From Bradyrhizobium sp. CB1717 (GTDB taxonomy: Bacteria > Pseudomonadota > Alphaproteobacteria > Rhizobiales > Xanthobacteraceae), in assembly GCF_029714325.1 (NCBI RefSeq), contig NZ_CP121666.1, positions 8,728,501 through 8,792,500 of the forward strand: 64,000 bases of DNA. The letters run 5' to 3'. Positions 1-64,000 of the stretch are shown here, one piece after another. Numbering within the stretch: position 1 is the first letter of the stretch; each line of letters begins with the position of its first letter. The notes beneath the pieces were generated by a model. It had not been told where the DNA came from and ran no database searches. It saw only the letters and a program-made list of their open reading frames with translations. A program made the translations under genes and the position numbers.

Positions 1-563
1 GCGCCGCCGACCTTGTTCTGGCTCATCTCGGCGAGGATCTGGCCGGGCGTCGGCAGCGTCTTCGGATCGACGCGCTTGTCGGGATTCCAGAGATCGGAGC
101 GGACGATGGCGCGGGCGCACTGGAAGTAGATTTCCTCGACGTTCATCACCATGACGCTGCGCGGCGCCTTGCCCTCGACCTTGAACGAGTCGAGCAAGCC
201 CGGATCGATCGACAGATGCGCGCGTCCGTTGGCGCGCACCGCGTTGCCGGAGCCGGGGATCAGGAACATCAGCGACACCCGGGGGTCGCGCACGATGTTG
301 CGCAGGGAATCGACCCGGTTGTTGCCACGGCGGTCCGGCAGCATCAGCGTCCTGGGATCGTGAATGCGGACGAAGCCGGGTAGATCGCCGCGCGGCGAGC
401 AGTCGATACCCTCGGGCCCGATGGTGGCGAGCGCGGCGAACGGCGCCTTCTCGATGAAGATGCGGTAGAGCGGCGTGACGTGGTCGGCGACTTTCACGGT
501 CGAGGCGTCATTGGTGACGCCGTAGATGGCCTCAAGCTGTTCGACCGTCTCGATCACTGTCAT
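1..563 (-). CDS. pyridoxamine 5'-phosphate oxidase family protein (partial, C-terminus off window)
   Basis: The reading frame opens with ATG at 563 (MTVIETVEQLEAIYG) and stays open to base 1, so the stop lies outside the window. Visible motifs are FIEKAPFAALATIGPEG, DCSPRGDLPGFVRI and NNRVDSLRNI. They match the FMN-binding split-barrel proteins of the PPOX family, in particular the stand-alone subgroup sometimes called MSMEG_1061-like. Such proteins usually bind FMN or F420; the substrate here is unknown. It lies 26 bases downstream of phnN on the same strand and could be co-transcribed with the C-P lyase operon, although nothing links it to phosphonates. Confidence 0.8.
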   Translation of the reverse strand, partial: MTVIETVEQLEAIYGVTNDASTVKVADHVTPLYRIFIEKAPFAALATIGPEGIDCSPRGDLPGFVRIHDPRTLMLPDRRGNNRVDSLRNIVRDPRVSLMFLIPGSGNAVRANGRAHLSIDPGLLDSFKVEGKAPRSVMVMNVEEIYFQCARAIVRSDLWNPDKRVDPKTLPTPGQILAEMSQNKVGG

Positions 564-589
564 CTTCCACGCTCTCCTTGTTGCGCCAG

Positions 590-1186
590 CTATTCGTGCC
601 AGCCTTCGTTCCTGATCACGCGCACGAGCTGGCGGCTGTGATACTCCGCGCTGCCGGCGTTGAGGATGGTGACGTCGGCCTGCGCCGACGCATCATCGAC
701 GCTGCGCGACAGCCGCTCCGCGATGTTGCCGTCGCTGTGCCGGGCGCGCGCGGCGAGGCGCTGCGCCAGCACGTCCGGCGGCGCCGTGATCGCGACCACC
801 ACGACATTGGCATAGGCCTGACGCAGCGCGGCGATCACGGTGCGCGAGACGTTCGCGACGACCGCGCGGCCCGCGCGGATGTCGTCGTTGATCTCGAGCG
901 GCAGCGCATAAGAATGCCCGTGCGCCTCCCAGTACACGGCGAAGTCGCCATGCTCGCGCGCGCGGCGGAAGTCGTCCTGACTCACCGCGATATTGTCTTC
1001 GTCGGCCGATGACGCACGCGTCACGATACGGCGCGGGAAGACGATGTCGGGATCGTCGCTGCAGGCCGCTTGCGCCAGCCGCAGCAAAGTATCCTTGCCG
1101 GCGCCGCTGGGGCCGACCACGAGCACGAGCCGGCCGGGGCCGGTCGCACCCGCTTCATCCTGCGTCGCGGTCGCGATCTCGCTCAT
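590..1186 (-). CDS. phnN: ribose 1,5-bisphosphate phosphokinase PhnN
   Basis: This 198-residue kinase makes PRPP from ribose 1,5-bisphosphate, the last step that returns the C-P lyase product to central metabolism. The P-loop GPSGAGKDT sits near residues 25-33, and the guanylate-kinase-like fold is suggested by IVTRASSADEDN and FAVYWEAHGHSYALP, as in known PhnN proteins. Its ATG overlaps the phnM stop (ATGA), so the two are translationally coupled. It is the last phn gene of the leftward operon. Length is normal for the family (about 185-200). Confidence 0.93.
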   Translation of the reverse strand: MSEIATATQDEAGATGPGRLVLVVGPSGAGKDTLLRLAQAACSDDPDIVFPRRIVTRASSADEDNIAVSQDDFRRAREHGDFAVYWEAHGHSYALPLEINDDIRAGRAVVANVSRTVIAALRQAYANVVVVAITAPPDVLAQRLAARARHSDGNIAERLSRSVDDASAQADVTILNAGSAEYHSRQLVRVIRNEGWHE

Positions 1187-2340
1187 GCGACGCGGTATCC
1201 TTCGCGCCAGACGCTGCGGACCACGGGAACGTGGCCTGCGACATGCACGCGGATCAAATCGGCGCGCTTGCCGGTCGCCACCTCGCCGCGATCGGTGAGG
1301 CCGACCGCCTCGGCGGGCGCCTTGGTCACGGTGCGAACCGCCGCCGGAAGGCTGATCGCCGGCACATGCTCCGGCAATTGCAGCGCGGCCATCAGCAGGC
1401 TCGACGGGATGTAATCCGACGACAGGATGTCGAGCAGGCCTTCGCGCGCGAGATCGACCGCAGCGATGTTGCCGGAGTGCGAGCCGCCGCGCACGACGTT
1501 GGGCGCGCCCATCAGGATGTCGATGCCGGCCTGATGCAGGCCGCGCGCGGCCTCCAGCGTGGTCGGGAATTCCGCCACCGAAACGCGATCGCGCACGGCG
1601 TCCGCGACGTTCTCCTCGGTGGTGTCGTCGTGGCTGGCCAGAGGGATCCTGTACTCATGGGCCAGCGCCACGATCTCGCGCATGTTGGCCGCGGCATAGA
1701 GCCTCTGATATTCGAAGCGCTTTGCGAACAGCTCGTCGAGCTCGGCATCGGTCTTGCCGCCGCCCTTGCCGCGATAATAGTCGCGCAGCTTGACCTCGTC
1801 GCGGAACTGGCGCTGGCCCGGCGTGTGGTCCATCAGCGACATCAGCTTGACGTCGGGCCGGTCGATCAGCTCCTTGGCTTCCTCGACCACGCTCGGCATC
1901 GGGATTTCGCAGCGCAGGTGCAGGAAGTGGTCGGCGCGCAGCAGGCTGGCCTCGCGCGCGGTGGTGATGGCGGCAGCGAGCACGCCGGCGCGGCCATCGA
2001 CTTCCTCGGCACCGTCCTCGCGCCAGACCCGGAGCGAGTCGAACACGGTGGTGATGCCCGATGTGGCGAGCTGGCCGTCATAGGAGATCACGGCGGCGAC
2101 CGGATTCCAGAACACTTTTGGCCGCGGCACGTAATGCGCTTCGAGATGGTCGGTGTGGAGCTCGATCAGGCCGGGCATGATGAGGTCGCCGCCGGCATCC
2201 TCGGCGCCCGCGGGTGCAGTCCCATCGCCGATCTCGGCGATGCGTCCGTCAGCGAGCGCGAGCCAGCCCCGCTCGATCACCCGGTCGCCCAGCACGATCC
2301 TGGCGTTGGCGATCACTGTGTCCTTTGGCTTCATTTCCAT
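1183..2340 (-). CDS. phnM: alpha-D-ribose 1-methylphosphonate 5-triphosphate diphosphatase PhnM
   Basis: A 385-residue amidohydrolase-family enzyme that removes pyrophosphate from the ribose 1-phosphonate 5-triphosphate made by PhnGHIL, giving the PhnJ substrate. The metal-site signature LIELHTDHLEAH lies near residues 58-69. [46 protein letters not shown] and LSSDYIPSS match the conserved PhnM blocks. It lies 5 bases after phnL and overlaps phnN by four bases. A second, more divergent PhnM is encoded at 12512-13705; this copy is the canonical one by position in the C-P lyase operon. Confidence 0.95.
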   Translation of the reverse strand: MEMKPKDTVIANARIVLGDRVIERGWLALADGRIAEIGDGTAPAGAEDAGGDLIMPGLIELHTDHLEAHYVPRPKVFWNPVAAVISYDGQLATSGITTVFDSLRVWREDGAEEVDGRAGVLAAAITTAREASLLRADHFLHLRCEIPMPSVVEEAKELIDRPDVKLMSLMDHTPGQRQFRDEVKLRDYYRGKGGGKTDAELDELFAKRFEYQRLYAAANMREIVALAHEYRIPLASHDDTTEENVADAVRDRVSVAEFPTTLEAARGLHQAGIDILMGAPNVVRGGSHSGNIAAVDLAREGLLDILSSDYIPSSLLMAALQLPEHVPAISLPAAVRTVTKAPAEAVGLTDRGEVATGKRADLIRVHVAGHVPVVRSVWREGYRVA

Positions 2341-2345
2341 GTCCT

Positions 2346-3056
2346 TCAGGCGGCGGCGGCAAAGCTGGTGACGTCGACGATACGGTCGGCAATCAGATGA
2401 CGGATTTCGTCGTCATGGACAATGGCCACCATGGCAACGCCCTGGCGTTTCTTCTCGGCAACCAGCTCGACCACCACAGTGCGATTGGCGGCGTCGAGCG
2501 AAGCGGTCGGCTCGTCCAGCAGCAGGATCGGCAGATCCGAGATGAAGCCGCGCGCGATGTTCACGCGCTGCTGCTCGCCGCCGGAGAAGGTGGCGGGCGG
2601 AAGCTGCCAGAGTCTTTCGGGAATGTTGAGGCGGTGCAGCAGCTCGCCGGCGCGAGCTTGCGCATCGGCCCGGCTCATGCCGTTGACGATCAGCGGCTCG
2701 GCGACGACGTCGATGGTCGCAACGCGCGGCACCGCGCGCAGGAACTGGCTGACATAGCCGATGGTGGCGCGGCGGATATTGAGGACCTGCCGCGGCTCGG
2801 CGGTGGCGAGATCGATCACCGCACCGCGATGGCGGATGCCGATGCGGCCGCTATCACAGCGGTAATTACCGAAGATCATCTTCAGGATCGACGATTTGCC
2901 GGCGCCGGATGGACCCGACAGCACGACACATTCGCCGGGATCGACGTGGAAGGTCACGCCGCGCACCACCGGCAGCTCGATGCCGCCCTGCAGGTGCATC
3001 GTAAAGGTCTTGCCGGCGTCAGTGATGTCGATCATGGCGGTCATTGGAATGCTCAT
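2346..3056 (-). CDS. phnL: C-P lyase core-complex ABC-type ATPase PhnL
   Basis: 236 residues with Walker A GPSGAGKSS, signature FSGGEQQRVNIARG and Walker B LPILLLDEPTASLD. PhnL is an ABC-type nucleotide-binding subunit that docks on the C-P lyase complex and is needed with PhnG, H and I to couple the phosphonate to ribose triphosphate; it is not a transporter ATPase. The ATG at 3056 overlaps the phnK stop (ATGA). A start a few codons further in (MTAMIDITDAG) is possible, but the overlap favours the one chosen. Confidence 0.94.
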   Translation of the reverse strand: MSIPMTAMIDITDAGKTFTMHLQGGIELPVVRGVTFHVDPGECVVLSGPSGAGKSSILKMIFGNYRCDSGRIGIRHRGAVIDLATAEPRQVLNIRRATIGYVSQFLRAVPRVATIDVVAEPLIVNGMSRADAQARAGELLHRLNIPERLWQLPPATFSGGEQQRVNIARGFISDLPILLLDEPTASLDAANRTVVVELVAEKKRQGVAMVAIVHDDEIRHLIADRIVDVTSFAAAA

Positions 3057-3850
3057 GGCGGCAGAATCGAGGAGACGAGGAGTTGCGTATACGGCTCGCG
3101 CGGATCGTCGAGCACCTGATCGGTGAGACCGGTCTCGATGACGCGGCCGCCTTTCATCACCATCACGCGGTGCGACAAGAGGCGCGCCACCGCGAGATCG
3201 TGGGTGACGATGACGACGGCGAGGTTCAGCTCGGCGACGAGGCTGCGCAAGAGGTCGAGCAGACGGGCCTGTACCGATACGTCAAGGCCGCCGGTCGGCT
3301 CGTCCATGAACACCAGCCGCGGCTGGGTGACGAGGTTACGTGCGATCTGGAGGCGCTGGCGCATGCCGCCGGAATAGGTGCGCGGCGCATCGTCGATGCG
3401 CGCGGTATCGATCTCGACGCGGGTGAGCCAGTCGGAGGCGGTGTCGCGGATGCGGCCGTAATGATTCCAGCCGACCGCCATCAGCCGCTCGCCGACATTG
3501 GCGCCGGCAGAGACCGCCATGCGCAGGCCCTGCGCGGGATCCTGATGCACAAAGCCCCAATCGGTGCGGAACAGGAAGCGTCGCTCGGCCTCGCCCAGCG
3601 TCGCGAGGTCGCGGGTGACGCCGTCGCGCATGCGATACGAGACATGGCCTGCGCTCGGCGCAAGCTGGCCCGACAGCATTTGCAGCAACGTCGACTTGCC
3701 CGAGCCGGATTCGCCGACGATCGCAAGCACCTCGCCGGGATAGAGCGAGAACGACACGTCGCGGCAGGCGGCGATGCGGCCGAACGACTTGCTCAAGGAT
3801 TCGGCGACCAGCAGCGGCTGGTCGTTGTCGGACGTATCGAGATCAACCAT
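3053..3850 (-). CDS. phnK: C-P lyase core-complex ABC-type ATPase PhnK
   Basis: 265 residues starting MVDLDTSDNDQPLLVAESLSK. The frame is open further upstream, but those codons lie inside phnJ; the ATG at 3850 overlaps the phnJ end by eight bases, as expected for this operon. Walker A is GESGSGKST, signature YSGGMRQRLQIARNL, Walker B LVFMDEPTGGLD. In E. coli PhnK binds the PhnGHIJ core next to PhnJ and is essential for C-P cleavage in vivo. The sequence is also close to dipeptide-transporter ATPases, but its place between phnJ and phnL settles the assignment. Confidence 0.94.
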   Translation of the reverse strand: MVDLDTSDNDQPLLVAESLSKSFGRIAACRDVSFSLYPGEVLAIVGESGSGKSTLLQMLSGQLAPSAGHVSYRMRDGVTRDLATLGEAERRFLFRTDWGFVHQDPAQGLRMAVSAGANVGERLMAVGWNHYGRIRDTASDWLTRVEIDTARIDDAPRTYSGGMRQRLQIARNLVTQPRLVFMDEPTGGLDVSVQARLLDLLRSLVAELNLAVVIVTHDLAVARLLSHRVMVMKGGRVIETGLTDQVLDDPREPYTQLLVSSILPP

Positions 3851-4733
3851 GTGAGCCCGCCTTCTCCTTGTAGGGCGCGGCGCTGAGGCTGCCGTGATGG
3901 CCGGCGGCCTGACGTCCCTCGCAATAATCGGTGTCGGAGCAGACGAACATGCGCCCGCCCTTGTCGTCGGTGACGATCTCGTCGAGGTAGGAATTCTCCG
4001 CGCCGCACAGCGCGCAGGGCGCATTGAAGCGGTAGGGCTCGAACGGGTGATCCTCGAAATCGAGCGACACCACCTGCGTGTAAGGCGGGATCGCATAGAT
4101 GCGCTTCTCGCGGCCGGCGCCGAACAATTGCAGCGCCGGAGAATTGTCCATCTTGGGATTGTCGAATTTCGGCGTCGGCGACGGGTCCATCACGTAGCGC
4201 GCGTTGACCTTGACCGGATAGGCGTAGGCGGTGGCGATGTGGCCGAAGCGGGCGATGTCCTCGTAGAGCTTCACATGCATCAGGCCGTATTCGGCGAGCG
4301 CGTGCATGCGCCGCGTCTCGGTCTCGCGCGGCTCGAGGAAGCGCAACGGCTCCGGGATCGGCACCTGGTAGACCAGCACCTGGTTCGCGTGCAGCGCCGT
4401 CTCCGGGATGCGGTGACGGGTCTGGATCACCGTTGCCTCGTCCGTTGCCGTCGTCGTCGCAACGCCCGCGGTCTTGGCGAAGAATTTGCGGATCGAGATC
4501 GCGTTGGTGGTGTCGTCCGAACCCTGATCGATCACCTTCAGCACGTCCTGCGGACCGAGGATCGCGGCCGTGACCTGCACGCCGCCGGTGCCCCATCCAT
4601 AGGGCATCGGCATTTCGCGGCTGGCAAACGGCACCTGATAGCCGGGGATCGCGATCGCTTTCAGGATCGCGCGGCGGATCATCCGCTTGGTCTGCTCGTC
4701 GAGATAGGCGAAGTTGTAGGCGGGCGCGTTCAT
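3843..4733 (-). CDS. phnJ: alpha-D-ribose 1-methylphosphonate 5-phosphate C-P lyase PhnJ
   Basis: The radical-SAM enzyme that breaks the carbon-phosphorus bond, releasing the alkane (methane from methylphosphonate) and a ribose 1,2-cyclic phosphate. It has 296 residues. The unusual cluster motif is intact: C240-x2-C243-x21-C265-x5-C271, the same spacing as in E. coli PhnJ, where three cysteines bind the 4Fe-4S cluster and the fourth carries the thiyl radical. Other conserved blocks are ILKAIAIPGYQVPFASREMP and PYGWGTGG. It overlaps phnI by four bases (ATGA). The enzyme should be functional. Confidence 0.97.
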   Translation of the reverse strand: MNAPAYNFAYLDEQTKRMIRRAILKAIAIPGYQVPFASREMPMPYGWGTGGVQVTAAILGPQDVLKVIDQGSDDTTNAISIRKFFAKTAGVATTTATDEATVIQTRHRIPETALHANQVLVYQVPIPEPLRFLEPRETETRRMHALAEYGLMHVKLYEDIARFGHIATAYAYPVKVNARYVMDPSPTPKFDNPKMDNSPALQLFGAGREKRIYAIPPYTQVVSLDFEDHPFEPYRFNAPCALCGAENSYLDEIVTDDKGGRMFVCSDTDYCEGRQAAGHHGSLSAAPYKEKAGSHG

Positions 4734-5833
4734 TCCGCGGCCTCCTTCATGGCGTCGGGCGCGTTGGCATCGGCAAACTCCTGACGCAGCTTGCGCAGCA
4801 GGCCGAGTTCGGACTGGAAGTCGACATAGTGAGGCAGCTTCAGATGCTCGACGAAGCCGGTCGCCTGGACGTTATCGGAATGCGACATCACGAATTCCTC
4901 GTCTTGCGCCGGGGCAAGCGCCTCTTCGCCGAGCTCACGGGCGCGCAGCGCGCGATCGACCAGCGCCATCGACATGGTCTTGCGCTCGCTCTGGCCGAAG
5001 GCGAGGCCATAGCCGCGGGTGAAGCACGGCGCTTCCGTCGCAGAACCCTTGAACTGGTTGACCATCTGGCACTCGGTGAGCTCGATCGCGCCGAGCGGCA
5101 CGGCGAAGCCGACGTCCTCGGCCGCGAATTCGACCTCGACCTCGCCGAAGCGGATCTCGCCGACAAAGGGATGGTTGCGGCCGTAGCCGCGCTGGGTGGA
5201 ATAGCCCATCGCGAGCAGAAAGCCTTCGTCACCGCGCGCAAGGTTTTGCAGGCGCAGGTCGCGGTCGGCCGGAAAATTCAGCGGCTCGCGGGTGAGATCG
5301 CCGACGGCGGCGCCCTCCTCTGCCTCCGGCGAGGATTCGATCAGCCCGTCGCGGCCGAGAATATCGGTGACGCGCGGTGTCGGCGCGGTGGAGGCTTCAG
5401 CCGCCGCCGGCACCTCCGGCACAAAACCTTCGGCCAGCGAGGGATCGAGCAGGCGGTGCGTGTAGTCGAAGGTCGGACCTAAGATCTGGCCGCCGGGAAT
5501 GTCCTTGAAGGTCGCCGACACCCGGCGCTGCACCCGCATGGCGCCGGTGTCGACCGGCTCGCTGGTGCCGAATCGCGGCAGCGTGGCACGGAAGGCGCGG
5601 ACCAGGAAGATCGCCTCGATCAAATCGCCGCGCGCCTGCTTGATCGCGAGCGCCGCAAGCTCGCGGTCATAGAGCGAGCCCTCGCTCATGACGCGGTCGA
5701 CGGCAAGCTCAAGCTGCTCCGAGATCTGGTCGAGCGTGACTTCCGCAACGCCCTGATCGCCGCGCCGCTTATGTGCGAGCAGGCGATGGGCGTTCTCGAT
5801 GGCGCGTTCGCCGCCTTTGACTGCGACATACAT
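4730..5833 (-). CDS. phnI: C-P lyase complex subunit PhnI (ribose 1-phosphonate triphosphate synthase catalytic subunit)
   Basis: 367 residues, full length for PhnI. In the presence of PhnG, H and L, PhnI displaces adenine from ATP with a phosphonate to form alpha-D-ribose 1-methylphosphonate 5-triphosphate. Conserved text includes YVAVKGGERAIENAHRLL at the N-terminus, QILGPTFDYTHRLLDPSLA, LLAMGYSTQRGYGRNHPF and MVNQFKGSATEAPCFTRGYG. The ATG at 5833 follows phnH by four bases, and the stop overlaps phnJ. Confidence 0.96.
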   Translation of the reverse strand: MYVAVKGGERAIENAHRLLAHKRRGDQGVAEVTLDQISEQLELAVDRVMSEGSLYDRELAALAIKQARGDLIEAIFLVRAFRATLPRFGTSEPVDTGAMRVQRRVSATFKDIPGGQILGPTFDYTHRLLDPSLAEGFVPEVPAAAEASTAPTPRVTDILGRDGLIESSPEAEEGAAVGDLTREPLNFPADRDLRLQNLARGDEGFLLAMGYSTQRGYGRNHPFVGEIRFGEVEVEFAAEDVGFAVPLGAIELTECQMVNQFKGSATEAPCFTRGYGLAFGQSERKTMSMALVDRALRARELGEEALAPAQDEEFVMSHSDNVQATGFVEHLKLPHYVDFQSELGLLRKLRQEFADANAPDAMKEAAE

Positions 5834-5837
5834 GCTT

Positions 5838-6446
5838 CTAGCTTCCCTTGCTCACGACGCGTGTGGTGCGCGGGATCGCGACCACGGCGTCATCGGCGAC
5901 CAGCACCACGTCGATGCCACGCGGAAACAGCGCTTCGTTCATACGCAGGCGCTCGAACAGGTCGAAAGGCTTGATCGACGCCTGCAGCGCCGCCACCCCG
6001 TCGATGCCGGGGCCGCGCAGCTCGAAGCTGCGCCCGGAGTTCAGGCTGTCGACCTGGATGATCGCCGTGGTCGAGCGGTCCGGATACTCGCTCGTGCCGA
6101 TCGCGAAGCGCTCGAGCGAGGGCAGCGCACCGCCGTCGCTGATGAGCGCAAATGAAGCGACCGATGAATCCTGCACGACCGGCGCGCCGGTGTGGAACTT
6201 CAGCCACTTGGTCACGTCGGAGCTTTCCGCCATCCGCGCGTCGAGCCAGAGCGGCGTGTCGTGGTCGAACAGCGTCAGCGCGATCGCCGCGGTGCCCCGC
6301 ATCATCACGCCGGGCGCGCCCGCCATCGGCACGATGCGCTGGACCGAGCCCGGCCGCGCCATCGCGTCCATGACCGAGCGAAAGGTCGATTGCGCCGACA
6401 GTACCTTGTCGGCGAAACCCGGCGGCAGTTCCGCAATCGTGGTCAT
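5838..6446 (-). CDS. phnH: C-P lyase complex subunit PhnH
   Basis: 202 residues beginning MTTIAELPPGFADKVLSAQS. The frame is open upstream, but those codons are inside phnG, so the ATG at 6446, four bases after the phnG stop, is chosen. PhnH is a structural subunit of the PhnGHIJ core, related to PLP-dependent transferases but without the cofactor lysine. Conserved blocks are FRSVMDAMARPGSVQRI, TLFDHDTPLWLDA and FELRGPGI. Confidence 0.95.
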   Translation of the reverse strand: MTTIAELPPGFADKVLSAQSTFRSVMDAMARPGSVQRIVPMAGAPGVMMRGTAAIALTLFDHDTPLWLDARMAESSDVTKWLKFHTGAPVVQDSSVASFALISDGGALPSLERFAIGTSEYPDRSTTAIIQVDSLNSGRSFELRGPGIDGVAALQASIKPFDLFERLRMNEALFPRGIDVVLVADDAVVAIPRTTRVVSKGS

Positions 6447-6450
6447 GATC

Positions 6451-6906
6451 TCACCCCTCACCGCGCACCATGGTGTAGAAATCAACCTTCGTCGCGGCGG
6501 TCTCTTCCGCCGCTCGCGTCCGCCTGACCATAAGCTGCTCGCGCAACGGCGCGATAACGTCGCGCTCCACCAGCCCGCCGAAATCGCGGGACTGCACCAG
6601 CGCATCGCACAGCGCAATCAGCCGCGCCTTTTCACTGTTGCGCCCGAGCGTGTAGCCGAAACCGACTTCGCCGCTCGCAAGCCGCACCGCCGCGCGCGAC
6701 ACCGTGGCCTCGCCGAGGTTGAACGGCGCACCGTCGCCGCCGACCCGGCCACGCAGCATCACGAGACCGTTCTCCGGCGCACGCAGATCCTGATGAGCCG
6801 GCAGAGTGAGATCGCGGAGGCGAGCGGCGATCTCGCCCGCCTCCGCGTGCGCCAGCACGGCCATGGCGGCCTTGCGCTGGGCTTGCTGGGTATTGTGCTG
6901 GGTCAC
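6451..6906 (-). CDS. phnG: C-P lyase complex subunit PhnG
   Basis: About 151 residues from a GTG at 6906 (VTQHNTQQAQRKAAMAVLAH), matching the usual 145-155 of PhnG. The frame is open to an ATG at 6972, but that ATG lies inside the predicted -10 hexamer and next to the operator palindrome, so translation must start downstream. A GTG three codons earlier (6915) is an alternative, and GGTGGA ahead of 6906 could serve as ribosome binding site. PhnG with PhnI catalyses the transfer of phosphonate to ribose triphosphate. ARLRDLTLPAHQDLRAPENG and GEVGFGYTLGRN are typical PhnG segments. First gene of the operon. Confidence 0.9.
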   Translation of the reverse strand: MTQHNTQQAQRKAAMAVLAHAEAGEIAARLRDLTLPAHQDLRAPENGLVMLRGRVGGDGAPFNLGEATVSRAAVRLASGEVGFGYTLGRNSEKARLIALCDALVQSRDFGGLVERDVIAPLREQLMVRRTRAAEETAATKVDFYTMVRGEG

Positions 6907-6942
6907 CTGATCCACCGAGCTTTTGACAGAACTTGCCGAATT

Positions 6943-6970
6943 GAAGTTGTCTATGATAATAGACAACTTC
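6943..6970. promoter_or_regulatory. perfect 12+12 bp palindrome, probable PhnF operator
   Basis: GAAGTTGTCTAT at 6943-6954 is exactly mirrored by ATAGACAACTTC at 6959-6970 with a 4-base centre. It sits between phnF and phnG and covers the predicted phnG transcription start (about 6961). GntR/HutC-family regulators such as PhnF bind TATAGAC-like half sites, so PhnF is the obvious ligand (inference). Binding here would block phnG initiation. Confidence 0.75.
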
Positions 6971-7001
6971 ATACGAGAGCGCCATGACTGTTTCGTGACA
7001 A
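6968..7001 (-). promoter_or_regulatory. Pho box and -10 element of the phnG operon
   Basis: Read on the minus strand, TTGTCAC-GAAA-CAGTCAT (7001 to 6984) fits the PhoB consensus CTGTCAT-N4-CTGTCAT with an 11-base period. Ten bases further is TATGAA (6973-6968), a good -10. In PhoB-dependent promoters the box replaces the -35, and a 10-11 base gap to the -10 is standard. Expected: phosphate-starvation activation of phnG-N, gated by the adjoining palindrome. Confidence 0.7.
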
Positions 7002-7034
7002 AGGTGTGATTTCTGGGCTAGCTTGACCGACAAC

Positions 7035-7766
7035 ATGAGCATGCAGGACACAGCCTCTTCGGGCGTCGCGCTGTGGCGCCTCGTCGCCGACGGCATCGAG
7101 CGCGGCATCGCCGACGGCCGCTTTGCGGCCGGCGACAAGCTGCCGGGCGAGATGGAAATCGCCGAAACCTATCGCGTGAACCGCCACACCGTGCGCCGCG
7201 CGCTGGCAGCCCTTGCCGAGCGCGGTCTGGTGCGGGCCGAGCGCGGCAGCGGAACCTATGTCGAGGCGCAGAAGCTCGCTTATCCCTTGCGCTCGCGCAC
7301 GCGCTTCTCCGAGATCGTCGGCGCCGATGGCCGCGAGCCGCATGGCCGGCTGATCGAGGCGACCAATGATGTCGCGACGCGTGAGCTGGCGCGGGAGCTG
7401 GGGTTGAAGACCGGCGCGCCCCTGGTGCGGATCGAGGCGATCCGGCTCGCCGACCGCACGCCGATCTGCGTCTCCACGACGTGGCTGTCAGCCGAATTGT
7501 TTCCGGGCGCAGGCGAGGTGTTCGCGGCGACACGATCGATGACGAAGATGCTCGAGCATTACGGGATCAGCGACTATCGCCGCGGCGCGACCCGGATCAC
7601 CGCCGGCATCGTCGATGCCACCGACGCCGCACGTCTCGACCTGCCGCTGGGGCGGCCGATCCTGGTGGTCGACGCCACCGACCACGATCTCGCCGGCAAG
7701 CCGCTGGTGACGAAGCATTCGCGCTTCGCCGCGGAACGCGTGGAGTTCCTGGTGGAGAACGGGTGA
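7035..7766 (+). CDS. phnF: phosphonate operon GntR/HutC-family repressor PhnF
   Basis: 243 residues from ATG 7035 (ATG 7041 or TTG 7023 also possible; no clear ribosome binding site). An N-terminal winged helix (about 10-75: GDKLPGEMEIAETYRVNRHTV, GLVRAERGSGTYV) is followed by a UTRA ligand domain (RTRFSEIVGADG, GAPLVRIEAIRLADRTPICV). It diverges from phnG and probably represses it, and perhaps itself, through the palindrome at 6943-6970, with a phosphonate or pathway intermediate as inducer (inference). Confidence 0.9.
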   Translation: MSMQDTASSGVALWRLVADGIERGIADGRFAAGDKLPGEMEIAETYRVNRHTVRRALAALAERGLVRAERGSGTYVEAQKLAYPLRSRTRFSEIVGADGREPHGRLIEATNDVATRELARELGLKTGAPLVRIEAIRLADRTPICVSTTWLSAELFPGAGEVFAATRSMTKMLEHYGISDYRRGATRITAGIVDATDAARLDLPLGRPILVVDATDHDLAGKPLVTKHSRFAAERVEFLVENG

Positions 7767-7791
7767 GCGTTTCGCGATACGCGCATTTCTT

Positions 7792-7938
7792 CCCCTCTCC
7801 CCCTTGTGGGAGAGGGTGGCTCGCCGCGATAGCGGCGAGACGGGTGAGGGGTATGTTTCCGCAAACGCTGATCTGAATCTGGGGAGACATACCCCTCATC
7901 CGGCGCTTCGCGCCACCTTCTCCCACAAGGGGGAAGGG
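7792..7938. repeat. large imperfect inverted repeat between converging phnF and phnE2
   Basis: The left arm (7792-7856) and the right arm (7887-7938) are reverse complements over most of their length: CCCCTTGTGGGAGA, GGTGAGGGGTATGT and so on. It is non-coding, in the gap between converging genes. Its form is that of the dispersed intergenic repeats common in Bradyrhizobium genomes; it could also act as a bidirectional RNA hairpin. Confidence 0.75.
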
Positions 7939-7962
7939 AAGAAAGCAAGCAGAGCGCGGCAT

Positions 7963-8054
7963 CGTAGGGTGGGCAAAGGCGCACTTCGCGCCGTGCCCAC
8001 GATCTTTCTCGATTGTTAAAGGTGGTGGGCACGCTTCGCTTTGCCCACCCTACG
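7963..8054. repeat. second inverted repeat (CGTAGGGTGGGC type)
   Basis: CGTAGGGTGGGCAAAGGCG at 7963 pairs with the reverse complement near 8036-8054, and GTGCCCAC at 7993-8000 with GTGGGCAC at 8024, enclosing about 23 bases. It is a separate repeat family from the one just upstream. Together they fill the roughly 300-base gap between phnF and phnE2, where no gene is visible. Confidence 0.7.
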
Positions 8055-8064
8055 GCACCTTTGA

Positions 8065-8910
8065 TCAGGCGACCGCCCTTCGCCCGATAATCGCAAACCG
8101 CAGCTTGCCCGAGATGAAATCGATCGCGGCGACGGCGACCAGGATCATCAGGATCAGGAACGACACCTTCTGCCATTCCAGCACGCGGATCTGCTCGGCG
8201 AGCTGGAGGCCGATGCCGCCGGCGCCGACGATGCCGATGATGGTGGCCGAGCGCGTGTTGGATTCGATGAAATAGAGCACCTGGCCGGCGATGACGGGCA
8301 GGACCTGCGGCAGCAGGCCGAAGCGGATCTCGTGCAACGGGCTGCCGCCGGAAGCGCGGATGCCTTCAACCTGCTTCTGGTCGGCGCCCTCGATCGCCTC
8401 CGAGAACAGTTTTCCGAACGCTCCGAAATCCGACACGGCGATGGCGAGCACGCCGGCGAACGGGCCGAGCCCAACGACGTTGATCCAGACCAGCGCCCAG
8501 ATCAGCGTGTCGACGCCGCGGATCGAATCGAGAAAGCGGCGGATCGGGAAGCGCAGGATGTTGGACGGCACGATGTTGCGCGCCGCCAGCAGGCTCACCG
8601 GCAGTGCAAACACCGCCGCCAGCGTGGTGCCGAGCAGCGCGATCGAGAGCGTCTCCCCCAGCGCCTTCAGGTAGATCGGCAGCGAGGAGCCGGGATCCGG
8701 CGGGATCATCATCAGGCTGATCCAGCCGAGCTGGCTGAGGCCGGCGAAGAAGCGCGACGGCGAGAAATCGAGATCGACGAGACCATAAATCAGGATTGCG
8801 AACGCCGCGACGATCATCGCCGGCATCGCGAGCCGCGCCGCGGCTGGCCGGTCGAACACATCGGGGTAGCGCGCGCGCATCTGGCGCGTATCGACCTCCT
8901 GCGGCGTCAC
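8065..8910 (-). CDS. phnE: phosphonate ABC transporter permease PhnE (second copy)
   Basis: 281 residues with about six membrane segments and the binding-protein-dependent permease signature (EAIEGADQKQVEGIRASGGS, coupling EAA loop). Its start overlaps the end of the first phnE by four bases. With its partner it forms the inner-membrane channel that PhnC energises and PhnD supplies. Two phnE genes in series are usual in rhizobia, implying a heterodimeric channel. Confidence 0.92.
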   Translation of the reverse strand: MTPQEVDTRQMRARYPDVFDRPAAARLAMPAMIVAAFAILIYGLVDLDFSPSRFFAGLSQLGWISLMMIPPDPGSSLPIYLKALGETLSIALLGTTLAAVFALPVSLLAARNIVPSNILRFPIRRFLDSIRGVDTLIWALVWINVVGLGPFAGVLAIAVSDFGAFGKLFSEAIEGADQKQVEGIRASGGSPLHEIRFGLLPQVLPVIAGQVLYFIESNTRSATIIGIVGAGGIGLQLAEQIRVLEWQKVSFLILMILVAVAAIDFISGKLRFAIIGRRAVA

Positions 8911-9791
8911 GTCCGCGCCTCCTTGCCGAACAGGCGGCCGCGCAGCCAGCCGGTGGTGATGTCGATGATGAAGACGGTGACGATGATGGTGAGCAGGATG
9001 GCACTGACGTCGGAGTAGTAGAACTTGCGGATGGCGACGACGAGCTCCTGGCCAATGCCGCCGGCGCCGACGAAGCCCATCACGGAGGCCTCGCGGACAT
9101 TGATCTCGAAGCGCAGCAGGGCGTAGCTGGCATAGCCCGCAGTCACCTGCGGCACGATGGCAAATCGCATGCAGGAGAGCCAGCTCGCTCCAGTCGAGCG
9201 GATGCCCTCGACCGGCTTCATGTCGGCATTCTCGACGATCTCCGAGAACAATTTTCCCAGTGCGCCGGTGGAGTGGATTGCAATCGCCAGCACGCCCGCC
9301 ATTGGCCCGAGGCCGAAGGCAATCACGAAGACCAGAGCGAACACGATGCCCGGGACGGTGCGGGCGAATTCGAGCAGGCGCCGCACCGTGAAGCGCAGCC
9401 AGGGTGACGGCGAGGTGTTTTCAGCCGCGAAGAAGTTGAGGGCGAAGGCGAAGGTCGCGCCGATCAGCGTGCCGACATAGCTGATGAGCAGCGTCTCACC
9501 CAGCATCTTCAGCCATTTGCGCCAGCCCCACAGCCACTCGCCGACATCGGTCCAGACCCGCTGGCCGCTGTCGAGCGTGAGGATGCGGTCGAAATAGCTG
9601 ACGAAGTTGCCGAAATAGGTGAACAGCGTGCGCAGATTCACTTCTGCGCCGATCGCGGCGAGAACCAGCGCTGCGGCAAAGATCGCGGCGCCCACCAGGA
9701 GACGGAGGCGCCTGCGCGCGACCGCCTGGCGATAGGCGGCATTCAGCGCGGCAAGCTGCTGCTCGGGGAGGATGGAAACCGCGACGGTCAT
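8907..9791 (-). CDS. phnE: phosphonate ABC transporter permease PhnE (first copy)
   Basis: 294 residues; the first membrane span is at about 28-48 (LLVGAAIFAAALVLAAIG), followed by five or more others. The EAA-loop region reads FSEIVENADMKPVEGIRSTGAS. It follows phnD after an 80-base gap that holds a strong hairpin. It differs enough from the second copy that they are probably paralogous half-channels, not a recent duplication. Confidence 0.92.
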   Translation of the reverse strand: MTVAVSILPEQQLAALNAAYRQAVARRRLRLLVGAAIFAAALVLAAIGAEVNLRTLFTYFGNFVSYFDRILTLDSGQRVWTDVGEWLWGWRKWLKMLGETLLISYVGTLIGATFAFALNFFAAENTSPSPWLRFTVRRLLEFARTVPGIVFALVFVIAFGLGPMAGVLAIAIHSTGALGKLFSEIVENADMKPVEGIRSTGASWLSCMRFAIVPQVTAGYASYALLRFEINVREASVMGFVGAGGIGQELVVAIRKFYYSDVSAILLTIIVTVFIIDITTGWLRGRLFGKEART

Positions 9792-9826
9792 TGGGTCAAG
9801 GCGAGTGGTGGTTCAAGAAAGAGAAA

Positions 9827-9850
9827 GAGCCGGGTCCATCGACCCGGCTC
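9827..9850 (-). terminator. phnD-phnE intercistronic hairpin (partial terminator or 3' stabiliser)
   Basis: GAGCCGGGTC and GACCCGGCTC form a perfect 10-bp stem with a 4-base loop. On the minus-strand transcript the stem is followed by TTTCTCTTTCTT. This resembles an intrinsic terminator with an imperfect U-tract. In binding-protein operons such structures raise the level of the binding-protein message over that of the permeases (known theme; inference here). Confidence 0.65.
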
Positions 9851-9871
9851 CAGTGGCGTCGTCCCGAAAAC

Positions 9872-10807
9872 TCAGGACGCCTTCTTCTTGCGCAGCGCGT
9901 CGACGAACTTGATCAGATCGATCGTGCCATCCCAGTCCTTGGTGGTGGCGTGATGAAAACCCTTCTTCTGGCCGTCCTGGAGGCGATCGAACGCCGCCTT
10001 GTCCTTCGCCGGCGCGTCGAAGAAGGCCTTCGCGATGGCCGCCTTGGCATCATCCGGCAGGTCGGCATTGTAGGCGTAGGGACCGTTGATGATCGGTGCC
10101 GACTTGTGGATGATGCGGAAGTCGTCCTTCTTCATCGCCGAGCCGTCGGCGTTCTTCAGCATGCCCTTGGTCAGCATCTGAGCCAGCGTCGAATCGTCGT
10201 CGGTGGTCCACTGGTTGGCCGCGACGTCGACCGTGCCCTGCGCCAGCGCCAGCATCGCGTTCTCGTGGCTGCCGGTGAAGACGACTTTGCTGAAATAGGT
10301 GTCGGCATCCGGGATGCCCATCTTGTCGAGCTCGAAGCGCGGCACGTTGTTGCCCGACGTCGAGTTCGGATCGACGAGGCCGAGGTTCTTGCCCTTGAGG
10401 TCGTCGATCTTCTTGTAGGCGCTGCTCGCCTTGACGAAGAACACCGAATAATAGCCGGTCGAGCCGTCGGCGTTGATATCGTTGGCGAAGGCGTCGGTCT
10501 TGACGCCGGTCAGGCGGGCGCGGGCGAACGAAGCCGAGCCGTAGCTGGCGATGTGAATGTTGCCGGCGCGCTGGCCTTCGATGACGGCAGCATAGTCGTT
10601 GGCGATGCGCAGCGTGACCTTCACGCCCAATTCCTTGGAGAGATAGCTCATGAACGGCGCCCAGCGCTCGGTGACGCCGGAGGCGTTCTCGGCCGGGACG
10701 ACCGCGAAGGTCAGCTCGGGATATTTGGCTTTCCAGTCGTCCGCGGAGGCAGAGGTCGTGAACGCGAGCGCGGCGGCGCCGGCAAGGATTAATCTACGAG
10801 TGATCAT
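9872..10807 (-). CDS. phnD: phosphonate ABC transporter substrate-binding protein PhnD
   Basis: 311 residues from ATG 10807, preceded by GAAGAGGG as ribosome binding site; a longer frame to 10843 is less likely because it would precede the signal peptide. The signal peptide MITRRLILAGAAALAFTTSASA is cleaved after ASA. The mature protein shows PhnD landmarks: FAVVPAENASGVTERWAPF, LGVKVTLRIANDYAAVIEGQ, SYGSASFARARLTG and GLVDPNSTSGNNVPRF. It binds phosphonates in the periplasm and delivers them to PhnE. Confidence 0.95.
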   Translation of the reverse strand: MITRRLILAGAAALAFTTSASADDWKAKYPELTFAVVPAENASGVTERWAPFMSYLSKELGVKVTLRIANDYAAVIEGQRAGNIHIASYGSASFARARLTGVKTDAFANDINADGSTGYYSVFFVKASSAYKKIDDLKGKNLGLVDPNSTSGNNVPRFELDKMGIPDADTYFSKVVFTGSHENAMLALAQGTVDVAANQWTTDDDSTLAQMLTKGMLKNADGSAMKKDDFRIIHKSAPIINGPYAYNADLPDDAKAAIAKAFFDAPAKDKAAFDRLQDGQKKGFHHATTKDWDGTIDLIKFVDALRKKKAS

Positions 10808-10867
10808 GATACCCTCTTCATCGGTTGGGGTCGGTTGACGCAAAACTGAAAACCAAACAGGCGCGGC

Positions 10868-11677
10868 TCAGGCGGCGGCCGCCGTTCCGAGCGCCGGAAC
10901 GCCCTCGGGCACCGGCGCAGGCGCGCCGCCCATGACGTCGGCGGCTTCGAGATCGTAGAGCTCGCGCGCGACGTGGTCGGTCAGCGCGGCCGGTGCGCCG
11001 TCGAACACCACGCGGCCCGCCGCCATGCCGATCAGTCGGTCGCAATAGCTGCGCGCCAGATCGAGCGAATGCAGGTTGCAGAGCACGGTGATGCCGAAGT
11101 GCTTGTTGATGCGCAGCAGCGCATCCATCACGATCTTGGTGTTGCGCGGGTCGAGCGAGGCGATCGGCTCGTCGGCGAGGATGATGTCGGGCTGTTGCAC
11201 CAGCGCGCGGGCGATCGCCACGCGCTGCTGCTGGCCGCCGGAGAGCTGGTCGGCGCGCTGGGCGGCGAGCGAGGCGATGTCGAACTGCTCGAGCGCCGAC
11301 ATCGCCAGCGCCTTGTCCTGCTCGGGCCAGGTCTGCGTCAGCGAGCGCCAGGCCGGCATCGTCGCAAGGCGCCCCATCAGGACGTTGGTGAGGACGTCGA
11401 GCCGGCCGACCAGGTTGAACTGCTGGAAGATCATCGCCGAGCGGGCGCGCCACTGCCGCAATTCCTTCCCGCGCAATGCGGTGACATCGGTGCCGTCGAA
11501 CAGGATGCGCCCCTGCGTCGGCGTCACCAGGCGGTTGATGGTCCGGAGCAGCGTCGACTTGCCGGCGCCGGAACGTCCGATCACACCGACGAATCCGCCG
11601 GGGGAGATTTGAAACGAAGCGTCGTCCACCGCGGCTTTTGCGCCAAAGCGGCACGTCAGACCTTCAACCACCAGCAT
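10868..11677 (-). CDS. phnC: phosphonate ABC transporter ATP-binding protein PhnC
   Basis: 269 residues from ATG 11677 ([19 protein letters not shown]). The frame continues upstream, but through the promoter region. Walker [10 protein letters not shown], signature [15 protein letters not shown], Walker [30 protein letters not shown] is typical of PhnC. It has a GGAG ribosome binding site and a small 6-bp hairpin (11685-11701) in its leader. First gene of phnCDE1E2, under a Pho box. Confidence 0.95.
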
Positions 11678-11721
11678 ACAGGAGCTCCAGAGTAGCTGGA
11701 GCCAACCGCTAACGCCGACGC

Positions 11722-11739
11722 TTGACACTTGTGTGACAC
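11722..11739 (-). promoter_or_regulatory. Pho box upstream of phnC
   Basis: On the minus strand GTGTCAC-ACAA-GTGTCAA has two heptamers at an 11-base period, matching CTGTCAT-N4-CTGTCAT at most positions. It ends 45 bases before the phnC start. Expected activation by PhoB in phosphate limitation. Confidence 0.65.
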
Positions 11740-11776
11740 GCACGTTGCGCTGCGGCGATCCTACACACCTCATCCC

Positions 11777-11805
11777 CTGTCATCGCTGCGTCATGATGTT
11801 GTCAT
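11777..11805 (+). promoter_or_regulatory. triple-repeat Pho box upstream of the second phosphonate operon
   Basis: CTGTCAT (11777), GCGTCAT (11788) and TTGTCAT (11799) are spaced exactly 11 bases apart, so three half sites can hold two overlapping PhoB dimers. The first heptamer is the exact consensus. The array ends 47 bases before the acetyltransferase ATG and points rightward, opposite to the phnC box. Confidence 0.7.
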
Positions 11806-11852
11806 CAAGCCACTCGAAGAGGAACGCCCGCCCTCGAACGTTCGGACGCAAC

Positions 11853-12515
11853 ATGGCCGGCAAGGTGCTCTCAGTCCAACCGACCATCGACGCGTCCGCG
11901 AAGCTGCATGAGACCAGGCTCGGCGCCTACACCGAGGTCGGCGCGCGCACCATCCTGCACGAGGTCACGATGGGTGATTACTCCTATGTCGTGAACGACG
12001 CGCATATCACCTACACGACCATCGGAAAGTTCTGCTCGATCGCAGCGATGACGCGCATCAACCCGGGCAATCATCCGATGCACCGCGCGACGCAGGCGCA
12101 TTTCACCTATCGTTCCAGCGCCTATTTCGAAGGCGAGAGCGACGATGCCGAGTTCTTCGATTGGCGGCGCCAGCATCATGTTCATATCGGCCACGATGTC
12201 TGGATCGGCCATGGCGCGATCGTGCTGCCGGGCCGCAACATCGGCACCGGCGCGGTGATCGCAGCCGGCGCCATCGTCACCAAGGACGTGCCGGCCTACA
12301 CCATCGTCGCCGGCAATCCGGCGCGGATCGTGCGGCGGCGGTTCTCGGAAGAGATCGCCGATCGGCTCGCAAGGCTCGCCTGGTGGGACTGGGATCACGA
12401 CAAATTGCGTGAAGCCCTGCCTCATTTCCGCAAGCTCGGGATTGAAGATTTCCTCGCCACGTATGAAGCACGGACAAGCTCCCCTCGCAGCAGCAAGAAA
12501 AGCGCAATCGCGTGA
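11853..12515 (+). CDS. phosphonate-operon hexapeptide-repeat acetyltransferase
   Basis: 220 residues from ATG 11853 ([20 protein letters not shown]). Left-handed beta-helix repeats run through [20 protein letters not shown] and later [36 protein letters not shown] and [12 protein letters not shown], the xenobiotic/chloramphenicol acetyltransferase pattern. Phosphonate operons of alphaproteobacteria often carry this protein (TIGR03308 type). It may acetylate aminophosphonates, as PhnO does in E. coli with an unrelated fold (inference). Its stop overlaps the next gene (GTGA). Confidence 0.85.
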
Positions 12516-13705
12516 CAGACATTTTCCTTGAAGGCGGCCGGGCCCTGATCGGCGCCGAGATCGTCGAAACTTCCCTGAGTGTCTCTGGTATCGATATTGC
12601 CGAGGTCGACGCCTCTCGCGGCCGCGCGCGGCTCGCGATCGATGCGCGCAACCTGCTGGTGCTACCCGGCATCGTCGACCTGCACGGCGATGCCTTCGAG
12701 CGGCAGATGATGCCGCGCGCCGGCGTCGACTTCCCGATCGACGTCGCGCTCGCCGACAGCGACCGCCAGGCGATCAGCAACGGCATCACCACGGTGTTTC
12801 ACGCCACGACCTGCTCGTGGGAGCCGGGCCTGCGCAGCGTCGGCAACGCGCGCGGCCTGATGGAGGCGATCGAGCGGCAGCGCCCGCAATTCGCCGCCGA
12901 CACCCGCTTCCATCTGCGGCACGAGACCTACAATCTCGACGCGGAGGACGAGATCGCGCAATGGCTCAGCGAGGGCCGCGTCGACCTGTTCGCCTTCAAC
13001 GACCACATGGACGGCACCGTGGCCGACATGGCCAAGCCGCGCAAGCGCAACCGCATGGTGGAGCGCACCGGGCTGTCGAGCGAGGATTTTGACAAGCTGG
13101 TCGATCGCGTGGTGGCGCGCGCCGCTGACGTGCCGGCCTCTGTGTCACGGCTGGCTTCGGCCGCCCGCACCGCCGCGGTGCGGATGCTCTCGCACGACGA
13201 TGCGACACCGGCGATGCGCCAGGAGTTTCGCGAGCTGGGCGCTGACATCGCGGAGTTTCCGATCAACGAGGAGACCGCGCGGGCAGCGGCAAGCCACGGC
13301 GATGCCATTGTCTACGGCGCGCCCAACGTCGTGCGCGGCGGCAGCCACACCGGCTGGACCAAGGCGTCCGACATGATCGCAAAAGGGCTCTGCTCGGTGC
13401 TGGCGTCGGATTACTACTATCCCGCACAGCTGCTCGCCGCATTCCGCCTCGCCGCCGACGGCGTCCTGCCGCTGACCGAAGCCTGGAATCTGGTCTCCGC
13501 CGGTCCTGCCCGCGCGACCGGCCTCACCGATCGCGGCGTGCTCGCGGAAGGACACCGCGCGGACATTCTGCTGGTCGACGACAGCATGCCGCTGCGGCCT
13601 CGGCTGATCGCGGTGATCGCCGGCGGCAAGCTCGTGCATCTTACCGATGCGACACGGCTGCTCGCAGCGGTGGCAACGCCGCGCGAAGCTGTCGTTGCGG
13701 CCTAA
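12512..13705 (+). CDS. second PhnM-like amidohydrolase
   Basis: 397 residues from GTG 12512, overlapping the acetyltransferase stop. It keeps the PhnM blocks [54 protein letters not shown] and [12 protein letters not shown], so the metal site is probably intact. The first motif is HGD where the canonical copy has HTDH, and the N-terminus differs. It is thus a paralogue, perhaps tuned to another triphosphate phosphonate or to a modified substrate from the neighbouring acetyltransferase. Confidence 0.88.
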
Positions 13706-13723
13706 ACCGGTTATGCTCGGACG

Positions 13724-14422
13724 ATGACCGATTCCCCCCGTTACGCGATCTATTTTGCCGCAGGCAGCAACAGCGCCCTCTCCCGCTTCGGCGCCGAGCT
13801 GCTCGGTTATGATGCCTACACCGGCGACGAATTGCCGTTTCCCCACGACGCACGGCATGTCGCGCCCGACTGGCGCGACATCACCGCCGATCCCCGCAAA
13901 TACGGCTTTCACGGCACGCTGAAAGCGCCGATGGCGCTCGCGCCCGGCAGGACCGAAGCGGAGTTGGTCACGGCCTGCGCGGCGTTCGCGGGCAAGGCAC
14001 GGACGATCCCGACGATCCGCCCCATCGTCGATTCTATCAGCGGCTTCATTGCGGTCATTCCGGCCGAGCCCGTCGGTGCGATCGAGCAACTCGCCGCCGA
14101 TTGCGTTCGGGAATTCGATTCCTTTCGCACCGTGCTGACCGCGGAAGATCGCGCGCGGCGTAGACCTGAGAAGCTCAGCGAACGGCAGCGCGATTATCTC
14201 GATCGCTGGGGCTATCCTTACGTGATGGAAGAATTCCGCTTCCACATGACGCTGACGGGGCGGCTGGATGCGGAGCGGCGCGGGCCGATCCTGGAGATGC
14301 TGCGCGCGAGGTTTGCGACGCTCGATCTCGATGCGCTGGCAATCGATCGCCTCGCGCTGTTCAGGCAGGATGATGCCAAGGCGCGCTTCCGCATCATCGG
14401 CGAGTGGGCATTGGCGCGGTAG
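13724..14422 (+). CDS. DUF1045 phosphonate-metabolism protein, 2H phosphoesterase-like
   Basis: 232 residues with ATG at 13724, 18 bases after the second phnM. Two H-x-T motifs, H63-G-T65 in YGFHGTLKAP and H174-M-T176 in FRFHMTLTG, about 110 residues apart, are the hallmark of 2H phosphoesterases, which open cyclic phosphates. The family (TIGR03223/DUF1045) is found in phosphonate operons. Because phnP is absent here, this protein may open the ribose 1,2-cyclic phosphate left by PhnJ (inference). Confidence 0.88.
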   Translation: MTDSPRYAIYFAAGSNSALSRFGAELLGYDAYTGDELPFPHDARHVAPDWRDITADPRKYGFHGTLKAPMALAPGRTEAELVTACAAFAGKARTIPTIRPIVDSISGFIAVIPAEPVGAIEQLAADCVREFDSFRTVLTAEDRARRRPEKLSERQRDYLDRWGYPYVMEEFRFHMTLTGRLDAERRGPILEMLRARFATLDLDALAIDRLALFRQDDAKARFRIIGEWALAR

Positions 14423-14425
14423 AGC

Positions 14426-15154
14426 TTAGCGCCAGCTCGCAAGATTGAAGGCGAGCGCCACCGCGCCGACCAGAATGAGGCTGGTTGCCCAGATGGCATC
14501 CAGATTGAACCAGCTTCGCGAAACGAACCTCAATCCCAGATAGCGGTAGACCAGCCACGCCAGACACCCGCCGGTGCCGACCATGGCGGTCACGTGAACC
14601 AGGGACACCAGCACCGCCATCCCGAAACTTGACTTCAAAAGGCTTGCCTTCATCAGCGCGCCTGCCGCCTCATGCCCGGCATCGAGCTCGAAGGCCTGGC
14701 AGAGCCCGAGATAGATCGGCACGAGCATCAGGGCGGCGCCGTGAGCAATGGCGACGGCAAATGACCAGAGCGCCAATTGCGTTGGCGGAATTCGTGCCAG
14801 CGACCGTGGATGGCGCCGGTCGATCAGCCGATAGACGCCGAAGCCGATGACGAGCAGGCTCGCACCGATCTGGATCGGACGCTGCCATTCGGCCAGCACG
14901 AGGAGGAACGCGAATGGCAGCAGCACGAGAAGTGTGGCCAGGAGATGCCCGGCCGCCAGGGCCCACAATGCACGGAAGAGCGCGCGCGGGCTCTTTTCCA
15001 GGAGTCCGGCGGAAACGGCGAGCGGCCATCCCATGCCCGGATTGATCCCGTGGTAGAGACCGCTCGCAACAAGCGCGAGCCACAGCCAGGCGAGCGCCGG
15101 GCTCGCATGCGTCCAATCTAGACCGACGGGTAGCAAAAGGAGTCCGTCGAACAA
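14426..15154 (-). CDS. polytopic membrane protein downstream of methanethiol oxidase
   Basis: Up to 242 residues with about six hydrophobic spans. The start is uncertain: only TTG codons are available near 15154 or 15136, overlapping the preceding gene. A conserved-looking HGINPGMGWPLAVSAGLLEK lies in the first third, and histidines recur in membrane segments (HLLATLLVLLPF, AHGAALMLVP, SLVHVTAMVG), as seen in metal-ion permeases of the HupE/NicO kind, but no family signature is certain. Coupling to SBP56, a copper enzyme in studied cases, suggests metal supply (inference). Confidence 0.7.
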   Translation of the reverse strand: MFDGLLLLPVGLDWTHASPALAWLWLALVASGLYHGINPGMGWPLAVSAGLLEKSPRALFRALWALAAGHLLATLLVLLPFAFLLVLAEWQRPIQIGASLLVIGFGVYRLIDRRHPRSLARIPPTQLALWSFAVAIAHGAALMLVPIYLGLCQAFELDAGHEAAGALMKASLLKSSFGMAVLVSLVHVTAMVGTGGCLAWLVYRYLGLRFVSRSWFNLDAIWATSLILVGAVALAFNLASWR

Positions 15155-16518
15155 TCGCCGCCCTCGAGCCTGATCTGGTGCGCACGATATCCGTCGGGGA
15201 AGCTCACGAAATAGTCCTTGTCGAGCTCGAGGCCGCCGTTGCGACCGACATTGGCCATGACCTCCACGCCCGGAACCCCATCGGGATAGAACTGGTCGTC
15301 CCAGGTGGAATAGAGTGAATTGGTCCAGTACACGCGCCGGCCGTCGCGGCTGATCTCGACCATCTGCGGTCCCGCCGCAAAGGCCTTGCCGTTGGGATGG
15401 GGCGTGCGGCGCGCGATGCCTCCGATGTGGACCGAGCCCGCAAGCTTCGGCTTTCTGGGATCGCTGACGTCGTACTGGCGCATTTCACCCGTGCCCCAGC
15501 ACGAGACATAGAGAAACCGGTCGTCCATCGACAGGTCGATGTCCGTCACAAGCGGTGGCACGGCGCCAAATCCCTGCAGCAGTGGCGGGAGCTTCTCCTT
15601 GGGCGCGGGCTCGGGAGGGATCGTCGCCGTCTTTTCGGCATGGAATTTTCCACCCTCGCGCCACCAGGTCCAGATCGATGCTTCGAGGTTGGTGGTGTCG
15701 ACCACGACGCCGACGAAGCCGTACTCGCGAACCGGATCGTGCGCCGGCCGCACCTCCAGTGCCATCTGATGATTGGCGCCGAGATCGATGGTCTGGACGT
15801 TGCGACGGGCGCGAAGGTCCCAGAAGTGGAGACGATGGCCATATTTATTCGCTAGCAGATCCTCTGGGACGATCCCGTTCTCGAACTGCGGCGGCAACGC
15901 CCATTCGCTGGTCACCATGTAATCGCGCGGCAGATTCCACCAGAAGTCATAATGCAGTGTCTGCGGGCCGCGGTCGATCTCCCATCGTCCAAGGACATCG
16001 AACGTCTCGCAATCCATGATGAAGACGCCTGGAGGTCCATTGGTGCCGTCCTTGCCGCCGCCGCCCAGCGTGCTCACATAGATGCCGTCCGGCCCGCAAT
16101 GGATGGTGTGCGGCCGCGAGTAACCGGTCTTCTTGAAGACCTCCTCCGGTTCGATGATCTTGTGGATCTTGGCCTTGGTCGGATCGGGCTTGGTATCGAT
16201 GATGTAGATCCGCGACGAGCGCAGCCCGGGGATGATGAGATAGCGCCGCTCGATGAAGGCGTGGCCAACGAGAGGCGACAAGGCGGAGGAGCAGGCATTC
16301 CAGCCGAAGTGATGAAACTCGTCGCCCTTGTTGGGCATCGTCACGGTGTGGACGATCTGGCTATAGGTCGGCGATCCCGGCTTGACGTCGATGACCGCGA
16401 GAGCGTCCGGCTTCGAGAAATCCGGACTGAGCAGCAAGGTGTAGGCAAAGTTCTCCGCAGGTGCTTCCATCGCAAGCTTGGGCGATGCGTGAAAGGTCGG
16501 ATCCGGCCTCATCGTCAT
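15118..16518 (-). CDS. methanethiol oxidase / selenium-binding protein SBP56 family
   Basis: 466 residues from ATG 16518 with GGGAGG eight bases upstream. SBP56 landmarks include GDEFHHFGWNACSSA, RSSRIYIIDTKPDP, YSRPHTIHCGPDGIYVS and DITRQ-like repeats of a seven-bladed propeller, ending SFCYPSV. Family members oxidise methanethiol to formaldehyde, sulfide and peroxide; the periplasmic bacterial forms have a copper site and a signal peptide. No clear signal peptide is visible here, so location is open. It overlaps the following membrane protein by 37 bases. Confidence 0.88.
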   Translation of the reverse strand: MTMRPDPTFHASPKLAMEAPAENFAYTLLLSPDFSKPDALAVIDVKPGSPTYSQIVHTVTMPNKGDEFHHFGWNACSSALSPLVGHAFIERRYLIIPGLRSSRIYIIDTKPDPTKAKIHKIIEPEEVFKKTGYSRPHTIHCGPDGIYVSTLGGGGKDGTNGPPGVFIMDCETFDVLGRWEIDRGPQTLHYDFWWNLPRDYMVTSEWALPPQFENGIVPEDLLANKYGHRLHFWDLRARRNVQTIDLGANHQMALEVRPAHDPVREYGFVGVVVDTTNLEASIWTWWREGGKFHAEKTATIPPEPAPKEKLPPLLQGFGAVPPLVTDIDLSMDDRFLYVSCWGTGEMRQYDVSDPRKPKLAGSVHIGGIARRTPHPNGKAFAAGPQMVEISRDGRRVYWTNSLYSTWDDQFYPDGVPGVEVMANVGRNGGLELDKDYFVSFPDGYRAHQIRLEGGDCSTDSFCYPSV

Positions 16519-16708
16519 GGCACTGCCTCCCTGTTCTGTCGGTTCGCTCCAACCTGGCTCGGGATAGCGGCATAATGAAGAACTGTTGCGCGATGTCTTG
16601 AGATGCTCCGTGGGCCTGGTCGGCAAGCGTACAATATGCCATCGCCGAGCTGCGGGAAACGGCCCGGGCCGCGCTAATTCGACGCCTTCAGGCGAAATGG
16701 GCGGCCCC

Positions 16709-16795
16709 CGTCATCGCGAGCGAAGCGAAGCAATCCAGGATTTCTCCGCGGAAACAGTCCGGATTGCTTCGTCGCTTCGCTCCTCGCAATGACGG
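16709..16795. repeat. intergenic inverted repeat (GTCATTGCGAGGAGCGAAGCGACG type)
   Basis: CGTCATCGCGAGCGAAGCG with CAATCC on the left is mirrored on the right by GGATTG and CGCTCCTCGCAATGACG with few mismatches. It is non-coding, between the aldolase end and the methanethiol oxidase start. It is a third repeat family of the kind scattered in Bradyrhizobium intergenic DNA. Confidence 0.7.
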
Positions 16796-16804
16796 CGGAG
16801 AGAC

Positions 16805-17755
16805 CTATTTCCCCCACCGCAGCGCCAATGCATCGCGCTCCTTGGCGAGCTCCAAGAGCCCGGCCCGGGTCGCCGGATGCAGCGGCTGCAAGGGATGCCG
16901 CACGGCCTCCGACTTGATCACGCCGCCGGCCTGCATCATCGCCTTGCAGGCGATCAGGCCGCATTGGCGGTTCTCGTAATTGATCAGCGGCAGCCAGCGT
17001 TCATAGGCGGCCTTCGCCTTTTCGCGGTCGCCGGCGAAATAGGGATCGATGATCTGGCGGATGCCGTCGGGATAGCCGCCGCCGGTCATGGCGCCGGTGG
17101 CGCCGGCGTCGAGATCGGCGAGCAGCGTGATCGCCTCCTCGCCGTCCCAGGGCCCCTCGATGTCCTTGCCTCCCGCTTCGATCAGGCTGCGAAGCTTTGC
17201 AGCAGCGCCCGGAACCTCGATCTTGAAATAGCGGATGTTCGAGAATTCACGCGCCAACCGCGCCAGCAGCTCGACCGACAGCGGCGTGCCGGCGACCGGC
17301 GCGTCCTGGATCATGATGGGAATGTTGATCGCGCCCGAAAGCACCTTGAAGAATTCGACGATGCCCTTCTCGGGGACGCGGAAGGTCGCGCCATGATAGG
17401 GCGGCATCACCATCACCATGGCAGCACCGGCGGCTTCGGCCTGCTTGCTGCGCGCGGCGCAGACGGCGGAGCTGAAATGGGTGGTGGTGACGATGACGGG
17501 AACCCGGCCCGCGACCTGTTCCAGCACCGTATGCATCACGGTTTCGCGCTCGGCATCGGTGAGCACGAACTGCTCGGAGAAGTTGGCGAGAATGCAGAGA
17601 CCGTGCGAGCCGGCGTCGATCATGAAATCGATGCAGCGGCGCTGGCCCTCGAGGTCGAGCTCGCCGCGCTCGTCGAAGATGGTGGGCGCGACCGGGAACA
17701 CGCCGCGGTAGGGGCGCTGGGCCTTGTGTGGGGTGACCGGCATCGAACTCTCCAT
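16805..17755 (-). CDS. dihydrodipicolinate synthase/N-acetylneuraminate lyase family protein
   Basis: 316 residues; a TIM-barrel class I aldolase fold. MVMPPYHGATF carries the usual tyrosine, and YFKIEVPG near residue 180 the Schiff-base lysine. The pyruvate-binding loop normally read as GTTGE is replaced by ANFSEQF, so it is unlikely to be a true DapA; a sugar-acid dehydratase or aldolase is more probable. It stands alone, with no helpful neighbours. Confidence 0.82.
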   Translation of the reverse strand: MESSMPVTPHKAQRPYRGVFPVAPTIFDERGELDLEGQRRCIDFMIDAGSHGLCILANFSEQFVLTDAERETVMHTVLEQVAGRVPVIVTTTHFSSAVCAARSKQAEAAGAAMVMVMPPYHGATFRVPEKGIVEFFKVLSGAINIPIMIQDAPVAGTPLSVELLARLAREFSNIRYFKIEVPGAAAKLRSLIEAGGKDIEGPWDGEEAITLLADLDAGATGAMTGGGYPDGIRQIIDPYFAGDREKAKAAYERWLPLINYENRQCGLIACKAMMQAGGVIKSEAVRHPLQPLHPATRAGLLELAKERDALALRWGK

Positions 17756-17867
17756 CCCTGAGGTGTCTTACGTCTGTCGCCGCATACGGGGCGCGGCGGC
17801 ACACATGTACCCGCCGCGCGGACCGGCGGCAATGGCCGCGCGACGTCAGGATGGGGGATGAGCGAAG

Positions 17868-19949
17868 TTACGCGGTCTTCACCGCGCCGAGGAAACCCTC
17901 GACCGCGACGCGGAGACGATCGGCATCGGCCGACATATTCTTCACGGATTCCGACAGCACCGTGCCGGCGTTGCCGGTCTCCTGGTTGAGCCTCGCGACG
18001 CTGCCGATGGTGTCGGTGACCTCGCGGGTGCCTTGGGCGGCCTGCTGGAAGTTGCGCGAGATCTCGGTGGTGGCCGCGCGCTGCTGCTCGACGGCGGCGG
18101 CAATCGCCGTCATTTTCTCGTCGATGCCGCTGATGGCGCCGCCGATGGCGCGGATCGCGGTCACGGCTTGGCCCGTCGCGCCCTGGATCTCCTCGACCTG
18201 GCGGGAGATCTCTTCGGTCGCCGTCGCGGTCTGTGCGGCGAGGCTCTTGACCTCGCCGGCGACCACGGCGAAGCCGCGGCCGGCCTCGCCCGCGCGCGCG
18301 GCCTCGATGGTGGCGTTCAGGGCCAGCAGGTTGGTCTGGCCGGCGATGGCGTGGATCATCTTCACGACTTCGCTGATGCGGCTCGCGGTCTGGTCGAGGA
18401 TCTCGACCGTGGCGTTGGTCTGCTCGGCCTGCGACACGGCCTCGCGGGCCTCGCGGGCGCTCGACTGCACCTGCGCGGAAATCTCGCCGACGGAGGCGGA
18501 TAGCTCCTCGGTCGCGGCCGCGATGGTCTCGAGATTGTTGGTGGCCTGCTCGGCCGCCGAGGACACCGCCGCGGTCTGGCTGCTCGATTCCGCAACCAGC
18601 GAGCGCACGCCCGTTGCCGTCGTATCAAGCTCCTTGGCCGAGGCCGCAACGCTGTGAATGACGGCCTGCACGGTGTCGTCGAAGCTGCGGCACGCCGCAT
18701 CCACCGTGCCGGAGCGGGCAAGCTGCAGCGCCTGCTGCGATTCGCGTTCCTGGCCGAGACGCTCGGCGGTCGCCGCGCTTTCGCGCAGGCTTTCGAGCGC
18801 TGCGGCCATGGTGCCGAACTCGTCGGGATATTTGGACTGCGGAACGGGTGTCGCATAATCGCGCGCGCCGATCCGCGCGATGGCGTCAAGAATGGCGCGC
18901 ACCGGCCGCATCAGGCGGCTGCGCACCACATAGACGCCGGCCAGGGTCACGGCGAGCGCCAGCAGGAACGCGAGCGATTGCACCACGAGATTGGTGAGGG
19001 CCTTGGCCTGGATCCTCTCCGCGCGCGCGATCGACTGGTCGAGGGCCTTGTTCGCGATGGCGACGATGGGCGCGAACGGGGATTGGCACAGCACATTCCA
19101 TTCCGAGGCGGACATCGCGGGCTTGCCGCTGCCGTCGAAATTCCTGGTGAGGTCGTTGATCTGCTTGAGGACGCCGTCGGTCTTGGCCTTCGCGTCCGAC
19201 GCAGCCGTCACCAGCTCAGCCGTCACATCGGGCGCAGCCAGTAGCTCCGCCATGCCTGCCCAGCCGGACGTGATGGTGCCATCCCACTGCGCCACCGACC
19301 GCTTCTGGGCGTCGTCGAGCGGCTTGCTGCTGTTGACGTTCGAGCGAAGCGACGAGCAATGGATGCCATAGCGGTCGCGCACCTGCCAGGCGAAGCGGCG
19401 GACCTGGATCATGCGGGCGATGTAGGGATCGTTCATCCAGGCGCGGTTCGACACCGCGGTGGAGGCGAGGTTCGCGGTGTCGATGACCTTGGTGACGGCA
19501 TCGTACCAGGAATTGGTCCGCTCGATCTTGCGCTCGGCGCGCGGACGCCTGGCTTCGTCGTAGAACAGCTGGAACTGCGGCGCGGCGTCGTTCCAGCGCT
19601 GCTTCAGCGTGCCGGCGAGCTCATCGCGGCGCGCGAAATCGACGGTCGCGAGCGCGGCGATGATGCCGTCATAGCCGGCCTGCTCGGCTTTCTCGGCTTC
19701 GGCGAGCTTTGCCTTGGGATCGTCCTCGCCAAGGATGGCACTCTGGGCGTCGCCGCGGTTGTTGCGGAGCGCGAGGACGCCATGGAAGATCGCCTTGTCC
19801 GCGGCGGCGAGGCGGGCCGTTTCCAGGCTCTCGCTATAGCGACCGAAGGCGCCGACCATCTGGATCGCGGTGCTGGTCAGCGCACCGGCCGCCAGGAGCG
19901 CCATCAGCACCAGAAGCAGCGTGCTTACCGATTTCTTAAGAATTGCCAT
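17868..19949 (-). CDS. methyl-accepting chemotaxis protein
   Basis: 693 residues. Membrane helices lie at about 10-30 and 321-343, so some 290 residues face the periplasm as the sensor. A HAMP linker follows ([19 protein letters not shown]), then a long signalling coil with the conserved tip [20 protein letters not shown]. It has no CheB/CheR tether peptide at the C-terminus. The periplasmic region is mostly helical and lacks a recognisable Cache or PAS signature; the ligand is unknown. No chemotaxis operon is nearby, so this is an orphan receptor. Confidence 0.92.
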
Positions 19950-20069
19950 GAGCAGGGGGCCTATTCGTCAATAGCGGCCACCTTGCATCGCGACATGCCA
20001 ATGTTTCGTTAAGGTTGTAGTCAAACACCGGCTTTCCGGCCTGCCGCGCTTCCACGCGGCCAGGTTCCA

Positions 20070-20840
20070 TTACGCAACCTTCGTGAAATCCGGCGGGCGG
20101 CGCTCGGCGAACGCCGTGAAAGCTTCACGTGCCTCGGCCGTGCGCAGGCGCTGCGCGAACTGCTCGCCTTCCGCCTGCATCTGCGCGACCAGCGCCTCGC
20201 CGTTGCGCATCAGCTTCTTGGTGGCGGTGAGCGCGCCGGCCGGCTGGCGGGCGAGCCGCTGTGCGAGTGCAAGCGCCTCGGCGTCGAGCCTGTCGAGCGG
20301 GACGACGCGGTTGGCGAGACCCCATTCCAGCGCGGCCTTGGCCGGCACGGTCTCGCCGAGCGCGAACATCTCATAAGCGCGGGCATAGCCGATGCGCGCC
20401 GGCATCAAGAGGCTGGATGCGGCTTCGGGCACCAGGGCGAGGCTGACGAAGGGCGTCGACAATTGCGCGTTATCGGCGAGCACGACGAGGTCGCAATGCA
20501 GCAGCATCGTGGTGCCGACGCCGACGGCGCGGCCCTGCACGGCCGCGACCAGCGGCCGGGTGCAGCGCGCCAGCGACTGGATGAAGCGGACGACGTTGCG
20601 GCTACCTTCCGACTTGCCGGATGCGACGGCCGCGAACTCGCCGACATCGTTGCCGGCGGTGAACATGTCGCCCTCGCCGCGGATCAGGATCACGCGGGCA
20701 GACGGATCGAATTCGGCGGATTCGATGGTGTCGGCGAGCTTGCCGTACATCGCATCGGTCAGCGCGTTCTTCTTGTCGGGCCGCGCCAGGGTGAGGGTAA
20801 GAATTCCGTTGTTGTTCTCGAGGCGGACGTGCTCGGTCAT
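20070..20840 (-). CDS. enoyl-CoA hydratase/isomerase family protein
   Basis: 256 residues with a strong AAGGAGAG ribosome binding site. The crotonase fold is shown by LARPDKKNALTDAMY, the oxyanion-hole segment MFTAGNDVGEF and AAVQGRAVGVGTTMLLHCDLVV. The second catalytic acid position reads LVPEAASSLLMP, with glutamate present. It follows the MarR regulator by ten bases, so the two form an autoregulated operon in which the repressor probably senses a CoA thioester (inference). Confidence 0.88.
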   Translation of the reverse strand: MTEHVRLENNNGILTLTLARPDKKNALTDAMYGKLADTIESAEFDPSARVILIRGEGDMFTAGNDVGEFAAVASGKSEGSRNVVRFIQSLARCTRPLVAAVQGRAVGVGTTMLLHCDLVVLADNAQLSTPFVSLALVPEAASSLLMPARIGYARAYEMFALGETVPAKAALEWGLANRVVPLDRLDAEALALAQRLARQPAGALTATKKLMRNGEALVAQMQAEGEQFAQRLRTAEAREAFTAFAERRPPDFTKVA

Positions 20841-20850
20841 TGCTCTCTCC

Positions 20851-21300
20851 TTAATCTTCGGGGTCTCTTGGAAACTTGTCCTGGACGCTCGTCAGCCAGC
20901 GCGCGACGATGTCGATCTCCGCGGCTGTAAATCCGTCCGTCAGCGCCGCGTTGATCCTGGCCGCGTCGGTCTTCGCCTGCGCCAACGCGGTGCGCCCCTT
21001 CGGCGTCAGCCACACGCGAAAGGCGCGTCCGTCCTCGCGATCGGCCCGGCGCTCGACCAGCCTCGCCGCAGCGCTGCGATCGACCAGCCCGGAAATGCCG
21101 GCCGGTCCCATGTCGAGCGCCGCGCTGGCCTCGCCCATGAGGATACCATCCTGCTTGCCGAGAATGAACAGCAGCCCGGCCTGCGCCGGCGTGACCTCAT
21201 TCTGAGGTTGCGCCGCCATCCAGCGCTGCAAACGCCGCTGTGCGACGTTGAGCAGGTAGATCAGCCGGTGATGCCTCGCCTCTGGCGATTTATTTCGCAT
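20851..21300 (-). CDS. MarR-family transcriptional regulator
   Basis: 149 residues from the ATG at 21300 (MRNKSPEARHHRLIYLLNVA). The winged helix covers about 35-105 (TPAQAGLLFILGKQDGILMG, ISGLVDRSAAARLVERRADR). A longer frame exists, but its codons pass through a promoter. The chosen ATG lies seven bases after the -10, with no ribosome binding site, so the message may be leaderless; ATG 21309 would lie within the -10. It likely represses itself and the enoyl-CoA hydratase. Confidence 0.85.
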   Translation of the reverse strand: MRNKSPEARHHRLIYLLNVAQRRLQRWMAAQPQNEVTPAQAGLLFILGKQDGILMGEASAALDMGPAGISGLVDRSAAARLVERRADREDGRAFRVWLTPKGRTALAQAKTDAARINAALTDGFTAAEIDIVARWLTSVQDKFPRDPED

Positions 21301-21335
21301 GCGAAACATATAGTCGAGCTGCGGCCGATTGTCAA
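21293..21335 (-). promoter_or_regulatory. promoter and 14-bp palindromic operator of the marR-enoyl-CoA hydratase operon
   Basis: On the minus strand: -35 TTGACA (21335-21330), exactly 17 bases, -10 TATATG (21312-21307), then the perfect palindrome TTTCGCATGCGAAA (21306-21293) covering the expected start of transcription near 21300. This is the classic layout for MarR autorepression. Confidence 0.75.
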
Positions 21336-21347
21336 AACCTGCCGGAG

Positions 21348-22010
21348 CTAACTGCCCGACGGCCCGCGACAGCCGTCGAGCAGAATTGCGGCGCATGTCT
21401 GCGCCCGCCTCTCGATCTCCTTGCGCGAGGGCAATGCAAGGCTGGCGTAGATCGCCGCGCGCTGCGGCGCTGAGACCATCATGCCGATCATCATCCCGGC
21501 GGCTTCATCGACGTTATCGAGCACGATCCGCTTCTTCTTGACCTGATCGCGAAGCCAGCCCGCAAGCGCCGCCGCGGTACGGGAGATGCCGTCCCTGTAG
21601 AAATTCGCGGCAAGGTCGGGAAACGTGGCTGACTGTTGCAGCACCATACGCTGCAGCGCCACGACCTCTGGATCGAGCGCGAGATCGGCACAGGCGACAA
21701 GCACGGCAGCCAGGCTGGTTTCGATATCGGCCTGGTTGTTGGCCTGAAGATTGACGTCGGACAGCAACCGGTCGAGCCGGTCCGCGCACATCGCCTCGAA
21801 CAGCGCGGCCTTGCCCGGAAACAGCCGATAGAGAGTCTTGGTGGAGATGCCGGCGCCGCGCGCCAGCTCTTCGGTGCTGGTTGCTGCGTAGCCATCGACG
21901 GCGAAGGCGTGCCGTGCCGCCTCGATGACGATCCGCTTCGTCTCGTCGTCGCTGCGTACCGGCGGCCGCCCGCGCGGGCGGCCTTCTGATGACGGTTTTG
22001 CCTGAGCCAT
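21348..22010 (-). CDS. TetR-family transcriptional regulator of the efflux operon
   Basis: 220 residues. The N-terminal helix-turn-helix is at about 28-72 (IVIEAARHAFAVDGYAATST, LARGAGISTKTLYRLFPGK), and the C-terminal domain is of the AefR/TetR_C type (AAVLVACADLALDPEVVALQ). It is preceded by an arginine-rich tail GRPRGRPPVRSD. Divergence from emrA, 90 bases away, suggests that it represses the pump and responds to a pump substrate (inference). Confidence 0.88.
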   Translation of the reverse strand: MAQAKPSSEGRPRGRPPVRSDDETKRIVIEAARHAFAVDGYAATSTEELARGAGISTKTLYRLFPGKAALFEAMCADRLDRLLSDVNLQANNQADIETSLAAVLVACADLALDPEVVALQRMVLQQSATFPDLAANFYRDGISRTAAALAGWLRDQVKKKRIVLDNVDEAAGMMIGMMVSAPQRAAIYASLALPSRKEIERRAQTCAAILLDGCRGPSGS

Positions 22011-22036
22011 GTTTTTAGATGATGCCTGTCATTCCA

Positions 22037-22082
22037 TTGACTCTCCCCAAGCTAGTCCTATTTTGGAAATCGTCAAGTTTCC
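22037..22082 (+). promoter_or_regulatory. predicted emrAB promoter and TetR operator candidate
   Basis: -35 TTGACT (22037-22042), 16 bases, -10 TATTTT (22059-22064), directly followed by the short inverted repeat GGAAA-N8-TTTCC (22065-22082), which covers the expected start site. A GGGAG ribosome binding site precedes the ATG at 22101. Confidence 0.5.
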
Positions 22083-22100
22083 TAATTCAGGGAGCCGGCC

Positions 22101-23351
22101 ATGACCGTGCACACCAACCCGTCCAAGAGTGAAACCATCGTGGTGCCGACCAGCCCGCCCGAAGGCATTCTGCCCCCAGCGCCGGTCCCCGCCCCGCGCC
22201 GAAAGCTGAACCTTCGCAAGCTGTTGCTGGCAGGCGTGGCCGCTGCCGCCCTCGCCGGCGCGGGCTGGTACGGCTACGATTACTGGACCGTCGGCCAATA
22301 CCTCGTCTCCACCGATGACGCCTATGTGAAGGCCGACAACACCACCATCGCGCCGAAGGTCAGCGGCTATCTCGACCGCGTTCTGGTCGGCGATAACGAG
22401 CATGTGAAGGCCGGCCAGGTGCTGGCCCGGATCGACGACCGCGACTTCCGCGTCGCGCTCGATCAGGCCAAGGCTGACGTGCAGGCGGCGAACGCCACGG
22501 TCGTCAGCAAGGAGGCCCAGCTCGAGGTTCAGGAAGCGGTGATCGCGGCCGCGAAGGCGACCATCGATGTCGACACCGCCGCGAAGACCTTCGCCCAGCA
22601 GGAGAACAAGCGCTACACGGATCTTGCCAGGACCGGCTATGGCAGCGTGCAGAATGCGCAGCAGGCGCAGGCGCGCGATGCCGGTGCGGACGCCGCGATC
22701 GCGCGCGACAACGCCAACCTCGTCTCCGCACAGAAGCAGGTCGATCTCCTCAAGGCCGAGATCGTGCAGGCCAAGGCCGCCGCCGCGCGCGCAGTCGCGG
22801 TCCAGCAACAGGCGGAGCTCAATCTCGGTTACACCACGATTGTCTCACCGATCGACGGCGTCGTCGGCAACCGCACCTTGCGCGTCGGCCAGTATGTGCA
22901 GGCGGGCACGCAGCTGATGTCGATCGTGCCGGCCACGGGCGCCTATGTGGTCGCCAATTTCAAGGAGACCCAGCTCACCCATGTCCGCGCCGGACAGAGC
23001 GTCGAGATCGAGGTCGACACGTTCCCGGGCCAGCTCGTGCACGGCCACGTCGATTCCATCGCGCCGGCCAGCGGCCAGGAATTCGCGCTGCTGCCGCCCG
23101 ACAACGCCACCGGCAATTTCACCAAGATCGTGCAGCGCATTCCCGTGAAGATCGCGCTGGACACCGAGACCGCGCCCGCGATCGCGCTGCGGCCCGGCAT
23201 GTCCGTGATCCCGACGATCGCAACGCGCTCAGCGCCGACCGCCCAGGCGGCAGCGACGCCCAAAGCAAAACCTGTTTCCGGAGGGTCGTGCCATGTCAAA
23301 CAGCCTCTCAATATCGACGCCAGCACAAGCAATTCCGGCCGCGACGCCTGA
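22101..23351 (+). CDS. EmrA/HlyD-family membrane fusion protein
   Basis: 416 residues: a proline-rich cytoplasmic tail, one membrane helix at about 38-58 (LLLAGVAAAALAGAGWYGY), then a biotinyl-lipoyl half-motif (VSTDDAYVKADNTTIAPKVS), a coiled-coil hairpin (about 120-235) and the second lipoyl half and beta barrel (TTIVSPIDGVVGNRTLRVGQ). It bridges the inner-membrane pump to an outer-membrane channel. The C-terminus overlaps emrB by 59 bases, unusually long. Confidence 0.9.
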   Translation: MTVHTNPSKSETIVVPTSPPEGILPPAPVPAPRRKLNLRKLLLAGVAAAALAGAGWYGYDYWTVGQYLVSTDDAYVKADNTTIAPKVSGYLDRVLVGDNEHVKAGQVLARIDDRDFRVALDQAKADVQAANATVVSKEAQLEVQEAVIAAAKATIDVDTAAKTFAQQENKRYTDLARTGYGSVQNAQQAQARDAGADAAIARDNANLVSAQKQVDLLKAEIVQAKAAAARAVAVQQQAELNLGYTTIVSPIDGVVGNRTLRVGQYVQAGTQLMSIVPATGAYVVANFKETQLTHVRAGQSVEIEVDTFPGQLVHGHVDSIAPASGQEFALLPPDNATGNFTKIVQRIPVKIALDTETAPAIALRPGMSVIPTIATRSAPTAQAAATPKAKPVSGGSCHVKQPLNIDASTSNSGRDA

Positions 23352-24915
23352 GCGCGTCGCTGCCGACCCCAATCGGGCCAGCGCCACGATCTGGATCGCC
23401 GTGTTCGCGGCGATGATCGGCGCCTTCATGGCGATCCTGAACATCCAGATCACCAACGCCTCGCTGCTCAACATCGAGGGCGGCATCGGCACCGGCGCCG
23501 ACAACGGATCCTGGATCTCGACGTCCTATCTGATCGGCGAGATCATCGTCATTCCGTTGACCGACTATCTGTCGCGGGTGTTCTCGTTCCGCAACATCAT
23601 CCTGAGCTTCGCGAGCCTGTTCGCAGCGTTCTCGGTCGCCTGTGCCTTCACCCACGATCTGCCCTCGATGATCGCGATGCGCGGTCTTCAGGGCTTCTTC
23701 GGCGGCGTGCTGATCCCGATGGCGTTCACGCTGGTCTTCACCAAGTTGCCGAAGGGCCAGCAGCCGATCGGCCTTGCCATGTTCTCGCTCGCGGTGACCT
23801 TTGCCCCGGCGATCGGCCCGACCATCGGCGGCTATCTCACCGAGAACTACGGCTGGCAGACCATCTTCTATGTCAACGTGTTGCCCACCGCCATCATGGT
23901 GACCATCCTCTTCTTCACCCTGGAGCGCCAGCCGATAAATCTCGGTCTGCTGCGTGAAGGCGACTGGTTCGGCATCGCGACCATGGCGATCGGCCTCGCT
24001 TCGCTGCAAGCCGTGCTGGAAGAAGGCAACAAGGACGACTGGTTCGGCTCGCCGTTCATCGTGCGGCTCGCCATCATCGCCGCGATCAGCCTGTCGCTGT
24101 TCATCGCCAACGAGCTGATGGTGGAGAAGCCGCTGCTGCGCCTGCGCCTGTTGACGCAGTGGAATTTCGGCATCGGCACGATTGCCGCCGTGTTCCTCGG
24201 CTTCGCGCTGTTCGGCTCGGTCTATCTGCTGCCCGCCTATCTCGGCCAGGTGCAGGGCTACAATGCCGAGCAGATCGGCAACGTGCTGGCCTGGACCGGC
24301 CTGCCGCAGCTCCTGCTGATTCCGCTGGTTCCGAAGCTGATGCAGCGCTTCGACGGCCGCTATGTCGCGACCGTCGGCCTGCTGCTGTTCGCCGCGAGCT
24401 CCTTCATGAACATCCAGATGTCGCTCGACTATTCCGGCGACCAGTTCCTGGTGCCCAACATCGTACGCGCGGTCGGCCAGGCGCTGACGCTCGCGCCGCT
24501 CTCGGCGCTCAGCCTCGGCAGCGTCGCGCCGCAGGATGCGGCCGCTGCCTCCGGCATCTCCAACATGATGCGCAACCTCGGCGGCGCCATCGGCACCGCG
24601 GTGCTCGCCACCATCGTCACCAAGCGCGAGCAGTTCCACTCCAACATCATCGGCCATTCGATCACGCTCGGCCGCGAGGAAGTCCGTGATCGCATCGCGC
24701 AGATGACCAATTACTTCATCGCGCACGGCGTCCCCGACCCCAACGCCGCGCGCGAGCAGGCCATCATCGCGCTCGGCAAGACCGTGAAGCGCCAGGCGCT
24801 GGTGATGGGCTATTCCGACACCTTTGCCGTGATCGGCGTGGTGCTGGTCCTCGCCGCAATCGCGGTGCTGCTGACGCGACGGGTGAAGGCGGCGGGTGGA
24901 GGCGGCGCGCATTAG
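23293..24915 (+). CDS. EmrB/QacA-family drug:proton antiporter (14 TMS MFS)
   Basis: 540 residues with about 14 membrane helices. The DHA2-family motif A region reads LTDYLSRVFSFRNIIL, and motif C FAPAIGPTIGGYLTENYGWQ. Together with EmrA it forms a tripartite efflux system; no outer-membrane factor is encoded here, so a TolC homologue elsewhere must be used. ATG at 23293 lies inside emrA with AGGG upstream. A strong terminator follows. Confidence 0.9.
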   Translation: MSNSLSISTPAQAIPAATPERVAADPNRASATIWIAVFAAMIGAFMAILNIQITNASLLNIEGGIGTGADNGSWISTSYLIGEIIVIPLTDYLSRVFSFRNIILSFASLFAAFSVACAFTHDLPSMIAMRGLQGFFGGVLIPMAFTLVFTKLPKGQQPIGLAMFSLAVTFAPAIGPTIGGYLTENYGWQTIFYVNVLPTAIMVTILFFTLERQPINLGLLREGDWFGIATMAIGLASLQAVLEEGNKDDWFGSPFIVRLAIIAAISLSLFIANELMVEKPLLRLRLLTQWNFGIGTIAAVFLGFALFGSVYLLPAYLGQVQGYNAEQIGNVLAWTGLPQLLLIPLVPKLMQRFDGRYVATVGLLLFAASSFMNIQMSLDYSGDQFLVPNIVRAVGQALTLAPLSALSLGSVAPQDAAAASGISNMMRNLGGAIGTAVLATIVTKREQFHSNIIGHSITLGREEVRDRIAQMTNYFIAHGVPDPNAAREQAIIALGKTVKRQALVMGYSDTFAVIGVVLVLAAIAVLLTRRVKAAGGGGAH

Positions 24916-24940
24916 AGCTTCGAGAACGAACGACCAAATC

Positions 24941-24977
24941 GACGCGGCCGTCACGCTTGACGGCCGCGTCCTTTTTT
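24941..24977 (+). terminator. rho-independent terminator after emrB
   Basis: GACGCGGCCGTCA (24941-24953) and TGACGGCCGCGTC (24958-24970) form a perfect 13-bp stem with a 4-base loop, followed by CTTTTTT. It separates emrAB from the next gene, which must have its own promoter. Confidence 0.9.
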
Positions 24978-25025
24978 GTTCCCTATTTGTTCCGATCAAT
25001 TATAGGTTGCTCGAAGGGACACTTC

Positions 25026-26747
25026 ATGGGCGATACCCAGGTCGCGGACCTGCCGGCTCAGCTCGTGCTGCATGGCGACGAAGATACTCCGCGTGAATTC
25101 ATCGTTGACCTGTTGCGTCGCGTCTTCGGCAAGTCGGAAAGTGAAGCCGCCTCCGTGATTGCCGACATGGGGAGGCATGGCGCGGCAGCCTGCGGTCCCT
25201 ACCCACCACCGGTCGCAGGCGCCCTGCTGGAATCTGCACGGCGTCGTGTCGCTGCCGCCGGCCACCCACTCCTGATCACAAGCGAAACGGCGAAGTCCTG
25301 CTGCGAGCTTTGCGGCCGACCGACCGCGCAGTCGGAAGCACAATTGGTGGACCGCACAGTGTGGCTGTGCGCCGATTGCGTACTCGCAGCAGCAAGCGCA
25401 TCGCAGGACCTCCCCTCGGAGGAGTTCAATTACACGTTCGGTGTCTTGAATTGGCACTTCGCCGATGTGCCGCGAAGTCAGCTGGTGACCACGGTACGCC
25501 AATTTCCTGGCCACATGCGGGCAGACGTCCAGGCCGCCATCGACCGATTATTTGCGTCTCCGGTCCGGCTATTCGGTATCGCCGAGGACCGCCGCTACGA
25601 GACGCTATCCATGTCGAGATTGATGCAGAACGACCGCTTCGCGGCGACGATCGCACCGCTTCAGTACAACGACGTCGATATCGGCGAACCGACACCAGCC
25701 AAGTGCCTCGACAATGGTCTTTGGCTTTGCGCAACCGCCGGTCTCCGCTACGCGGTGCTTCTGGCCATTCATCGTGAATACAGCCGCGAGATCGGCGTGC
25801 GGATCGAAATCATGGCGCCGGCCGGGGCCGCAGGCTCAGCGCTTGTCCAGCAGTGCTTCAGCGCGCTGGAGGACGCCGTTCAGGCCGCGCGCACCTACCG
25901 CGGCAAGATTCTCTCTCTCGATGCCGATTCCGACTACCGTGGGCGCTCGCGCGGGATCACGGTGCACCGGCTTCCTTCCGTCAGTCGTGACGAAGTGATC
26001 CTGCCTGAACAGACGTTACGGCTACTTGATCGCAACGTCCTGAACTTCGTGGGCACGCGAGATGTGCTGCGCCGCCTCGGACAGTCGACCCGGAAGGGTA
26101 TCTTACTCTACGGCCCACCCGGCACGGGCAAGACTCACACCATCCGCTATCTCGCGGCCCATCTGCCCGGTCATACGACGCTGATCATCACAGCGGAGCA
26201 AATCGGCCTGCTCGGCGCCTATATGAATCTCGCTCGCCTCCTGCAACCGGCCATGGTTGTGATCGAAGACGTCGATCTCATCGCGCGGCAGCGCGAGAAC
26301 ATGAGCGGCTGCGAAGAACCGCTGCTCAACCGATTACTTAACGAGATGGATGGCTTGAAGCAGGACGCGGACATCCTGTTCGTGCTGACAACAAATCGGC
26401 CTCAGCAACTCGAAGGCGCCCTAGCGGGCCGCCCCGGTCGCATAGATCAGGCCATCGAAGTGCCGCTTCCCGACGAGACCGGCCGCAACAAACTGGTCCG
26501 GCTCTATGGCCGGGGACTGCCACTCGACGACGCTGTTGTCGCCGAAGCCGCCCGACGCAGCGAGGGCACAAGTTGTGCATTCATCAAGGAATTGATGCGG
26601 CGGCTGGCACAAGCAAGTCTCGCACGCGATGGCGGCAACTCCGTCATTTCCGCGGATATCGACGAAGCCCTCGATGACATGCTGTTCGCTGGCGGCCGGC
26701 TTAATGCGCGACTGCTCGGCGGTGCGCAGGCGATGGCGGCAGGATGA
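25026..26747 (+). CDS. ClpS-like / ClpX-type zinc finger / AAA+ ATPase fusion protein
   Basis: 573 residues from ATG 25026 (AAGGGA seven bases upstream). Three parts are visible. (1) About 12-87: a ClpS-like adaptor domain (LVLHGDEDTPREFIVDLLRR, CGPYPPPVAGALLES, HPLLITSE). (2) About 90-125: C93-x2-C96-x18-C115-x2-C118, the exact spacing of the ClpX zinc-binding domain. (3) After an unassigned 130-345 linker, a classical AAA+ module: Walker A GPPGTGKT (363-370), Walker B MVVIEDVD (410-417, ED in place of the usual DE), LLNEMDGL, sensor TTN (455-457) and arginine-finger region GRPGRID (468-474), closest to FtsH/Cdc48. No protease motif is present. Probable protein unfoldase with a built-in substrate adaptor (inference). 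It stands alone between a terminator and a convergent gene. Confidence 0.88.
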   Translation: MGDTQVADLPAQLVLHGDEDTPREFIVDLLRRVFGKSESEAASVIADMGRHGAAACGPYPPPVAGALLESARRRVAAAGHPLLITSETAKSCCELCGRPTAQSEAQLVDRTVWLCADCVLAAASASQDLPSEEFNYTFGVLNWHFADVPRSQLVTTVRQFPGHMRADVQAAIDRLFASPVRLFGIAEDRRYETLSMSRLMQNDRFAATIAPLQYNDVDIGEPTPAKCLDNGLWLCATAGLRYAVLLAIHREYSREIGVRIEIMAPAGAAGSALVQQCFSALEDAVQAARTYRGKILSLDADSDYRGRSRGITVHRLPSVSRDEVILPEQTLRLLDRNVLNFVGTRDVLRRLGQSTRKGILLYGPPGTGKTHTIRYLAAHLPGHTTLIITAEQIGLLGAYMNLARLLQPAMVVIEDVDLIARQRENMSGCEEPLLNRLLNEMDGLKQDADILFVLTTNRPQQLEGALAGRPGRIDQAIEVPLPDETGRNKLVRLYGRGLPLDDAVVAEAARRSEGTSCAFIKELMRRLAQASLARDGGNSVISADIDEALDDMLFAGGRLNARLLGGAQAMAAG

Positions 26748-26792
26748 GCGGTGCGTTTCTCCCTCTCGCCGCAAGCGAGGAGAGGTGAAGGG

Positions 26793-28454
26793 CTACTGCG
26801 CGCAGAAATAGCTCGACGCCTCCGTCACCGACCCCGCCTTGTAGTGCGGCCAGGCCGGCCAGCGGCACAGTGGCAGCGCGCGGACGACAGGGAACGCGGG
26901 CGCTTCGACCTTCTGCTCGGTGACCTCGAGGTCGCCGGGCGCCTGGTCTTTCTCGACCCAGTCGACCAGCACGCTGAGCATGTCGACATTGGCGGGCGCC
27001 CCGGAGCCGACATGATCGACACCGGGCGCGGTGTAGAGCCGCGCGAACTGCGCCGCCGTCGCCGTCCCCATCAAGCGCTCGACGCTCTCGAAATAGCGGA
27101 TGCCGGCATAGGGGCTTTGCGCATAGTCAGCCATGTGCTCGAGGATGATCAGCTTGCCCTTGCGCTCGCGAAAGCGGCTGAGATCGGGATTCGTCGAATC
27201 CATCAGGTTGGAGACCTCGAGCAGCCGCGCCTTGTGGTCCTCGGGTTTGTAGGTGGTGACGTCGAGCTTGGGATCGCGCGCGAACACATATTGAATGCCG
27301 CCGGCGCCATAGATCCAGGCGATGCCGTTGTTGGGCGCGGGCGGCTGCGCCGGCGGCGCGGTGCCGAGCCACCACGACACCCAGCCGCCGGTCGGACCGG
27401 CCGCCGGCGTGTCCTCGCCCGACACGCCCCAGCCCGGATAGTCGTCGAGGCCGTTGGCGAGCACGAACGGAAATTTGTAGGTCGCATGCAGCGTGTTGAT
27501 CGCCTTGATCTGGGGATCGGTCAGGCACTGATCGCCACTCTTGCCGGCCCCGCAGCGCAGCGTCTCGACTTTGAACACTGCCTTGCAGGTGACGGGATCC
27601 TGCACCAGCGCGTCGTCGGAGCCGTCAGCCTTGTCACACGCCGCACGCACGGCCTCGCCGACGAGCTTGACCTGCGCCGGGTTGATCCAGCCCTCGCCCA
27701 TGGTTGCAAGTCCCGACCGCATGCCGGCATGCTGCAGGCCGACCCAGTTGATGACGGGCACGCGGGCGAAGATGCCGTCGAAATCGTCGGGGTAACGCTG
27801 CGCCATGGTCAGGCCTTCGCGGCCGCCTTCGGACGAGCCCATGAAATACATCTTCTCGGGCTTCTTGCCGTAGGCGCGCTCCATCAGCGTCACGGCCGCG
27901 TCGCGCACCTTCTTGTAGGCGCGGTGGGCGAAATTCTCGAAGGCTTCTTCATTCAACGCGAACACCTGCGGCAGCTCGCCCGGCTTTGTCTCGTGACCTG
28001 AGTCGGTGCCGTAGGTCACAAAACCGCGCGCGAGCGGCGACGGCTTGTCGAAGGGATAGGCCGGCGGCAGCGCAAGGCCGGTGATCAGCACGCCGTTGAA
28101 GCCGCCGCCGCCATATTGTACCGAGCGGCCGTTCCACTCGACGGGCAGGTTGACCTGGAATTTGATCGGCGGCGCCTTGGGATCGACGGGGTCGATATGG
28201 CCGAGCACCTTGCAGAAGCCCGGATTGGCGGGGGTGATGCGCCCCGACGGCGTCGGGCCGCGCTCGGCAACAGCGAGTTGCGATGGCGACTGAAACGTCG
28301 TGGCATCGATCTTCACGGCATCGGTGCCGCCGACCAGCCCCTTGCAGACCGTTTCGGCATCCTCCGCCAGCGTCACCGCCGATGCGCTGCTCGCGCTCAT
28401 TGCGGCCGCCGTGCCCACGAGCCATGCACACAGCTTCGCTCTGTATCGCGTCAT
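26793..28454 (-). CDS. tannase/feruloyl esterase family protein, secreted
   Basis: 553 residues from ATG 28454, with the signal peptide MTRYRAKLCAWLVGTAAAMS and cleavage after SSASA. The nucleophile elbow is G206-S-S208-E-G210 in YFMGSSEGGREGL, and the catalytic histidine lies in GVDHVGSG near residue 490. Family members hydrolyse esters of aromatic acids. The usual paired cysteines next to Ser and His (the CS-D-HC motif) are both absent (SSEGG, DHV), so this is a divergent branch with uncertain substrate. Confidence 0.85.
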   Translation of the reverse strand: MTRYRAKLCAWLVGTAAAMSASSASAVTLAEDAETVCKGLVGGTDAVKIDATTFQSPSQLAVAERGPTPSGRITPANPGFCKVLGHIDPVDPKAPPIKFQVNLPVEWNGRSVQYGGGGFNGVLITGLALPPAYPFDKPSPLARGFVTYGTDSGHETKPGELPQVFALNEEAFENFAHRAYKKVRDAAVTLMERAYGKKPEKMYFMGSSEGGREGLTMAQRYPDDFDGIFARVPVINWVGLQHAGMRSGLATMGEGWINPAQVKLVGEAVRAACDKADGSDDALVQDPVTCKAVFKVETLRCGAGKSGDQCLTDPQIKAINTLHATYKFPFVLANGLDDYPGWGVSGEDTPAAGPTGGWVSWWLGTAPPAQPPAPNNGIAWIYGAGGIQYVFARDPKLDVTTYKPEDHKARLLEVSNLMDSTNPDLSRFRERKGKLIILEHMADYAQSPYAGIRYFESVERLMGTATAAQFARLYTAPGVDHVGSGAPANVDMLSVLVDWVEKDQAPGDLEVTEQKVEAPAFPVVRALPLCRWPAWPHYKAGSVTEASSYFCAQ

Positions 28455-28546
28455 CGTTTCCACCCGGCTTGTTCTGTTGCGTTCGAAAGTTGGCCGCATT
28501 CAATGCAACCTTCGCCCGTTCGTCAATCACTGAGGCCGGCTTTCCG

Positions 28547-30001
28547 TCAGAACGAGCCCAGTGCGCTGCCCAGGGCGATCACCGCCACCAGCGCCAGGAG
28601 CGACGTCACGATGCCGACCATGACGATGTCGAAATAGCTGTCGCGATGGGTGAGGCCGCAGATCGCGAGCAGGCTGACCACCGCGCCATTGTGCGGCAGG
28701 ATGTCCAGCGTACCCGCGCCGATCACCGCCACGCGATGCATCAGCGCAAGGTCGATGCCGGTCCGCCCGGCAAGTTCGACATAGGTCGGACCGAGAGCCT
28801 CGAGGGCGATGGTCAGACCGCCTGACGCCGACCCGGTCAGCGCGGCCAGGGTATTGGTCGCGACGGCGAGCGAGACTAGCGGTCCGCCCTGGATCGCGAG
28901 CACCCAGTCGCGCACGATCGTGAACGCCGGCAGCGCGGCGACGACGGCGCCGAATCCGACGAGGCTGGCGACGCTGAACGCCGGCAGGACAGATGCATTG
29001 GCCCCGGCATCCATGGTCCGGCGCAGCGCCGGCAAGCGCGCCCAGTTCAGCGCGATGGTCGCGACGATGGCTGCCGCCAGCGCGACCGCGACCGACCACA
29101 CGCCCGCGACGGCTGCGAGCGTCGTGTCGCCAAAGCGTTGCTCGGCGAGATAGCTGACATCGAGCCGCGGCAGCACCACGAGCGACATCACCAGATTCAC
29201 GGTGACGACGACGACCAGCGGCGCGATGGCGTTCAGCACGGGCGAAGGCCGGTCGCTGCGATGACCGTGCTGCAGCTCCGCCGGATCGAACTCGCGGGCG
29301 GTCGTCGCGCGTTCGCGCACGAGCTCGTCGGCGGCGGCCTGCTCGATCGCACCGTCGGCATCGTCGCCATAACCCTCCCCGGCACGGCGCGCCGCAGCTT
29401 CAGCACGGTGCAGCCACCACAATCCCGTGCCGAGCATGATGAGCGAGGCGATGATGCCGAAGCCCGGCGCGGCAAACGGCGTCGTGCCGAAGAACGGCAT
29501 CGGGATCGCATTCTGGATCGACGGCGTGCCCGGCAGGGCCGACATCGTGAAGGTCGACGTTCCCAGCACGATCGCGGCCGGGATCAGGCGGCGCGGGATC
29601 GAAGCCGCGCGAAACAGCGAACGGGCCATGGGAACGATGACAAAGAACGCGACGAACAGGCTGACGCCGCCATAGGTGACCAGTGCGCCGGCGAGCACGA
29701 CCGCCAGGATCACGCGCCGCTCGCCGAGACGCTCCGCCATGAAGCCTGCGACCGAGGTCACCGCGCCGCTGTCGTCCATCAGCTTGCCGAACACGGCGCC
29801 AAGCAGAAAGATCGGGAAGAACTGCGCCAGGAATCCCGCTGCGTTCACCATGAACACCTGGGTCAGGTTCGCGAGCAGCGGCTCACCGCCGAACAGCGCG
29901 GCAACGAGGGCCGCGAACGGCGCGAGCAGAAGCACGCTCCAGCCGCGGAAGGCAAACAGGACGAGCAGGCCGAGCCCGACGAGGAGGCCGAGGAGACCCA
30001 T
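28547..30001 (-). CDS. GntP-family permease
   Basis: 484 residues and about 12 hydrophobic spans. Family landmarks: SGAVTSVAGFMAERLGERR, ALVTYGGVSLFVAFFVIVPM, TFTMSALPGTPSIQNAIPMP and a C-terminal GTLDILPHNGAVVSLLAICG. GntP proteins carry gluconate or hydroxy acids such as 3-hydroxybutyrate by proton symport. A soluble charged loop (about 200-245) splits the two halves. It begins three bases after the patatin gene, so both are one operon. Confidence 0.87.
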   Translation of the reverse strand: MGLLGLLVGLGLLVLFAFRGWSVLLLAPFAALVAALFGGEPLLANLTQVFMVNAAGFLAQFFPIFLLGAVFGKLMDDSGAVTSVAGFMAERLGERRVILAVVLAGALVTYGGVSLFVAFFVIVPMARSLFRAASIPRRLIPAAIVLGTSTFTMSALPGTPSIQNAIPMPFFGTTPFAAPGFGIIASLIMLGTGLWWLHRAEAAARRAGEGYGDDADGAIEQAAADELVRERATTAREFDPAELQHGHRSDRPSPVLNAIAPLVVVVTVNLVMSLVVLPRLDVSYLAEQRFGDTTLAAVAGVWSVAVALAAAIVATIALNWARLPALRRTMDAGANASVLPAFSVASLVGFGAVVAALPAFTIVRDWVLAIQGGPLVSLAVATNTLAALTGSASGGLTIALEALGPTYVELAGRTGIDLALMHRVAVIGAGTLDILPHNGAVVSLLAICGLTHRDSYFDIVMVGIVTSLLALVAVIALGSALGSF

Positions 30002-30004
30002 GCC

Positions 30005-31024
30005 TCAGCACTCCGTCAGGAGGACGTCGAGATCGGCGGTCGATCGCCGCCCGATGTCGGCACCATGCTCGCCGAGAAAAGCGTCTGCGGCCATACGCCC
30101 TTCGGCGCGCAGCATCGAGACGAATTCCCATTCCGCGTTGAGCTTTGACGAGGCGCCGAACTTCGCCAGCATGTCGCTCTTGATCCGGTGCGTCCGCATC
30201 TTCGCCCAGCGCGCGCCCTCGCCGCTGCCGGGATCCGCCGCCTGGCGCAGCAGCGCGATCATGCGCAGCTCCTTCATCAGCGGCGAGTTGAACGAGATTT
30301 CGTTGAGCCGGTTGAGGATCTCCGCAGCCGTCCGCGGTTCCTCCAGCCGCTCGGTCGGATTGATCTGGACGAGAATGGTATCGTGCGCGTCGCTTTCGCG
30401 AACCAGCGGCGTGATCGTCGGGTTGCCGGCAAAACCGCCGTCCCAATAGGGCTCGCCGTCGATCTCGATGGCGCGGAACATGGTCGGCAGGCAGGCCGAT
30501 GCCAGCAGCACATCCGCCGTGATCTCCGCGTTGCGGAAGATCCGGCCGCGCCCGGTGCGCACCCGCGTCGCGGTGATGAACAGCTGGATCGGCGAGCGCA
30601 CGAGGCGTTCGAAATCGATGCTCTCGGCCAGCACCGCGCGCAGCGGATTGTAGCCGGTCGGATTGAGATCGTAGGGCGACAGCACACGCGACATCAGGTC
30701 GGTGAGGATGTAGAAGGGCGACGTATCGAGGGTCCAGCGCCCCATCAAGCGGTCGAGCGGCGAGCGTTGCAGCGGGCTGAGGGCCGCGGCCTTCGAGACA
30801 CGGCGCCAGTATTGGTCGAGCGCCTCACGCGCGCCCTCCGCGCCGCCGGCCGTCCAGCCGTCCGCCAGCACCGCCGCATTCATCGCGCCTGCGGAGGTTC
30901 CGGAGATTGCGGCGATCTCCAGCCATTTCTCTTCCAGGAGGCGGTCGAGCACGCCCCAGGAGAAGGCGCCGTGCGAACCGCCGCCCTGCAGCGCGAGATC
31001 AATCAGTACGGCGTCGCGTTCCAT
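30005..31024 (-). CDS. patatin-like phospholipase
   Basis: 339 residues from ATG 31024 (a GTG nine bases earlier is possible). The catalytic dyad is visible: oxyanion loop GGGSHG at 14-19, nucleophile G42-T-S44-A-G46, and the aspartate in YWDGGFAGNPTITPL. Bacterial patatins are acyl hydrolases on phospholipids or storage polyesters. Pairing with a GntP permease, some of which carry hydroxybutyrate, hints at polyhydroxybutyrate-related metabolism (inference only). Confidence 0.9.
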   Translation of the reverse strand: MERDAVLIDLALQGGGSHGAFSWGVLDRLLEEKWLEIAAISGTSAGAMNAAVLADGWTAGGAEGAREALDQYWRRVSKAAALSPLQRSPLDRLMGRWTLDTSPFYILTDLMSRVLSPYDLNPTGYNPLRAVLAESIDFERLVRSPIQLFITATRVRTGRGRIFRNAEITADVLLASACLPTMFRAIEIDGEPYWDGGFAGNPTITPLVRESDAHDTILVQINPTERLEEPRTAAEILNRLNEISFNSPLMKELRMIALLRQAADPGSGEGARWAKMRTHRIKSDMLAKFGASSKLNAEWEFVSMLRAEGRMAADAFLGEHGADIGRRSTADLDVLLTEC

Positions 31025-31133
31025 GGCGGACACTCACGCAACTGAAGCTCAAATGCGACGCGATTTTCGACCACGTCGAATTCGACCGCAGTGTGAGAGC
31101 AGTCGCCACAAGATGCAACCGGAACGTGGAGCT

Positions 31134-31237
31134 CTAGAGCCATTCCGTTCCGATGCGATCGGAGCGGAAATAGCTCTAGCTTCTGGCATTGACGCGTTTT
31201 CTTGACGCGAACCGGTATCCACTTCGCTCGAAAACGC
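31134..31237. repeat. pair of intergenic inverted repeats between patatin and serA
   Basis: CTAGAGC (31134) and GCTCTAG (31179) bracket an imperfect palindrome with CATTCCGTTCCGAT opposite ATCGGAGCGGAAAT. A second stem uses GCGTTTT (31194) and AAAACGC (31237) around GACGCGAACCGGTATCC. This composite resembles a dispersed rhizobial intergenic repeat. It abuts the serA stop and may also act as its 3' end. Confidence 0.65.
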
Positions 31238-31238
31238 T

Positions 31239-32483
31239 TTAGTGCTCGAATACCAGCCTTGCGCCGACCGTGCCGTCGAGGGCGCGGATCTGCTGCAGCA
31301 GCTCGCCCGAATCCTGGCCGCCGAGATCGGCATCGAGCACGACGTAGCCGAGATCGCCAGCGGTCTCCAGATATTGCGCGGCGATGTTGATGTCGCGCTG
31401 CAGGAAGACCTCGTTCAGCCGCCGCAGCATGCCCGGCACGTTGCGATGGACGTGGCTGAAGCGCGCGCCGGAGGGACGCAGATGCAGCTGCACTTCCGGG
31501 AAATTCACCGCGCCCATGGTCGAGCCCGTGATGAAATAGTCGACCAGCTTGCGTGCGACCTCGCCGCCGATGCGCTCCTGTGCCTCCTCGGTCGAGCCTC
31601 CGACATGCGGCGTGAGGATGACGTTGTTGAGGCCCTGCACCGGGCTCTTGAATCGCTCGGAATTCGAGGACGGCTCGACCGGAAACACGTCGATGGCGGC
31701 GCCGGCGATGTGGCCGTCGCCCAAGGCGCGCGCCAGCGCATCGAGATCGACCACGGTGCCGCGGCTGTTGTTGATCAGGAACGAGCCAGGCTTCATCGCC
31801 CGCAGCTCCTTTTCGCCGATCATGCCTGATGTCTCCGGCGTTTCCGGCACGTGCAGGCTGACGACGTCGCTCTGCGCCAGCAGCTCTTCGAGCTTCTCGA
31901 CCGGCTCGGTGTTGCCGTGGCGGAGCTTGTCGGTGCGGTCGTAGAAGATCACGCGCATGCCCATGGCTTCGGCGAGCGTCGAGAGCTGCGAGCCGATATT
32001 GCCGTAGCCGACGATGCCGAGGGTGCGGCCGCGCACCTCGCGGCTGCCGGCCGCCGACTTGTCCCAGCCGCCCTCATGAGCCGAGACCGAGCGCGGAAAG
32101 ATCTGCCGCAGCAGCATCACGATCTCGCCGATCACGAGCTCGGCAACGCTGCGCGTGTTGGAGAACGGCGCGTTGAATACGGGAATACCGCGCTTGCGCG
32201 CCGCCAGCAGATCGACCTGGTTGGTGCCGACGCTGAAACAACCGACCGCAAGCAGCTCATCGGCAGCGGCGAGCACGTCGTCGGTGATCTGGGTGCGCGA
32301 GCGGATGCCGAGCAGCGAGACGCCCTTGAGCGCCCGGCGCAGATCCTCGCCGTCCAGCGCCTTGGTGAGCCGCTCGACATTGGTGAAACCCGCGCTCCTG
32401 AACAGGTCCACAGCGCTGTCATTGACGCCTTCGAGCAGCAGCGCCTTCGCGCTCCGCTCAGGGCTTTGGCCTGGGGCTGGCAT
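31239..32483 (-). CDS. serA: D-3-phosphoglycerate dehydrogenase
   Basis: 414 residues from ATG 32483 with AGGAGA seven bases upstream. It oxidises 3-phosphoglycerate to phosphohydroxypyruvate, the first step of serine synthesis. The NAD-binding GIVGYGNIGSQL, the NNSRGTVVD catalytic segment and LTPHVGGSTEEAQERIG (catalytic His) are present. The C-terminal ACT domain (about 340-414) is of the E. coli SerA type, so serine feedback is expected. Many alphaproteobacteria have a longer form with an intervening domain, so this may be a second isozyme. Confidence 0.88.
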   Translation of the reverse strand: MPAPGQSPERSAKALLLEGVNDSAVDLFRSAGFTNVERLTKALDGEDLRRALKGVSLLGIRSRTQITDDVLAAADELLAVGCFSVGTNQVDLLAARKRGIPVFNAPFSNTRSVAELVIGEIVMLLRQIFPRSVSAHEGGWDKSAAGSREVRGRTLGIVGYGNIGSQLSTLAEAMGMRVIFYDRTDKLRHGNTEPVEKLEELLAQSDVVSLHVPETPETSGMIGEKELRAMKPGSFLINNSRGTVVDLDALARALGDGHIAGAAIDVFPVEPSSNSERFKSPVQGLNNVILTPHVGGSTEEAQERIGGEVARKLVDYFITGSTMGAVNFPEVQLHLRPSGARFSHVHRNVPGMLRRLNEVFLQRDINIAAQYLETAGDLGYVVLDADLGGQDSGELLQQIRALDGTVGARLVFEH

Positions 32484-32637
32484 AGTATCTCCTGAAATGG
32501 CGGCTTTGCCGCAGCTCATAGACCGCAGACGGTGCACAGCACAATAGGGGTCGGATACGGGGAGAAGATGGCGGGGGCGACGGGTGTGCTTGGCATCCCA
32601 CCAGCTCCGTCATTCCCGCACGCACAATAGCCGCACA

Positions 32638-32763
32638 GTCATCCTGAGGTGCGAGTGGCGCGATGCCCAGCATCGCGCCGGGAGCCTCGAAGGATGAACG
32701 GCCCCGATGCAGCCGGGCCACCGCCCTTCGAGGGCCGCTAAGAAGCGGCCACCTCACGGTGAC
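32638..32763. repeat. intergenic repeat (CATCCTGAGGTGCGAG type)
   Basis: CATCCTGAGGTGCGAG near 32641 and CTCGAAGGATGA, then CTTCGAGGGCCGC and GGCCACCTCACGGTGACGG, alternate direct and inverted copies of the same short words. It is non-coding, between the rhodanese gene and serA, and another of the dispersed bradyrhizobial repeat types. Confidence 0.6.
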
Positions 32764-32774
32764 GGTACTCAGAA

Positions 32775-34007
32775 TCAAATCACATAAAACCCGTGCGTCC
32801 CGTCGAGCCGGAGTTGCTCGACGAGGCCGTATTCCCAGTCGAGATAGGCCTGCATCGCGGCTTGCGCGACGTCGGTGCCCTCATAGGGGCGGCGGTAGCG
32901 GTGGGCCGGATCGGGCTTCGGCAGCACCAGCGGCGGGGCGACTTCCAGCGCGCCGTCATAGCCGCCCTCGCGCACATAGACCTCCCAGCCCATCTGTGCG
33001 AGCCAGGACGCCGTCATGTCGGCGCGCACGCCCTTGTCGTCGGTCAGGACAATGCGCGCGCCGCGCACCGGCGCCGCCATGTCGGTCTCCTGCACCAGTT
33101 GGCCACCCGGATAGTGACGAAAGCCCGGGAGATGGCCGGCCGCATATTCCTCGGCGTCGCGGACGTCGAAACGGTAGAGCGTGCGATCAATCTGCGCGAC
33201 AAGCGCCGTCATCTCGCGCGCGCCGACGTGGCGGACACCGGCGCGATAGGCGACGTCACGGGCATTGGCCGGGCCGCCCTCGAACGATCCGATCGCGCCG
33301 CGCCTGTCGGCACCGTGATTGAGCGCGTGCCGCGCCAGCGTCCAGCCGATCGTGCCGTTGCGCAGCGCGCGCACGTTGTTCGGCACGCCGGCATTGATCA
33401 GCGACTGCGTGCCGATGATCGAGCGGGTGCGGCCGGCGCAATTGACGATGATGGTGGTGTCAGGATCGGGCGCGGCCTGGCCTGCCCGCAGCACCAGCTC
33501 CGCGCCGGGCACGCTGACCGAGCCCGGAATGTTCATGGTCGCATATTCGTCGAAACCGCGGACGTCGAGGATGGCGATGTTGGCCTTCTCCGCAATGAGC
33601 TTTGCCACTTCGTCGGCGCTGAACGAGGGCGTATGGCGGCGCGCCTCGACCAGCTCGCCGAACGCTTTCGAATAGGAATTGACGTCCTCGAACATTTGAT
33701 AGCCCGCATCGCGCCAGGCCTTCAGCCCGCCCTCGAGCGCACTGATATTGGTGTAGCCGAGCGCGGCAAGGCGTTCGCCGCCGGTCGCGACCAGTCCTTC
33801 GCCGCCATCATAGAGCACGATCGCCACGTCCTTGCGCGGCAGCCGCACCTCGGCCTCGATCGCGATCCGGTCCGCGGCCATGTTGGCGGCGAACAGCGGA
33901 TGGCCGGTGGCAAAGGCGGCCTCATATCTGAGATCGAGCAGCGCGATCTCCTCGCGCAGGAGCAGCGCACTGCGGATATCGGCGGGGGTGACGGTGAGAA
34001 GCTTCAT
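32775..34007 (-). CDS. multi-domain rhodanese-like sulfurtransferase
   Basis: 410 residues from ATG 34007 (MKLLTVTPADIRSALLLREE), with three or more rhodanese modules in tandem. Only the second has an active-site cysteine, C190 in VNCAGRTRS; the corresponding loops of the first (VLYDGGEG) and the third (VLTDDKGV) carry aspartate. The inactive copies are probably structural or substrate-gating. The sulfur donor is unknown. It follows the TonB/PepSY genes on the same strand after 74 bases. Confidence 0.85.
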   Translation of the reverse strand: MKLLTVTPADIRSALLLREEIALLDLRYEAAFATGHPLFAANMAADRIAIEAEVRLPRKDVAIVLYDGGEGLVATGGERLAALGYTNISALEGGLKAWRDAGYQMFEDVNSYSKAFGELVEARRHTPSFSADEVAKLIAEKANIAILDVRGFDEYATMNIPGSVSVPGAELVLRAGQAAPDPDTTIIVNCAGRTRSIIGTQSLINAGVPNNVRALRNGTIGWTLARHALNHGADRRGAIGSFEGGPANARDVAYRAGVRHVGAREMTALVAQIDRTLYRFDVRDAEEYAAGHLPGFRHYPGGQLVQETDMAAPVRGARIVLTDDKGVRADMTASWLAQMGWEVYVREGGYDGALEVAPPLVLPKPDPAHRYRRPYEGTDVAQAAMQAYLDWEYGLVEQLRLDGTHGFYVI

Positions 34008-34081
34008 GGCGTGAACCCTGAGGAGGACGAGCCATGGGCTTTTGAACGATTGCAAGCGTGTTGGCTAGCCTTCGCGACGGC

Positions 34082-35278
34082 TCACTCGCCGGGAACGAGT
34101 TGCCCGATCGGCGGTTGCGCGGGCCGCCGCAGCTTGCGGCGCGACAGGTAAAGCAAAATGCCGGTGACCAGGAACAGCGGCATCAAGCCCGCGGCAATCA
34201 TGAACACGAGCTTGCCCGGCCACCCCAGGATCGCGCCGCGATGGATGTCGTAGATGGCCGCGATTGTCTTCTCGCCGAACGTCTTGTCGACATAGCGCTC
34301 CGCGGAAACCAACTGACCGGTTACGGCGTCGATACGAAACTCGTCGCGCGCGGCCTCGAGCGTCATGTCCTTCGCCCACGACCGGATCCGTATCACCGTC
34401 CCAGGGCCGGCCGGCAGCGTCAGCAAGGCCCTGGAGAAGCGGCCGCCCTCCTCGCGTTGGAACGTCGTCCATGCCTGATCGAATCCGATCGGCTGGGCTT
34501 GCTCGGGATGGCCGGCCGCGCGCGAAGCCTTTGCGGGCATCTTAGGCTGCATCTTCGCAGCACTGACCTCAGGGCGCGACAGCAGCCAGACGACGCCGTC
34601 CTTGTACCAGTCGAACGCGTACCACAGGCCCGTGAGCGTCATCACCAGATAGACCGGAAGAACCCAGGTGCCGATGACCGCATGCAGCGAGCGATGCAGC
34701 CCGCGCCCGCTGAGGCCGAGATTGGGCTTGAGCCACATCTTCACGCTGCGTGCGCGGCGCGGCCAGCGCAGCAGGAGGCCTGACACCAGCATGACGATCA
34801 GACCGAGCGCGACAAAGCCCGTGATCTGCCGCCCCCATCCCTTGGCGTCGCCGGGGATCAGCAGCCAGCGATGCAGCCTGCGCACGGTCGCAAAGAATTC
34901 TTCGCCACGCGGTGCCCCCAACACGCGCGCGTCATAGGGGTCAACATAGAGCGACGTCGGCCGCGTGCCCTGCTCGTCGCGCGCGAAGCGAACACGCACC
35001 GTCGCGGCCGGATCGCTGGACAGCGTCACCGCCGAGACCTTGCCGAGATCCTGTCCTGCCTTCAGCCGGGCAACCAGTTCGTCCGGCATCAACGCAGGCG
35101 CCTGGCGCGGTGCGACATGCATGATGCCGTCGTTGAGATGGTCGACGATCTCGTCCTCAAAGCTCATGACCGCGCCGGTCAGCGCGATCACGGCAAGCAC
35201 CAGCGCGAGCGCCAGGCCCGCAATGGAATGGACCTGGAGCAGGGCAGCCTTGATGGTGTGGCCCAGCCGCGCTGCCAT
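34082..35278 (-). CDS. PepSY-domain inner-membrane protein, iron-uptake associated
   Basis: 398 residues with four membrane spans (about 15-37, 155-178, 208-228, 355-375) and periplasmic PepSY-like loops. HSIAGLALALVLAVIALTGA and LHRWLLIPGDAKGWGRQITG are the typical blocks of the FoxB/PiuB group, which act with TonB receptors in ferric siderophore reduction or release. It begins two bases after the TonB receptor gene. Confidence 0.87.
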   Translation of the reverse strand: MAARLGHTIKAALLQVHSIAGLALALVLAVIALTGAVMSFEDEIVDHLNDGIMHVAPRQAPALMPDELVARLKAGQDLGKVSAVTLSSDPAATVRVRFARDEQGTRPTSLYVDPYDARVLGAPRGEEFFATVRRLHRWLLIPGDAKGWGRQITGFVALGLIVMLVSGLLLRWPRRARSVKMWLKPNLGLSGRGLHRSLHAVIGTWVLPVYLVMTLTGLWYAFDWYKDGVVWLLSRPEVSAAKMQPKMPAKASRAAGHPEQAQPIGFDQAWTTFQREEGGRFSRALLTLPAGPGTVIRIRSWAKDMTLEAARDEFRIDAVTGQLVSAERYVDKTFGEKTIAAIYDIHRGAILGWPGKLVFMIAAGLMPLFLVTGILLYLSRRKLRRPAQPPIGQLVPGE

Positions 35279-35280
35279 GG

Positions 35281-37626
35281 CTAGAACTTCACCGTCGCCG
35301 ACAGCGAGAAGCGCCGGGCATCGCCGATGGCGACGTTCAAAGCGTTCCCGGTGCTGGACGTATAGTAGAGCTTGTCGAACAGGTTCTTGACGTTGAACTG
35401 ATAGGTCACCGGCAGGTTGTCGATCTTCGTGTCGTAGGTCGCAAAGATGTCCGCGACGGTATAGGCCGGCAGGAAGAACTGGTTGGCGGAGTCACCCGGC
35501 CGGTCACCGACATAGCGTGCACCGCCGCCGAGCCGCAGACGTCCGGGCAACCGCTCGCCGAAATCGTAGACGAGATAGAGCGAGGCCGTGTTCATCGCGG
35601 CGTTCAGGAGCTTGGCATTGCCGACGACAGGATCGTTGATCAGGCGCGCGTCGGTATAGCCATAACTTCCGATCATGCTCCATTGATCGGTCAGCCTGCC
35701 GGTCACGTCCAACTCGACGCCGCGCGACCGTGCCTTCGCGGACGTTCGTACCAAGACCGTACCGCTAGTAAAAGGATCGGAGACCAGCACGTTCTTCTTC
35801 TCGATGTCGTAGATCGCCAAAGTGCCGGACAGCCGCTTGTTGACGTCGAATTTGACACCGGTCTCCCATTGGGTGCCCTCTTCGGGCGCAATGGTAGAGT
35901 CGACGACGAAGCCGATGGGAGCACCGGTGAAGAGCGCGATGGTCGAGGTCGGCTTCAGCGACTGCGTGTAGCTGACGTAATACGAGAGCTGGTCGTTCAG
36001 CTTGAAGATGATGCCGCCGAGCGGCAGCACCTTGTCGCCCGCCAGATTCGTGTTCGTGATGAAGTTCGGCCGGCCCTTTCCGGCGAGCTGCTCGTATTCC
36101 ATCCAACGCACCCCGCCGACCACGGACAGCCAGTTAGTCACGTGGAATGTGTCTTGGGCGAAAAAGCTGCGGGTGCCGAGCTTGTCGGTCTGCTCGCTGT
36201 CGACCCCCGAAACGGTCGTGCCGGGTGTGATCAAGCCGTAGACCGGGTTGTAGAAATTGAAGCTCGGGGTCGCCTGGCGGATCAGGTCGTGGCGATCGAT
36301 GGTGCGATACAGCGCCTCGCCGCCGAACAGAATCTCGTTGCGGAAGCCGCCCACCCAGACGTCACCCTGCAGATAGGAGGTGCCGTAACTGACGTTGCTC
36401 AACGAGTTCCGGGTGCCGTCGTTGCTGCGGGTCTCGACGCCGGTTTTGGCGTTGACGTTGGTGATGCGAAGCTGATTGGCGCTGTAGGTCTCGGTGTTGT
36501 AGCTGTAGGCTGCCGTGACCTTCCAATTGTCGTCGAGCTTCTGCTCGACCGAGCCCTGTATCAGGTCGGAGGTGCCCCACATGTTGTTGAAGGGCTCGTC
36601 GAGCCGGCGCGTCTTCGGAATCGCCAGTGGAGCGCCGTTGACGAAGGCCGTGCCGCGGTCGAACGGATAGATGAATTCGCGATGCTCATAGGTCAGCTGA
36701 ACCGTCGTGGTCTCGCCGTACCAGGCCAGCGACGGGTTCACCAGCATTTCCCTGTGGCGGCCGAAATTGCGCCAATAGTCTTCGCTGACGCCGTAGCCGA
36801 TGAAGCGATAGGCAAGACCGCCATCGCCGATCGGACCGGTGATGTCGAGCGTGCCGTCGGCGCCGTTGCGGTTGTTGGCGTAGGCGGAGCCGAGCAGCGT
36901 GACCGAGCCGTGCCGATAGAGCTCGGGACGCTTGCTGATGGTGTTGACGATGCCGCCGGGGTCCATGATGCCGTAGAGCAGCGAGGCCGGCCCTTTCAGC
37001 ACCTCGACGCTCTCGACCGCGGCATTGAGGCTGCGGCCCTGCACCAGCGGCATGCCGTTGCGCATGATCGAGCCGTCGCGGTTGTCGCCAAAGCCGCGGC
37101 GAATGACGGCGTCCTGGGTGCCGGCGAGCGTATTGGTCTGGGTGATGCCGGAGATGTTGATGAGCGCATCGTCGATGTTGCGCGGGAGCTGATCTTTTAA
37201 CACCTGCGCCGGCACGATGTTGACGGACTGCGACGTATCGAGCGGCGAGGCGCCGCTGCGCAACGTCGTCGCGCTCGGCATCGCGCGGTAGCCAAGCTTT
37301 GCGGCCAGTTGCGCGGCAGCCTCCGCGGCAGCGCGCTCCGAGAGCGTCGGCACCGCGGGCGCGGCCGTGGCATTGCGACTGCGCTGGCGCGCGGCGGCTT
37401 GCGTGCGGCGCGGAGCCCCCTCCGATGCACGTGCCGGTTTCGGCCGCGGTGCCGGGGCTTCCACCGTCACCGGCGGCAGAGCCGATTGCGCCTGCGCGAT
37501 CTTCGTGATGGCGGGAGTTTCGACAAGCAGCACCGCTGCTCCGATGAGAAGACCTGCACGGCTCTTGCCGGCACGGGTTCGATGGCCGCTGTCGCGCTGG
37601 CCATCCACGAAGGCACGCACTTTCAT
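35281..37626 (-). CDS. TonB-dependent siderophore receptor
   Basis: 781 residues. A signal sequence ends near AQAQ (residues 44-47), followed by PPVTVEA, a possible TonB box, and an unusually long Pro/Ala/Arg linker (about 55-115). The plug follows (SVNIVPAQVLKDQLPRNI, VEVLKGPASLLYGIMDPGG), then a 22-strand barrel ending in F. It resembles FhuA/FoxA-type ferri-hydroxamate receptors. It lacks an STN signalling domain, so no sigma/anti-sigma circuit is implied. Confidence 0.9.
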   Translation of the reverse strand: MKVRAFVDGQRDSGHRTRAGKSRAGLLIGAAVLLVETPAITKIAQAQSALPPVTVEAPAPRPKPARASEGAPRRTQAAARQRSRNATAAPAVPTLSERAAAEAAAQLAAKLGYRAMPSATTLRSGASPLDTSQSVNIVPAQVLKDQLPRNIDDALINISGITQTNTLAGTQDAVIRRGFGDNRDGSIMRNGMPLVQGRSLNAAVESVEVLKGPASLLYGIMDPGGIVNTISKRPELYRHGSVTLLGSAYANNRNGADGTLDITGPIGDGGLAYRFIGYGVSEDYWRNFGRHREMLVNPSLAWYGETTTVQLTYEHREFIYPFDRGTAFVNGAPLAIPKTRRLDEPFNNMWGTSDLIQGSVEQKLDDNWKVTAAYSYNTETYSANQLRITNVNAKTGVETRSNDGTRNSLSNVSYGTSYLQGDVWVGGFRNEILFGGEALYRTIDRHDLIRQATPSFNFYNPVYGLITPGTTVSGVDSEQTDKLGTRSFFAQDTFHVTNWLSVVGGVRWMEYEQLAGKGRPNFITNTNLAGDKVLPLGGIIFKLNDQLSYYVSYTQSLKPTSTIALFTGAPIGFVVDSTIAPEEGTQWETGVKFDVNKRLSGTLAIYDIEKKNVLVSDPFTSGTVLVRTSAKARSRGVELDVTGRLTDQWSMIGSYGYTDARLINDPVVGNAKLLNAAMNTASLYLVYDFGERLPGRLRLGGGARYVGDRPGDSANQFFLPAYTVADIFATYDTKIDNLPVTYQFNVKNLFDKLYYTSSTGNALNVAIGDARRFSLSATVKF

Positions 37627-37699
37627 TCCACTTCAAGTCAAGAACGTTGAAGTGTGCGCGTGTAACAGTCGCCGGGATCGAGGAGAACCGTAGCGGAGC

Positions 37700-37728
37700 T
37701 TGAATCGCTCTAGTGTTGAATCGTTCTA
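37700..37728. promoter_or_regulatory. 13-bp direct repeat upstream of the TonB receptor gene
   Basis: TTGAATCGCTCTA (37700-37712) and TTGAATCGTTCTA (37716-37728) recur with a 16-base period, 74 bases before the receptor start. Read on the minus strand they give TTAGAACGATTC-like units, which recall the iron-control elements bound by Irr in Bradyrhizobium. Assignment to Irr is tentative. Confidence 0.4.
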
Positions 37729-37829
37729 AGCGCAGAGGAGCGCCGAACGTCAATCTCCGATTGATCTCGTGGCAATTGCGAGACGCTGCGCGAGAATACG
37801 CAGCGAGCATGTCGCAACGTTGCGCGATC

Positions 37830-38714
37830 TCACGCGATGGCGGGAGCGATCAACTCGTCCAGCTTCCGCTTGAGCGCGGTGCCGTCGGACAGGGCGCGGA
37901 GCGGCGGACGCACGCGTAGCCAGCTTGCATCGCCGGTCTGCGCCGCAAGGATCGCCTTCAGCGTCGTGAGGAAGGACGGCGTTTTCACCACGATGTCGAT
38001 TGCGGCCTGCATGCGCGCTTCGACGTCCTTGCCGCCAACCATCGCCTTGACCAGCTCCGGCGCAATGTTAGCCATGCCGCAGATGGTGCCGGCGCCGCCG
38101 GCGGCGATCGCGCGGGTGATATCGGCTTCGTTGCCGACGGTGATGGCGAGCTCCGGCGCGGCGGCGCGGAACGCCTGGAACTGCTTGAAGTCGCCGCTGG
38201 AGTCCTTGAGGCCCGCGACCACCCTGCCGTAACGTTTGCGCAGGCTAGCAGCCACACTGGTCGGGATCGCAACGCCCGAGATCTGCGGGATGTGATAGAG
38301 ATAGGCGCGCAGGCGATCGTCGCCGACGCCGTCGATGATCGCAGTGAAGGCGTCCTCGATGCCTTCAGCGGTGACGCTGCGGTCGAAGTAGGGCGGCAGC
38401 ATTAGGACGTGGCGCAGGCCGAGGCCGAGCACGGCGCGTGTCAGTGCGATGCTGTCGCTGATGGCGGGAAAGCCGCCGCCGATGCCGATGCGCTCCGGCG
38501 CAATGCCGGCCTTGAGCACGGCTTCGATGGTCGCGACGCGCTCGGCGGCATTGAACGAGGTGCCCTCGCCGGTCGTGCCGAACAGCACGACGCCGTCGAC
38601 GCCCTTGCTGAAGAGCTGCTTGGCGTGGGCGGAAAGCTTTGCGGAGTCCACGCTGCCGTCCGTCGCCAGCGGCGTCGCCGACGCCACCCAGAACCCGCGA
38701 ATCGCCTCCGTCAT
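37830..38714 (-). CDS. dihydrodipicolinate synthase family aldolase
   Basis: 294 residues from ATG 38714. Class I aldolase motifs are intact: GTTGEGTSFN pyruvate loop, LMLPPYFDR, YHIPQISG tyrosine and GLKDSSGD with the Schiff-base lysine. It is closer to the standard family than the aldolase at 16805-17755. It diverges from an FAD-dependent 2-hydroxyacid oxidase gene with a shared operator, so it probably acts on a pyruvate-derived 2-keto or hydroxy acid in the same pathway (inference). Confidence 0.85.
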   Translation of the reverse strand: MTEAIRGFWVASATPLATDGSVDSAKLSAHAKQLFSKGVDGVVLFGTTGEGTSFNAAERVATIEAVLKAGIAPERIGIGGGFPAISDSIALTRAVLGLGLRHVLMLPPYFDRSVTAEGIEDAFTAIIDGVGDDRLRAYLYHIPQISGVAIPTSVAASLRKRYGRVVAGLKDSSGDFKQFQAFRAAAPELAITVGNEADITRAIAAGGAGTICGMANIAPELVKAMVGGKDVEARMQAAIDIVVKTPSFLTTLKAILAAQTGDASWLRVRPPLRALSDGTALKRKLDELIAPAIA

Positions 38715-38803
38715 CACACCACCCTTTGCTGCGGTTGCCGGTTAAGCCACTGATCGCTAACGATCTTCTCAGCCGGACGAGACTATGTTTTTGCTTTACT
38801 TTT

Positions 38804-38828
38804 CATCTTGTACCTTACATACAAGATG
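38804..38828. promoter_or_regulatory. perfect 9+9 bp operator between the aldolase and FAD-oxidase genes
   Basis: CATCTTGTA (38804-38812) and TACAAGATG (38820-38828), seven bases apart. TTGTA...TACAA arms are typical of FadR/FCD-subfamily GntR repressors; such a gene lies at 40319 in this operon. It is probably the control site for both divergent units. Confidence 0.7.
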
Positions 38829-38893
38829 CGCGCAAACCCTTTCCATCGTCGCGGCGCGCATGAGGCGCAGCCGAATTCTTAAGGAGGTCTCGC

Positions 38894-40306
38894 ATGAACA
38901 TGGTGACCCCCGTCGAACGACCCGACCAACTGCTCGGCGCGCTGCGCGAACGGCTCGGCGCGGCGGCCGTGCTTGTTGGCGCGGACGTGCCGGCACGCAA
39001 TTGCAACGACTGGAGCGCGAGCCTGCCGCAGACGCCGCGTGCGGTGATCCGTCCGACCGATGCGCAGGGCGTTGCCGATGCGATTCTGGCCTGCCGGCAG
39101 GCGCGCCTGCCGTTCGTGCCACAGGGCGGATTGACCGGGCTGTGCCGCGGCGCATCGCCCGAAGCCGGCTGGGTCGCGATCTCGCTGGAGCGCATGACCG
39201 GCATCGAGGAGGTCGATCGTGCGTCGATGACGATGACGGTGAAGGCGGGCACGCCGCTGGAGACGATCCAGAAGGCCGCCGACGAGGCCGGCTTCTTCTT
39301 TCCGCTCGACCTCGGCTCGCGCGGCTCCTGCGCCATTGGCGGCAATCTCTCCACCAATGCCGGCGGCAACCGCGTGATCCGCTACGGCATGACGCGCGAG
39401 CTGGTGCTCGGCCTCGAAGTGGTGCTGCCAGACGGCACCATCATCACCAATCTCAACAAGCTGATGAAGAACAATGCCGGCTACGATCTGAAGCATCTCT
39501 TCATCGGTTCGGAAGGCACGCTCGGCATCATCACCCGCGTGGTGCTGAAGCTGTTTCCGAAGCCGCGCTCCACCATGGCGGCGCTCTGCGCGCTGAAGGA
39601 CTATGCGGCGGTGATCGCGCTGCTCGATGCCGCACGTTCGGGGCTCGGCCCGCTGCTGTCGGCCTTCGAGGTGATGTGGCCGGACTATTGGGACGTCATC
39701 ACGAATCGCGCCGGCGTCAAGCCGCCGGTCGCCGCAGGCCACGGTCTCTATGTGCTGGTGGAAGCGCAGGGCACCGACGAAAGCATCGATGCGCCGCGCT
39801 TCCAGAGCTGGCTCGAGGACCTGATGGAGCGCGGGCTGTTGGCCGATGCCGCCGTGGCGCAGTCGCTGGCGCAGACTCAGAGCTTCTGGCGCGTGCGCGA
39901 CATCTGCGCCGAGTTCGGCCAGGTGCTGGGCCCGCACATCTCCTACGACATCGGCCTTGCGGTGGCGCGAATGGACGAGTTCGTCACGCGTTGCAAGGCC
40001 GCGTTGGCTGAGGGCATCAAGGGCTGCGAGAGCGTCTATTACGGCCATATCGGCGACGGCAATCTGCATCTGGTCTCCTGGGTCACCGGCCTCACGGTCG
40101 AGCAGCAGCCGAAGGAGGAGATGGACGCGATCATCTATGGTCTCGTCCGCGAGATGGGCGGCAGCGTCTCCGCCGAGCACGGCATCGGCACCCTGAAGAA
40201 GAAGTGGCTGGGGCATGCCCGCAGCGAGGCCGAGATCGCGCTGATGCGGACGCTGAAGGCCGCGCTCGATCCCGATCATCTGCTCAATCCCGGCAAGGTG
40301 ATCTAA
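38894..40306 (+). CDS. FAD-binding oxidase, D-2-hydroxyacid dehydrogenase type (GlcD-like)
   Basis: 470 residues with a near-ideal AAGGAGGT ribosome binding site. An FAD_binding_4 domain (about 40-215: PQGGLTGLCRGA, GGNLSTNAGGNRVIRYG) is followed by a C-terminal substrate domain with GHIGDGNLHLVSW and SAEHGIGTLKKKW. The family includes D-lactate, glycolate and D-2-hydroxyglutarate dehydrogenases. The substrate cannot be fixed from sequence; no glcE/glcF partner follows, which argues against glycolate oxidase. Confidence 0.88.
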   Translation: MNMVTPVERPDQLLGALRERLGAAAVLVGADVPARNCNDWSASLPQTPRAVIRPTDAQGVADAILACRQARLPFVPQGGLTGLCRGASPEAGWVAISLERMTGIEEVDRASMTMTVKAGTPLETIQKAADEAGFFFPLDLGSRGSCAIGGNLSTNAGGNRVIRYGMTRELVLGLEVVLPDGTIITNLNKLMKNNAGYDLKHLFIGSEGTLGIITRVVLKLFPKPRSTMAALCALKDYAAVIALLDAARSGLGPLLSAFEVMWPDYWDVITNRAGVKPPVAAGHGLYVLVEAQGTDESIDAPRFQSWLEDLMERGLLADAAVAQSLAQTQSFWRVRDICAEFGQVLGPHISYDIGLAVARMDEFVTRCKAALAEGIKGCESVYYGHIGDGNLHLVSWVTGLTVEQQPKEEMDAIIYGLVREMGGSVSAEHGIGTLKKKWLGHARSEAEIALMRTLKAALDPDHLLNPGKVI

Positions 40307-40318
40307 GCGGGAGCGCGC

Positions 40319-41014
40319 ATGCGAACGCTCAAGCTCGATACGCCGAAATCGCTGTCGCAGCGCGTGATGCAGCGGCTGCGCCAGGCCATCATCGACGGCG
40401 AGTTCGCGCTGGGTGCAGCGATCTCGGAAGAGATGGTGGCAAATTCCTTCGGCGTCAGTCGCACGCCGGTGCGCGAGGCCATGGGCCAGCTGCAAGCGCA
40501 GGGGCTCGTGGTGATCCGCCCGCAGGTCGGCAGCTTCGTGTTCACGCCGAGCGCGGACGACGTCACCGCGCTCTGCACTTTCCGCATCGCGCTGGAGCCC
40601 AAGGCGGCCGAGCTGGCCTTTCGCCATGATCGCAACAGTGCGATCGCCGCGATGAGCGATGCGATCGCGGCGATGGAGCCTGCCGTCGCGGTCAGGGACA
40701 ACATCGCCTATGGCCGCGCCGACGCCGCGTTCCACGAGGCGCTGTTCGCCCATTGCGGCAACAATTACCTCATCGAATCCTATCAGCTCGTCTCCGGCCG
40801 CGTCGCCGCGCTCCGCACCAATTTGACCTCGCCGATCGACGTGCGCACTCGCACGTCCTTCGACGAGCACCGCAAGCTGCTGGACCTGTTCGCGCGCGGC
40901 GAGTTCGCTGCTTTCGAACAGCTGATGACGACGCACATCACCAATTCGGGCGTGGTCTATGCCAAGGCCTTGAAGGTGGAGGCGTTGAAGGTGGAAGCGC
41001 TGAAGGCGGAATGA
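40319..41014 (+). CDS. GntR-family (FCD) transcriptional regulator
   Basis: 231 residues, 12 bases after the oxidase gene. A winged helix at about 10-75 (LRQAIIDGEFALGAAISEEM, FGVSRTPVREAMGQLQAQGL) precedes an all-helical FCD ligand domain with metal-binding-type residues (DAAFHEALFAHCGNN, FDEHRKLLDLFARGE). It ends in three copies of LKVEA/LKAE encoded by a tandem repeat. It likely binds the TTGTA-N7-TACAA site at 38804. Confidence 0.88.
   Translation: MRTLKLDTPKSLSQRVMQRLRQAIIDGEFALGAAISEEMVANSFGVSRTPVREAMGQLQAQGLVVIRPQVGSFVFTPSADDVTALCTFRIALEPKAAELAFRHDRNSAIAAMSDAIAAMEPAVAVRDNIAYGRADAAFHEALFAHCGNNYLIESYQLVSGRVAALRTNLTSPIDVRTRTSFDEHRKLLDLFARGEFAAFEQLMTTHITNSGVVYAKALKVEALKVEALKAE
40970..41014 (+). 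repeat. three tandem 15-base units at the 3' end of the GntR gene
   Basis: TTGAAGGTGGAGGCG, TTGAAGGTGGAAGCG and CTGAAGGCGGAATGA follow head to tail and encode LKVEA, LKVEA and LKAE-stop. Copy number could vary by slippage without breaking the frame. Confidence 0.75.
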
Positions 41015-41020
41015 GCGCGC

Positions 41021-41185
41021 CTACTGCCCGTCCCTCGATCCTGGCCTGTCCAGGAAATCCAGCGCGGTGTTGATCTGCTCGAGCTGGTGCTCGATCCTGT
41101 CGCGATCCTGAACGACCTGCGCCTTCTCGAGTTCCTCCACGAGCTTCTGCTTTCGCGCCAGCAAGTTCTCTATGACCGTGCTCAC
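41021..41185 (-). CDS. small coiled-coil protein of unknown function
   Basis: 54 residues from GTG 41185 (VSTVIENLLARKQKLVEELE), with GAGGGGGG seven bases upstream; an upstream ATG at 41212 lacks such a site. The whole chain is helical and charged (KAQVVQDRDRIEHQLEQINT), a short coiled coil. It ends six bases from the convergent GntR gene. Function unknown. Confidence 0.55.
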   Translation of the reverse strand: MSTVIENLLARKQKLVEELEKAQVVQDRDRIEHQLEQINTALDFLDRPGSRDGQ

Positions 41186-41363
41186 AAGCCCCCCTCGCCC
41201 CGAAGCGAGCATCGGGGCAGAAATCCGGCCAGCGGTGCTGTGCCGGAATTGTCGAGGCGCGCGCGAGCGGGGGCTCGCGCAGGCGCCAGGGTCAGAATGT
41301 TCGCAAGGGCGGTTGGTTCCTGCGAGTGAACCACAATGCTGGCAGATGTGACGATTGCGACAC

Positions 41364-41549
41364 TCAATGTGTCAGGACGATGCCTGCAAGTTGCACCGGC
41401 ACGATGGGGGTATGGGCGATCGAAACTGCGAACACAGCCAGCAATGCGAAGAACATGCAGAGCCTCATGTGCACCGTCCTGCGATCGGTGACCGGCAGAA
41501 GCAGGAAGAACAACATCGCCAGGACCAGCAACGCGTCGATCAGAAACAT
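41364..41549 (-). CDS. small two-span membrane protein
   Basis: 61 residues, MFLIDALLVLAMLFFLLLPV, then a short basic loop (TDRRTVHMRL) and a second span (MFFALLAVFAVSIA). The GGGAGGAGGCCT sequence just before the ATG is a very strong ribosome binding site, which supports the call against the overlapping opposite-strand frames. Function unknown. Confidence 0.65.
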   Translation of the reverse strand: MFLIDALLVLAMLFFLLLPVTDRRTVHMRLCMFFALLAVFAVSIAHTPIVPVQLAGIVLTH

Positions 41550-41742
41550 AGGCCTCCTCCCTTGAAACCGGGAGCAGGATGACGCGGCACGGCCGGCCGG
41601 TATGTGGACGGCGTCACAGAGCCGAGCCGGGCCGCCGGCACGGCTCGTGCTGCTGAATTATGCGTCACCGGGAACCTTAATCAGCGAACGCGGCATAGCG
41701 GCCGGTTGTATTCGCGGGCCCGGAGTCCTATGCGTATCCGCC

Positions 41743-43764
<2,022 letters not shown>

Positions 43765-44334
43765 CGGGTGAGGCCCGATGCTGTCGTGCCTCCCAAACAA
43801 AAATGTTCGAAAACAACCCCATGCACAGTAGCCGGCCCTAGCGGGATCAATGGCTTGGACGTCCTGCGAAGACGTTTGACCGTCGGGCAAACAATCGTTG
43901 CGCCGTCGGGCAAAACAGGCGCATGATGGCATGATCGGGCATGTGGGATAGAGCGAGCCCGGTCTCCGTCGGCATCCATATTCTCGAGCTTCGCACCGCG
44001 TCCCCCGCGCAGGCTGCTCCGCGCCCGTTCGACGCGTTGGAGGGGATGCTTCCCGGCAATCATCACCCTGCGGTCGTTCCCAGTGACCCCGGATGCGCCA
44101 AGGCGTGCACTCATCAATCGATCAGCCCCTGAAGCAGGCCATGGCCGTTCTAACTTCGAAACCGGACATGGCCGGTTCGCCTCTGGAAGTCAGCTCAGGG
44201 CCAATAGGCGACCTCGTTACTCCGTCTGTAACAATTGAACGTCCATCCCTACCTCACCCGCAGCCGCAAAGATCGGCGACTATCTTAGCGAGTTGGCCGT
44301 TTAATGGGCAGAATGACAGCTGCCGATTGCAGCC
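43765..44334. other. 570-base gap without a supported gene
   Basis: No open frame here has a ribosome binding site or a recognisable product, and no tRNA was seen. The only structure noted is a direct repeat of CCGTCGGGCAAA (43880 and 43903, period 23). Base composition is less GC-rich than the flanking YgiQ gene, which fits the change into a looser accessory region. Confidence 0.5.
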
Positions 44335-45177
44335 TCAATAGCTGGTTTCGCCTGGCGCTTGTCGCGGCCTTCGGCTCTGCTGCCCCACTAGGCCGGCAAA
44401 GACCAGGGCGACGACTGCGACCGAGAAGACGATGATCGCGCCTGAAAATGCGTAGATTGTCGGCGAGGCACCCGAATTCATCGCGCCGAACATATAAAGC
44501 GGAAGCGTGTTCTGGCGACCGGCCAGGTAGTAGGCGCGCGCCTGCTCGTTCAGTGAAAGCAGAAATGCAAAGACGAAGCTTGAGATGAGATTGGTGCGCA
44601 TAAGCGGCAGAGTTATGTCGACGAAGGCCCGTATCGGCCCGGCGCCGAGGTCGCGGGCCGCCGCGATGGTGCTGGGCCTGACCGCCGAGAGGCCGATGAG
44701 CGAGACCACAGCGGCGAACGGCAGCGTCCACAGAAGATGTCCGATTGCTATGGTGACCCAAGATGGGGCGAGACCGACAACTCTCAGAGTTGCCGACAGA
44801 CCGAGGCCCTCAATCGTACCCGGGACGAACATGGCGGAGAGAATGACGAGGAGGAATACGCCGCGCAGGCGCGTCATCGCCCGGTAGGCGAGCGCAGCAG
44901 ACAGGCCGATCGGCGTCGCCAGTGCGGCTGTTGCGAGCCCGACCAGCGCGCTTTCCCTGAGAGCCCCGGCGAGGCGGCCATCGTCGAGAAGCGCAAAATA
45001 CCATTTGAGGCTATAGCGGCTCGGCGGAACGAGTCCAAGCTGCGCATCCGGGTTCAGCGATGCAAGCAACAGATAGAGTACCGGCGCATACATGATTGCT
45101 AGGCTCAGCGCCGTGATAGTGGTGAACAAAAGTCGGCCGCCGCTGGTGCGTCCCCTGACGATTGCATCGAAGCTCAT
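44335..45177 (-). CDS. ABC transporter permease (PotC-like)
   Basis: 280 residues from ATG 45177 (MSFDAIVRGRTSGGRLLFTT), overlapping the upstream permease stop by four bases; a longer frame would run through that gene. Six membrane spans and the coupling loop AARDLGAGPIRAFVDITLPL are of the spermidine/putrescine type. The last gene of the four-gene transporter. Confidence 0.88.
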   Translation of the reverse strand: MSFDAIVRGRTSGGRLLFTTITALSLAIMYAPVLYLLLASLNPDAQLGLVPPSRYSLKWYFALLDDGRLAGALRESALVGLATAALATPIGLSAALAYRAMTRLRGVFLLVILSAMFVPGTIEGLGLSATLRVVGLAPSWVTIAIGHLLWTLPFAAVVSLIGLSAVRPSTIAAARDLGAGPIRAFVDITLPLMRTNLISSFVFAFLLSLNEQARAYYLAGRQNTLPLYMFGAMNSGASPTIYAFSGAIIVFSVAVVALVFAGLVGQQSRRPRQAPGETSY

Positions 45178-46100
45178 ATGCCGAGGCTTTCGAACAGGCG
45201 CGACAGCCTGAGCGCGCGATTTGCGATGATGATGAGGACGGTGAGCAGAGTGATGACAACCGTCGCGATGGCGAAAGCGAGGGGGAAATTCACCACTCTC
45301 AGTACATCGTTGATCATGATGGAAATGGAAGAAGCACCAGCCCCTCCAAGAAGCTGGACCTCCATCGACGTGCCAACGGCGACGACGAATACGAACAAAA
45401 AGCCCGCCACGATTCCTGGCAGGACGAGCGGTAAGACGATGGTTGCGAGCAAGGTCCAGAAGCCTGCACCAAGGTCCTGGCTTGCACGAATCACTGAATG
45501 TTCGATCCGCGCGAATGCCAGCACAATGGGAATTATCGCGAATGGCAGATAGGCGGCGACCATCCCCAGCAGGACCGCAAAATCGGAGAACAAAAACCAT
45601 TCGACCGGAGTCTCCACAATTCCTAGGCTCATTAGCGCGTTGTTGATGACGCCCTGCCGACCAAGCACGAGGCGCCATGCAAAGGCGCGCACGAGGCCGC
45701 TCGTGAAGAATGGAATGGTGAACAGTGCGAGGAGGAGCGCAGCCCGGCGTGGTCCGCTCAAAAGACCGACGACCGCCGCGGCCGGAACTGCGAGCAGCGT
45801 GGAAGCCGTAGCGGTCAGTGCGGCGAGGCCCGCCGTGCGCAGAAAGACGGTTGCTCGTCCGTTATCGAGAAGGGCCGCATACGACGCGAACGACCAGGCG
45901 GGCTTGATCCAGTATGTGTCAGGATCGAAGCTCCAGAAACTCCACGTCGCGATCAGTGCCAGTGGAATGAAGCCCACCCCAACAAAGACCGCGAGCGACG
46001 GGAGCGCGAGAAGGAAGCCCGCCGGCCGCCAGCGGGCGCCCACGCTTTCGCCGAGCCCCGGTTCGTGAGGCACTACGCGTTCCTCAATCTCTGCCACCAT
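45174..46100 (-). CDS. ABC transporter permease (PotB-like)
   Basis: 308 residues from ATG 46100 (MVAEIEERVVPHEPGLGESV), the start lying inside the end of the binding-protein gene (28-base overlap). Six spans; the first is FLLALPSLAVFVGVGFIPLA. The coupling loop is ASQDLGAGFWTLLATIVLPL. It pairs with the downstream permease as the channel. Confidence 0.88.
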   Translation of the reverse strand: MVAEIEERVVPHEPGLGESVGARWRPAGFLLALPSLAVFVGVGFIPLALIATWSFWSFDPDTYWIKPAWSFASYAALLDNGRATVFLRTAGLAALTATASTLLAVPAAAVVGLLSGPRRAALLLALFTIPFFTSGLVRAFAWRLVLGRQGVINNALMSLGIVETPVEWFLFSDFAVLLGMVAAYLPFAIIPIVLAFARIEHSVIRASQDLGAGFWTLLATIVLPLVLPGIVAGFLFVFVVAVGTSMEVQLLGGAGASSISIMINDVLRVVNFPLAFAIATVVITLLTVLIIIANRALRLSRLFESLGI

Positions 46101-47251
46101 GTTTCGTAGAGCTGGAAATTGTCCGGCCGGGTGTTTTGCCAATAGATCTTGCCGGCAAACTTTTGCTTCACATGGTCGGCCAGTTTCCGGACGCCCGCCG
46201 GATCGAAAGCATTCGCATGAGCCGTCGCGTAGGCGACGTTGTTGTCGGTGGGTACGACGTAGCCGCGCAGCAGGCCGAGCTTGCAGCCGTAGAATCCCGA
46301 GAAAAGGGCATTGACCAACTGATGGGCCGCCTTTGTACGCCCGCGGACCACCGCGCTCTTCAGCAGAATGGTATTGTTAGCCCATCCCTCGTAGCCTTCC
46401 CTCGGCACGGCATAATAGCAATCGACACCCCGCATCCGCGCGGCATAAACAATGGGTTCCCAGCCGGTCATCACCCAGACCTCCTGGTTGGCCAGGAGCT
46501 GGAGACCCTGTTCCCAACCGTTCCAGAACGTGCGGAACTGGCGGTCCCGCTTGTGCTTGATCAGGAATTCCATGACCAGCCCGAGCTCGTCAGCGGTCAG
46601 GTTGCCGGGCTCGGCAATCTTTGCATTCTCAGAGTTCTTCAGATAAATGGCGGTAAAGATGACGCTGTTGATCCAGGCGTCTTCCATGGCGGTCTTGCCC
46701 TTCAGCTTCGGATCAAAGATGACGCCGTAGCTGTCGACGCTGCCAGCCTTGTCTCTTATAGCGATGATGGAATCGGCATTGATGACGGTCGGAATTCCGT
46801 AGACCTTTCCATCGTGGGTCAGGTAGGGAATGTCCTTCGCCCACTGCCACACGCTCGCATAATTCTGGATTTGCGAAATGTCCCAGGGCGCAATCAGGCC
46901 GCGTCTCGCGAGTTCCTTTTCGCTGCCTCCCTGCAGCCCTGCGACATCATAAATGTCGTTTGCGTTGCCAGCCGCCAGCTTGGCAACGACCGGCCCCGGG
47001 TCATTGCCGTTATCGGTGAATTCGACTTTGACACCGCTGTCGTATGCAAAGGTTCTCCAGCCGTCGTCGCCGATATCGAGCGTGCCGGTTGCCCAAAAAT
47101 TGATCTCATCCAACGCTCGGGCGGCGCGCGGTAGGCCCAAACTTCCGACTGCCAGCGCGCCAGGGCCAAGAAGACCGTTCTGAACAAGCTGGCGGCGTGT
47201 TAACTGGGAGAATAAGCCCGGTGGAGAGCCATTCCCGATGCTGTGCGCCAT
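46073..47251 (-). CDS. extracellular substrate-binding protein (PotD-like)
   Basis: 392 residues from ATG 47251. The N-terminus carries a twin-arginine-type signal (LTRRQLVQNGLLG, cleavage near ARALDE), so it may be exported folded. The mature part shows the polyamine-type cluster D fold: INFWATGTLDIGDDG, YGIPTVINADSIIAI and EVWVMTGWEPIVYAARM. The ligand is not fixed by sequence; polyamines, an opine or another organic cation are possible. Confidence 0.85.
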   Translation of the reverse strand: MAHSIGNGSPPGLFSQLTRRQLVQNGLLGPGALAVGSLGLPRAARALDEINFWATGTLDIGDDGWRTFAYDSGVKVEFTDNGNDPGPVVAKLAAGNANDIYDVAGLQGGSEKELARRGLIAPWDISQIQNYASVWQWAKDIPYLTHDGKVYGIPTVINADSIIAIRDKAGSVDSYGVIFDPKLKGKTAMEDAWINSVIFTAIYLKNSENAKIAEPGNLTADELGLVMEFLIKHKRDRQFRTFWNGWEQGLQLLANQEVWVMTGWEPIVYAARMRGVDCYYAVPREGYEGWANNTILLKSAVVRGRTKAAHQLVNALFSGFYGCKLGLLRGYVVPTDNNVAYATAHANAFDPAGVRKLADHVKQKFAGKIYWQNTRPDNFQLYETWWQRLRNA

Positions 47252-47331
47252 TGTCCAAGCTCCTCGGGAGCCTCCCGTCTTGATGCATATCATAGTTCAG
47301 GCGCCTTCGCAGAGGCGGCGCTGGGCGGATA

Positions 47332-48420
47332 TCAGGGCTCGACCAGCGCGTCCGGTAGCAACAGCGGCTTCATGGGTTCCCACACAATCTCGATGCTGCT
47401 ACCTGATGCGGGTACCGCGACACCCGGATCTGCGGAGATGAGAAACTTGAGCGCTTGACCGTCAACCAAGCGGCTCTCAACCTCGACGTCTCGGCCTTTG
47501 TAGACGGTGGAAATGACCGTGAGCGGCCCGAGATCACTTCGTTCTTTTGGGTGTGCGATCCTGATCCGCTCGGGTCGGAGGACCAGCACATAATCGTTCG
47601 CCGGGTCACGGCTGACGGGCGGTTCACAGCGGATATCTCGTCCGGCGACGCGCGCATGCCAGTCGGCAATGCCGGAATCGACGCGCTCCGGCTTCAATAT
47701 TGCGTCGAACCCAACGAACCGCGCGACGAAGGCATTGGCCGGTCGTTCGAAGACTTCGCGCGGCGTACCGATCTGTTCGATGCGGCCCGCTCGCAAAACG
47801 ATAATTCGATCGCTTAGAGACAGAGCCTCATCCTGATTGTGAGTGACGGCAAGGATGGTCGCGCCGAGCCGTCGGTGCAGACGACTGATCTCGCCGCGCA
47901 GTTGCTGGCGCAATCGCTCATCGAGCCCCGTCAATGGCTCGTCGAGCAGAAGAACAGCAGGGTCGAGCACCAGCGCTCGGGCCAGCGCCACGCGTTGGCG
48001 TTGGCCTCCGGAAAGCTGGTGTATGCGGCGCCTCTCGTAGCCTCCAAGGGCAACGATAGCGAGCATCTCCGTCGTGCACTTGCGCCGCGTGGCCGGGTCG
48101 ACGCCACGCACCTTGAGACCATAGGCGACGTTCTCGGCAACAGTCATGTGCGGAAACAGGCCGAGGTCCTGAAAGATCGTGTTGCATGGCCGCTTGTTGG
48201 GCGGAAGCGCCGTCATGTCCGTACCGGCGAAGAGAATACGGCCTGCGGTCGGCTGCAGGAAGCCTCCGATCATTTGCAATATTGTGCTCTTGCCAGAGCC
48301 AGAAGGCCCCAGCACCGTGACGAAGCTTCCCTCGGGCACCTCCAACGAAACGTCGGACACGACAGGCTTGTCGTAGACCTTGGTTACACGATCGAGCGCT
48401 ATTGCGGCTGGCGAACTCAT
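47332..48420 (-). CDS. ABC transporter ATP-binding protein (PotA-like)
   Basis: 362 residues. Walker A GPSGSGKST, Q-loop FQDLGLFPHMTVAENVAYGL, signature LSGGQRQRVALARAL, Walker B VLLLDEPLTGLD, and a C-terminal TOBE domain (about 285-355) as in PotA/CysA-type importers. First of the four transporter genes, only 33 bases after the histidine-kinase gene on the same strand. Confidence 0.92.
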   Translation of the reverse strand: MSSPAAIALDRVTKVYDKPVVSDVSLEVPEGSFVTVLGPSGSGKSTILQMIGGFLQPTAGRILFAGTDMTALPPNKRPCNTIFQDLGLFPHMTVAENVAYGLKVRGVDPATRRKCTTEMLAIVALGGYERRRIHQLSGGQRQRVALARALVLDPAVLLLDEPLTGLDERLRQQLRGEISRLHRRLGATILAVTHNQDEALSLSDRIIVLRAGRIEQIGTPREVFERPANAFVARFVGFDAILKPERVDSGIADWHARVAGRDIRCEPPVSRDPANDYVLVLRPERIRIAHPKERSDLGPLTVISTVYKGRDVEVESRLVDGQALKFLISADPGVAVPASGSSIEIVWEPMKPLLLPDALVEP

Positions 48421-48453
48421 CCGGCCTCCTCGTTCGCCAGAAAACCGAAACAG

Positions 48454-49725
48454 TCAATGGCTAACGTTACGCGCGAGTGCAGTATCCACCAAACCGACCG
48501 GCAGAACAAATTGGACGCGCGCGCCGGTCTTGCCGTCTGACGATGCCGAGAGTTGACCGCCGTGACGATGAACGATCATGCGGCAGATCGCGAGGCCCAA
48601 TCCCATTCCATTCGCTTTGGTCGTGACGAATGCATCAAATATGTTGTTCAAACGTCCAGGATCAATCCCAGGTCCTGAATCCTCAACTGCGACCACGATT
48701 GTGTTGTGATCCCGAGGCTGTGTGCTCACCCGCAGCAGGCGTGATTTATCCGTTGTGGTGGCCATGGCATCGATCGCATTGTGGACCAGGTTGAAGACCA
48801 CCTGTCGCAACTGACCCTGATGTCCGTCGACCAGCGGCAGATCGGATGCAAGTTCGGTTTCGGTCGCGACGCCGTGATCCCTCAACTGTCCGTAAAGCGA
48901 TTGTAGTACGCCACGTGCAATCTCGTTGACATCGACCGGTCCTCGGCTGTGATCGACCTTCTTAAACAGGGCACTGATGCTGTCGAAGACCTCGCTCGCG
49001 TGATGGCAGTCGGTGATGATCCGAGTCAGAATCGCCCGCAATTCGTTCAGATCGGGTGGCGTCATTTCAAGAAAGCTCATTGCCGCATCGCCGTTTGTCG
49101 CAATGGCCGTCAGGGGTTGGCGTACTTCGTGGGCGATGGACGCTGTGGCCGCCTCGACATTCAGCAGTTTGTTGTCTCGTTCGCGCTGCAGCGTCTCAAC
49201 CGCCTCGCGCAGAGCGCGTTCGGTCCGTCGCAGGTCCGTTATGTCGGTCGAGATGCCGCAAATTCCCTGGACTTCGCCGGCGTCGGAAATCAGCGGCACC
49301 TTCTTGGACAGGAGCAACCGGTCACCTGCAGGTGTCTTCGACATTTCCTCGGATTCCGACAGCTTGCCCGTCATCATGGCGGCGACGTCATTGCTTCGAT
49401 ACTGCTGAGCGATTTCTATGGGAAACACGTCAAAGTCTGTTCTGCCGAGGCACTGCTCCCGAGTCACGTTGCACAGCATCTCCATGCCTCGGTTGAGGAA
49501 GGTGTAGCGACCATCTTTGCGTTTGGCGTAAATACTCGCGGCGCTGTTTTCGAGGACCGTGTGCAGGAGCAAATGGTTCTCTCGCAACGTCTCGTAGAGC
49601 GTTTCGATCCGCTGCCTCACGTCTGCAAAATGTTTACGTGCTTTTGGCTTCGCGAGGTCTGCCTCAAGAGCATCAATCTCGCGCTTCAGTGCGGCGTAGT
49701 GCGTTTCAAATTCCGGTTGCGACAT
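48454..49725 (-). CDS. PAS-domain sensor histidine kinase
   Basis: 423 residues, with no membrane span, so cytoplasmic. An N-terminal coiled segment (1-50) is followed by one PAS domain (about 52-168: SAASIYAKRKDGRYTFLNRG, ISTDITDLRRTERALREAVE). The phosphoacceptor is H199 in SIAHEVRQPLTAIATNGDA, with ATP-site boxes NLVHNAIDAM, VEDSGPGIDPGRLNNIFDAF and GMGLGLAICRMIVHRHGG. No FixL-type heme signature is evident. It probably leads an operon with the ABC transporter; the divergent single-domain regulator at 50181 is its likely partner. Confidence 0.9.
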   Translation of the reverse strand: MSQPEFETHYAALKREIDALEADLAKPKARKHFADVRQRIETLYETLRENHLLLHTVLENSAASIYAKRKDGRYTFLNRGMEMLCNVTREQCLGRTDFDVFPIEIAQQYRSNDVAAMMTGKLSESEEMSKTPAGDRLLLSKKVPLISDAGEVQGICGISTDITDLRRTERALREAVETLQRERDNKLLNVEAATASIAHEVRQPLTAIATNGDAAMSFLEMTPPDLNELRAILTRIITDCHHASEVFDSISALFKKVDHSRGPVDVNEIARGVLQSLYGQLRDHGVATETELASDLPLVDGHQGQLRQVVFNLVHNAIDAMATTTDKSRLLRVSTQPRDHNTIVVAVEDSGPGIDPGRLNNIFDAFVTTKANGMGLGLAICRMIVHRHGGQLSASSDGKTGARVQFVLPVGLVDTALARNVSH

Positions 49726-50180
49726 TGGGGTGCTCGGGCCAACCGGCTGTACGACCTCATATCGAAGCAGCCATCCGCGTCCACTTTGCGGCCGCCAGGA
49801 TGACGCTGATGCAGGAAGGCACGGACGCTACTACGATTTTGGCTGGTATTCAATCTCGCGCGCGGATCGGCACGGAGGCTTTGCTGATGGTAGGCTCGTA
49901 CCAACACTCATCCGGCTTGCGAGCCTCCTGTGTGATTGGTTGTGCAGTGGCCGAAAGTTAGGCCGCAAGGCCGTTTGCGAAGAATGAATTTCTGCAACCG
50001 CGTGCCCCGAACGTGCAAAGCCGATTGATCCACAACCGCTGGTCCGCGGTGCGAGAGTGTTGGACGGGTGCGAGGCGCCGATCAATCCTGATAAGCCAGT
50101 GCTTTGCTTTGCGGCAGCTCTGGCCTCGTCGAGTCCCCAGTCTTGTGCAAACACCACCAGTGTTCTAAAACCGCCCAGCA
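49726..50180. other. 455-base divergent intergenic region, histidine kinase to response regulator
   Basis: No convincing gene is seen. Short frames exist but lack ribosome binding sites. It must hold the promoters of both the kinase/transporter unit and the response regulator. No clear palindrome or sigma-factor motif could be fixed by eye. Confidence 0.5.
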
Positions 50181-50558
50181 ATGGCAAAAAAATCTCTCAT
50201 TGCGATTGTCGACGACGATGAATCCATTCGCGTCTCGACGGCAAACCTCATTAGGGCGTTCGGATTCGCTGCCCGGGGTTTTGCGTCCGCTGAAGAGTTT
50301 CTGCAGTCGCCGGAACTTGGCGAAACGTCCTGCGTCATTTCTGATGTTCAGATGCCGGGCATCGACGGTCTCGAGTTGCAGAGCCGACTGGCGTCCACAC
50401 ATCGTCGAACGCCTGTCATCTTTATTACCGCTTTTCCGGATCTTCGAATCCAGGAGCGGGCGCTCGCGGGTGGGGCCATCTGCTTTCTCAAGAAGCCTTT
50501 CGACGGAAAGACCCTCATTCAATGCGTCGATCGCGCCCTCAACCGGTCCAACAGTTGA
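50181..50558 (+). CDS. single-domain response regulator (FixJ-type receiver)
   Basis: 125 residues and receiver only, without a DNA-binding domain. D11-D13 form the acidic pocket, D55 in SDVQMPGIDGLEL the phosphorylation site, T83 the switch threonine and K105 in FLKKPFDGK the conserved lysine. The sequence follows NarL/FixJ receivers. It diverges from the PAS kinase and is its probable substrate; output must be through protein contact or phosphorelay. Confidence 0.9.
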   Translation: MAKKSLIAIVDDDESIRVSTANLIRAFGFAARGFASAEEFLQSPELGETSCVISDVQMPGIDGLELQSRLASTHRRTPVIFITAFPDLRIQERALAGGAICFLKKPFDGKTLIQCVDRALNRSNS

Positions 50559-50723
50559 GCGCATTTCTCGGGAGCGTTTTGGCGAGCCGCGCGCCACACT
50601 CAGCAAGCTTGCGCAATTTCATATGAATTGCAGCAATAACCGGTCAGCGCTTGACCCGCAGCCGCGGCCAGTTGGGCGGAATGGTCAAAGACTTAGACAA
50701 CGGCGAATGGGGAAAGGCCATAG

Positions 50724-50981
50724 CTACATCCAAGCTCGGCGTTCCAATCGCACCTCCGGAGTCCAACCCGGAATGAAGGCGCGAATTGATTGGATACGGT
50801 CGAGAGCAGCGGCCCATTGATCTCCGTGATCTGCAATATCGATCTGAGCATACGCCCGCCCAGACGACGCCTCATACCGGTCGACTTGTAGCCCCAACGA
50901 GGCGTTCAGATCGGAACGTGAGAGAGCCACGTCCGGTATGCGAATTACGATGGTAAGCGGCTGCCAGTTGGCATGATCCAT
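50724..50981 (-). CDS. small hypothetical protein
   Basis: 85 residues from ATG 50981 (MDHANWQPLTIVIRIPDVAL), with SDLNASLGLQVDRYEASSG and HGDQWAAALDRIQSIRAFIP. The alternation of strand-like and helical stretches and balanced composition look protein-like, with a distant feel of DUF4279-type folds, but the ribosome binding site is weak. Function unknown. Confidence 0.4.
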   Translation of the reverse strand: MDHANWQPLTIVIRIPDVALSRSDLNASLGLQVDRYEASSGRAYAQIDIADHGDQWAAALDRIQSIRAFIPGWTPEVRLERRAWM

Positions 50982-51237
50982 TGTATTCTGGTTCTCGGCA
51001 CGTCGGCAACGGGTCAAACGGCGACCTCGCCCCTGCATTGGGGCTGGTCCGATGTACCCCGCAGACCGGATGCCACGGTCGCTCGCACCAAAGTCAGCAT
51101 CGGGCCACTTGCAGACATCGCGCGAGCGGTGTGCGTTTCGAGGCACCCGTATTTCGCTTTCGGACCGGCGTGCAGCAAGATCAAACGCCCACCCTCAAAG
51201 AGGATGGGCGCGTGGTGACTTACGACATGATGACGTC

Positions 51238-51708
51238 CTACTTCTTCTCGGCGCTGGCTTCCTGAGCTGGAGGCGGCTTCATGCCGACGGTCAACTGGCG
51301 GATTTTTAAAGCGCCGCCTTCACGTATGTCGATGGCGCCCCAGAACACTGTGACCTTGGTGGCGTCGCCGCTCTTAGGGTCCTTACCGAAGATGTCGGTC
51401 TCGCCGTTGGCAACGACCAGATCGTTGTTGATGACCGACATGTTGCCGACTCTGATCTCAATATGATCGGTGCCGTCCTTGAAGTTGTTTTCGTATACGG
51501 TCTTGAGATCGGAAAACACACCGCCCGGGTTGATCTGGACCCCGTCCTTTGTATAGAGCGCAGCGACACAGGCCGCATCTTTCTTTGCGACGCAGTCGGT
51601 GTAGGCGGCGGCTATTTTTTCGGCCTCCTGCTTGACCTCATCGGCCAGTGCCGGTGCAGAGATGAAAGCGGAAGAACACAATGCCAAGAGCAATGAACGT
51701 CGCTTCAT
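51238..51708 (-). CDS. secreted SnoaL/DUF4440-like protein
   Basis: 156 residues from ATG 51708 (GAGGGGAAG upstream). The signal peptide MKRRSLLLALCSSAFISAPA ends in ALA. The mature chain (AEKIAAAYTDCVAKKDAACV, ALYTKDGVQINPGGVFSDL, VTVFWGAIDIREGGALKI) has the cystatin-like fold of NTF2/SnoaL proteins, a pocket fold with no fixed activity. Two cysteines could form a disulfide in the periplasm. Confidence 0.75.
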   Translation of the reverse strand: MKRRSLLLALCSSAFISAPALADEVKQEAEKIAAAYTDCVAKKDAACVAALYTKDGVQINPGGVFSDLKTVYENNFKDGTDHIEIRVGNMSVINNDLVVANGETDIFGKDPKSGDATKVTVFWGAIDIREGGALKIRQLTVGMKPPPAQEASAEKK

Positions 51709-51744
51709 AACAACTTCCCCTCTGGTTGTGATGCACAATTGCAT

Positions 51745-51774
51745 CGCGACGTCCTCCTGACGTAGGACGTCGCG
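51745..51774. promoter_or_regulatory. perfect 11+11 bp inverted repeat upstream of the SnoaL-like gene
   Basis: CGCGACGTCCT (51745-51755) and AGGACGTCGCG (51764-51774), eight bases apart, 37 bases before the start codon. It could be an operator or a hairpin in the mRNA leader. Confidence 0.5.
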
Positions 51775-51780
51775 TTGCAT

Positions 51781-52143
51781 TTGTTCCGAGGGGCATTCTT
51801 TCGTTAGGCTGTAATACTACCGGCTTGCGAGTATATGCCATTTTGCACGGCTTGGCGCGCGCCAACCTCGATCATCGACGACGGGGGCGGGCATTCCACG
51901 AGAATGCGGCGAATCCGGTCGGGAAAGACAGGCAAGTTGACGCATGTGACAGATGAGAGTGTCTTGCTCGACGCGCGCGATGGCCTACTTGTCCGATCGA
52001 GATCTCTGACGTTCTCGTCTTCGCAACGGCCTGCTTCACCATCGTCATTACGCTCGGCCCTGACGGCTCTTGGCGGAAGCGCCTTTGCGGCTCCTTTATC
52101 GAGGCAAAATTCAGCTGCGTGGTGCGCGCCGCCAAAGCGGGGC
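51781..52143. other. 363-base gap without a supported gene
   Basis: Frames on both strands are short and low-complexity or Arg-rich, typical of shadow frames in GC-rich DNA. It should include the promoter for the SnoaL-like gene. No terminator or regulatory element can be assigned. Confidence 0.45.
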
Positions 52144-52452
52144 TCAATCCGTGGGCTGCGGGCCGTCGTAGCCTTCGATCACGATGATATCGATGTCCAC
52201 GGCGTCCGCGCGCAGTGCCCTCGCCTTGGTGTATTCAGGTGAGTGGTAGCAGGCGAGCGCGGTTTCGTAGTCCTTGAACTCGATCACGATGTTGCGGTCG
52301 CGCGCCTTGCCCTCCACCGCCTCGAAGGTGCCGCCGCGCACCCGGAACTTCGCGTCGTACTTGCGGAGCACCGCCGCGAGGGCGGGGCCGTAAGCTTTGG
52401 TGTATTCGGGTTTGATCACATCGATGCGCCCGATCCAATACCCGTTCGGCAT
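52144..52452 (-). CDS. DUF1330 domain protein
   Basis: 102 residues with a good GAGGAGGACAAC leader before the ATG. The ferredoxin-like DUF1330 fold is recognisable: GYWIGRIDVIKPEYTKAYGP, GGTFEAVEGKARDRNIVIEF and YHSPEYTKARALRADAVDID. Members are small dimeric proteins of unknown biochemical role. An FNR/FixK-type palindrome lies 330 bases upstream. Confidence 0.9.
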   Translation of the reverse strand: MPNGYWIGRIDVIKPEYTKAYGPALAAVLRKYDAKFRVRGGTFEAVEGKARDRNIVIEFKDYETALACYHSPEYTKARALRADAVDIDIIVIEGYDGPQPTD

Positions 52453-52819
52453 GTTGTCCTCCTCATCTTTGCATTCTCAAATCAAGAGGGGCCACTGGGG
52501 GTTAAATTGCTCTGCGGTGCCGATGGTTCCGTCCGGTTGACGACACCGTTGGGCTTGAGGTTAGTGGCGCGGCGGGGCCTGTCTAATCGAGCGTCGAGGT
52601 CCGTTCAGGGTCATGAGCGCCGTTTGCAAGGTCGGCCGGTTGCTTCCGGTCTACCCGATGAGCCGACAACTGAGGACGTCGCCCGAACCTCGCATTCGGG
52701 CACGAGCAGACGCGTCAGACACCGGGACGCGACTGGAGCCACCGGCCATGTCAGCTATCCTCAGTTCCGAGCGTCGGAGGATTGATCGGGATCAATCCGA
52801 AATCACAGTATTGGAACGC
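52453..52819. other. 367-base gap holding a perfect FNR/FixK-type box
   Basis: No gene is seen. The notable element is the palindrome at 52779-52798. The leader of the DUF1330 gene must also lie here. A short or small RNA transcribed leftward from the box cannot be excluded. Confidence 0.45.
52782..52795. promoter_or_regulatory. FNR/FixK-type box at the 3' end of the HD gene
   Basis: TTGATCGGGATCAA is an exact TTGAT-N4-ATCAA site, and the symmetry extends to GGATTGAT/ATCAATCC (52779-52798). It lies just past the stop of the HD-domain gene. Leftward it would start a transcript near 52747 toward the DUF1330 gene; rightward it would run antisense to the HD gene. Confidence 0.6.
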
Positions 52820-53677
52820 CTACAGCTCCGGACCAGAAAGTCCGACCTCTCGTTCGGCGCGAAGGACATTGCCATAGAGACTGCTGATCCATTGTCTTCC
52901 GCTCGAGGTTACATTCAAATAGCGGATGGCAATTTGGACGTGCGGTGCGACCTTGGTCCAGTAGAACTGAGGATATTTGTACACCACGTCCGCGGGCGTG
53001 GTGTATCCGAGCGATTTGTTGAGTCCTATCTCCTCGAACTCGTAGAACAGCGCATTTGATTTCTTCATGTAGTTCGGATCGCCGAGCTGACCGATCAGGT
53101 CGGCGGCGCGAAGCAACAAACCTTCCTCTTCGTCAAGATCATCCTTGAGTTCGTTCGCTGATGCGTCTGCATAAGGAAAACGAGTGTATTCGATGGCTTG
53201 GGCAACGCGAGCAGCGTCAATTTCGTCAACTGGGTCAAGACGCTCCACGGCGAATAATTTTGAGCGGTCGACATGATAGGGCGCAAGCGCTGCATCGGAG
53301 GAGCCGATCGGCAACTCGACCGTTCGGCCGGTACCATCAACCACATAGGCACCATCCTGGTCTCCGTGAACTATTCCCCGAACGTAGCCAATGTCGTGAA
53401 GCAGGCACGCCAGGATGAAGTGAGCATAGTCGCTGGCCGTCGTTGGCCTAAGAAGGGAGCGCCCGATCAGGATGTCGTGCCCCACCAGCGTGACCAACAA
53501 GGTGTGCTCGACATTGTGGTAGAGTGCATCGCTGTTACCAATACATTCCAGGGCCAGCTTTGCTGCATAGGGGAGCAATTCCGGCAAGCTGGCGTGGGAC
53601 GAGCCGAAGCGACCTCTTGTCTCCGAGATCAGGAACGCACCGAGCGCCTGGGACGTCAGTTCCGGGATCGTTATCAT
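52820..53677 (-). CDS. HD-domain phosphohydrolase-like protein
   Basis: 285 residues from ATG 53677 (MITIPELTSQALGAFLISET). The metal site of the HD superfamily is visible: H54 and H58 in YHNVEHTL and H94-D95 in LLHDIGYVRG, with a later D in RAADLIGQLGD. Members hydrolyse phosphate esters, cyclic nucleotides or (p)ppGpp; the substrate here is unknown. No sensor domain is attached. An FNR/FixK-type box lies 103 bases upstream, so it may be induced at low oxygen. Confidence 0.82.
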   Translation of the reverse strand: MITIPELTSQALGAFLISETRGRFGSSHASLPELLPYAAKLALECIGNSDALYHNVEHTLLVTLVGHDILIGRSLLRPTTASDYAHFILACLLHDIGYVRGIVHGDQDGAYVVDGTGRTVELPIGSSDAALAPYHVDRSKLFAVERLDPVDEIDAARVAQAIEYTRFPYADASANELKDDLDEEEGLLLRAADLIGQLGDPNYMKKSNALFYEFEEIGLNKSLGYTTPADVVYKYPQFYWTKVAPHVQIAIRYLNVTSSGRQWISSLYGNVLRAEREVGLSGPEL

Positions 53678-53779
53678 GAGCAATCTCTCACTTTGGTCGC
53701 CGAGCCTTCAGGAGGCGTTCTGAAGGATCAGGAGGGAGAGGACGACCGTAGTAGTGTGAGGCCGAAGGATGGGTGATAA

Positions 53780-53793
53780 TTGACTTAGATCAA
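53780..53793 (-). promoter_or_regulatory. FNR/FixK-type box upstream of the HD gene
   Basis: TTGACTTAGATCAA fits TTGA-N6-TCAA. Assuming the usual -41.5 position, transcription would start near 53745, 68 bases before the HD start codon. Confidence 0.55.
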
Positions 53794-53860
53794 CAGCAGC
53801 GACGCCGGACTACGCGTGTGCGAAGTAGCGACTTCCGCTGAGGGCTGGCCCGCAACTGGT

Positions 53861-54589
53861 TCAACCTGTTAGCGGCTTCTTCATATGCAAGTAATCTGGA
53901 TTGAATTCACCAAGCCGTTGGAGCTCGCGCCAGTTCAGAACAATCAACTCGCCCTCGCGGAAATCCATGCTACCAGACGAACGCAACTGGTGAAGCGCGC
54001 GGTTGACCGACGCGATTGCCATGGCGAGCGTCTCCCCAAGCTGGGGCAACGTCAATGGCATCGAGCACCTGTTCCCCTTGTTGAGCTGGGAGAGGCGTGC
54101 CCGATAGAATACTTCGCAGAACAAGTGCGCCATTCGGGTCGGCCTTGATCTCGCGCTGTTGTTCGTGATTGCTTCCCGGAAGATCGCGGCGTCCAGCAGA
54201 GTTTCTCTCCAGATGGCGATACCCAGCGAGGGGCGTCGTTCGAAGGCACCCAATATTTGTTTGTGCGGTATGAAGGCCACGCGCGCAGGACCGATTGAGC
54301 AAAGCGCATGGTCCATTCTTTCGATGAACAGTCCCTGTGCATCTGGCAGATCGCCCGACATGTGAAAGGACAAGTATTGTCGACGCCCTCCTTTCAGCAG
54401 GTGATATCGGCCGACCATTCCCGACACGACCAGAACCGCGTGCTTCGGCTGGTCTCCCTGACGAATAAAGTCCTGATCGGGCGACAGCTCTTTGGTCACC
54501 AACGAGAAATTGCAGATCTCCGCAATATCGTCACTCCGGAGCCGGGAATGCTCTTTCAAGTTCCGTATTAGTGTCTCATGGGGGTCCAT
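53861..54589 (-). CDS. Crp/Fnr-family transcriptional regulator
   Basis: 242 residues from ATG 54589 (MDPHETLIRNLKEHSRLRSD). A cNMP-binding-like beta roll (about 20-130: FIRQGDQPKHAVLVVSGMVG, FIPHKQILGAFERRP) precedes a helix-turn-helix at about 175-225 (LTLPQLGETLAMAIASVNRA). It has no four-cysteine Fe-S set, so it is not an FNR oxygen sensor. The recognition helix reads A-x2-N-R where FNR has E-x2-S-R, so its DNA site should differ from TTGAT-N4-ATCAA. Confidence 0.88.
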   Translation of the reverse strand: MDPHETLIRNLKEHSRLRSDDIAEICNFSLVTKELSPDQDFIRQGDQPKHAVLVVSGMVGRYHLLKGGRRQYLSFHMSGDLPDAQGLFIERMDHALCSIGPARVAFIPHKQILGAFERRPSLGIAIWRETLLDAAIFREAITNNSARSRPTRMAHLFCEVFYRARLSQLNKGNRCSMPLTLPQLGETLAMAIASVNRALHQLRSSGSMDFREGELIVLNWRELQRLGEFNPDYLHMKKPLTG

Positions 54590-54765
54590 AGCACTCCAGA
54601 TTATGTTCGAGACCCGTATCACCTGATACGACGGTGTGCTCCTCGCCGGTTAAACTCCATATGTCTCTCGAAGTTTCAATGATTGAGCCGTCAACCAGGA
54701 GAGTCATTTATCGGTGATGAGGTCGCCAGTTGCGCTTCCCCATCTTTAGGAGAGGGAGCAGCGCC

Positions 54766-54990
54766 TTGCCAATCAACCCGCTCATTTCTGCGAATATCAA
54801 TTTGACGCCAGAGCAGCGGCACGTTCTTGAACTCGCCTTCAACCGGACGCTACGCAAGCTTAACCTGGTGGATCGCAACGATCCGATTTGCGAAATAGTC
54901 GCTCGCAAAGTCATTGAGATTGAAGCTACCGGCGTTACCAACGCGGTCGCGATCTCCGAGATCGCATTTAGACAGCTTTACCCTTCGTAA
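54766..54990 (+). CDS. small conserved-looking hypothetical protein
   Basis: 74 residues from TTG 54766 (LPINPLISANINLTPEQRHV), with GAGGGAG seven bases upstream; the frame is open to a TTG at 54730 without a binding site. ELAFNRTLRKLNLVDRNDPI and EIVARKVIEIEATGVTNAVA look like a compact helical protein of a kind frequent in Bradyrhizobium. Function unknown. Confidence 0.65.
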   Translation: MPINPLISANINLTPEQRHVLELAFNRTLRKLNLVDRNDPICEIVARKVIEIEATGVTNAVAISEIAFRQLYPS

Positions 54991-55190
54991 TCGGGCCCGC
55001 TGTGGGTCAATCGGGCCCGTTCGCTCCGAAAGTGGCGTCCGGTTCACCCCTCACGGCTGACATCGAGGCGCCAGGTGGAATTTGTTGCGATGCGGACGCG
55101 AAACGCGGCTCACGAACAGAATTTCCGATTGAAGAAGCCGGACGCCCGAAACGTTGCGCGCACCGGGCGCCGTTGGGGATGACACCGATC

Positions 55191-56519
55191 TCATCGCTGT
55201 CTGATCTGCCGCTCCAGGCGCAGCGTATGCTCACGCAGGGAATCGTAGATCGGTGCATTGCCCAGCAGCATGGGCAGCAGCATCGCCATGAAGCAGGCGC
55301 CCAGCATCGGCAGCAGCATCGTCACATTGCCGGTCATTTCGGCGACGAGAACGATGCCGGTCACCGGCGCGCGCACGACGCCGGTGAAGAGAGCGGCCAT
55401 GCCCACCAATGCAAATGCTTCCGGCTGGATCGGGAGCGCCGGGAACGCAAGGCGGCAAGCCTCTCCGAACAGCAGCCCGGACTGGGCTCCCAGCACGAGC
55501 AAGGGTGCGAATAGCCCGCCGGGCGTGCAGGCCGCGTATGAGAGAGCGCCGAGCCCGAATCGGATCAGAAACGCGAACCCCAGGATCCCCACATTCTCAT
55601 GGCCGATCAATGCGCGCTGCGTGATCTGATCTCCGCCACCGACCAGTTCGGGCGAGAACCAGGCCAATGTGCCGACACTTGCGCCAATCAATCCGGCGCG
55701 GAGCTCGATCGGCAGCCGTCCAAATCGGTCGCGAATTGCGATGGTCGCGAGCAGGGTGCGATTGTAGGCGACGGCCAGCAGACCCGCGACGCCTCCCAGA
55801 GCCAGGAACAGCGGGGCGGTTTCAGCCCTGGGATAGCTCAGCGGTGCGACCTGGAAGTCGGGCGCGTCACCGAGCAGCAGCCGTGCGACCGGGATCGCCG
55901 TTGCCAGCGCGGCAAGGGCAGCGACGGCAACACGGTGCTCGAACCTCTGCACCAGTTCCTCCAGCACAAACACGAGCCCGGCAATCGGCGCATTGAAGGC
56001 CGTTGCAAGGCCGGCGCCGGCGCCAGCCGCGAGCAGCACCCGGGCATCCGCCCAACGGAGCCGGCAGACGCGCGCCGCGAAAACCGCGATACCGGCGCCC
56101 ATCTGGACGGTCGGCCCCTCACGGCCCAGCGCCAGTCCGGAGCCGATCGCCAGTATTCCGCCGAAGAATTTCACCGGCACCAGACCAAACGGAGCCGGTG
56201 GGATCTCTTCACGCAGGACAGCTTCGACATGCGGAATGCCGCTGCCCGAAGCGTGTGGCGAGAATTGTCGCACCATCCACACGGCAACCAGGGTTGCGAC
56301 GGCGCATGCGCCGACGACGGTGAGGAATCCCCAGATCGCGTGGCCATGGGCCCAGGCGATCATCGCATCGCGCAGACCATCCGCACGCACGAGTAAAAGC
56401 CGGAAGATCGCCCCGACACATCCAGTCGCCGCTCCTACGATGAGGGCCATCGCCGCGAGCCCCAACAGGCTGCGACGTTCGTCCGCGACTTGCCGCTCGT
56501 GGTCAGGGTTATGGTCCAC
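55191..56519 (-). CDS. ClC-family chloride channel/antiporter
   Basis: 442 residues from GTG 56519 (a TTG at 56549 is an alternative). Selectivity-filter motifs are present: ASGSGIPHVEA, GREGPTVQMG with the gating glutamate, and GGLFAPLLVLGA. EELVQRF retains the internal proton-transfer glutamate position, so a chloride/proton antiporter is more likely than a channel. There is no C-terminal CBS domain. Confidence 0.9.
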   Translation of the reverse strand: MDHNPDHERQVADERRSLLGLAAMALIVGAATGCVGAIFRLLLVRADGLRDAMIAWAHGHAIWGFLTVVGACAVATLVAVWMVRQFSPHASGSGIPHVEAVLREEIPPAPFGLVPVKFFGGILAIGSGLALGREGPTVQMGAGIAVFAARVCRLRWADARVLLAAGAGAGLATAFNAPIAGLVFVLEELVQRFEHRVAVAALAALATAIPVARLLLGDAPDFQVAPLSYPRAETAPLFLALGGVAGLLAVAYNRTLLATIAIRDRFGRLPIELRAGLIGASVGTLAWFSPELVGGGDQITQRALIGHENVGILGFAFLIRFGLGALSYAACTPGGLFAPLLVLGAQSGLLFGEACRLAFPALPIQPEAFALVGMAALFTGVVRAPVTGIVLVAEMTGNVTMLLPMLGACFMAMLLPMLLGNAPIYDSLREHTLRLERQIRQR

Positions 56520-56800
56520 AGCTGGTCGATGATCCCGAGGCCTTCGCAAGCGGCAATCTTTGCCGAAATCACCGGCGAATGTCCCGAAAAAATGTTCTGA
56601 CTTGACCGAAGAACTGCCTCTCCGATCGACACCAGGACCTCACTCCACGTCAAGATGCGCCGAACCAAGACCCGGCGCCGCAGATCGGCGATTGGACGTC
56701 GCAATCGATCCCTTGCACAGCAACGCCGCGCTCGACCCGCGCCTGAAGCCAATCCTTCTTCCACGATCAGCGCGCGCAAACCGCTTGACCTCGGCGCCAT

Positions 56801-56823
56801 CATGTAACATACGGAGTTACATG
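56801..56823. promoter_or_regulatory. perfect 8+8 bp inverted repeat overlapping the rrf2 start codon
   Basis: CATGTAAC (56801-56808) and GTTACATG (56816-56823), seven bases apart, with the ATG inside the right arm. TTGACC (56785-56790) could be the -35. The placement fits autorepression by the Rrf2 protein. Confidence 0.6.
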
Positions 56824-57279
56824 AAACGCGACAGTCGATTATCCGGCGTGCTCCACGTGCTGCTGCACATGGCGCAGCAGCCTGGCCCCTTCACGTCCGA
56901 GACGCTGGCGAAGGCGATGGACACCAACCCCGTCGTGATCCGTCGCATCATGGCGGGCCTGCGCGAGCTCGGTTACGTCCGCTCCGAGAAAGGACATGGC
57001 GGCGGCTGGACGCTTGCTTGCGACCTCTCGAAGGTGACGCTGCGCGACGTCTACACCGCGCTCGGCAGTCCCTCGCTTCTGGCCATCGGCAACCGGACGG
57101 AGGCGCCGGACTGTCTCGTCGAGCAGGCCGTCAATGCCGCCCTCGACCAGGCTTTTCAGGATGCAGAGGCGTTGCTGCTGGCGCGCCTCGGCGAGGTGAC
57201 GCTGGCGAGGCTGGCCAACGATCTCCGCAAGCGCCTCGGGTCCCGAAGGCATCAGAGCATGAGCGCGCATCACGCGTGA
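56821..57279 (+). CDS. Rrf2-family transcriptional regulator
   Basis: 152 residues starting [21 protein letters not shown] winged helix ([40 protein letters not shown]) is followed by a dimer helix. The three-cysteine Fe-S motif of IscR/NsrR is missing (cysteines only near 67 and 95), so this is the YwnA-like, cluster-free branch. The upstream TGTAAC/GTTACA palindrome is its likely site. It is followed at once by a methyltransferase gene. Confidence 0.86.
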
Positions 57280-57305
57280 TCGGCGCCAATCAGCAGGACA
57301 ACCTC

Positions 57306-57989
57306 GTGACCGACATTCAAAGCGCGTTCGCCGATCCGCAAATGGTGGCGAAATACACCGAAGGACCGCCGCGGTTCGTTCCCGGCTACAATTCCATGCT
57401 GTCGATGGCGGCGATCCTCCTGGGGGAGCGCGCGCGCGACGATGCGCGAATCCTCGTCCTCGGCGCCGGCGGCGGCCTGGAGTTGAAGGCCTTTGCACAG
57501 GCACAGCCGCGCTGGAGCTTCGACGGCGTGGACCCGTCCGGTGCAATGCTCGATCTCGCGAAGCAGACGCTGGGCCCGCTTGCCTCGCGCGCACATCTGC
57601 ATCAAGGCTATATCGACGATGCGCCGGAGGGACCGTTCGACGGGGCGACGTGCCTGCTGACTTTGCACTTCGTCGATGTCGAGGAACGGCGTCGCATCGC
57701 CTCGGAAATCCACCGCCGCCTCAAGCCTGGTGCGGCATTCGTGGCGGCTCATTTCAGCATTCCCGACGGCGATGATGAGCGGCCGCGCTGGCTCTCGCGC
57801 TATTCCGCGTTCCTGGCGGCATCCGGACTCGAACCCGACAAGGCGGCGGCCGCACGTCAAGCGGTCGACGGGCAATTGAGCATTCTGTCGCCCGCACGAG
57901 ACGAAGCGATTTTGCGCGACGCCGGTTTTACCGACCCAACCCTATTCTACGCCGGCTTCACGTTCCGCGGCTGGGTGGCGTACGCCTGA
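57306..57989 (+). CDS. class I SAM-dependent methyltransferase
   Basis: 227 residues from GTG 57306 (AGGA nine bases before); GTG 57276, overlapping the Rrf2 stop, is possible. The SAM-binding motif I is ILVLGAGGGLELKAFAQAQP, motif II DGVDPSGAMLDLAKQ, and a later CLLTLHFVDVEERRRIASEI. The acceptor is unknown. It is co-transcribed with the Rrf2 regulator, whose effector may be the methylated compound or a stress signal (inference). Confidence 0.87.
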   Translation: MTDIQSAFADPQMVAKYTEGPPRFVPGYNSMLSMAAILLGERARDDARILVLGAGGGLELKAFAQAQPRWSFDGVDPSGAMLDLAKQTLGPLASRAHLHQGYIDDAPEGPFDGATCLLTLHFVDVEERRRIASEIHRRLKPGAAFVAAHFSIPDGDDERPRWLSRYSAFLAASGLEPDKAAAARQAVDGQLSILSPARDEAILRDAGFTDPTLFYAGFTFRGWVAYA

Positions 57990-58041
57990 GGCAAATCAGC
58001 TGCACGGCTTTGCCGGGAGCTGGCGGTCTGCGCGGCGATTG

Positions 58042-58389
58042 TCAGCCAACCGTTTCGCTGTCTGCACAAAGCGGCGTTTCCGCCAAACGGCTCGCTTGCG
58101 AAGCAAAGTCCTCGAACGCGGCGACTGCATCGCGCATGTTGTGGCAGCCGCGACTGTCGAGCGAGGAATGAACGCTGAGGTCGAACAGCTCTATCCAGAA
58201 CAACGGGCTGTCGGGCAAGCCCGCCGCAAGGGCTTCGAACATGCTGATCTCGCAATCCCCGACCCGCTCGAGCGCAACCGTCCGGGAGCCATGGGCGATA
58301 TGAGGAATTCCGAGCAACGTCCCGTAACCTCGTAAAATCTTCACGTTTATGGGCGGCGCGGCGCCGTCACTGCTGGACATCAAGGCCAT
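58042..58389 (-). CDS. small hypothetical protein
   Basis: 115 residues from ATG 58389 or 106 from ATG 58380 (MSSSDGAAPPINVKILRGYG). SPLFWIELFDLSVHSSLDSR and MRDAVAAFEDFASQASRL look like a compact alpha/beta protein, of a type seen as conserved short proteins in Bradyrhizobium. It converges with the methyltransferase gene. Function unknown. Confidence 0.6.
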   Translation of the reverse strand: MALMSSSDGAAPPINVKILRGYGTLLGIPHIAHGSRTVALERVGDCEISMFEALAAGLPDSPLFWIELFDLSVHSSLDSRGCHNMRDAVAAFEDFASQASRLAETPLCADSETVG

Positions 58390-58574
58390 CGTAGCTTTCG
58401 GGGAAAGGGCTGCCCCGAGAACGCAAGACCAGTCTGGGGGCAGACGAGCGATTTAAGTCACACGCCCCCCGGTTTCTTGTTATCGTGAGCCAATAAGTTG
58501 ATTTTTCATGCCGCCATCGCGATCGGCGAGCCCAAAGAGCGAGGCCCGCAGCGGCAACGACGAAAGGGTTCGGT

Positions 58575-59678
58575 GTGCCGGCTGCCCATTCGCCCCATTT
58601 TGAAACAATGCCCAGTGCGACCGGCGGAATCGCCCGCCTGGTATGGGCACGCCTGCAGGACGCCGGCATCGAGGCGGACAGTCTGCTGTCCAGGGCCGGA
58701 TTGACCGTCAAGCAGATCGAGGATCGCAAGGCGCGCCTGAGCGCCGAGAGCCAGATCAGGTTTCTGGAACTTGGGGCCGAGGCGTTGCAGGACGACAACC
58801 TCGGCTTCCACCTGGCACGAGACTTCGACCTTCGTGAAATTGGCCTGCTCTATTACGTGGCAGCATCTTCCGGGACGATCGCCGAAGCCTTGGCAAAGGC
58901 CGAGCGCTATTGCCGTCTCGCCAACGAGGGGATTTCGCTGCGATTCGCCGCGAAGGAGATGACGATCACGTTGAAATATGTCGGTGTGGAACGGCGCTCG
59001 GACCAGCACCAGATCGAATTCTGGCTGACCTCAATCATTCGCATGAACCGCACCCTGACCAATCGCCGCCTGATCCCGAGCCGACTCAAAATGGTACATC
59101 GCCGTCGAACGACGCCCGCAGAGGTCAGGTCGTTCCTGGGGTGCGAAATCGAGTTCGGTTCCGATGTCGACGAGATCGCTTTCCCGGTATCCGTGGGGCC
59201 GATGCCGATCGAAAGTGCTGACCACTATCTGAACGATTTGCTGGTGACGTATTGCGAGCAGGCGCTCGCACACCGGAAATCCGGCGGAGTCCCGCTCAGA
59301 TCGAGCGTCGAGAATGCAATCGCCCCATTGCTCCCGCATCGTGAGGCACGGGTCGAAGAGATCGCCCGCCGCCTGGGGATGAGCCATCGCACGCTGGTGC
59401 GGCGCCTCGCTCTGGAGGGACTGACCTTCAGTGGCATCCTTGACGAGATGAAGATCGACCTTGCCAAGAGCTATCTGAAGAACGATGAGCTGCCCATTTC
59501 GCAGACCGCCTGGCTGCTCGGCTACGGAGAAGTCAGCGCGTTCACCCACGCCTTCAAGCGCTGGACCGGAATGACGCCGAGGCAATGGCGCGCCGCCGAC
59601 GATCCCAAGCACGCCACTGGCCCCGACGATACGCCGCTCCACGCAAAGCCCGCACCCGCGAACTCCTCCCGGAGCTGA
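58575..59678 (+). CDS. AraC-family transcriptional regulator (OruR/ArgR-like)
   Basis: 367 residues from GTG 58575 (AAGGG upstream); ATG 58608 is an alternative. The N-terminal half is an arabinose-operon-regulator-like ligand domain (PF12625 type; SRAGLTVKQIEDRKARLSAE, DLREIGLLYYVAASSGTIAE). The C-terminal double helix-turn-helix spans about 250-345 (VEEIARRLGMSHRTLVRRLA, ISQTAWLLGYGEVSAFTHAF, FKRWTGMTPRQWR). The target is unknown; candidates are the genes downstream. Confidence 0.9.
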   Translation: MPAAHSPHFETMPSATGGIARLVWARLQDAGIEADSLLSRAGLTVKQIEDRKARLSAESQIRFLELGAEALQDDNLGFHLARDFDLREIGLLYYVAASSGTIAEALAKAERYCRLANEGISLRFAAKEMTITLKYVGVERRSDQHQIEFWLTSIIRMNRTLTNRRLIPSRLKMVHRRRTTPAEVRSFLGCEIEFGSDVDEIAFPVSVGPMPIESADHYLNDLLVTYCEQALAHRKSGGVPLRSSVENAIAPLLPHREARVEEIARRLGMSHRTLVRRLALEGLTFSGILDEMKIDLAKSYLKNDELPISQTAWLLGYGEVSAFTHAFKRWTGMTPRQWRAADDPKHATGPDDTPLHAKPAPANSSRS

Positions 59679-59989
59679 CAGAATACCGAAATGTTCGCCG
59701 CTTTTACTCGCGCCCCTCACCGGTCCACCGGCACCCCTGCCCCTCGATGATACCGGCTTGAGAAAAACACCAGCGGCGTGGTGTCGCGATAGTCGCAGTT
59801 CGAGACTTCGGCGACCGGCCATGGTCCTGCAGCACGTTGACGCAATGGCGCAAGGACCGTCGTCCCGGCACCTTGAAGCCATTGTCGCGCAACCAGGGAA
59901 TGTGTCATGGTGTATAACCTTGGGTTGTTCGCCAGGGCGCGGACGTGGGCCGGGGCGACGACGGTACGGGCTTCAGGGAGTTGCGGACC
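59679..59989. other. 311-base gap without a supported gene
   Basis: Short frames here lack initiation signals. It includes the ribosome binding site (GGGAG) of the secreted peptide gene. No terminator could be assigned after the AraC gene. Confidence 0.45.
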
Positions 59990-60217
59990 ATGACGACTTT
60001 GGCGAAATCATTTGCTCTCGTCGCCCTCGCGGCGACGATGAGTGTCGGAGCACTTGCGCTCAGCATTGTCTCTGCCTCGGCGCAATCGCCTGCGGCATAC
60101 AAGAACTACTGCGTCACCAGGACTATTTGTAACAACGGCTTTCTATGGAGGTGCAACCGTTGTGACAGCCGCTATTCATGGCGGCGTGGGTGCCGCCCCA
60201 CCTTCAGGGCGTGCTGA
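59990..60217 (+). CDS. small secreted cationic six-cysteine peptide
   Basis: 75 residues from ATG 59990 (CAGGGAGTTGCGGACC upstream). A signal peptide (MTTLAKSFALVALAATMSVG, cleavage after ASA at 29-31) precedes a 44-residue mature chain with cysteines at 41, 47, 55, 58, 68 and 75 (C-x5-C-x7-C-x2-C-x9-C-x6-C). It has nine Lys/Arg and a single Asp, so about +8. It likely forms three disulfides in the periplasm or outside the cell. No known family is recognised; a defensin-like or envelope-binding role is speculation. Confidence 0.7.
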   Translation: MTTLAKSFALVALAATMSVGALALSIVSASAQSPAAYKNYCVTRTICNNGFLWRCNRCDSRYSWRRGCRPTFRAC

Positions 60218-60260
60218 CACTGACGCAGAATGCCGCTGCCGATAGGAGTTACAGTCGAGC

Positions 60261-60289
60261 TATTGTGACCGCCGGGCGCGGTTACAATA
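60261..60289. promoter_or_regulatory. inverted repeat upstream of the flavin oxidoreductase gene
   Basis: TATTGTGACC (60261-60270) and GGTTACAATA (60280-60289) pair with one mismatch across nine bases. It lies after the secreted-peptide gene, 160 bases before the oxidoreductase. It could be an operator or a 3' hairpin; no U-tract follows. Confidence 0.4.
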
Positions 60290-60451
60290 TTGTCACGCCC
60301 GCTTTGTGGGCAGAATGCGAAATGGCGGCGTCGTCTGCTTAGGTCTGCTTCCCCAAAGAGCAGCACTTGCGAGTGTACGCCTTTCCACGTTGCCCAACTT
60401 TCCTCCAGACGACCTATCGCAAACATTTGCGATCATGCTTAGCTTGTCTTC

Positions 60452-61474
60452 ATGAAAAAGATCGGATTCCTCTCCTTCGGGCACTGGACGCCCTCGTCGC
60501 AATCGCAGACCCGCTCTGCCAGCGACACGCTGCTGCAATCGATCGAGCTTGCGGTTGCGGCCGAACAGCTCGGTGCTGACGGCGCCTATTTCCGCGTCCA
60601 TCATTTCGCGCGGCAGCTGGCCTCGCCCTTTCCGCTGCTCGCGGCCGTCGGTGCGAGGACGAGCAGGATCGAGATCGGCACGGCCGTGATCGACATGCGC
60701 TACGAGAACCCGCTCTACATGGTGGAGGACGCCGGCAGCGCCGACCTCATCGCCGGCGGCAGGCTGCAGCTCGGCATCAGCCGCGGCTCGCCCGAGCAGG
60801 TGATCGACGGCTGGCGCTATTTCGGCTACCGGCCGGCCGAGGGCGCGAGCGATGCCGACATGGGCCGGCGCCATGCCGAGGTCTTTCTCGACCTCTTGCG
60901 CGGCGAAGGCTTTGCCGAGCCCAATCCGCAGCCGATGTTTCCCAATCCGCCGGGACTGTTGCGCATCGAGCCGCATGCGCCGGGCCTGCGCGAACGGATC
61001 TGGTGGGGCGCCGGCTCGAACGCGACCGCGGTGTGGGCGGCGAAGCTCGGCATGAACCTGCAGAGCTCGACGCTGAAGAGCGACGAGACCGGCGAAGCCT
61101 TTCACGTGCAGCAGGCCGCGCAAATCCGCGCCTATCGCGCCGCCTGGAAGGAGGCCGGCCACAGCCGCGAGCCCCGCGTGTCCGTCAGCCGCAGCATTTT
61201 TGCGCTGATGGACGATCGGGACCGCGCTTATTTCGGCGGGGAGCGCGGAGGCGAGGACCAGATCGGCTTCATCGACCCGCGCACGCGCGCGATCTTCGGA
61301 CGGAGTTATGCGGCCGAGCCGGATGTGCTGATCGAGCAGCTGCGACAGGACGAGGCCATTGCCGAGGCGGATACGCTGCTGCTGACGATCCCGAACCAAT
61401 TGGGCGTGGACTACTGCGCGCATGCGATCGAGGCGATCTTGAAGCATGTCGCGCCGGCGCTGGGGTGGCGGTGA
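60452..61474 (+). CDS. LLM-class flavin-dependent oxidoreductase
   Basis: 340 residues, a bacterial luciferase-like TIM barrel: MKKIGFLSFGHWTPSSQSQT, ELAVAAEQLGADGAYFRVHH, RIEIGTAVIDMRYENPLYMV and GGRLQLGISRGSPEQ. Members use FMNH2 to oxidise small molecules, often sulfonates, aldehydes or nitrilotriacetate-like compounds. No flavin reductase gene lies beside it. The substrate is unknown. Confidence 0.87.
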   Translation: MKKIGFLSFGHWTPSSQSQTRSASDTLLQSIELAVAAEQLGADGAYFRVHHFARQLASPFPLLAAVGARTSRIEIGTAVIDMRYENPLYMVEDAGSADLIAGGRLQLGISRGSPEQVIDGWRYFGYRPAEGASDADMGRRHAEVFLDLLRGEGFAEPNPQPMFPNPPGLLRIEPHAPGLRERIWWGAGSNATAVWAAKLGMNLQSSTLKSDETGEAFHVQQAAQIRAYRAAWKEAGHSREPRVSVSRSIFALMDDRDRAYFGGERGGEDQIGFIDPRTRAIFGRSYAAEPDVLIEQLRQDEAIAEADTLLLTIPNQLGVDYCAHAIEAILKHVAPALGWR

Positions 61475-61598
61475 GATAGGCTGTCGCTGCACGACCTGAG
61501 GGTGACGTTGACTTCAGCCACCACCTTGACAATGATGAGGCAGATCAACAGCGCTTGTGACAAGGCATGATCCGCCTCGATTCGTCCTCAAGATACGG

Positions 61599-62675
61599 AT
61601 GAGACGCCCCGTACTGAACATCATCCTGCGGCTCGGTCGCTACGCAGTTCTCCCGGTGGTGGCACTGGCCTGTGCGATCCTCGCCATCTGGCTGATGATC
61701 ATGGATCGGTACACGATCACGGCACTGGCCACGGTACCGCTCGTGTTCTCCATATTCACGGTAGCGGCAGCGCTCATGATCGGCCTCCTGCTCCTGCCTT
61801 CGCGAAAGCATCAGAGTTTCGAGGCGAACGAGGAGATCGCCCCGGGCCTTTGGGCAATGTGGAAAGAGCTCGATCCCGGCTTTGTGCGATCACGGCGCAC
61901 CCTGCTGATCGACACCGATTTCAATGCCTCGATCGAGGAAGTGAACCGATACGCCGGACTGTTCAGGCCACACGTTACGATGACCATCGGCCTGCCACTT
62001 CTGATCATTCTCGACGAGCGTGCGATTCGTGCCATCATCGCCCATGAGGTCGCACATGCGCAGCTTCGACACACTTCGGGAGGCGCGAACCTCCAGGACT
62101 TCATCTCCGCTTCGGAGAACATGCTTTTCTACGCCGATCCAGATCGAACGATAACCGGGCGCATAGCCCTGGCCCTCCTCCATTCCATGCTCGAATGGCT
62201 CGACAAGGAATATCGCGCGTTGAGGCGGGAGAACGAGCTTGGCGCCGATCGCGGTGCAGCCGAGCAAGTCGGGCGGGCCGAGATGGCGCGTGCCCTGGTC
62301 ATGACGAATGCCTGCAGAACACGTCTTGCCGATCTCGTGTTCACGCCTCTGGAGAAAGAGATTCTGGGCGCAATCAACGCGCCCCGCCCACCCCTCGAGC
62401 GGATCATCAAGCAGCTCGAGGACATCAGAGCGCACGAGCCGATGATCGTTGCCGCCGTCGCTGGTCTGGATCGTGAGGACGATCCGGATTCGACGCATCC
62501 GCCTTTCGGCAAGCGGCTCGCCAACCTCGGATACACCGACATTCCCGAGATCGACGAGGTCCGGACATCCGCCATCGACCAACTTCTCTCACCGGACGCA
62601 GCCAGAGATCTCCCCACCCGCTTCGACGGGGAATGGCGGAAGAAGGCGCAAGAGTGGGTCAGAGTCGGCAGGTGA
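61599..62675 (+). CDS. M48-family zinc metalloprotease, membrane-anchored
   Basis: 358 residues from ATG 61599 (GTG 61557 is an alternative, 14 codons longer). Two N-terminal membrane spans at about 15-35 and 42-66, then a catalytic domain with HEVAH at 149-153 and the third zinc ligand E213 in RENELGADRGAAEQ. The order matches HtpX/YugP-like peptidases, with the active site at the cytoplasmic face. It probably degrades damaged membrane proteins. Confidence 0.87.
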   Translation: MRRPVLNIILRLGRYAVLPVVALACAILAIWLMIMDRYTITALATVPLVFSIFTVAAALMIGLLLLPSRKHQSFEANEEIAPGLWAMWKELDPGFVRSRRTLLIDTDFNASIEEVNRYAGLFRPHVTMTIGLPLLIILDERAIRAIIAHEVAHAQLRHTSGGANLQDFISASENMLFYADPDRTITGRIALALLHSMLEWLDKEYRALRRENELGADRGAAEQVGRAEMARALVMTNACRTRLADLVFTPLEKEILGAINAPRPPLERIIKQLEDIRAHEPMIVAAVAGLDREDDPDSTHPPFGKRLANLGYTDIPEIDEVRTSAIDQLLSPDAARDLPTRFDGEWRKKAQEWVRVGR

Positions 62676-62789
62676 GCGCGGCCGAAAGCTGAGCAACTGC
62701 CCCGGCCGCGCTATTGAGTGACATCCGTGGTCGCGCGATGCCGGCGCGAATAAAGGCGCGATTGGCGGCTGAGTTGGTCTCTGAGGCGG

Positions 62790-63995
62790 TCAGGCTGCCG
62801 CCCGCTTCGTTGCGCGCCGGGCGTGTTCGGAAGCCGCGACCAGATGGCTGGCCGGAGCATCGGGCACGAGCGGAACGTGTTCGTCCACGGCGGTCGCGAC
62901 GCGGTTGCGGCCGAGCGCCTTGGCCGTGTAGAGCGCCTTGTCGGCGCGCTCGCAGAGCGCTTCGATGCCGGCGGGCTCGCTGTCCGCATGGGCCAGGCCG
63001 ACGCTGACCGTGGCTGCGATCGGGATGCCGTCCACGACCCGCGCCGCCGTCGCAAAACTCTCGCGGACGTGCTCGGCCGCCGCAATCACCGCCTGCCGGT
63101 CCGGCCCGCTGACGATCGCGGCGAACTCCTCGCCGCCAAGCCGGCCGGCGAAGCTGCCCTTCGGCAGATTGGCGGACAGCGTCTGCGCGAACAACCGCAG
63201 CACGCGGTCGCCCATCGCATGGCCATGGCTGTCGTTGATCGATTTGAACAGGTCGAGATCGAACAGGAGGAACGCGACCGTTTCGTTCGCGGGCGCCTTC
63301 AGACGCTGCGCGGCGAAGTCCAGGAAGGCGCGGCGGTTGGCGAGGCCGGTCAGCGCGTCGGTCATCGAGGCGCGCTTGTGCATGAGCTCACTGCGCTCCT
63401 TGGTGAGCGCGAGAAACAGATAGTTGATGGCGATGACGAAGAGCAGGGTGAACGTGCTCACGATCGCGAACCAGAATGACTGCAGCGCATCGAAGCTGGT
63501 GACCGGCGCTGCTGCGAGCGGGTGCATCACGGCGAGCGGAATGCGCACGAGAAACAGGCCGCCGCCGAGCGCGGTGAGCACGATCAGCGGCCAGCGCGAC
63601 AGCAGCGGCTCGGCGCGACCGGTCCACAGCACGTAGGCGCAGCCGAGCGAATAGAGGCCCATGGCGGCCGAGACGATGATCATGCGGGCCGTGGCGGACT
63701 CGTACAGCGCCGGGACCTGGCAGGCCGCGATCCACGTCACTGCGCCTGCCAGCAGGACGACGGGGCTCGCCCGCCTGCCTTCGAAGCAGCGCGCCCCCTC
63801 CAGCATCAGCGCACAGGCGGTGAACAGAACCACATAGGCGAGATCGACCGAATAGACGTCCGGGATCACCCCGCGCAGGCAGAGCAGGCCAAGCGCGGCC
63901 GCCATCACCAGGACGGCGCCGCCCCACCAGGCAAGCGCGCGGACCGCGCGATTTTGCAGCCACGCGAAAAACGTCAGCCCGCCGAGCAGCACCAT
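62790..63995 (-). CDS. membrane-bound GGDEF diguanylate cyclase
   Basis: 401 residues from ATG 63995; the frame is open to the window edge, so the true start may lie outside. About six N-terminal membrane spans (to roughly residue 195) precede a GGDEF domain with the active-site motif RLGGEEF, LLFDLDLFKSINDSHGHAMG and NRRAFLDFAAQRL. No RxxD inhibitory site sits five residues before GGEEF, so product inhibition is unlikely. It makes c-di-GMP in response to an unknown membrane signal. Confidence 0.88.
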   Translation of the reverse strand: MVLLGGLTFFAWLQNRAVRALAWWGGAVLVMAAALGLLCLRGVIPDVYSVDLAYVVLFTACALMLEGARCFEGRRASPVVLLAGAVTWIAACQVPALYESATARMIIVSAAMGLYSLGCAYVLWTGRAEPLLSRWPLIVLTALGGGLFLVRIPLAVMHPLAAAPVTSFDALQSFWFAIVSTFTLLFVIAINYLFLALTKERSELMHKRASMTDALTGLANRRAFLDFAAQRLKAPANETVAFLLFDLDLFKSINDSHGHAMGDRVLRLFAQTLSANLPKGSFAGRLGGEEFAAIVSGPDRQAVIAAAEHVRESFATAARVVDGIPIAATVSVGLAHADSEPAGIEALCERADKALYTAKALGRNRVATAVDEHVPLVPDAPASHLVAASEHARRATKRAAA

Positions 63996-64000
63996 GACTG

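Follow-up and report, generated by a model that had tools for sequence, protein, structure and literature searches.

The window, a 64,000-nucleotide stretch of Bradyrhizobium DNA (positions 8728501-8792500 of a single-contig genome of 9.23 Mb), contains a gene whose product joins a ClpS domain, a C4 finger, a middle domain and an AAA motor in a single chain. The architecture is real. A reading frame of 573 amino acids opens on the forward strand with the ATG at 25026, which has a Shine-Dalgarno-like GAAGGGA a short way before it, and closes with the stop that ends at 26747, and its ClpS, finger and AAA parts were all confirmed. The sequence-only reading had thus been right to place an adaptor, a ClpX-type finger and a motor in one protein, and the combination recurs across many genomes. 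A chance match or a frameshift artefact is out, because the same architecture stands in many separate genomes and is under purifying selection. The explanation favoured here, with moderate confidence, is that a receptor for protein N-termini has been fused to a chaperone or remodeller of the Bcs1/YjoB type that acts without degradation. The features are listed in Table 1.

Table 1. Features of the fusion gene in the window (positions are those of the window; residues are those of the protein)
Feature	Position	Strand	Basis
Whole gene: ClpS, C4 finger, middle domain and AAA fusion	25026..26747	+	ORF, Pfam, model
ClpS domain, residues 11-88	25056..25289	+	PF02617; PDB ClpS chains; pLDDT; dN/dS
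Putative N-degron pocket loop, residues 17-23 (G-D-E-D-T-P-R), equal to E. coli ClpS 34-40	25077..25097	+	Register of PDB alignment
Residue 49 (Gly), place of E. coli ClpS His66	25170..25172	+	Glu/Asp in most relatives
Apparent ClpX-type C4 finger, C93-x2-C96-x18-C115-x2-C118	25302..25379	+	Pattern; PF06689 passes in distant relatives; reciprocal profile
Middle alpha/beta domain, residues 135-316	25428..25973	+	Without Pfam family; mostly high pLDDT
AAA domain, residues 317-560	25974..26705	+	PF00004, 74.1 bits; dN/dS 0.059
Walker A GPPGTGKT, 363-370	26112..26135	+	G363, G366, G368 and K369 invariant, T370 nearly so
Shortened segment at the place of pore loop 1/helix 2 of FtsH/Cdc48, residues 390-407	26193..26246	+	8-residue gap
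Walker B VVIEDVD, 411-417, ED order as in Bcs1	26256..26276	+	Comparison with Bcs1, FtsH and Cdc48
Sensor TTN (455-457) and candidate arginine fingers R469/R472	26388..26441	+	Conservation in family alignment

The closest named proteins among the database matches listed were from Bradyrhizobium (98% and 92% identity). Relatives are found under the public names 'ATP-dependent Clp protease adaptor ClpS', 'AAA family ATPase' and 'cell division protein FtsH', the first and last of which are misleading. As far as the open-licence literature searched shows, the architecture is undescribed: among the papers listed there, none concerns a ClpS-AAA fusion, in agreement with the earlier statement that no characterised example was known, and Lupas and Koretke 2003 (J Struct Biol), on the ClpS module, may mention fusions. 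Where PMC1779556 and PMC7159879 speak of a 'ClpS domain', the subject is the neighbourhood of a gene and an insert within vWA proteins, and the passages on ClpS in PMC7966870, PMC12258705 and PMC5515868 mention no such fusion.

The full AlphaFold2 model, built from 66 aligned sequences, reached a mean pLDDT of 85.6 and a pTM of 0.69. Block means were 90-97 over ClpS residues 11-90 and about 67-73 over the finger; the middle domain lay mostly at 82-97, with 53 in block 301-310, and the AAA domain mostly at 85-94, dropping to 53 and 75 over residues 421-440.

ClpS is known as an adaptor of ClpA and ClpC. The ClpS-like domain, first proposed at about residues 12-87, is well supported both by profile and by its confident predicted fold. 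In the Pfam scan of the protein, PF02617 matched residues 12-84 with 40.2 bits against a cut-off of 23 (E 3e-10); when all six frames of the genome were searched, the same family gave this ClpS 44.3 bits, and in a phmmer comparison with PDB sequences residues 11-88 aligned with solved ClpS chains (best E 3e-7). The domain has in common with ClpS the fold, the D35-T38-P39 loop and much of the hydrophobic pocket (E. coli numbering), but differs from free ClpS in being fused to a motor, in the mostly acidic residue at the H66 place, in the change of K84 to Leu and in an N-terminal tail of about 10 residues.

Conservation was compared over 150 relatives, a set biased towards close ones. Of 262 proteins, 159 were 480 residues or longer, and from these 8 that lack the FPGH motif and 1 whose N-terminus is short had been removed. 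E79 and K84, which are taken here to be the ClpA-docking contacts of ClpS, are replaced in the window protein by Pro and Leu; among the relatives the K84 place is Lys in none and Leu in 138, and E79 is kept in 7, whereas the free ClpS1 of the same genome keeps both residues. The fused ClpS domain therefore appears, as judged from these residues, to have left ClpA while keeping much of the pocket.

The pocket was read in the register of the PDB alignment, where query residues 12-88 correspond to E. coli ClpS 29-105 with equal lengths. According to the available part of a review (PMC8346999), the ligand of E. coli ClpS is held by N34, H66 and the backbone of D35, T38 and M40. Among the 150 relatives, D35 and T38 are each kept in 144, P39 in 143 and L99 in 148, and much of the hydrophobic pocket is kept as well. 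The N34 place is N in 93 and D in 47, the M40 place is highly variable, and the H66 place is mostly acidic: Glu in 106 and Asp in 22, with His in 4 and Gly in 2, the window's own protein being among these last. The 28 intact genes used for the selection analysis gave a similar picture at H66 (E 25, G 2, K 1). In the modelled N-domain of human UBR1, as the same partial source describes it, the pocket is kept except for an Asp at the H66 place, and an acidic residue there is thus compatible with N-terminus binding. The acidic residue is common to this family and the ClpS-like N-domain of UBR1/UBR2, which are eukaryotic ligases without a motor; the likeness, taken from the paper, concerns one site and may be convergent. 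The window protein reads G, D and G at the N34, D35 and H66 places (Gly17 and Gly49 being the glycines) and keeps D35, T38 and P39, so that only D35 is left of the N-degron contact set N34/D35/H66. With Gly at the place of N34 as well as of H66, this protein is an exception in the family and may have a weak, relaxed or lost pocket.

The N-terminal finger of ClpX (PF06689) dimerises and docks partners. In the window protein, cysteines 93, 96, 115 and 118 have exactly the x2-x18-x2 spacing, and the C-x2-C-x18-C-x2-C pattern proposed for residues 93-118 was found as described. The profile check suggested along with it gave a divided answer, since ClpS passed its cut-off (see above) and the window's own protein failed for the finger: PF06689 is absent among the 25 Pfam families listed for it at E<=1, and the same profile, run over the genome with this threshold, found ClpX alone. 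The C4 pattern occurs in 146 of the 150 long-N-terminus relatives, with exactly 18 residues between the pairs in 142. Four of nine scanned proteins, chosen because a precomputed PF06689 match was already on record, passed the PF06689 cut-off of 27 (27.8, 28.7, 28.7 and 30.0 bits). P0259 stayed under it with 22.4 bits, and no PF06689 match at E<=0.01 was seen in P0262, a protein with four cysteines, or in P0260, P0258 and P0189, which lack the finger. Precomputed PF06689 was present on 7 of 22 ClpS-bearing rows among the distant-relative matches listed, and on no closer relative among the matches listed.

A reciprocal comparison was made with a profile of 20 fingers from the family, which ranked the window gene first and ClpX second in the whole genome (27.5 bits, E 2.4e-5); the next match reached 15.2 bits, with 150 of 242 candidates scored. 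In the control, the ClpX finger scored 29.4 bits and full-length ClpX 23.9; the highest score among 2000 shuffles with the cysteines fixed was 18.0. With the same cysteine spacing, PF06689 passes in some distant relatives and the reciprocal profile match, the family appears to carry a ClpX-type finger. It differs from the finger of ClpX in lying between ClpS and a different AAA motor, and in that the window copy goes undetected by PF06689.

The AAA+ motor is complete, as had been noted: PF00004 matched residues 359-481 with 74.1 bits (Pfam cut-off 21.2), and Walker A and the TTN sensor lie where they had been placed. In the family alignment T455 and R472 are invariant and T456, N457 and R469 nearly so; R469 and R472 presumably serve as arginine fingers, by analogy with known AAA proteins. 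By AAA sequence the nearest proteins are FtsH, Cdc48 and the proteasomal ATPases, with Cdc48/p97 as the best PDB sequence matches, although the gene here has a single AAA domain and no peptidase. The latter had also been claimed beforehand, and no peptidase family was found among the 25 Pfam families listed for the protein.

Family proteins have a Walker A-B spacing of 43 residues (234 of the 236 parsed; 13 of 249 were unparsed), compared with 51 in FtsH and in both D1 and D2 of Cdc48, and 44 in Bcs1. The segment of pore loop 1 is accordingly 8 residues shorter than in FtsH/Cdc48, in a comparison covering FtsH, Cdc48 and Bcs1, and Bcs1 has a similar gap against FtsH. Walker B reads ED in 235 of the 236 parsed proteins, as in Bcs1, and DE in FtsH/Cdc48. 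The claim of an FtsH/Cdc48-like motor therefore holds for overall sequence, and fails for the length of the pore segment and the order of Walker B. By these last two features a motor of the Bcs1/YjoB kind is favoured, the spacing having been compared with Bcs1 only. Bcs1 is a mitochondrial membrane protein, presumably without ClpS or finger.

YjoB, a protein with a chaperone role, enters the comparison through structure. The top match of the whole model was Bacillus subtilis YjoB (PDB 7w42), aligned over residues 135-554 with 21% identity and an rmsd of 5.2; ClpS and the finger lie outside this range. The VIA structural scores of YjoB (19.8) and AFG2 (19.2), the first two rows, were tied, and the Foldseek superposition on YjoB was loose (rmsd 8.9, TM to query 0.42). 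No Pfam family lies wholly inside the middle domain among the 25 listed at E<=1. Modelled alone, this domain reached a pLDDT of 71 without a confident fold match, and that model had no Bcs1/YjoB domain among the matches listed.

In the favoured explanation, ClpS, probably together with the ClpX-type finger, would recognise an exposed N-terminus, or a different docking peptide, and set the captured protein on the mouth of a ring that the middle and AAA domains form. Having a shortened segment at pore loop 1, the ring would not pull an unfolded chain through its pore; a whole or partly folded protein would instead enter a vestibule, where ATP-driven movement would change the folded protein. The chain would thus act, lacking a peptidase, as a chaperone or a machine for disassembly. 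The formation of a ring, the binding of substrate by ClpS, the vestibule mechanism and the absence of degradation are what we infer from the features above. Several results weigh against this explanation, namely the glycines at the N34 and H66 places, the nearness of the motor to Cdc48/p97 by plain sequence, the YjoB/AFG2 tie with its loose superposition, the failure of the isolated middle domain to find a Bcs1/YjoB domain among the matches listed, and the absence of modules from some relatives that keep a full-length core. In addition, the short pore loop 1 of Bcs1 still touches substrate, according to the part of the Bcs1 literature available. A more specific version is tentative and less likely than not: a ClpS with a UBR1-like acidic pocket, gone from ClpA, would feed chosen proteins by the N-terminus into a non-degrading Bcs1/YjoB-type vestibule. 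In that case this would be the first bacterial N-recognin hard-wired to a non-degrading motor, with refolding, assembly or disassembly as the outcome, and it would have arisen through a single addition of ClpS and a ClpX-type finger to an older core ATPase.

The strongest alternative, though on balance unlikely, is that N-terminal recognition has been lost and the ClpS fold is a docking or assembly module for an internal partner or a neighbouring subunit, by which the ring would be regulated or positioned in the cell. The scarcity of H66, the many substitutions at N34, the variable M40 place and the two glycines of the window protein are all consistent with it, as are the loss of the module in some relatives and the higher median dN/dS of ClpS and finger (0.164 and 0.175) than of the middle and AAA domains (0.106 and 0.059). 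However, D35, T38, P39 and L99 are strongly kept and the ClpA contacts are not, the opposite of what pure docking leads one to expect, and UBR1 is acidic at the H66 place according to the same review.

A self-contained threading N-degron unfoldase, in which ClpS binds Leu, Phe, Tyr or Trp N-termini and the ring pulls the protein through, perhaps to a protease, is improbable. The ClpS match above cut-off, the retention of D35, T38 and much of the hydrophobic pocket, and the Cdc48/p97 and FtsH sequence matches of the motor agree with it, and N-degrons can arise in this genome, which has ClpA, ClpS1 and a Leu/Phe transferase. Nevertheless, it is disfavoured because the pore segment is shortened (in 234 of 236 parsed proteins) and Walker B differs; H66 is replaced, and no peptidase domain is among the listed families. 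The short loop alone leaves room for pore work, because that of Bcs1 touches substrate. The N-degron-type unfoldase suggested at the outset thus keeps support in D35 and T38 of the pocket and loses it at H66 and in the pore segment. That the protein is an ATPase of antiphage defence or another conflict, whose N-terminal sensors are exchanged, is very improbable. In favour of it are the best PADLOC match, which was IetA (70.8 bits), the varying N-termini (none, ClpS, ClpS with finger, or the weak DUF5069 of P0189) and the patchy presence (127 of 265 genomes). Against it, the match to IetA lies for the most part over AAA (residues 315-535), NCBIfam IetA gave 67.5 bits against a cut-off of 510, the gene keeps its position next to a tannase gene in 33 of 37 loci, and the five scanned neighbours have no protease family and no protease partner of the IetAS type.

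The family is centred on Bradyrhizobium, where the genomes just counted match at E<=1e-40, partial, broken and ClpS-less copies included. In the taxonomic family 7 of 149 genomes match at E<=1e-30. Residues 1-310 match 62 of 347 genomes of the order at E<=1e-6, most of them only in the ClpS part; as the matches were read, 10 genomes reach the middle domain, including G645, from another taxonomic family and with the full architecture, and G491, which is without ClpS. Across the phylum, the middle domain was matched at E<=1e-10 in 7 of 398 genomes, each of which belongs to Bradyrhizobium. Core-only relatives, found among the best 120 of 2077 matches to the G491 protein, occur in Methylorubrum, Mesorhizobium, Rhizobium, Sinorhizobium, Steroidobacter, Burkholderia and others.

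In a midpoint-rooted tree of 66 rows (69 chosen, 3 dropped without a recognised Walker A), every ClpS-bearing row falls in one clade of 36 with support 100/100, beside relatives that have the middle and AAA domains only. Inside this clade P0240 and P0261 lost both modules and P0260 and P0095 lost the finger. Seven rows labelled in the tree as having the finger only carry PF02617 as well. Given one clade with inner losses, a single gain of ClpS and finger, followed by loss in some branches, is the most likely history. The finger pattern is missing from 4 of the 150 relatives, and P0261 and P0240 are without both modules; as all keep a full-length core, the modules are dispensable for it. P0189, a core relative of 604 amino acids, has a weak DUF5069 match (25.4 bits, cut-off 27) in place of ClpS, and the core ATPase may take other N-terminal modules. 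Three Bradyrhizobium loci (L066, which encodes P0261, L068 and L069) have proteins with 78-81% identity to the gene product, without ClpS or finger, at the same tannase-side place, an apparent secondary loss of the recognition module. The L066 locus also contains repeated segments at L066:832-5335 (a chemoreceptor start and an enoyl-CoA-hydratase-like gene, each twice); it is metagenome-assembled, and an assembly fault is possible.

ClpS and finger are under purifying selection, as estimated from 28 intact genes (9 loci were left out, and L076 was below the search threshold). Median pairwise dN/dS rests on 359 of 378 usable pairs for ClpS, 352 for the linker plus finger, 376 for the middle domain and 378 for AAA, and was 0.473 (191 pairs) for the ten-residue linker 125-134; these ratios are rough because median dS was 0.6 to 1.1. 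In several genomes (G309, G382 and G401 among them) the gene is split into two overlapping matches or bears a stop, and L040 has an internal stop; the gene therefore seems dispensable in some lineages.

In the window a convergent tannase gene lies downstream (PF07519, 585.6 bits), and 33 of 37 related loci have it too, compared over 6 kb flanks of which some end at contig ends. A mobile element is not supported, given this steady neighbour. HlyD and an MFS pump lie upstream in 21 of the 37 loci and not in 16, so an operon with the pump was rejected for want of a fixed partner. No protease family was found in the five neighbours scanned (TetR, HlyD, MFS, tannase and GntP permease). One locus (L057), whose record is titled Frankia sp. 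RB7, has the whole Bradyrhizobium locus with synteny, and the organism name is probably wrong.

Elsewhere in the same genome, ClpS1 lies about 0.3 kb before ClpA, and a second ClpS and a Leu/Phe-tRNA-protein transferase are present. With ClpA, ClpS1 and the transferase, this genome appears to have the usual N-degron pathway, to which the window gene would be an addition. A second ClpS fusion, without a motor, occurs at C1:478871-479512 on the reverse strand, where a frame of 273 residues has a weak ClpA N-domain match (29.6 bits, model 2-150) followed by ClpS (70.7 bits).

In the bacterial N-degron pathway as known so far, a free adaptor reads the N-terminus and the outcome is degradation by ClpAP. 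If the favoured explanation is true, a reader fixed to a motor without a peptidase would give the N-terminal signal a second outcome, and adaptor, docking finger and motor could be studied together in a one-chain system. The acidic H66 place, common to UBR1, would also make the needs of the ClpS pocket testable with a domain of about 80 residues.
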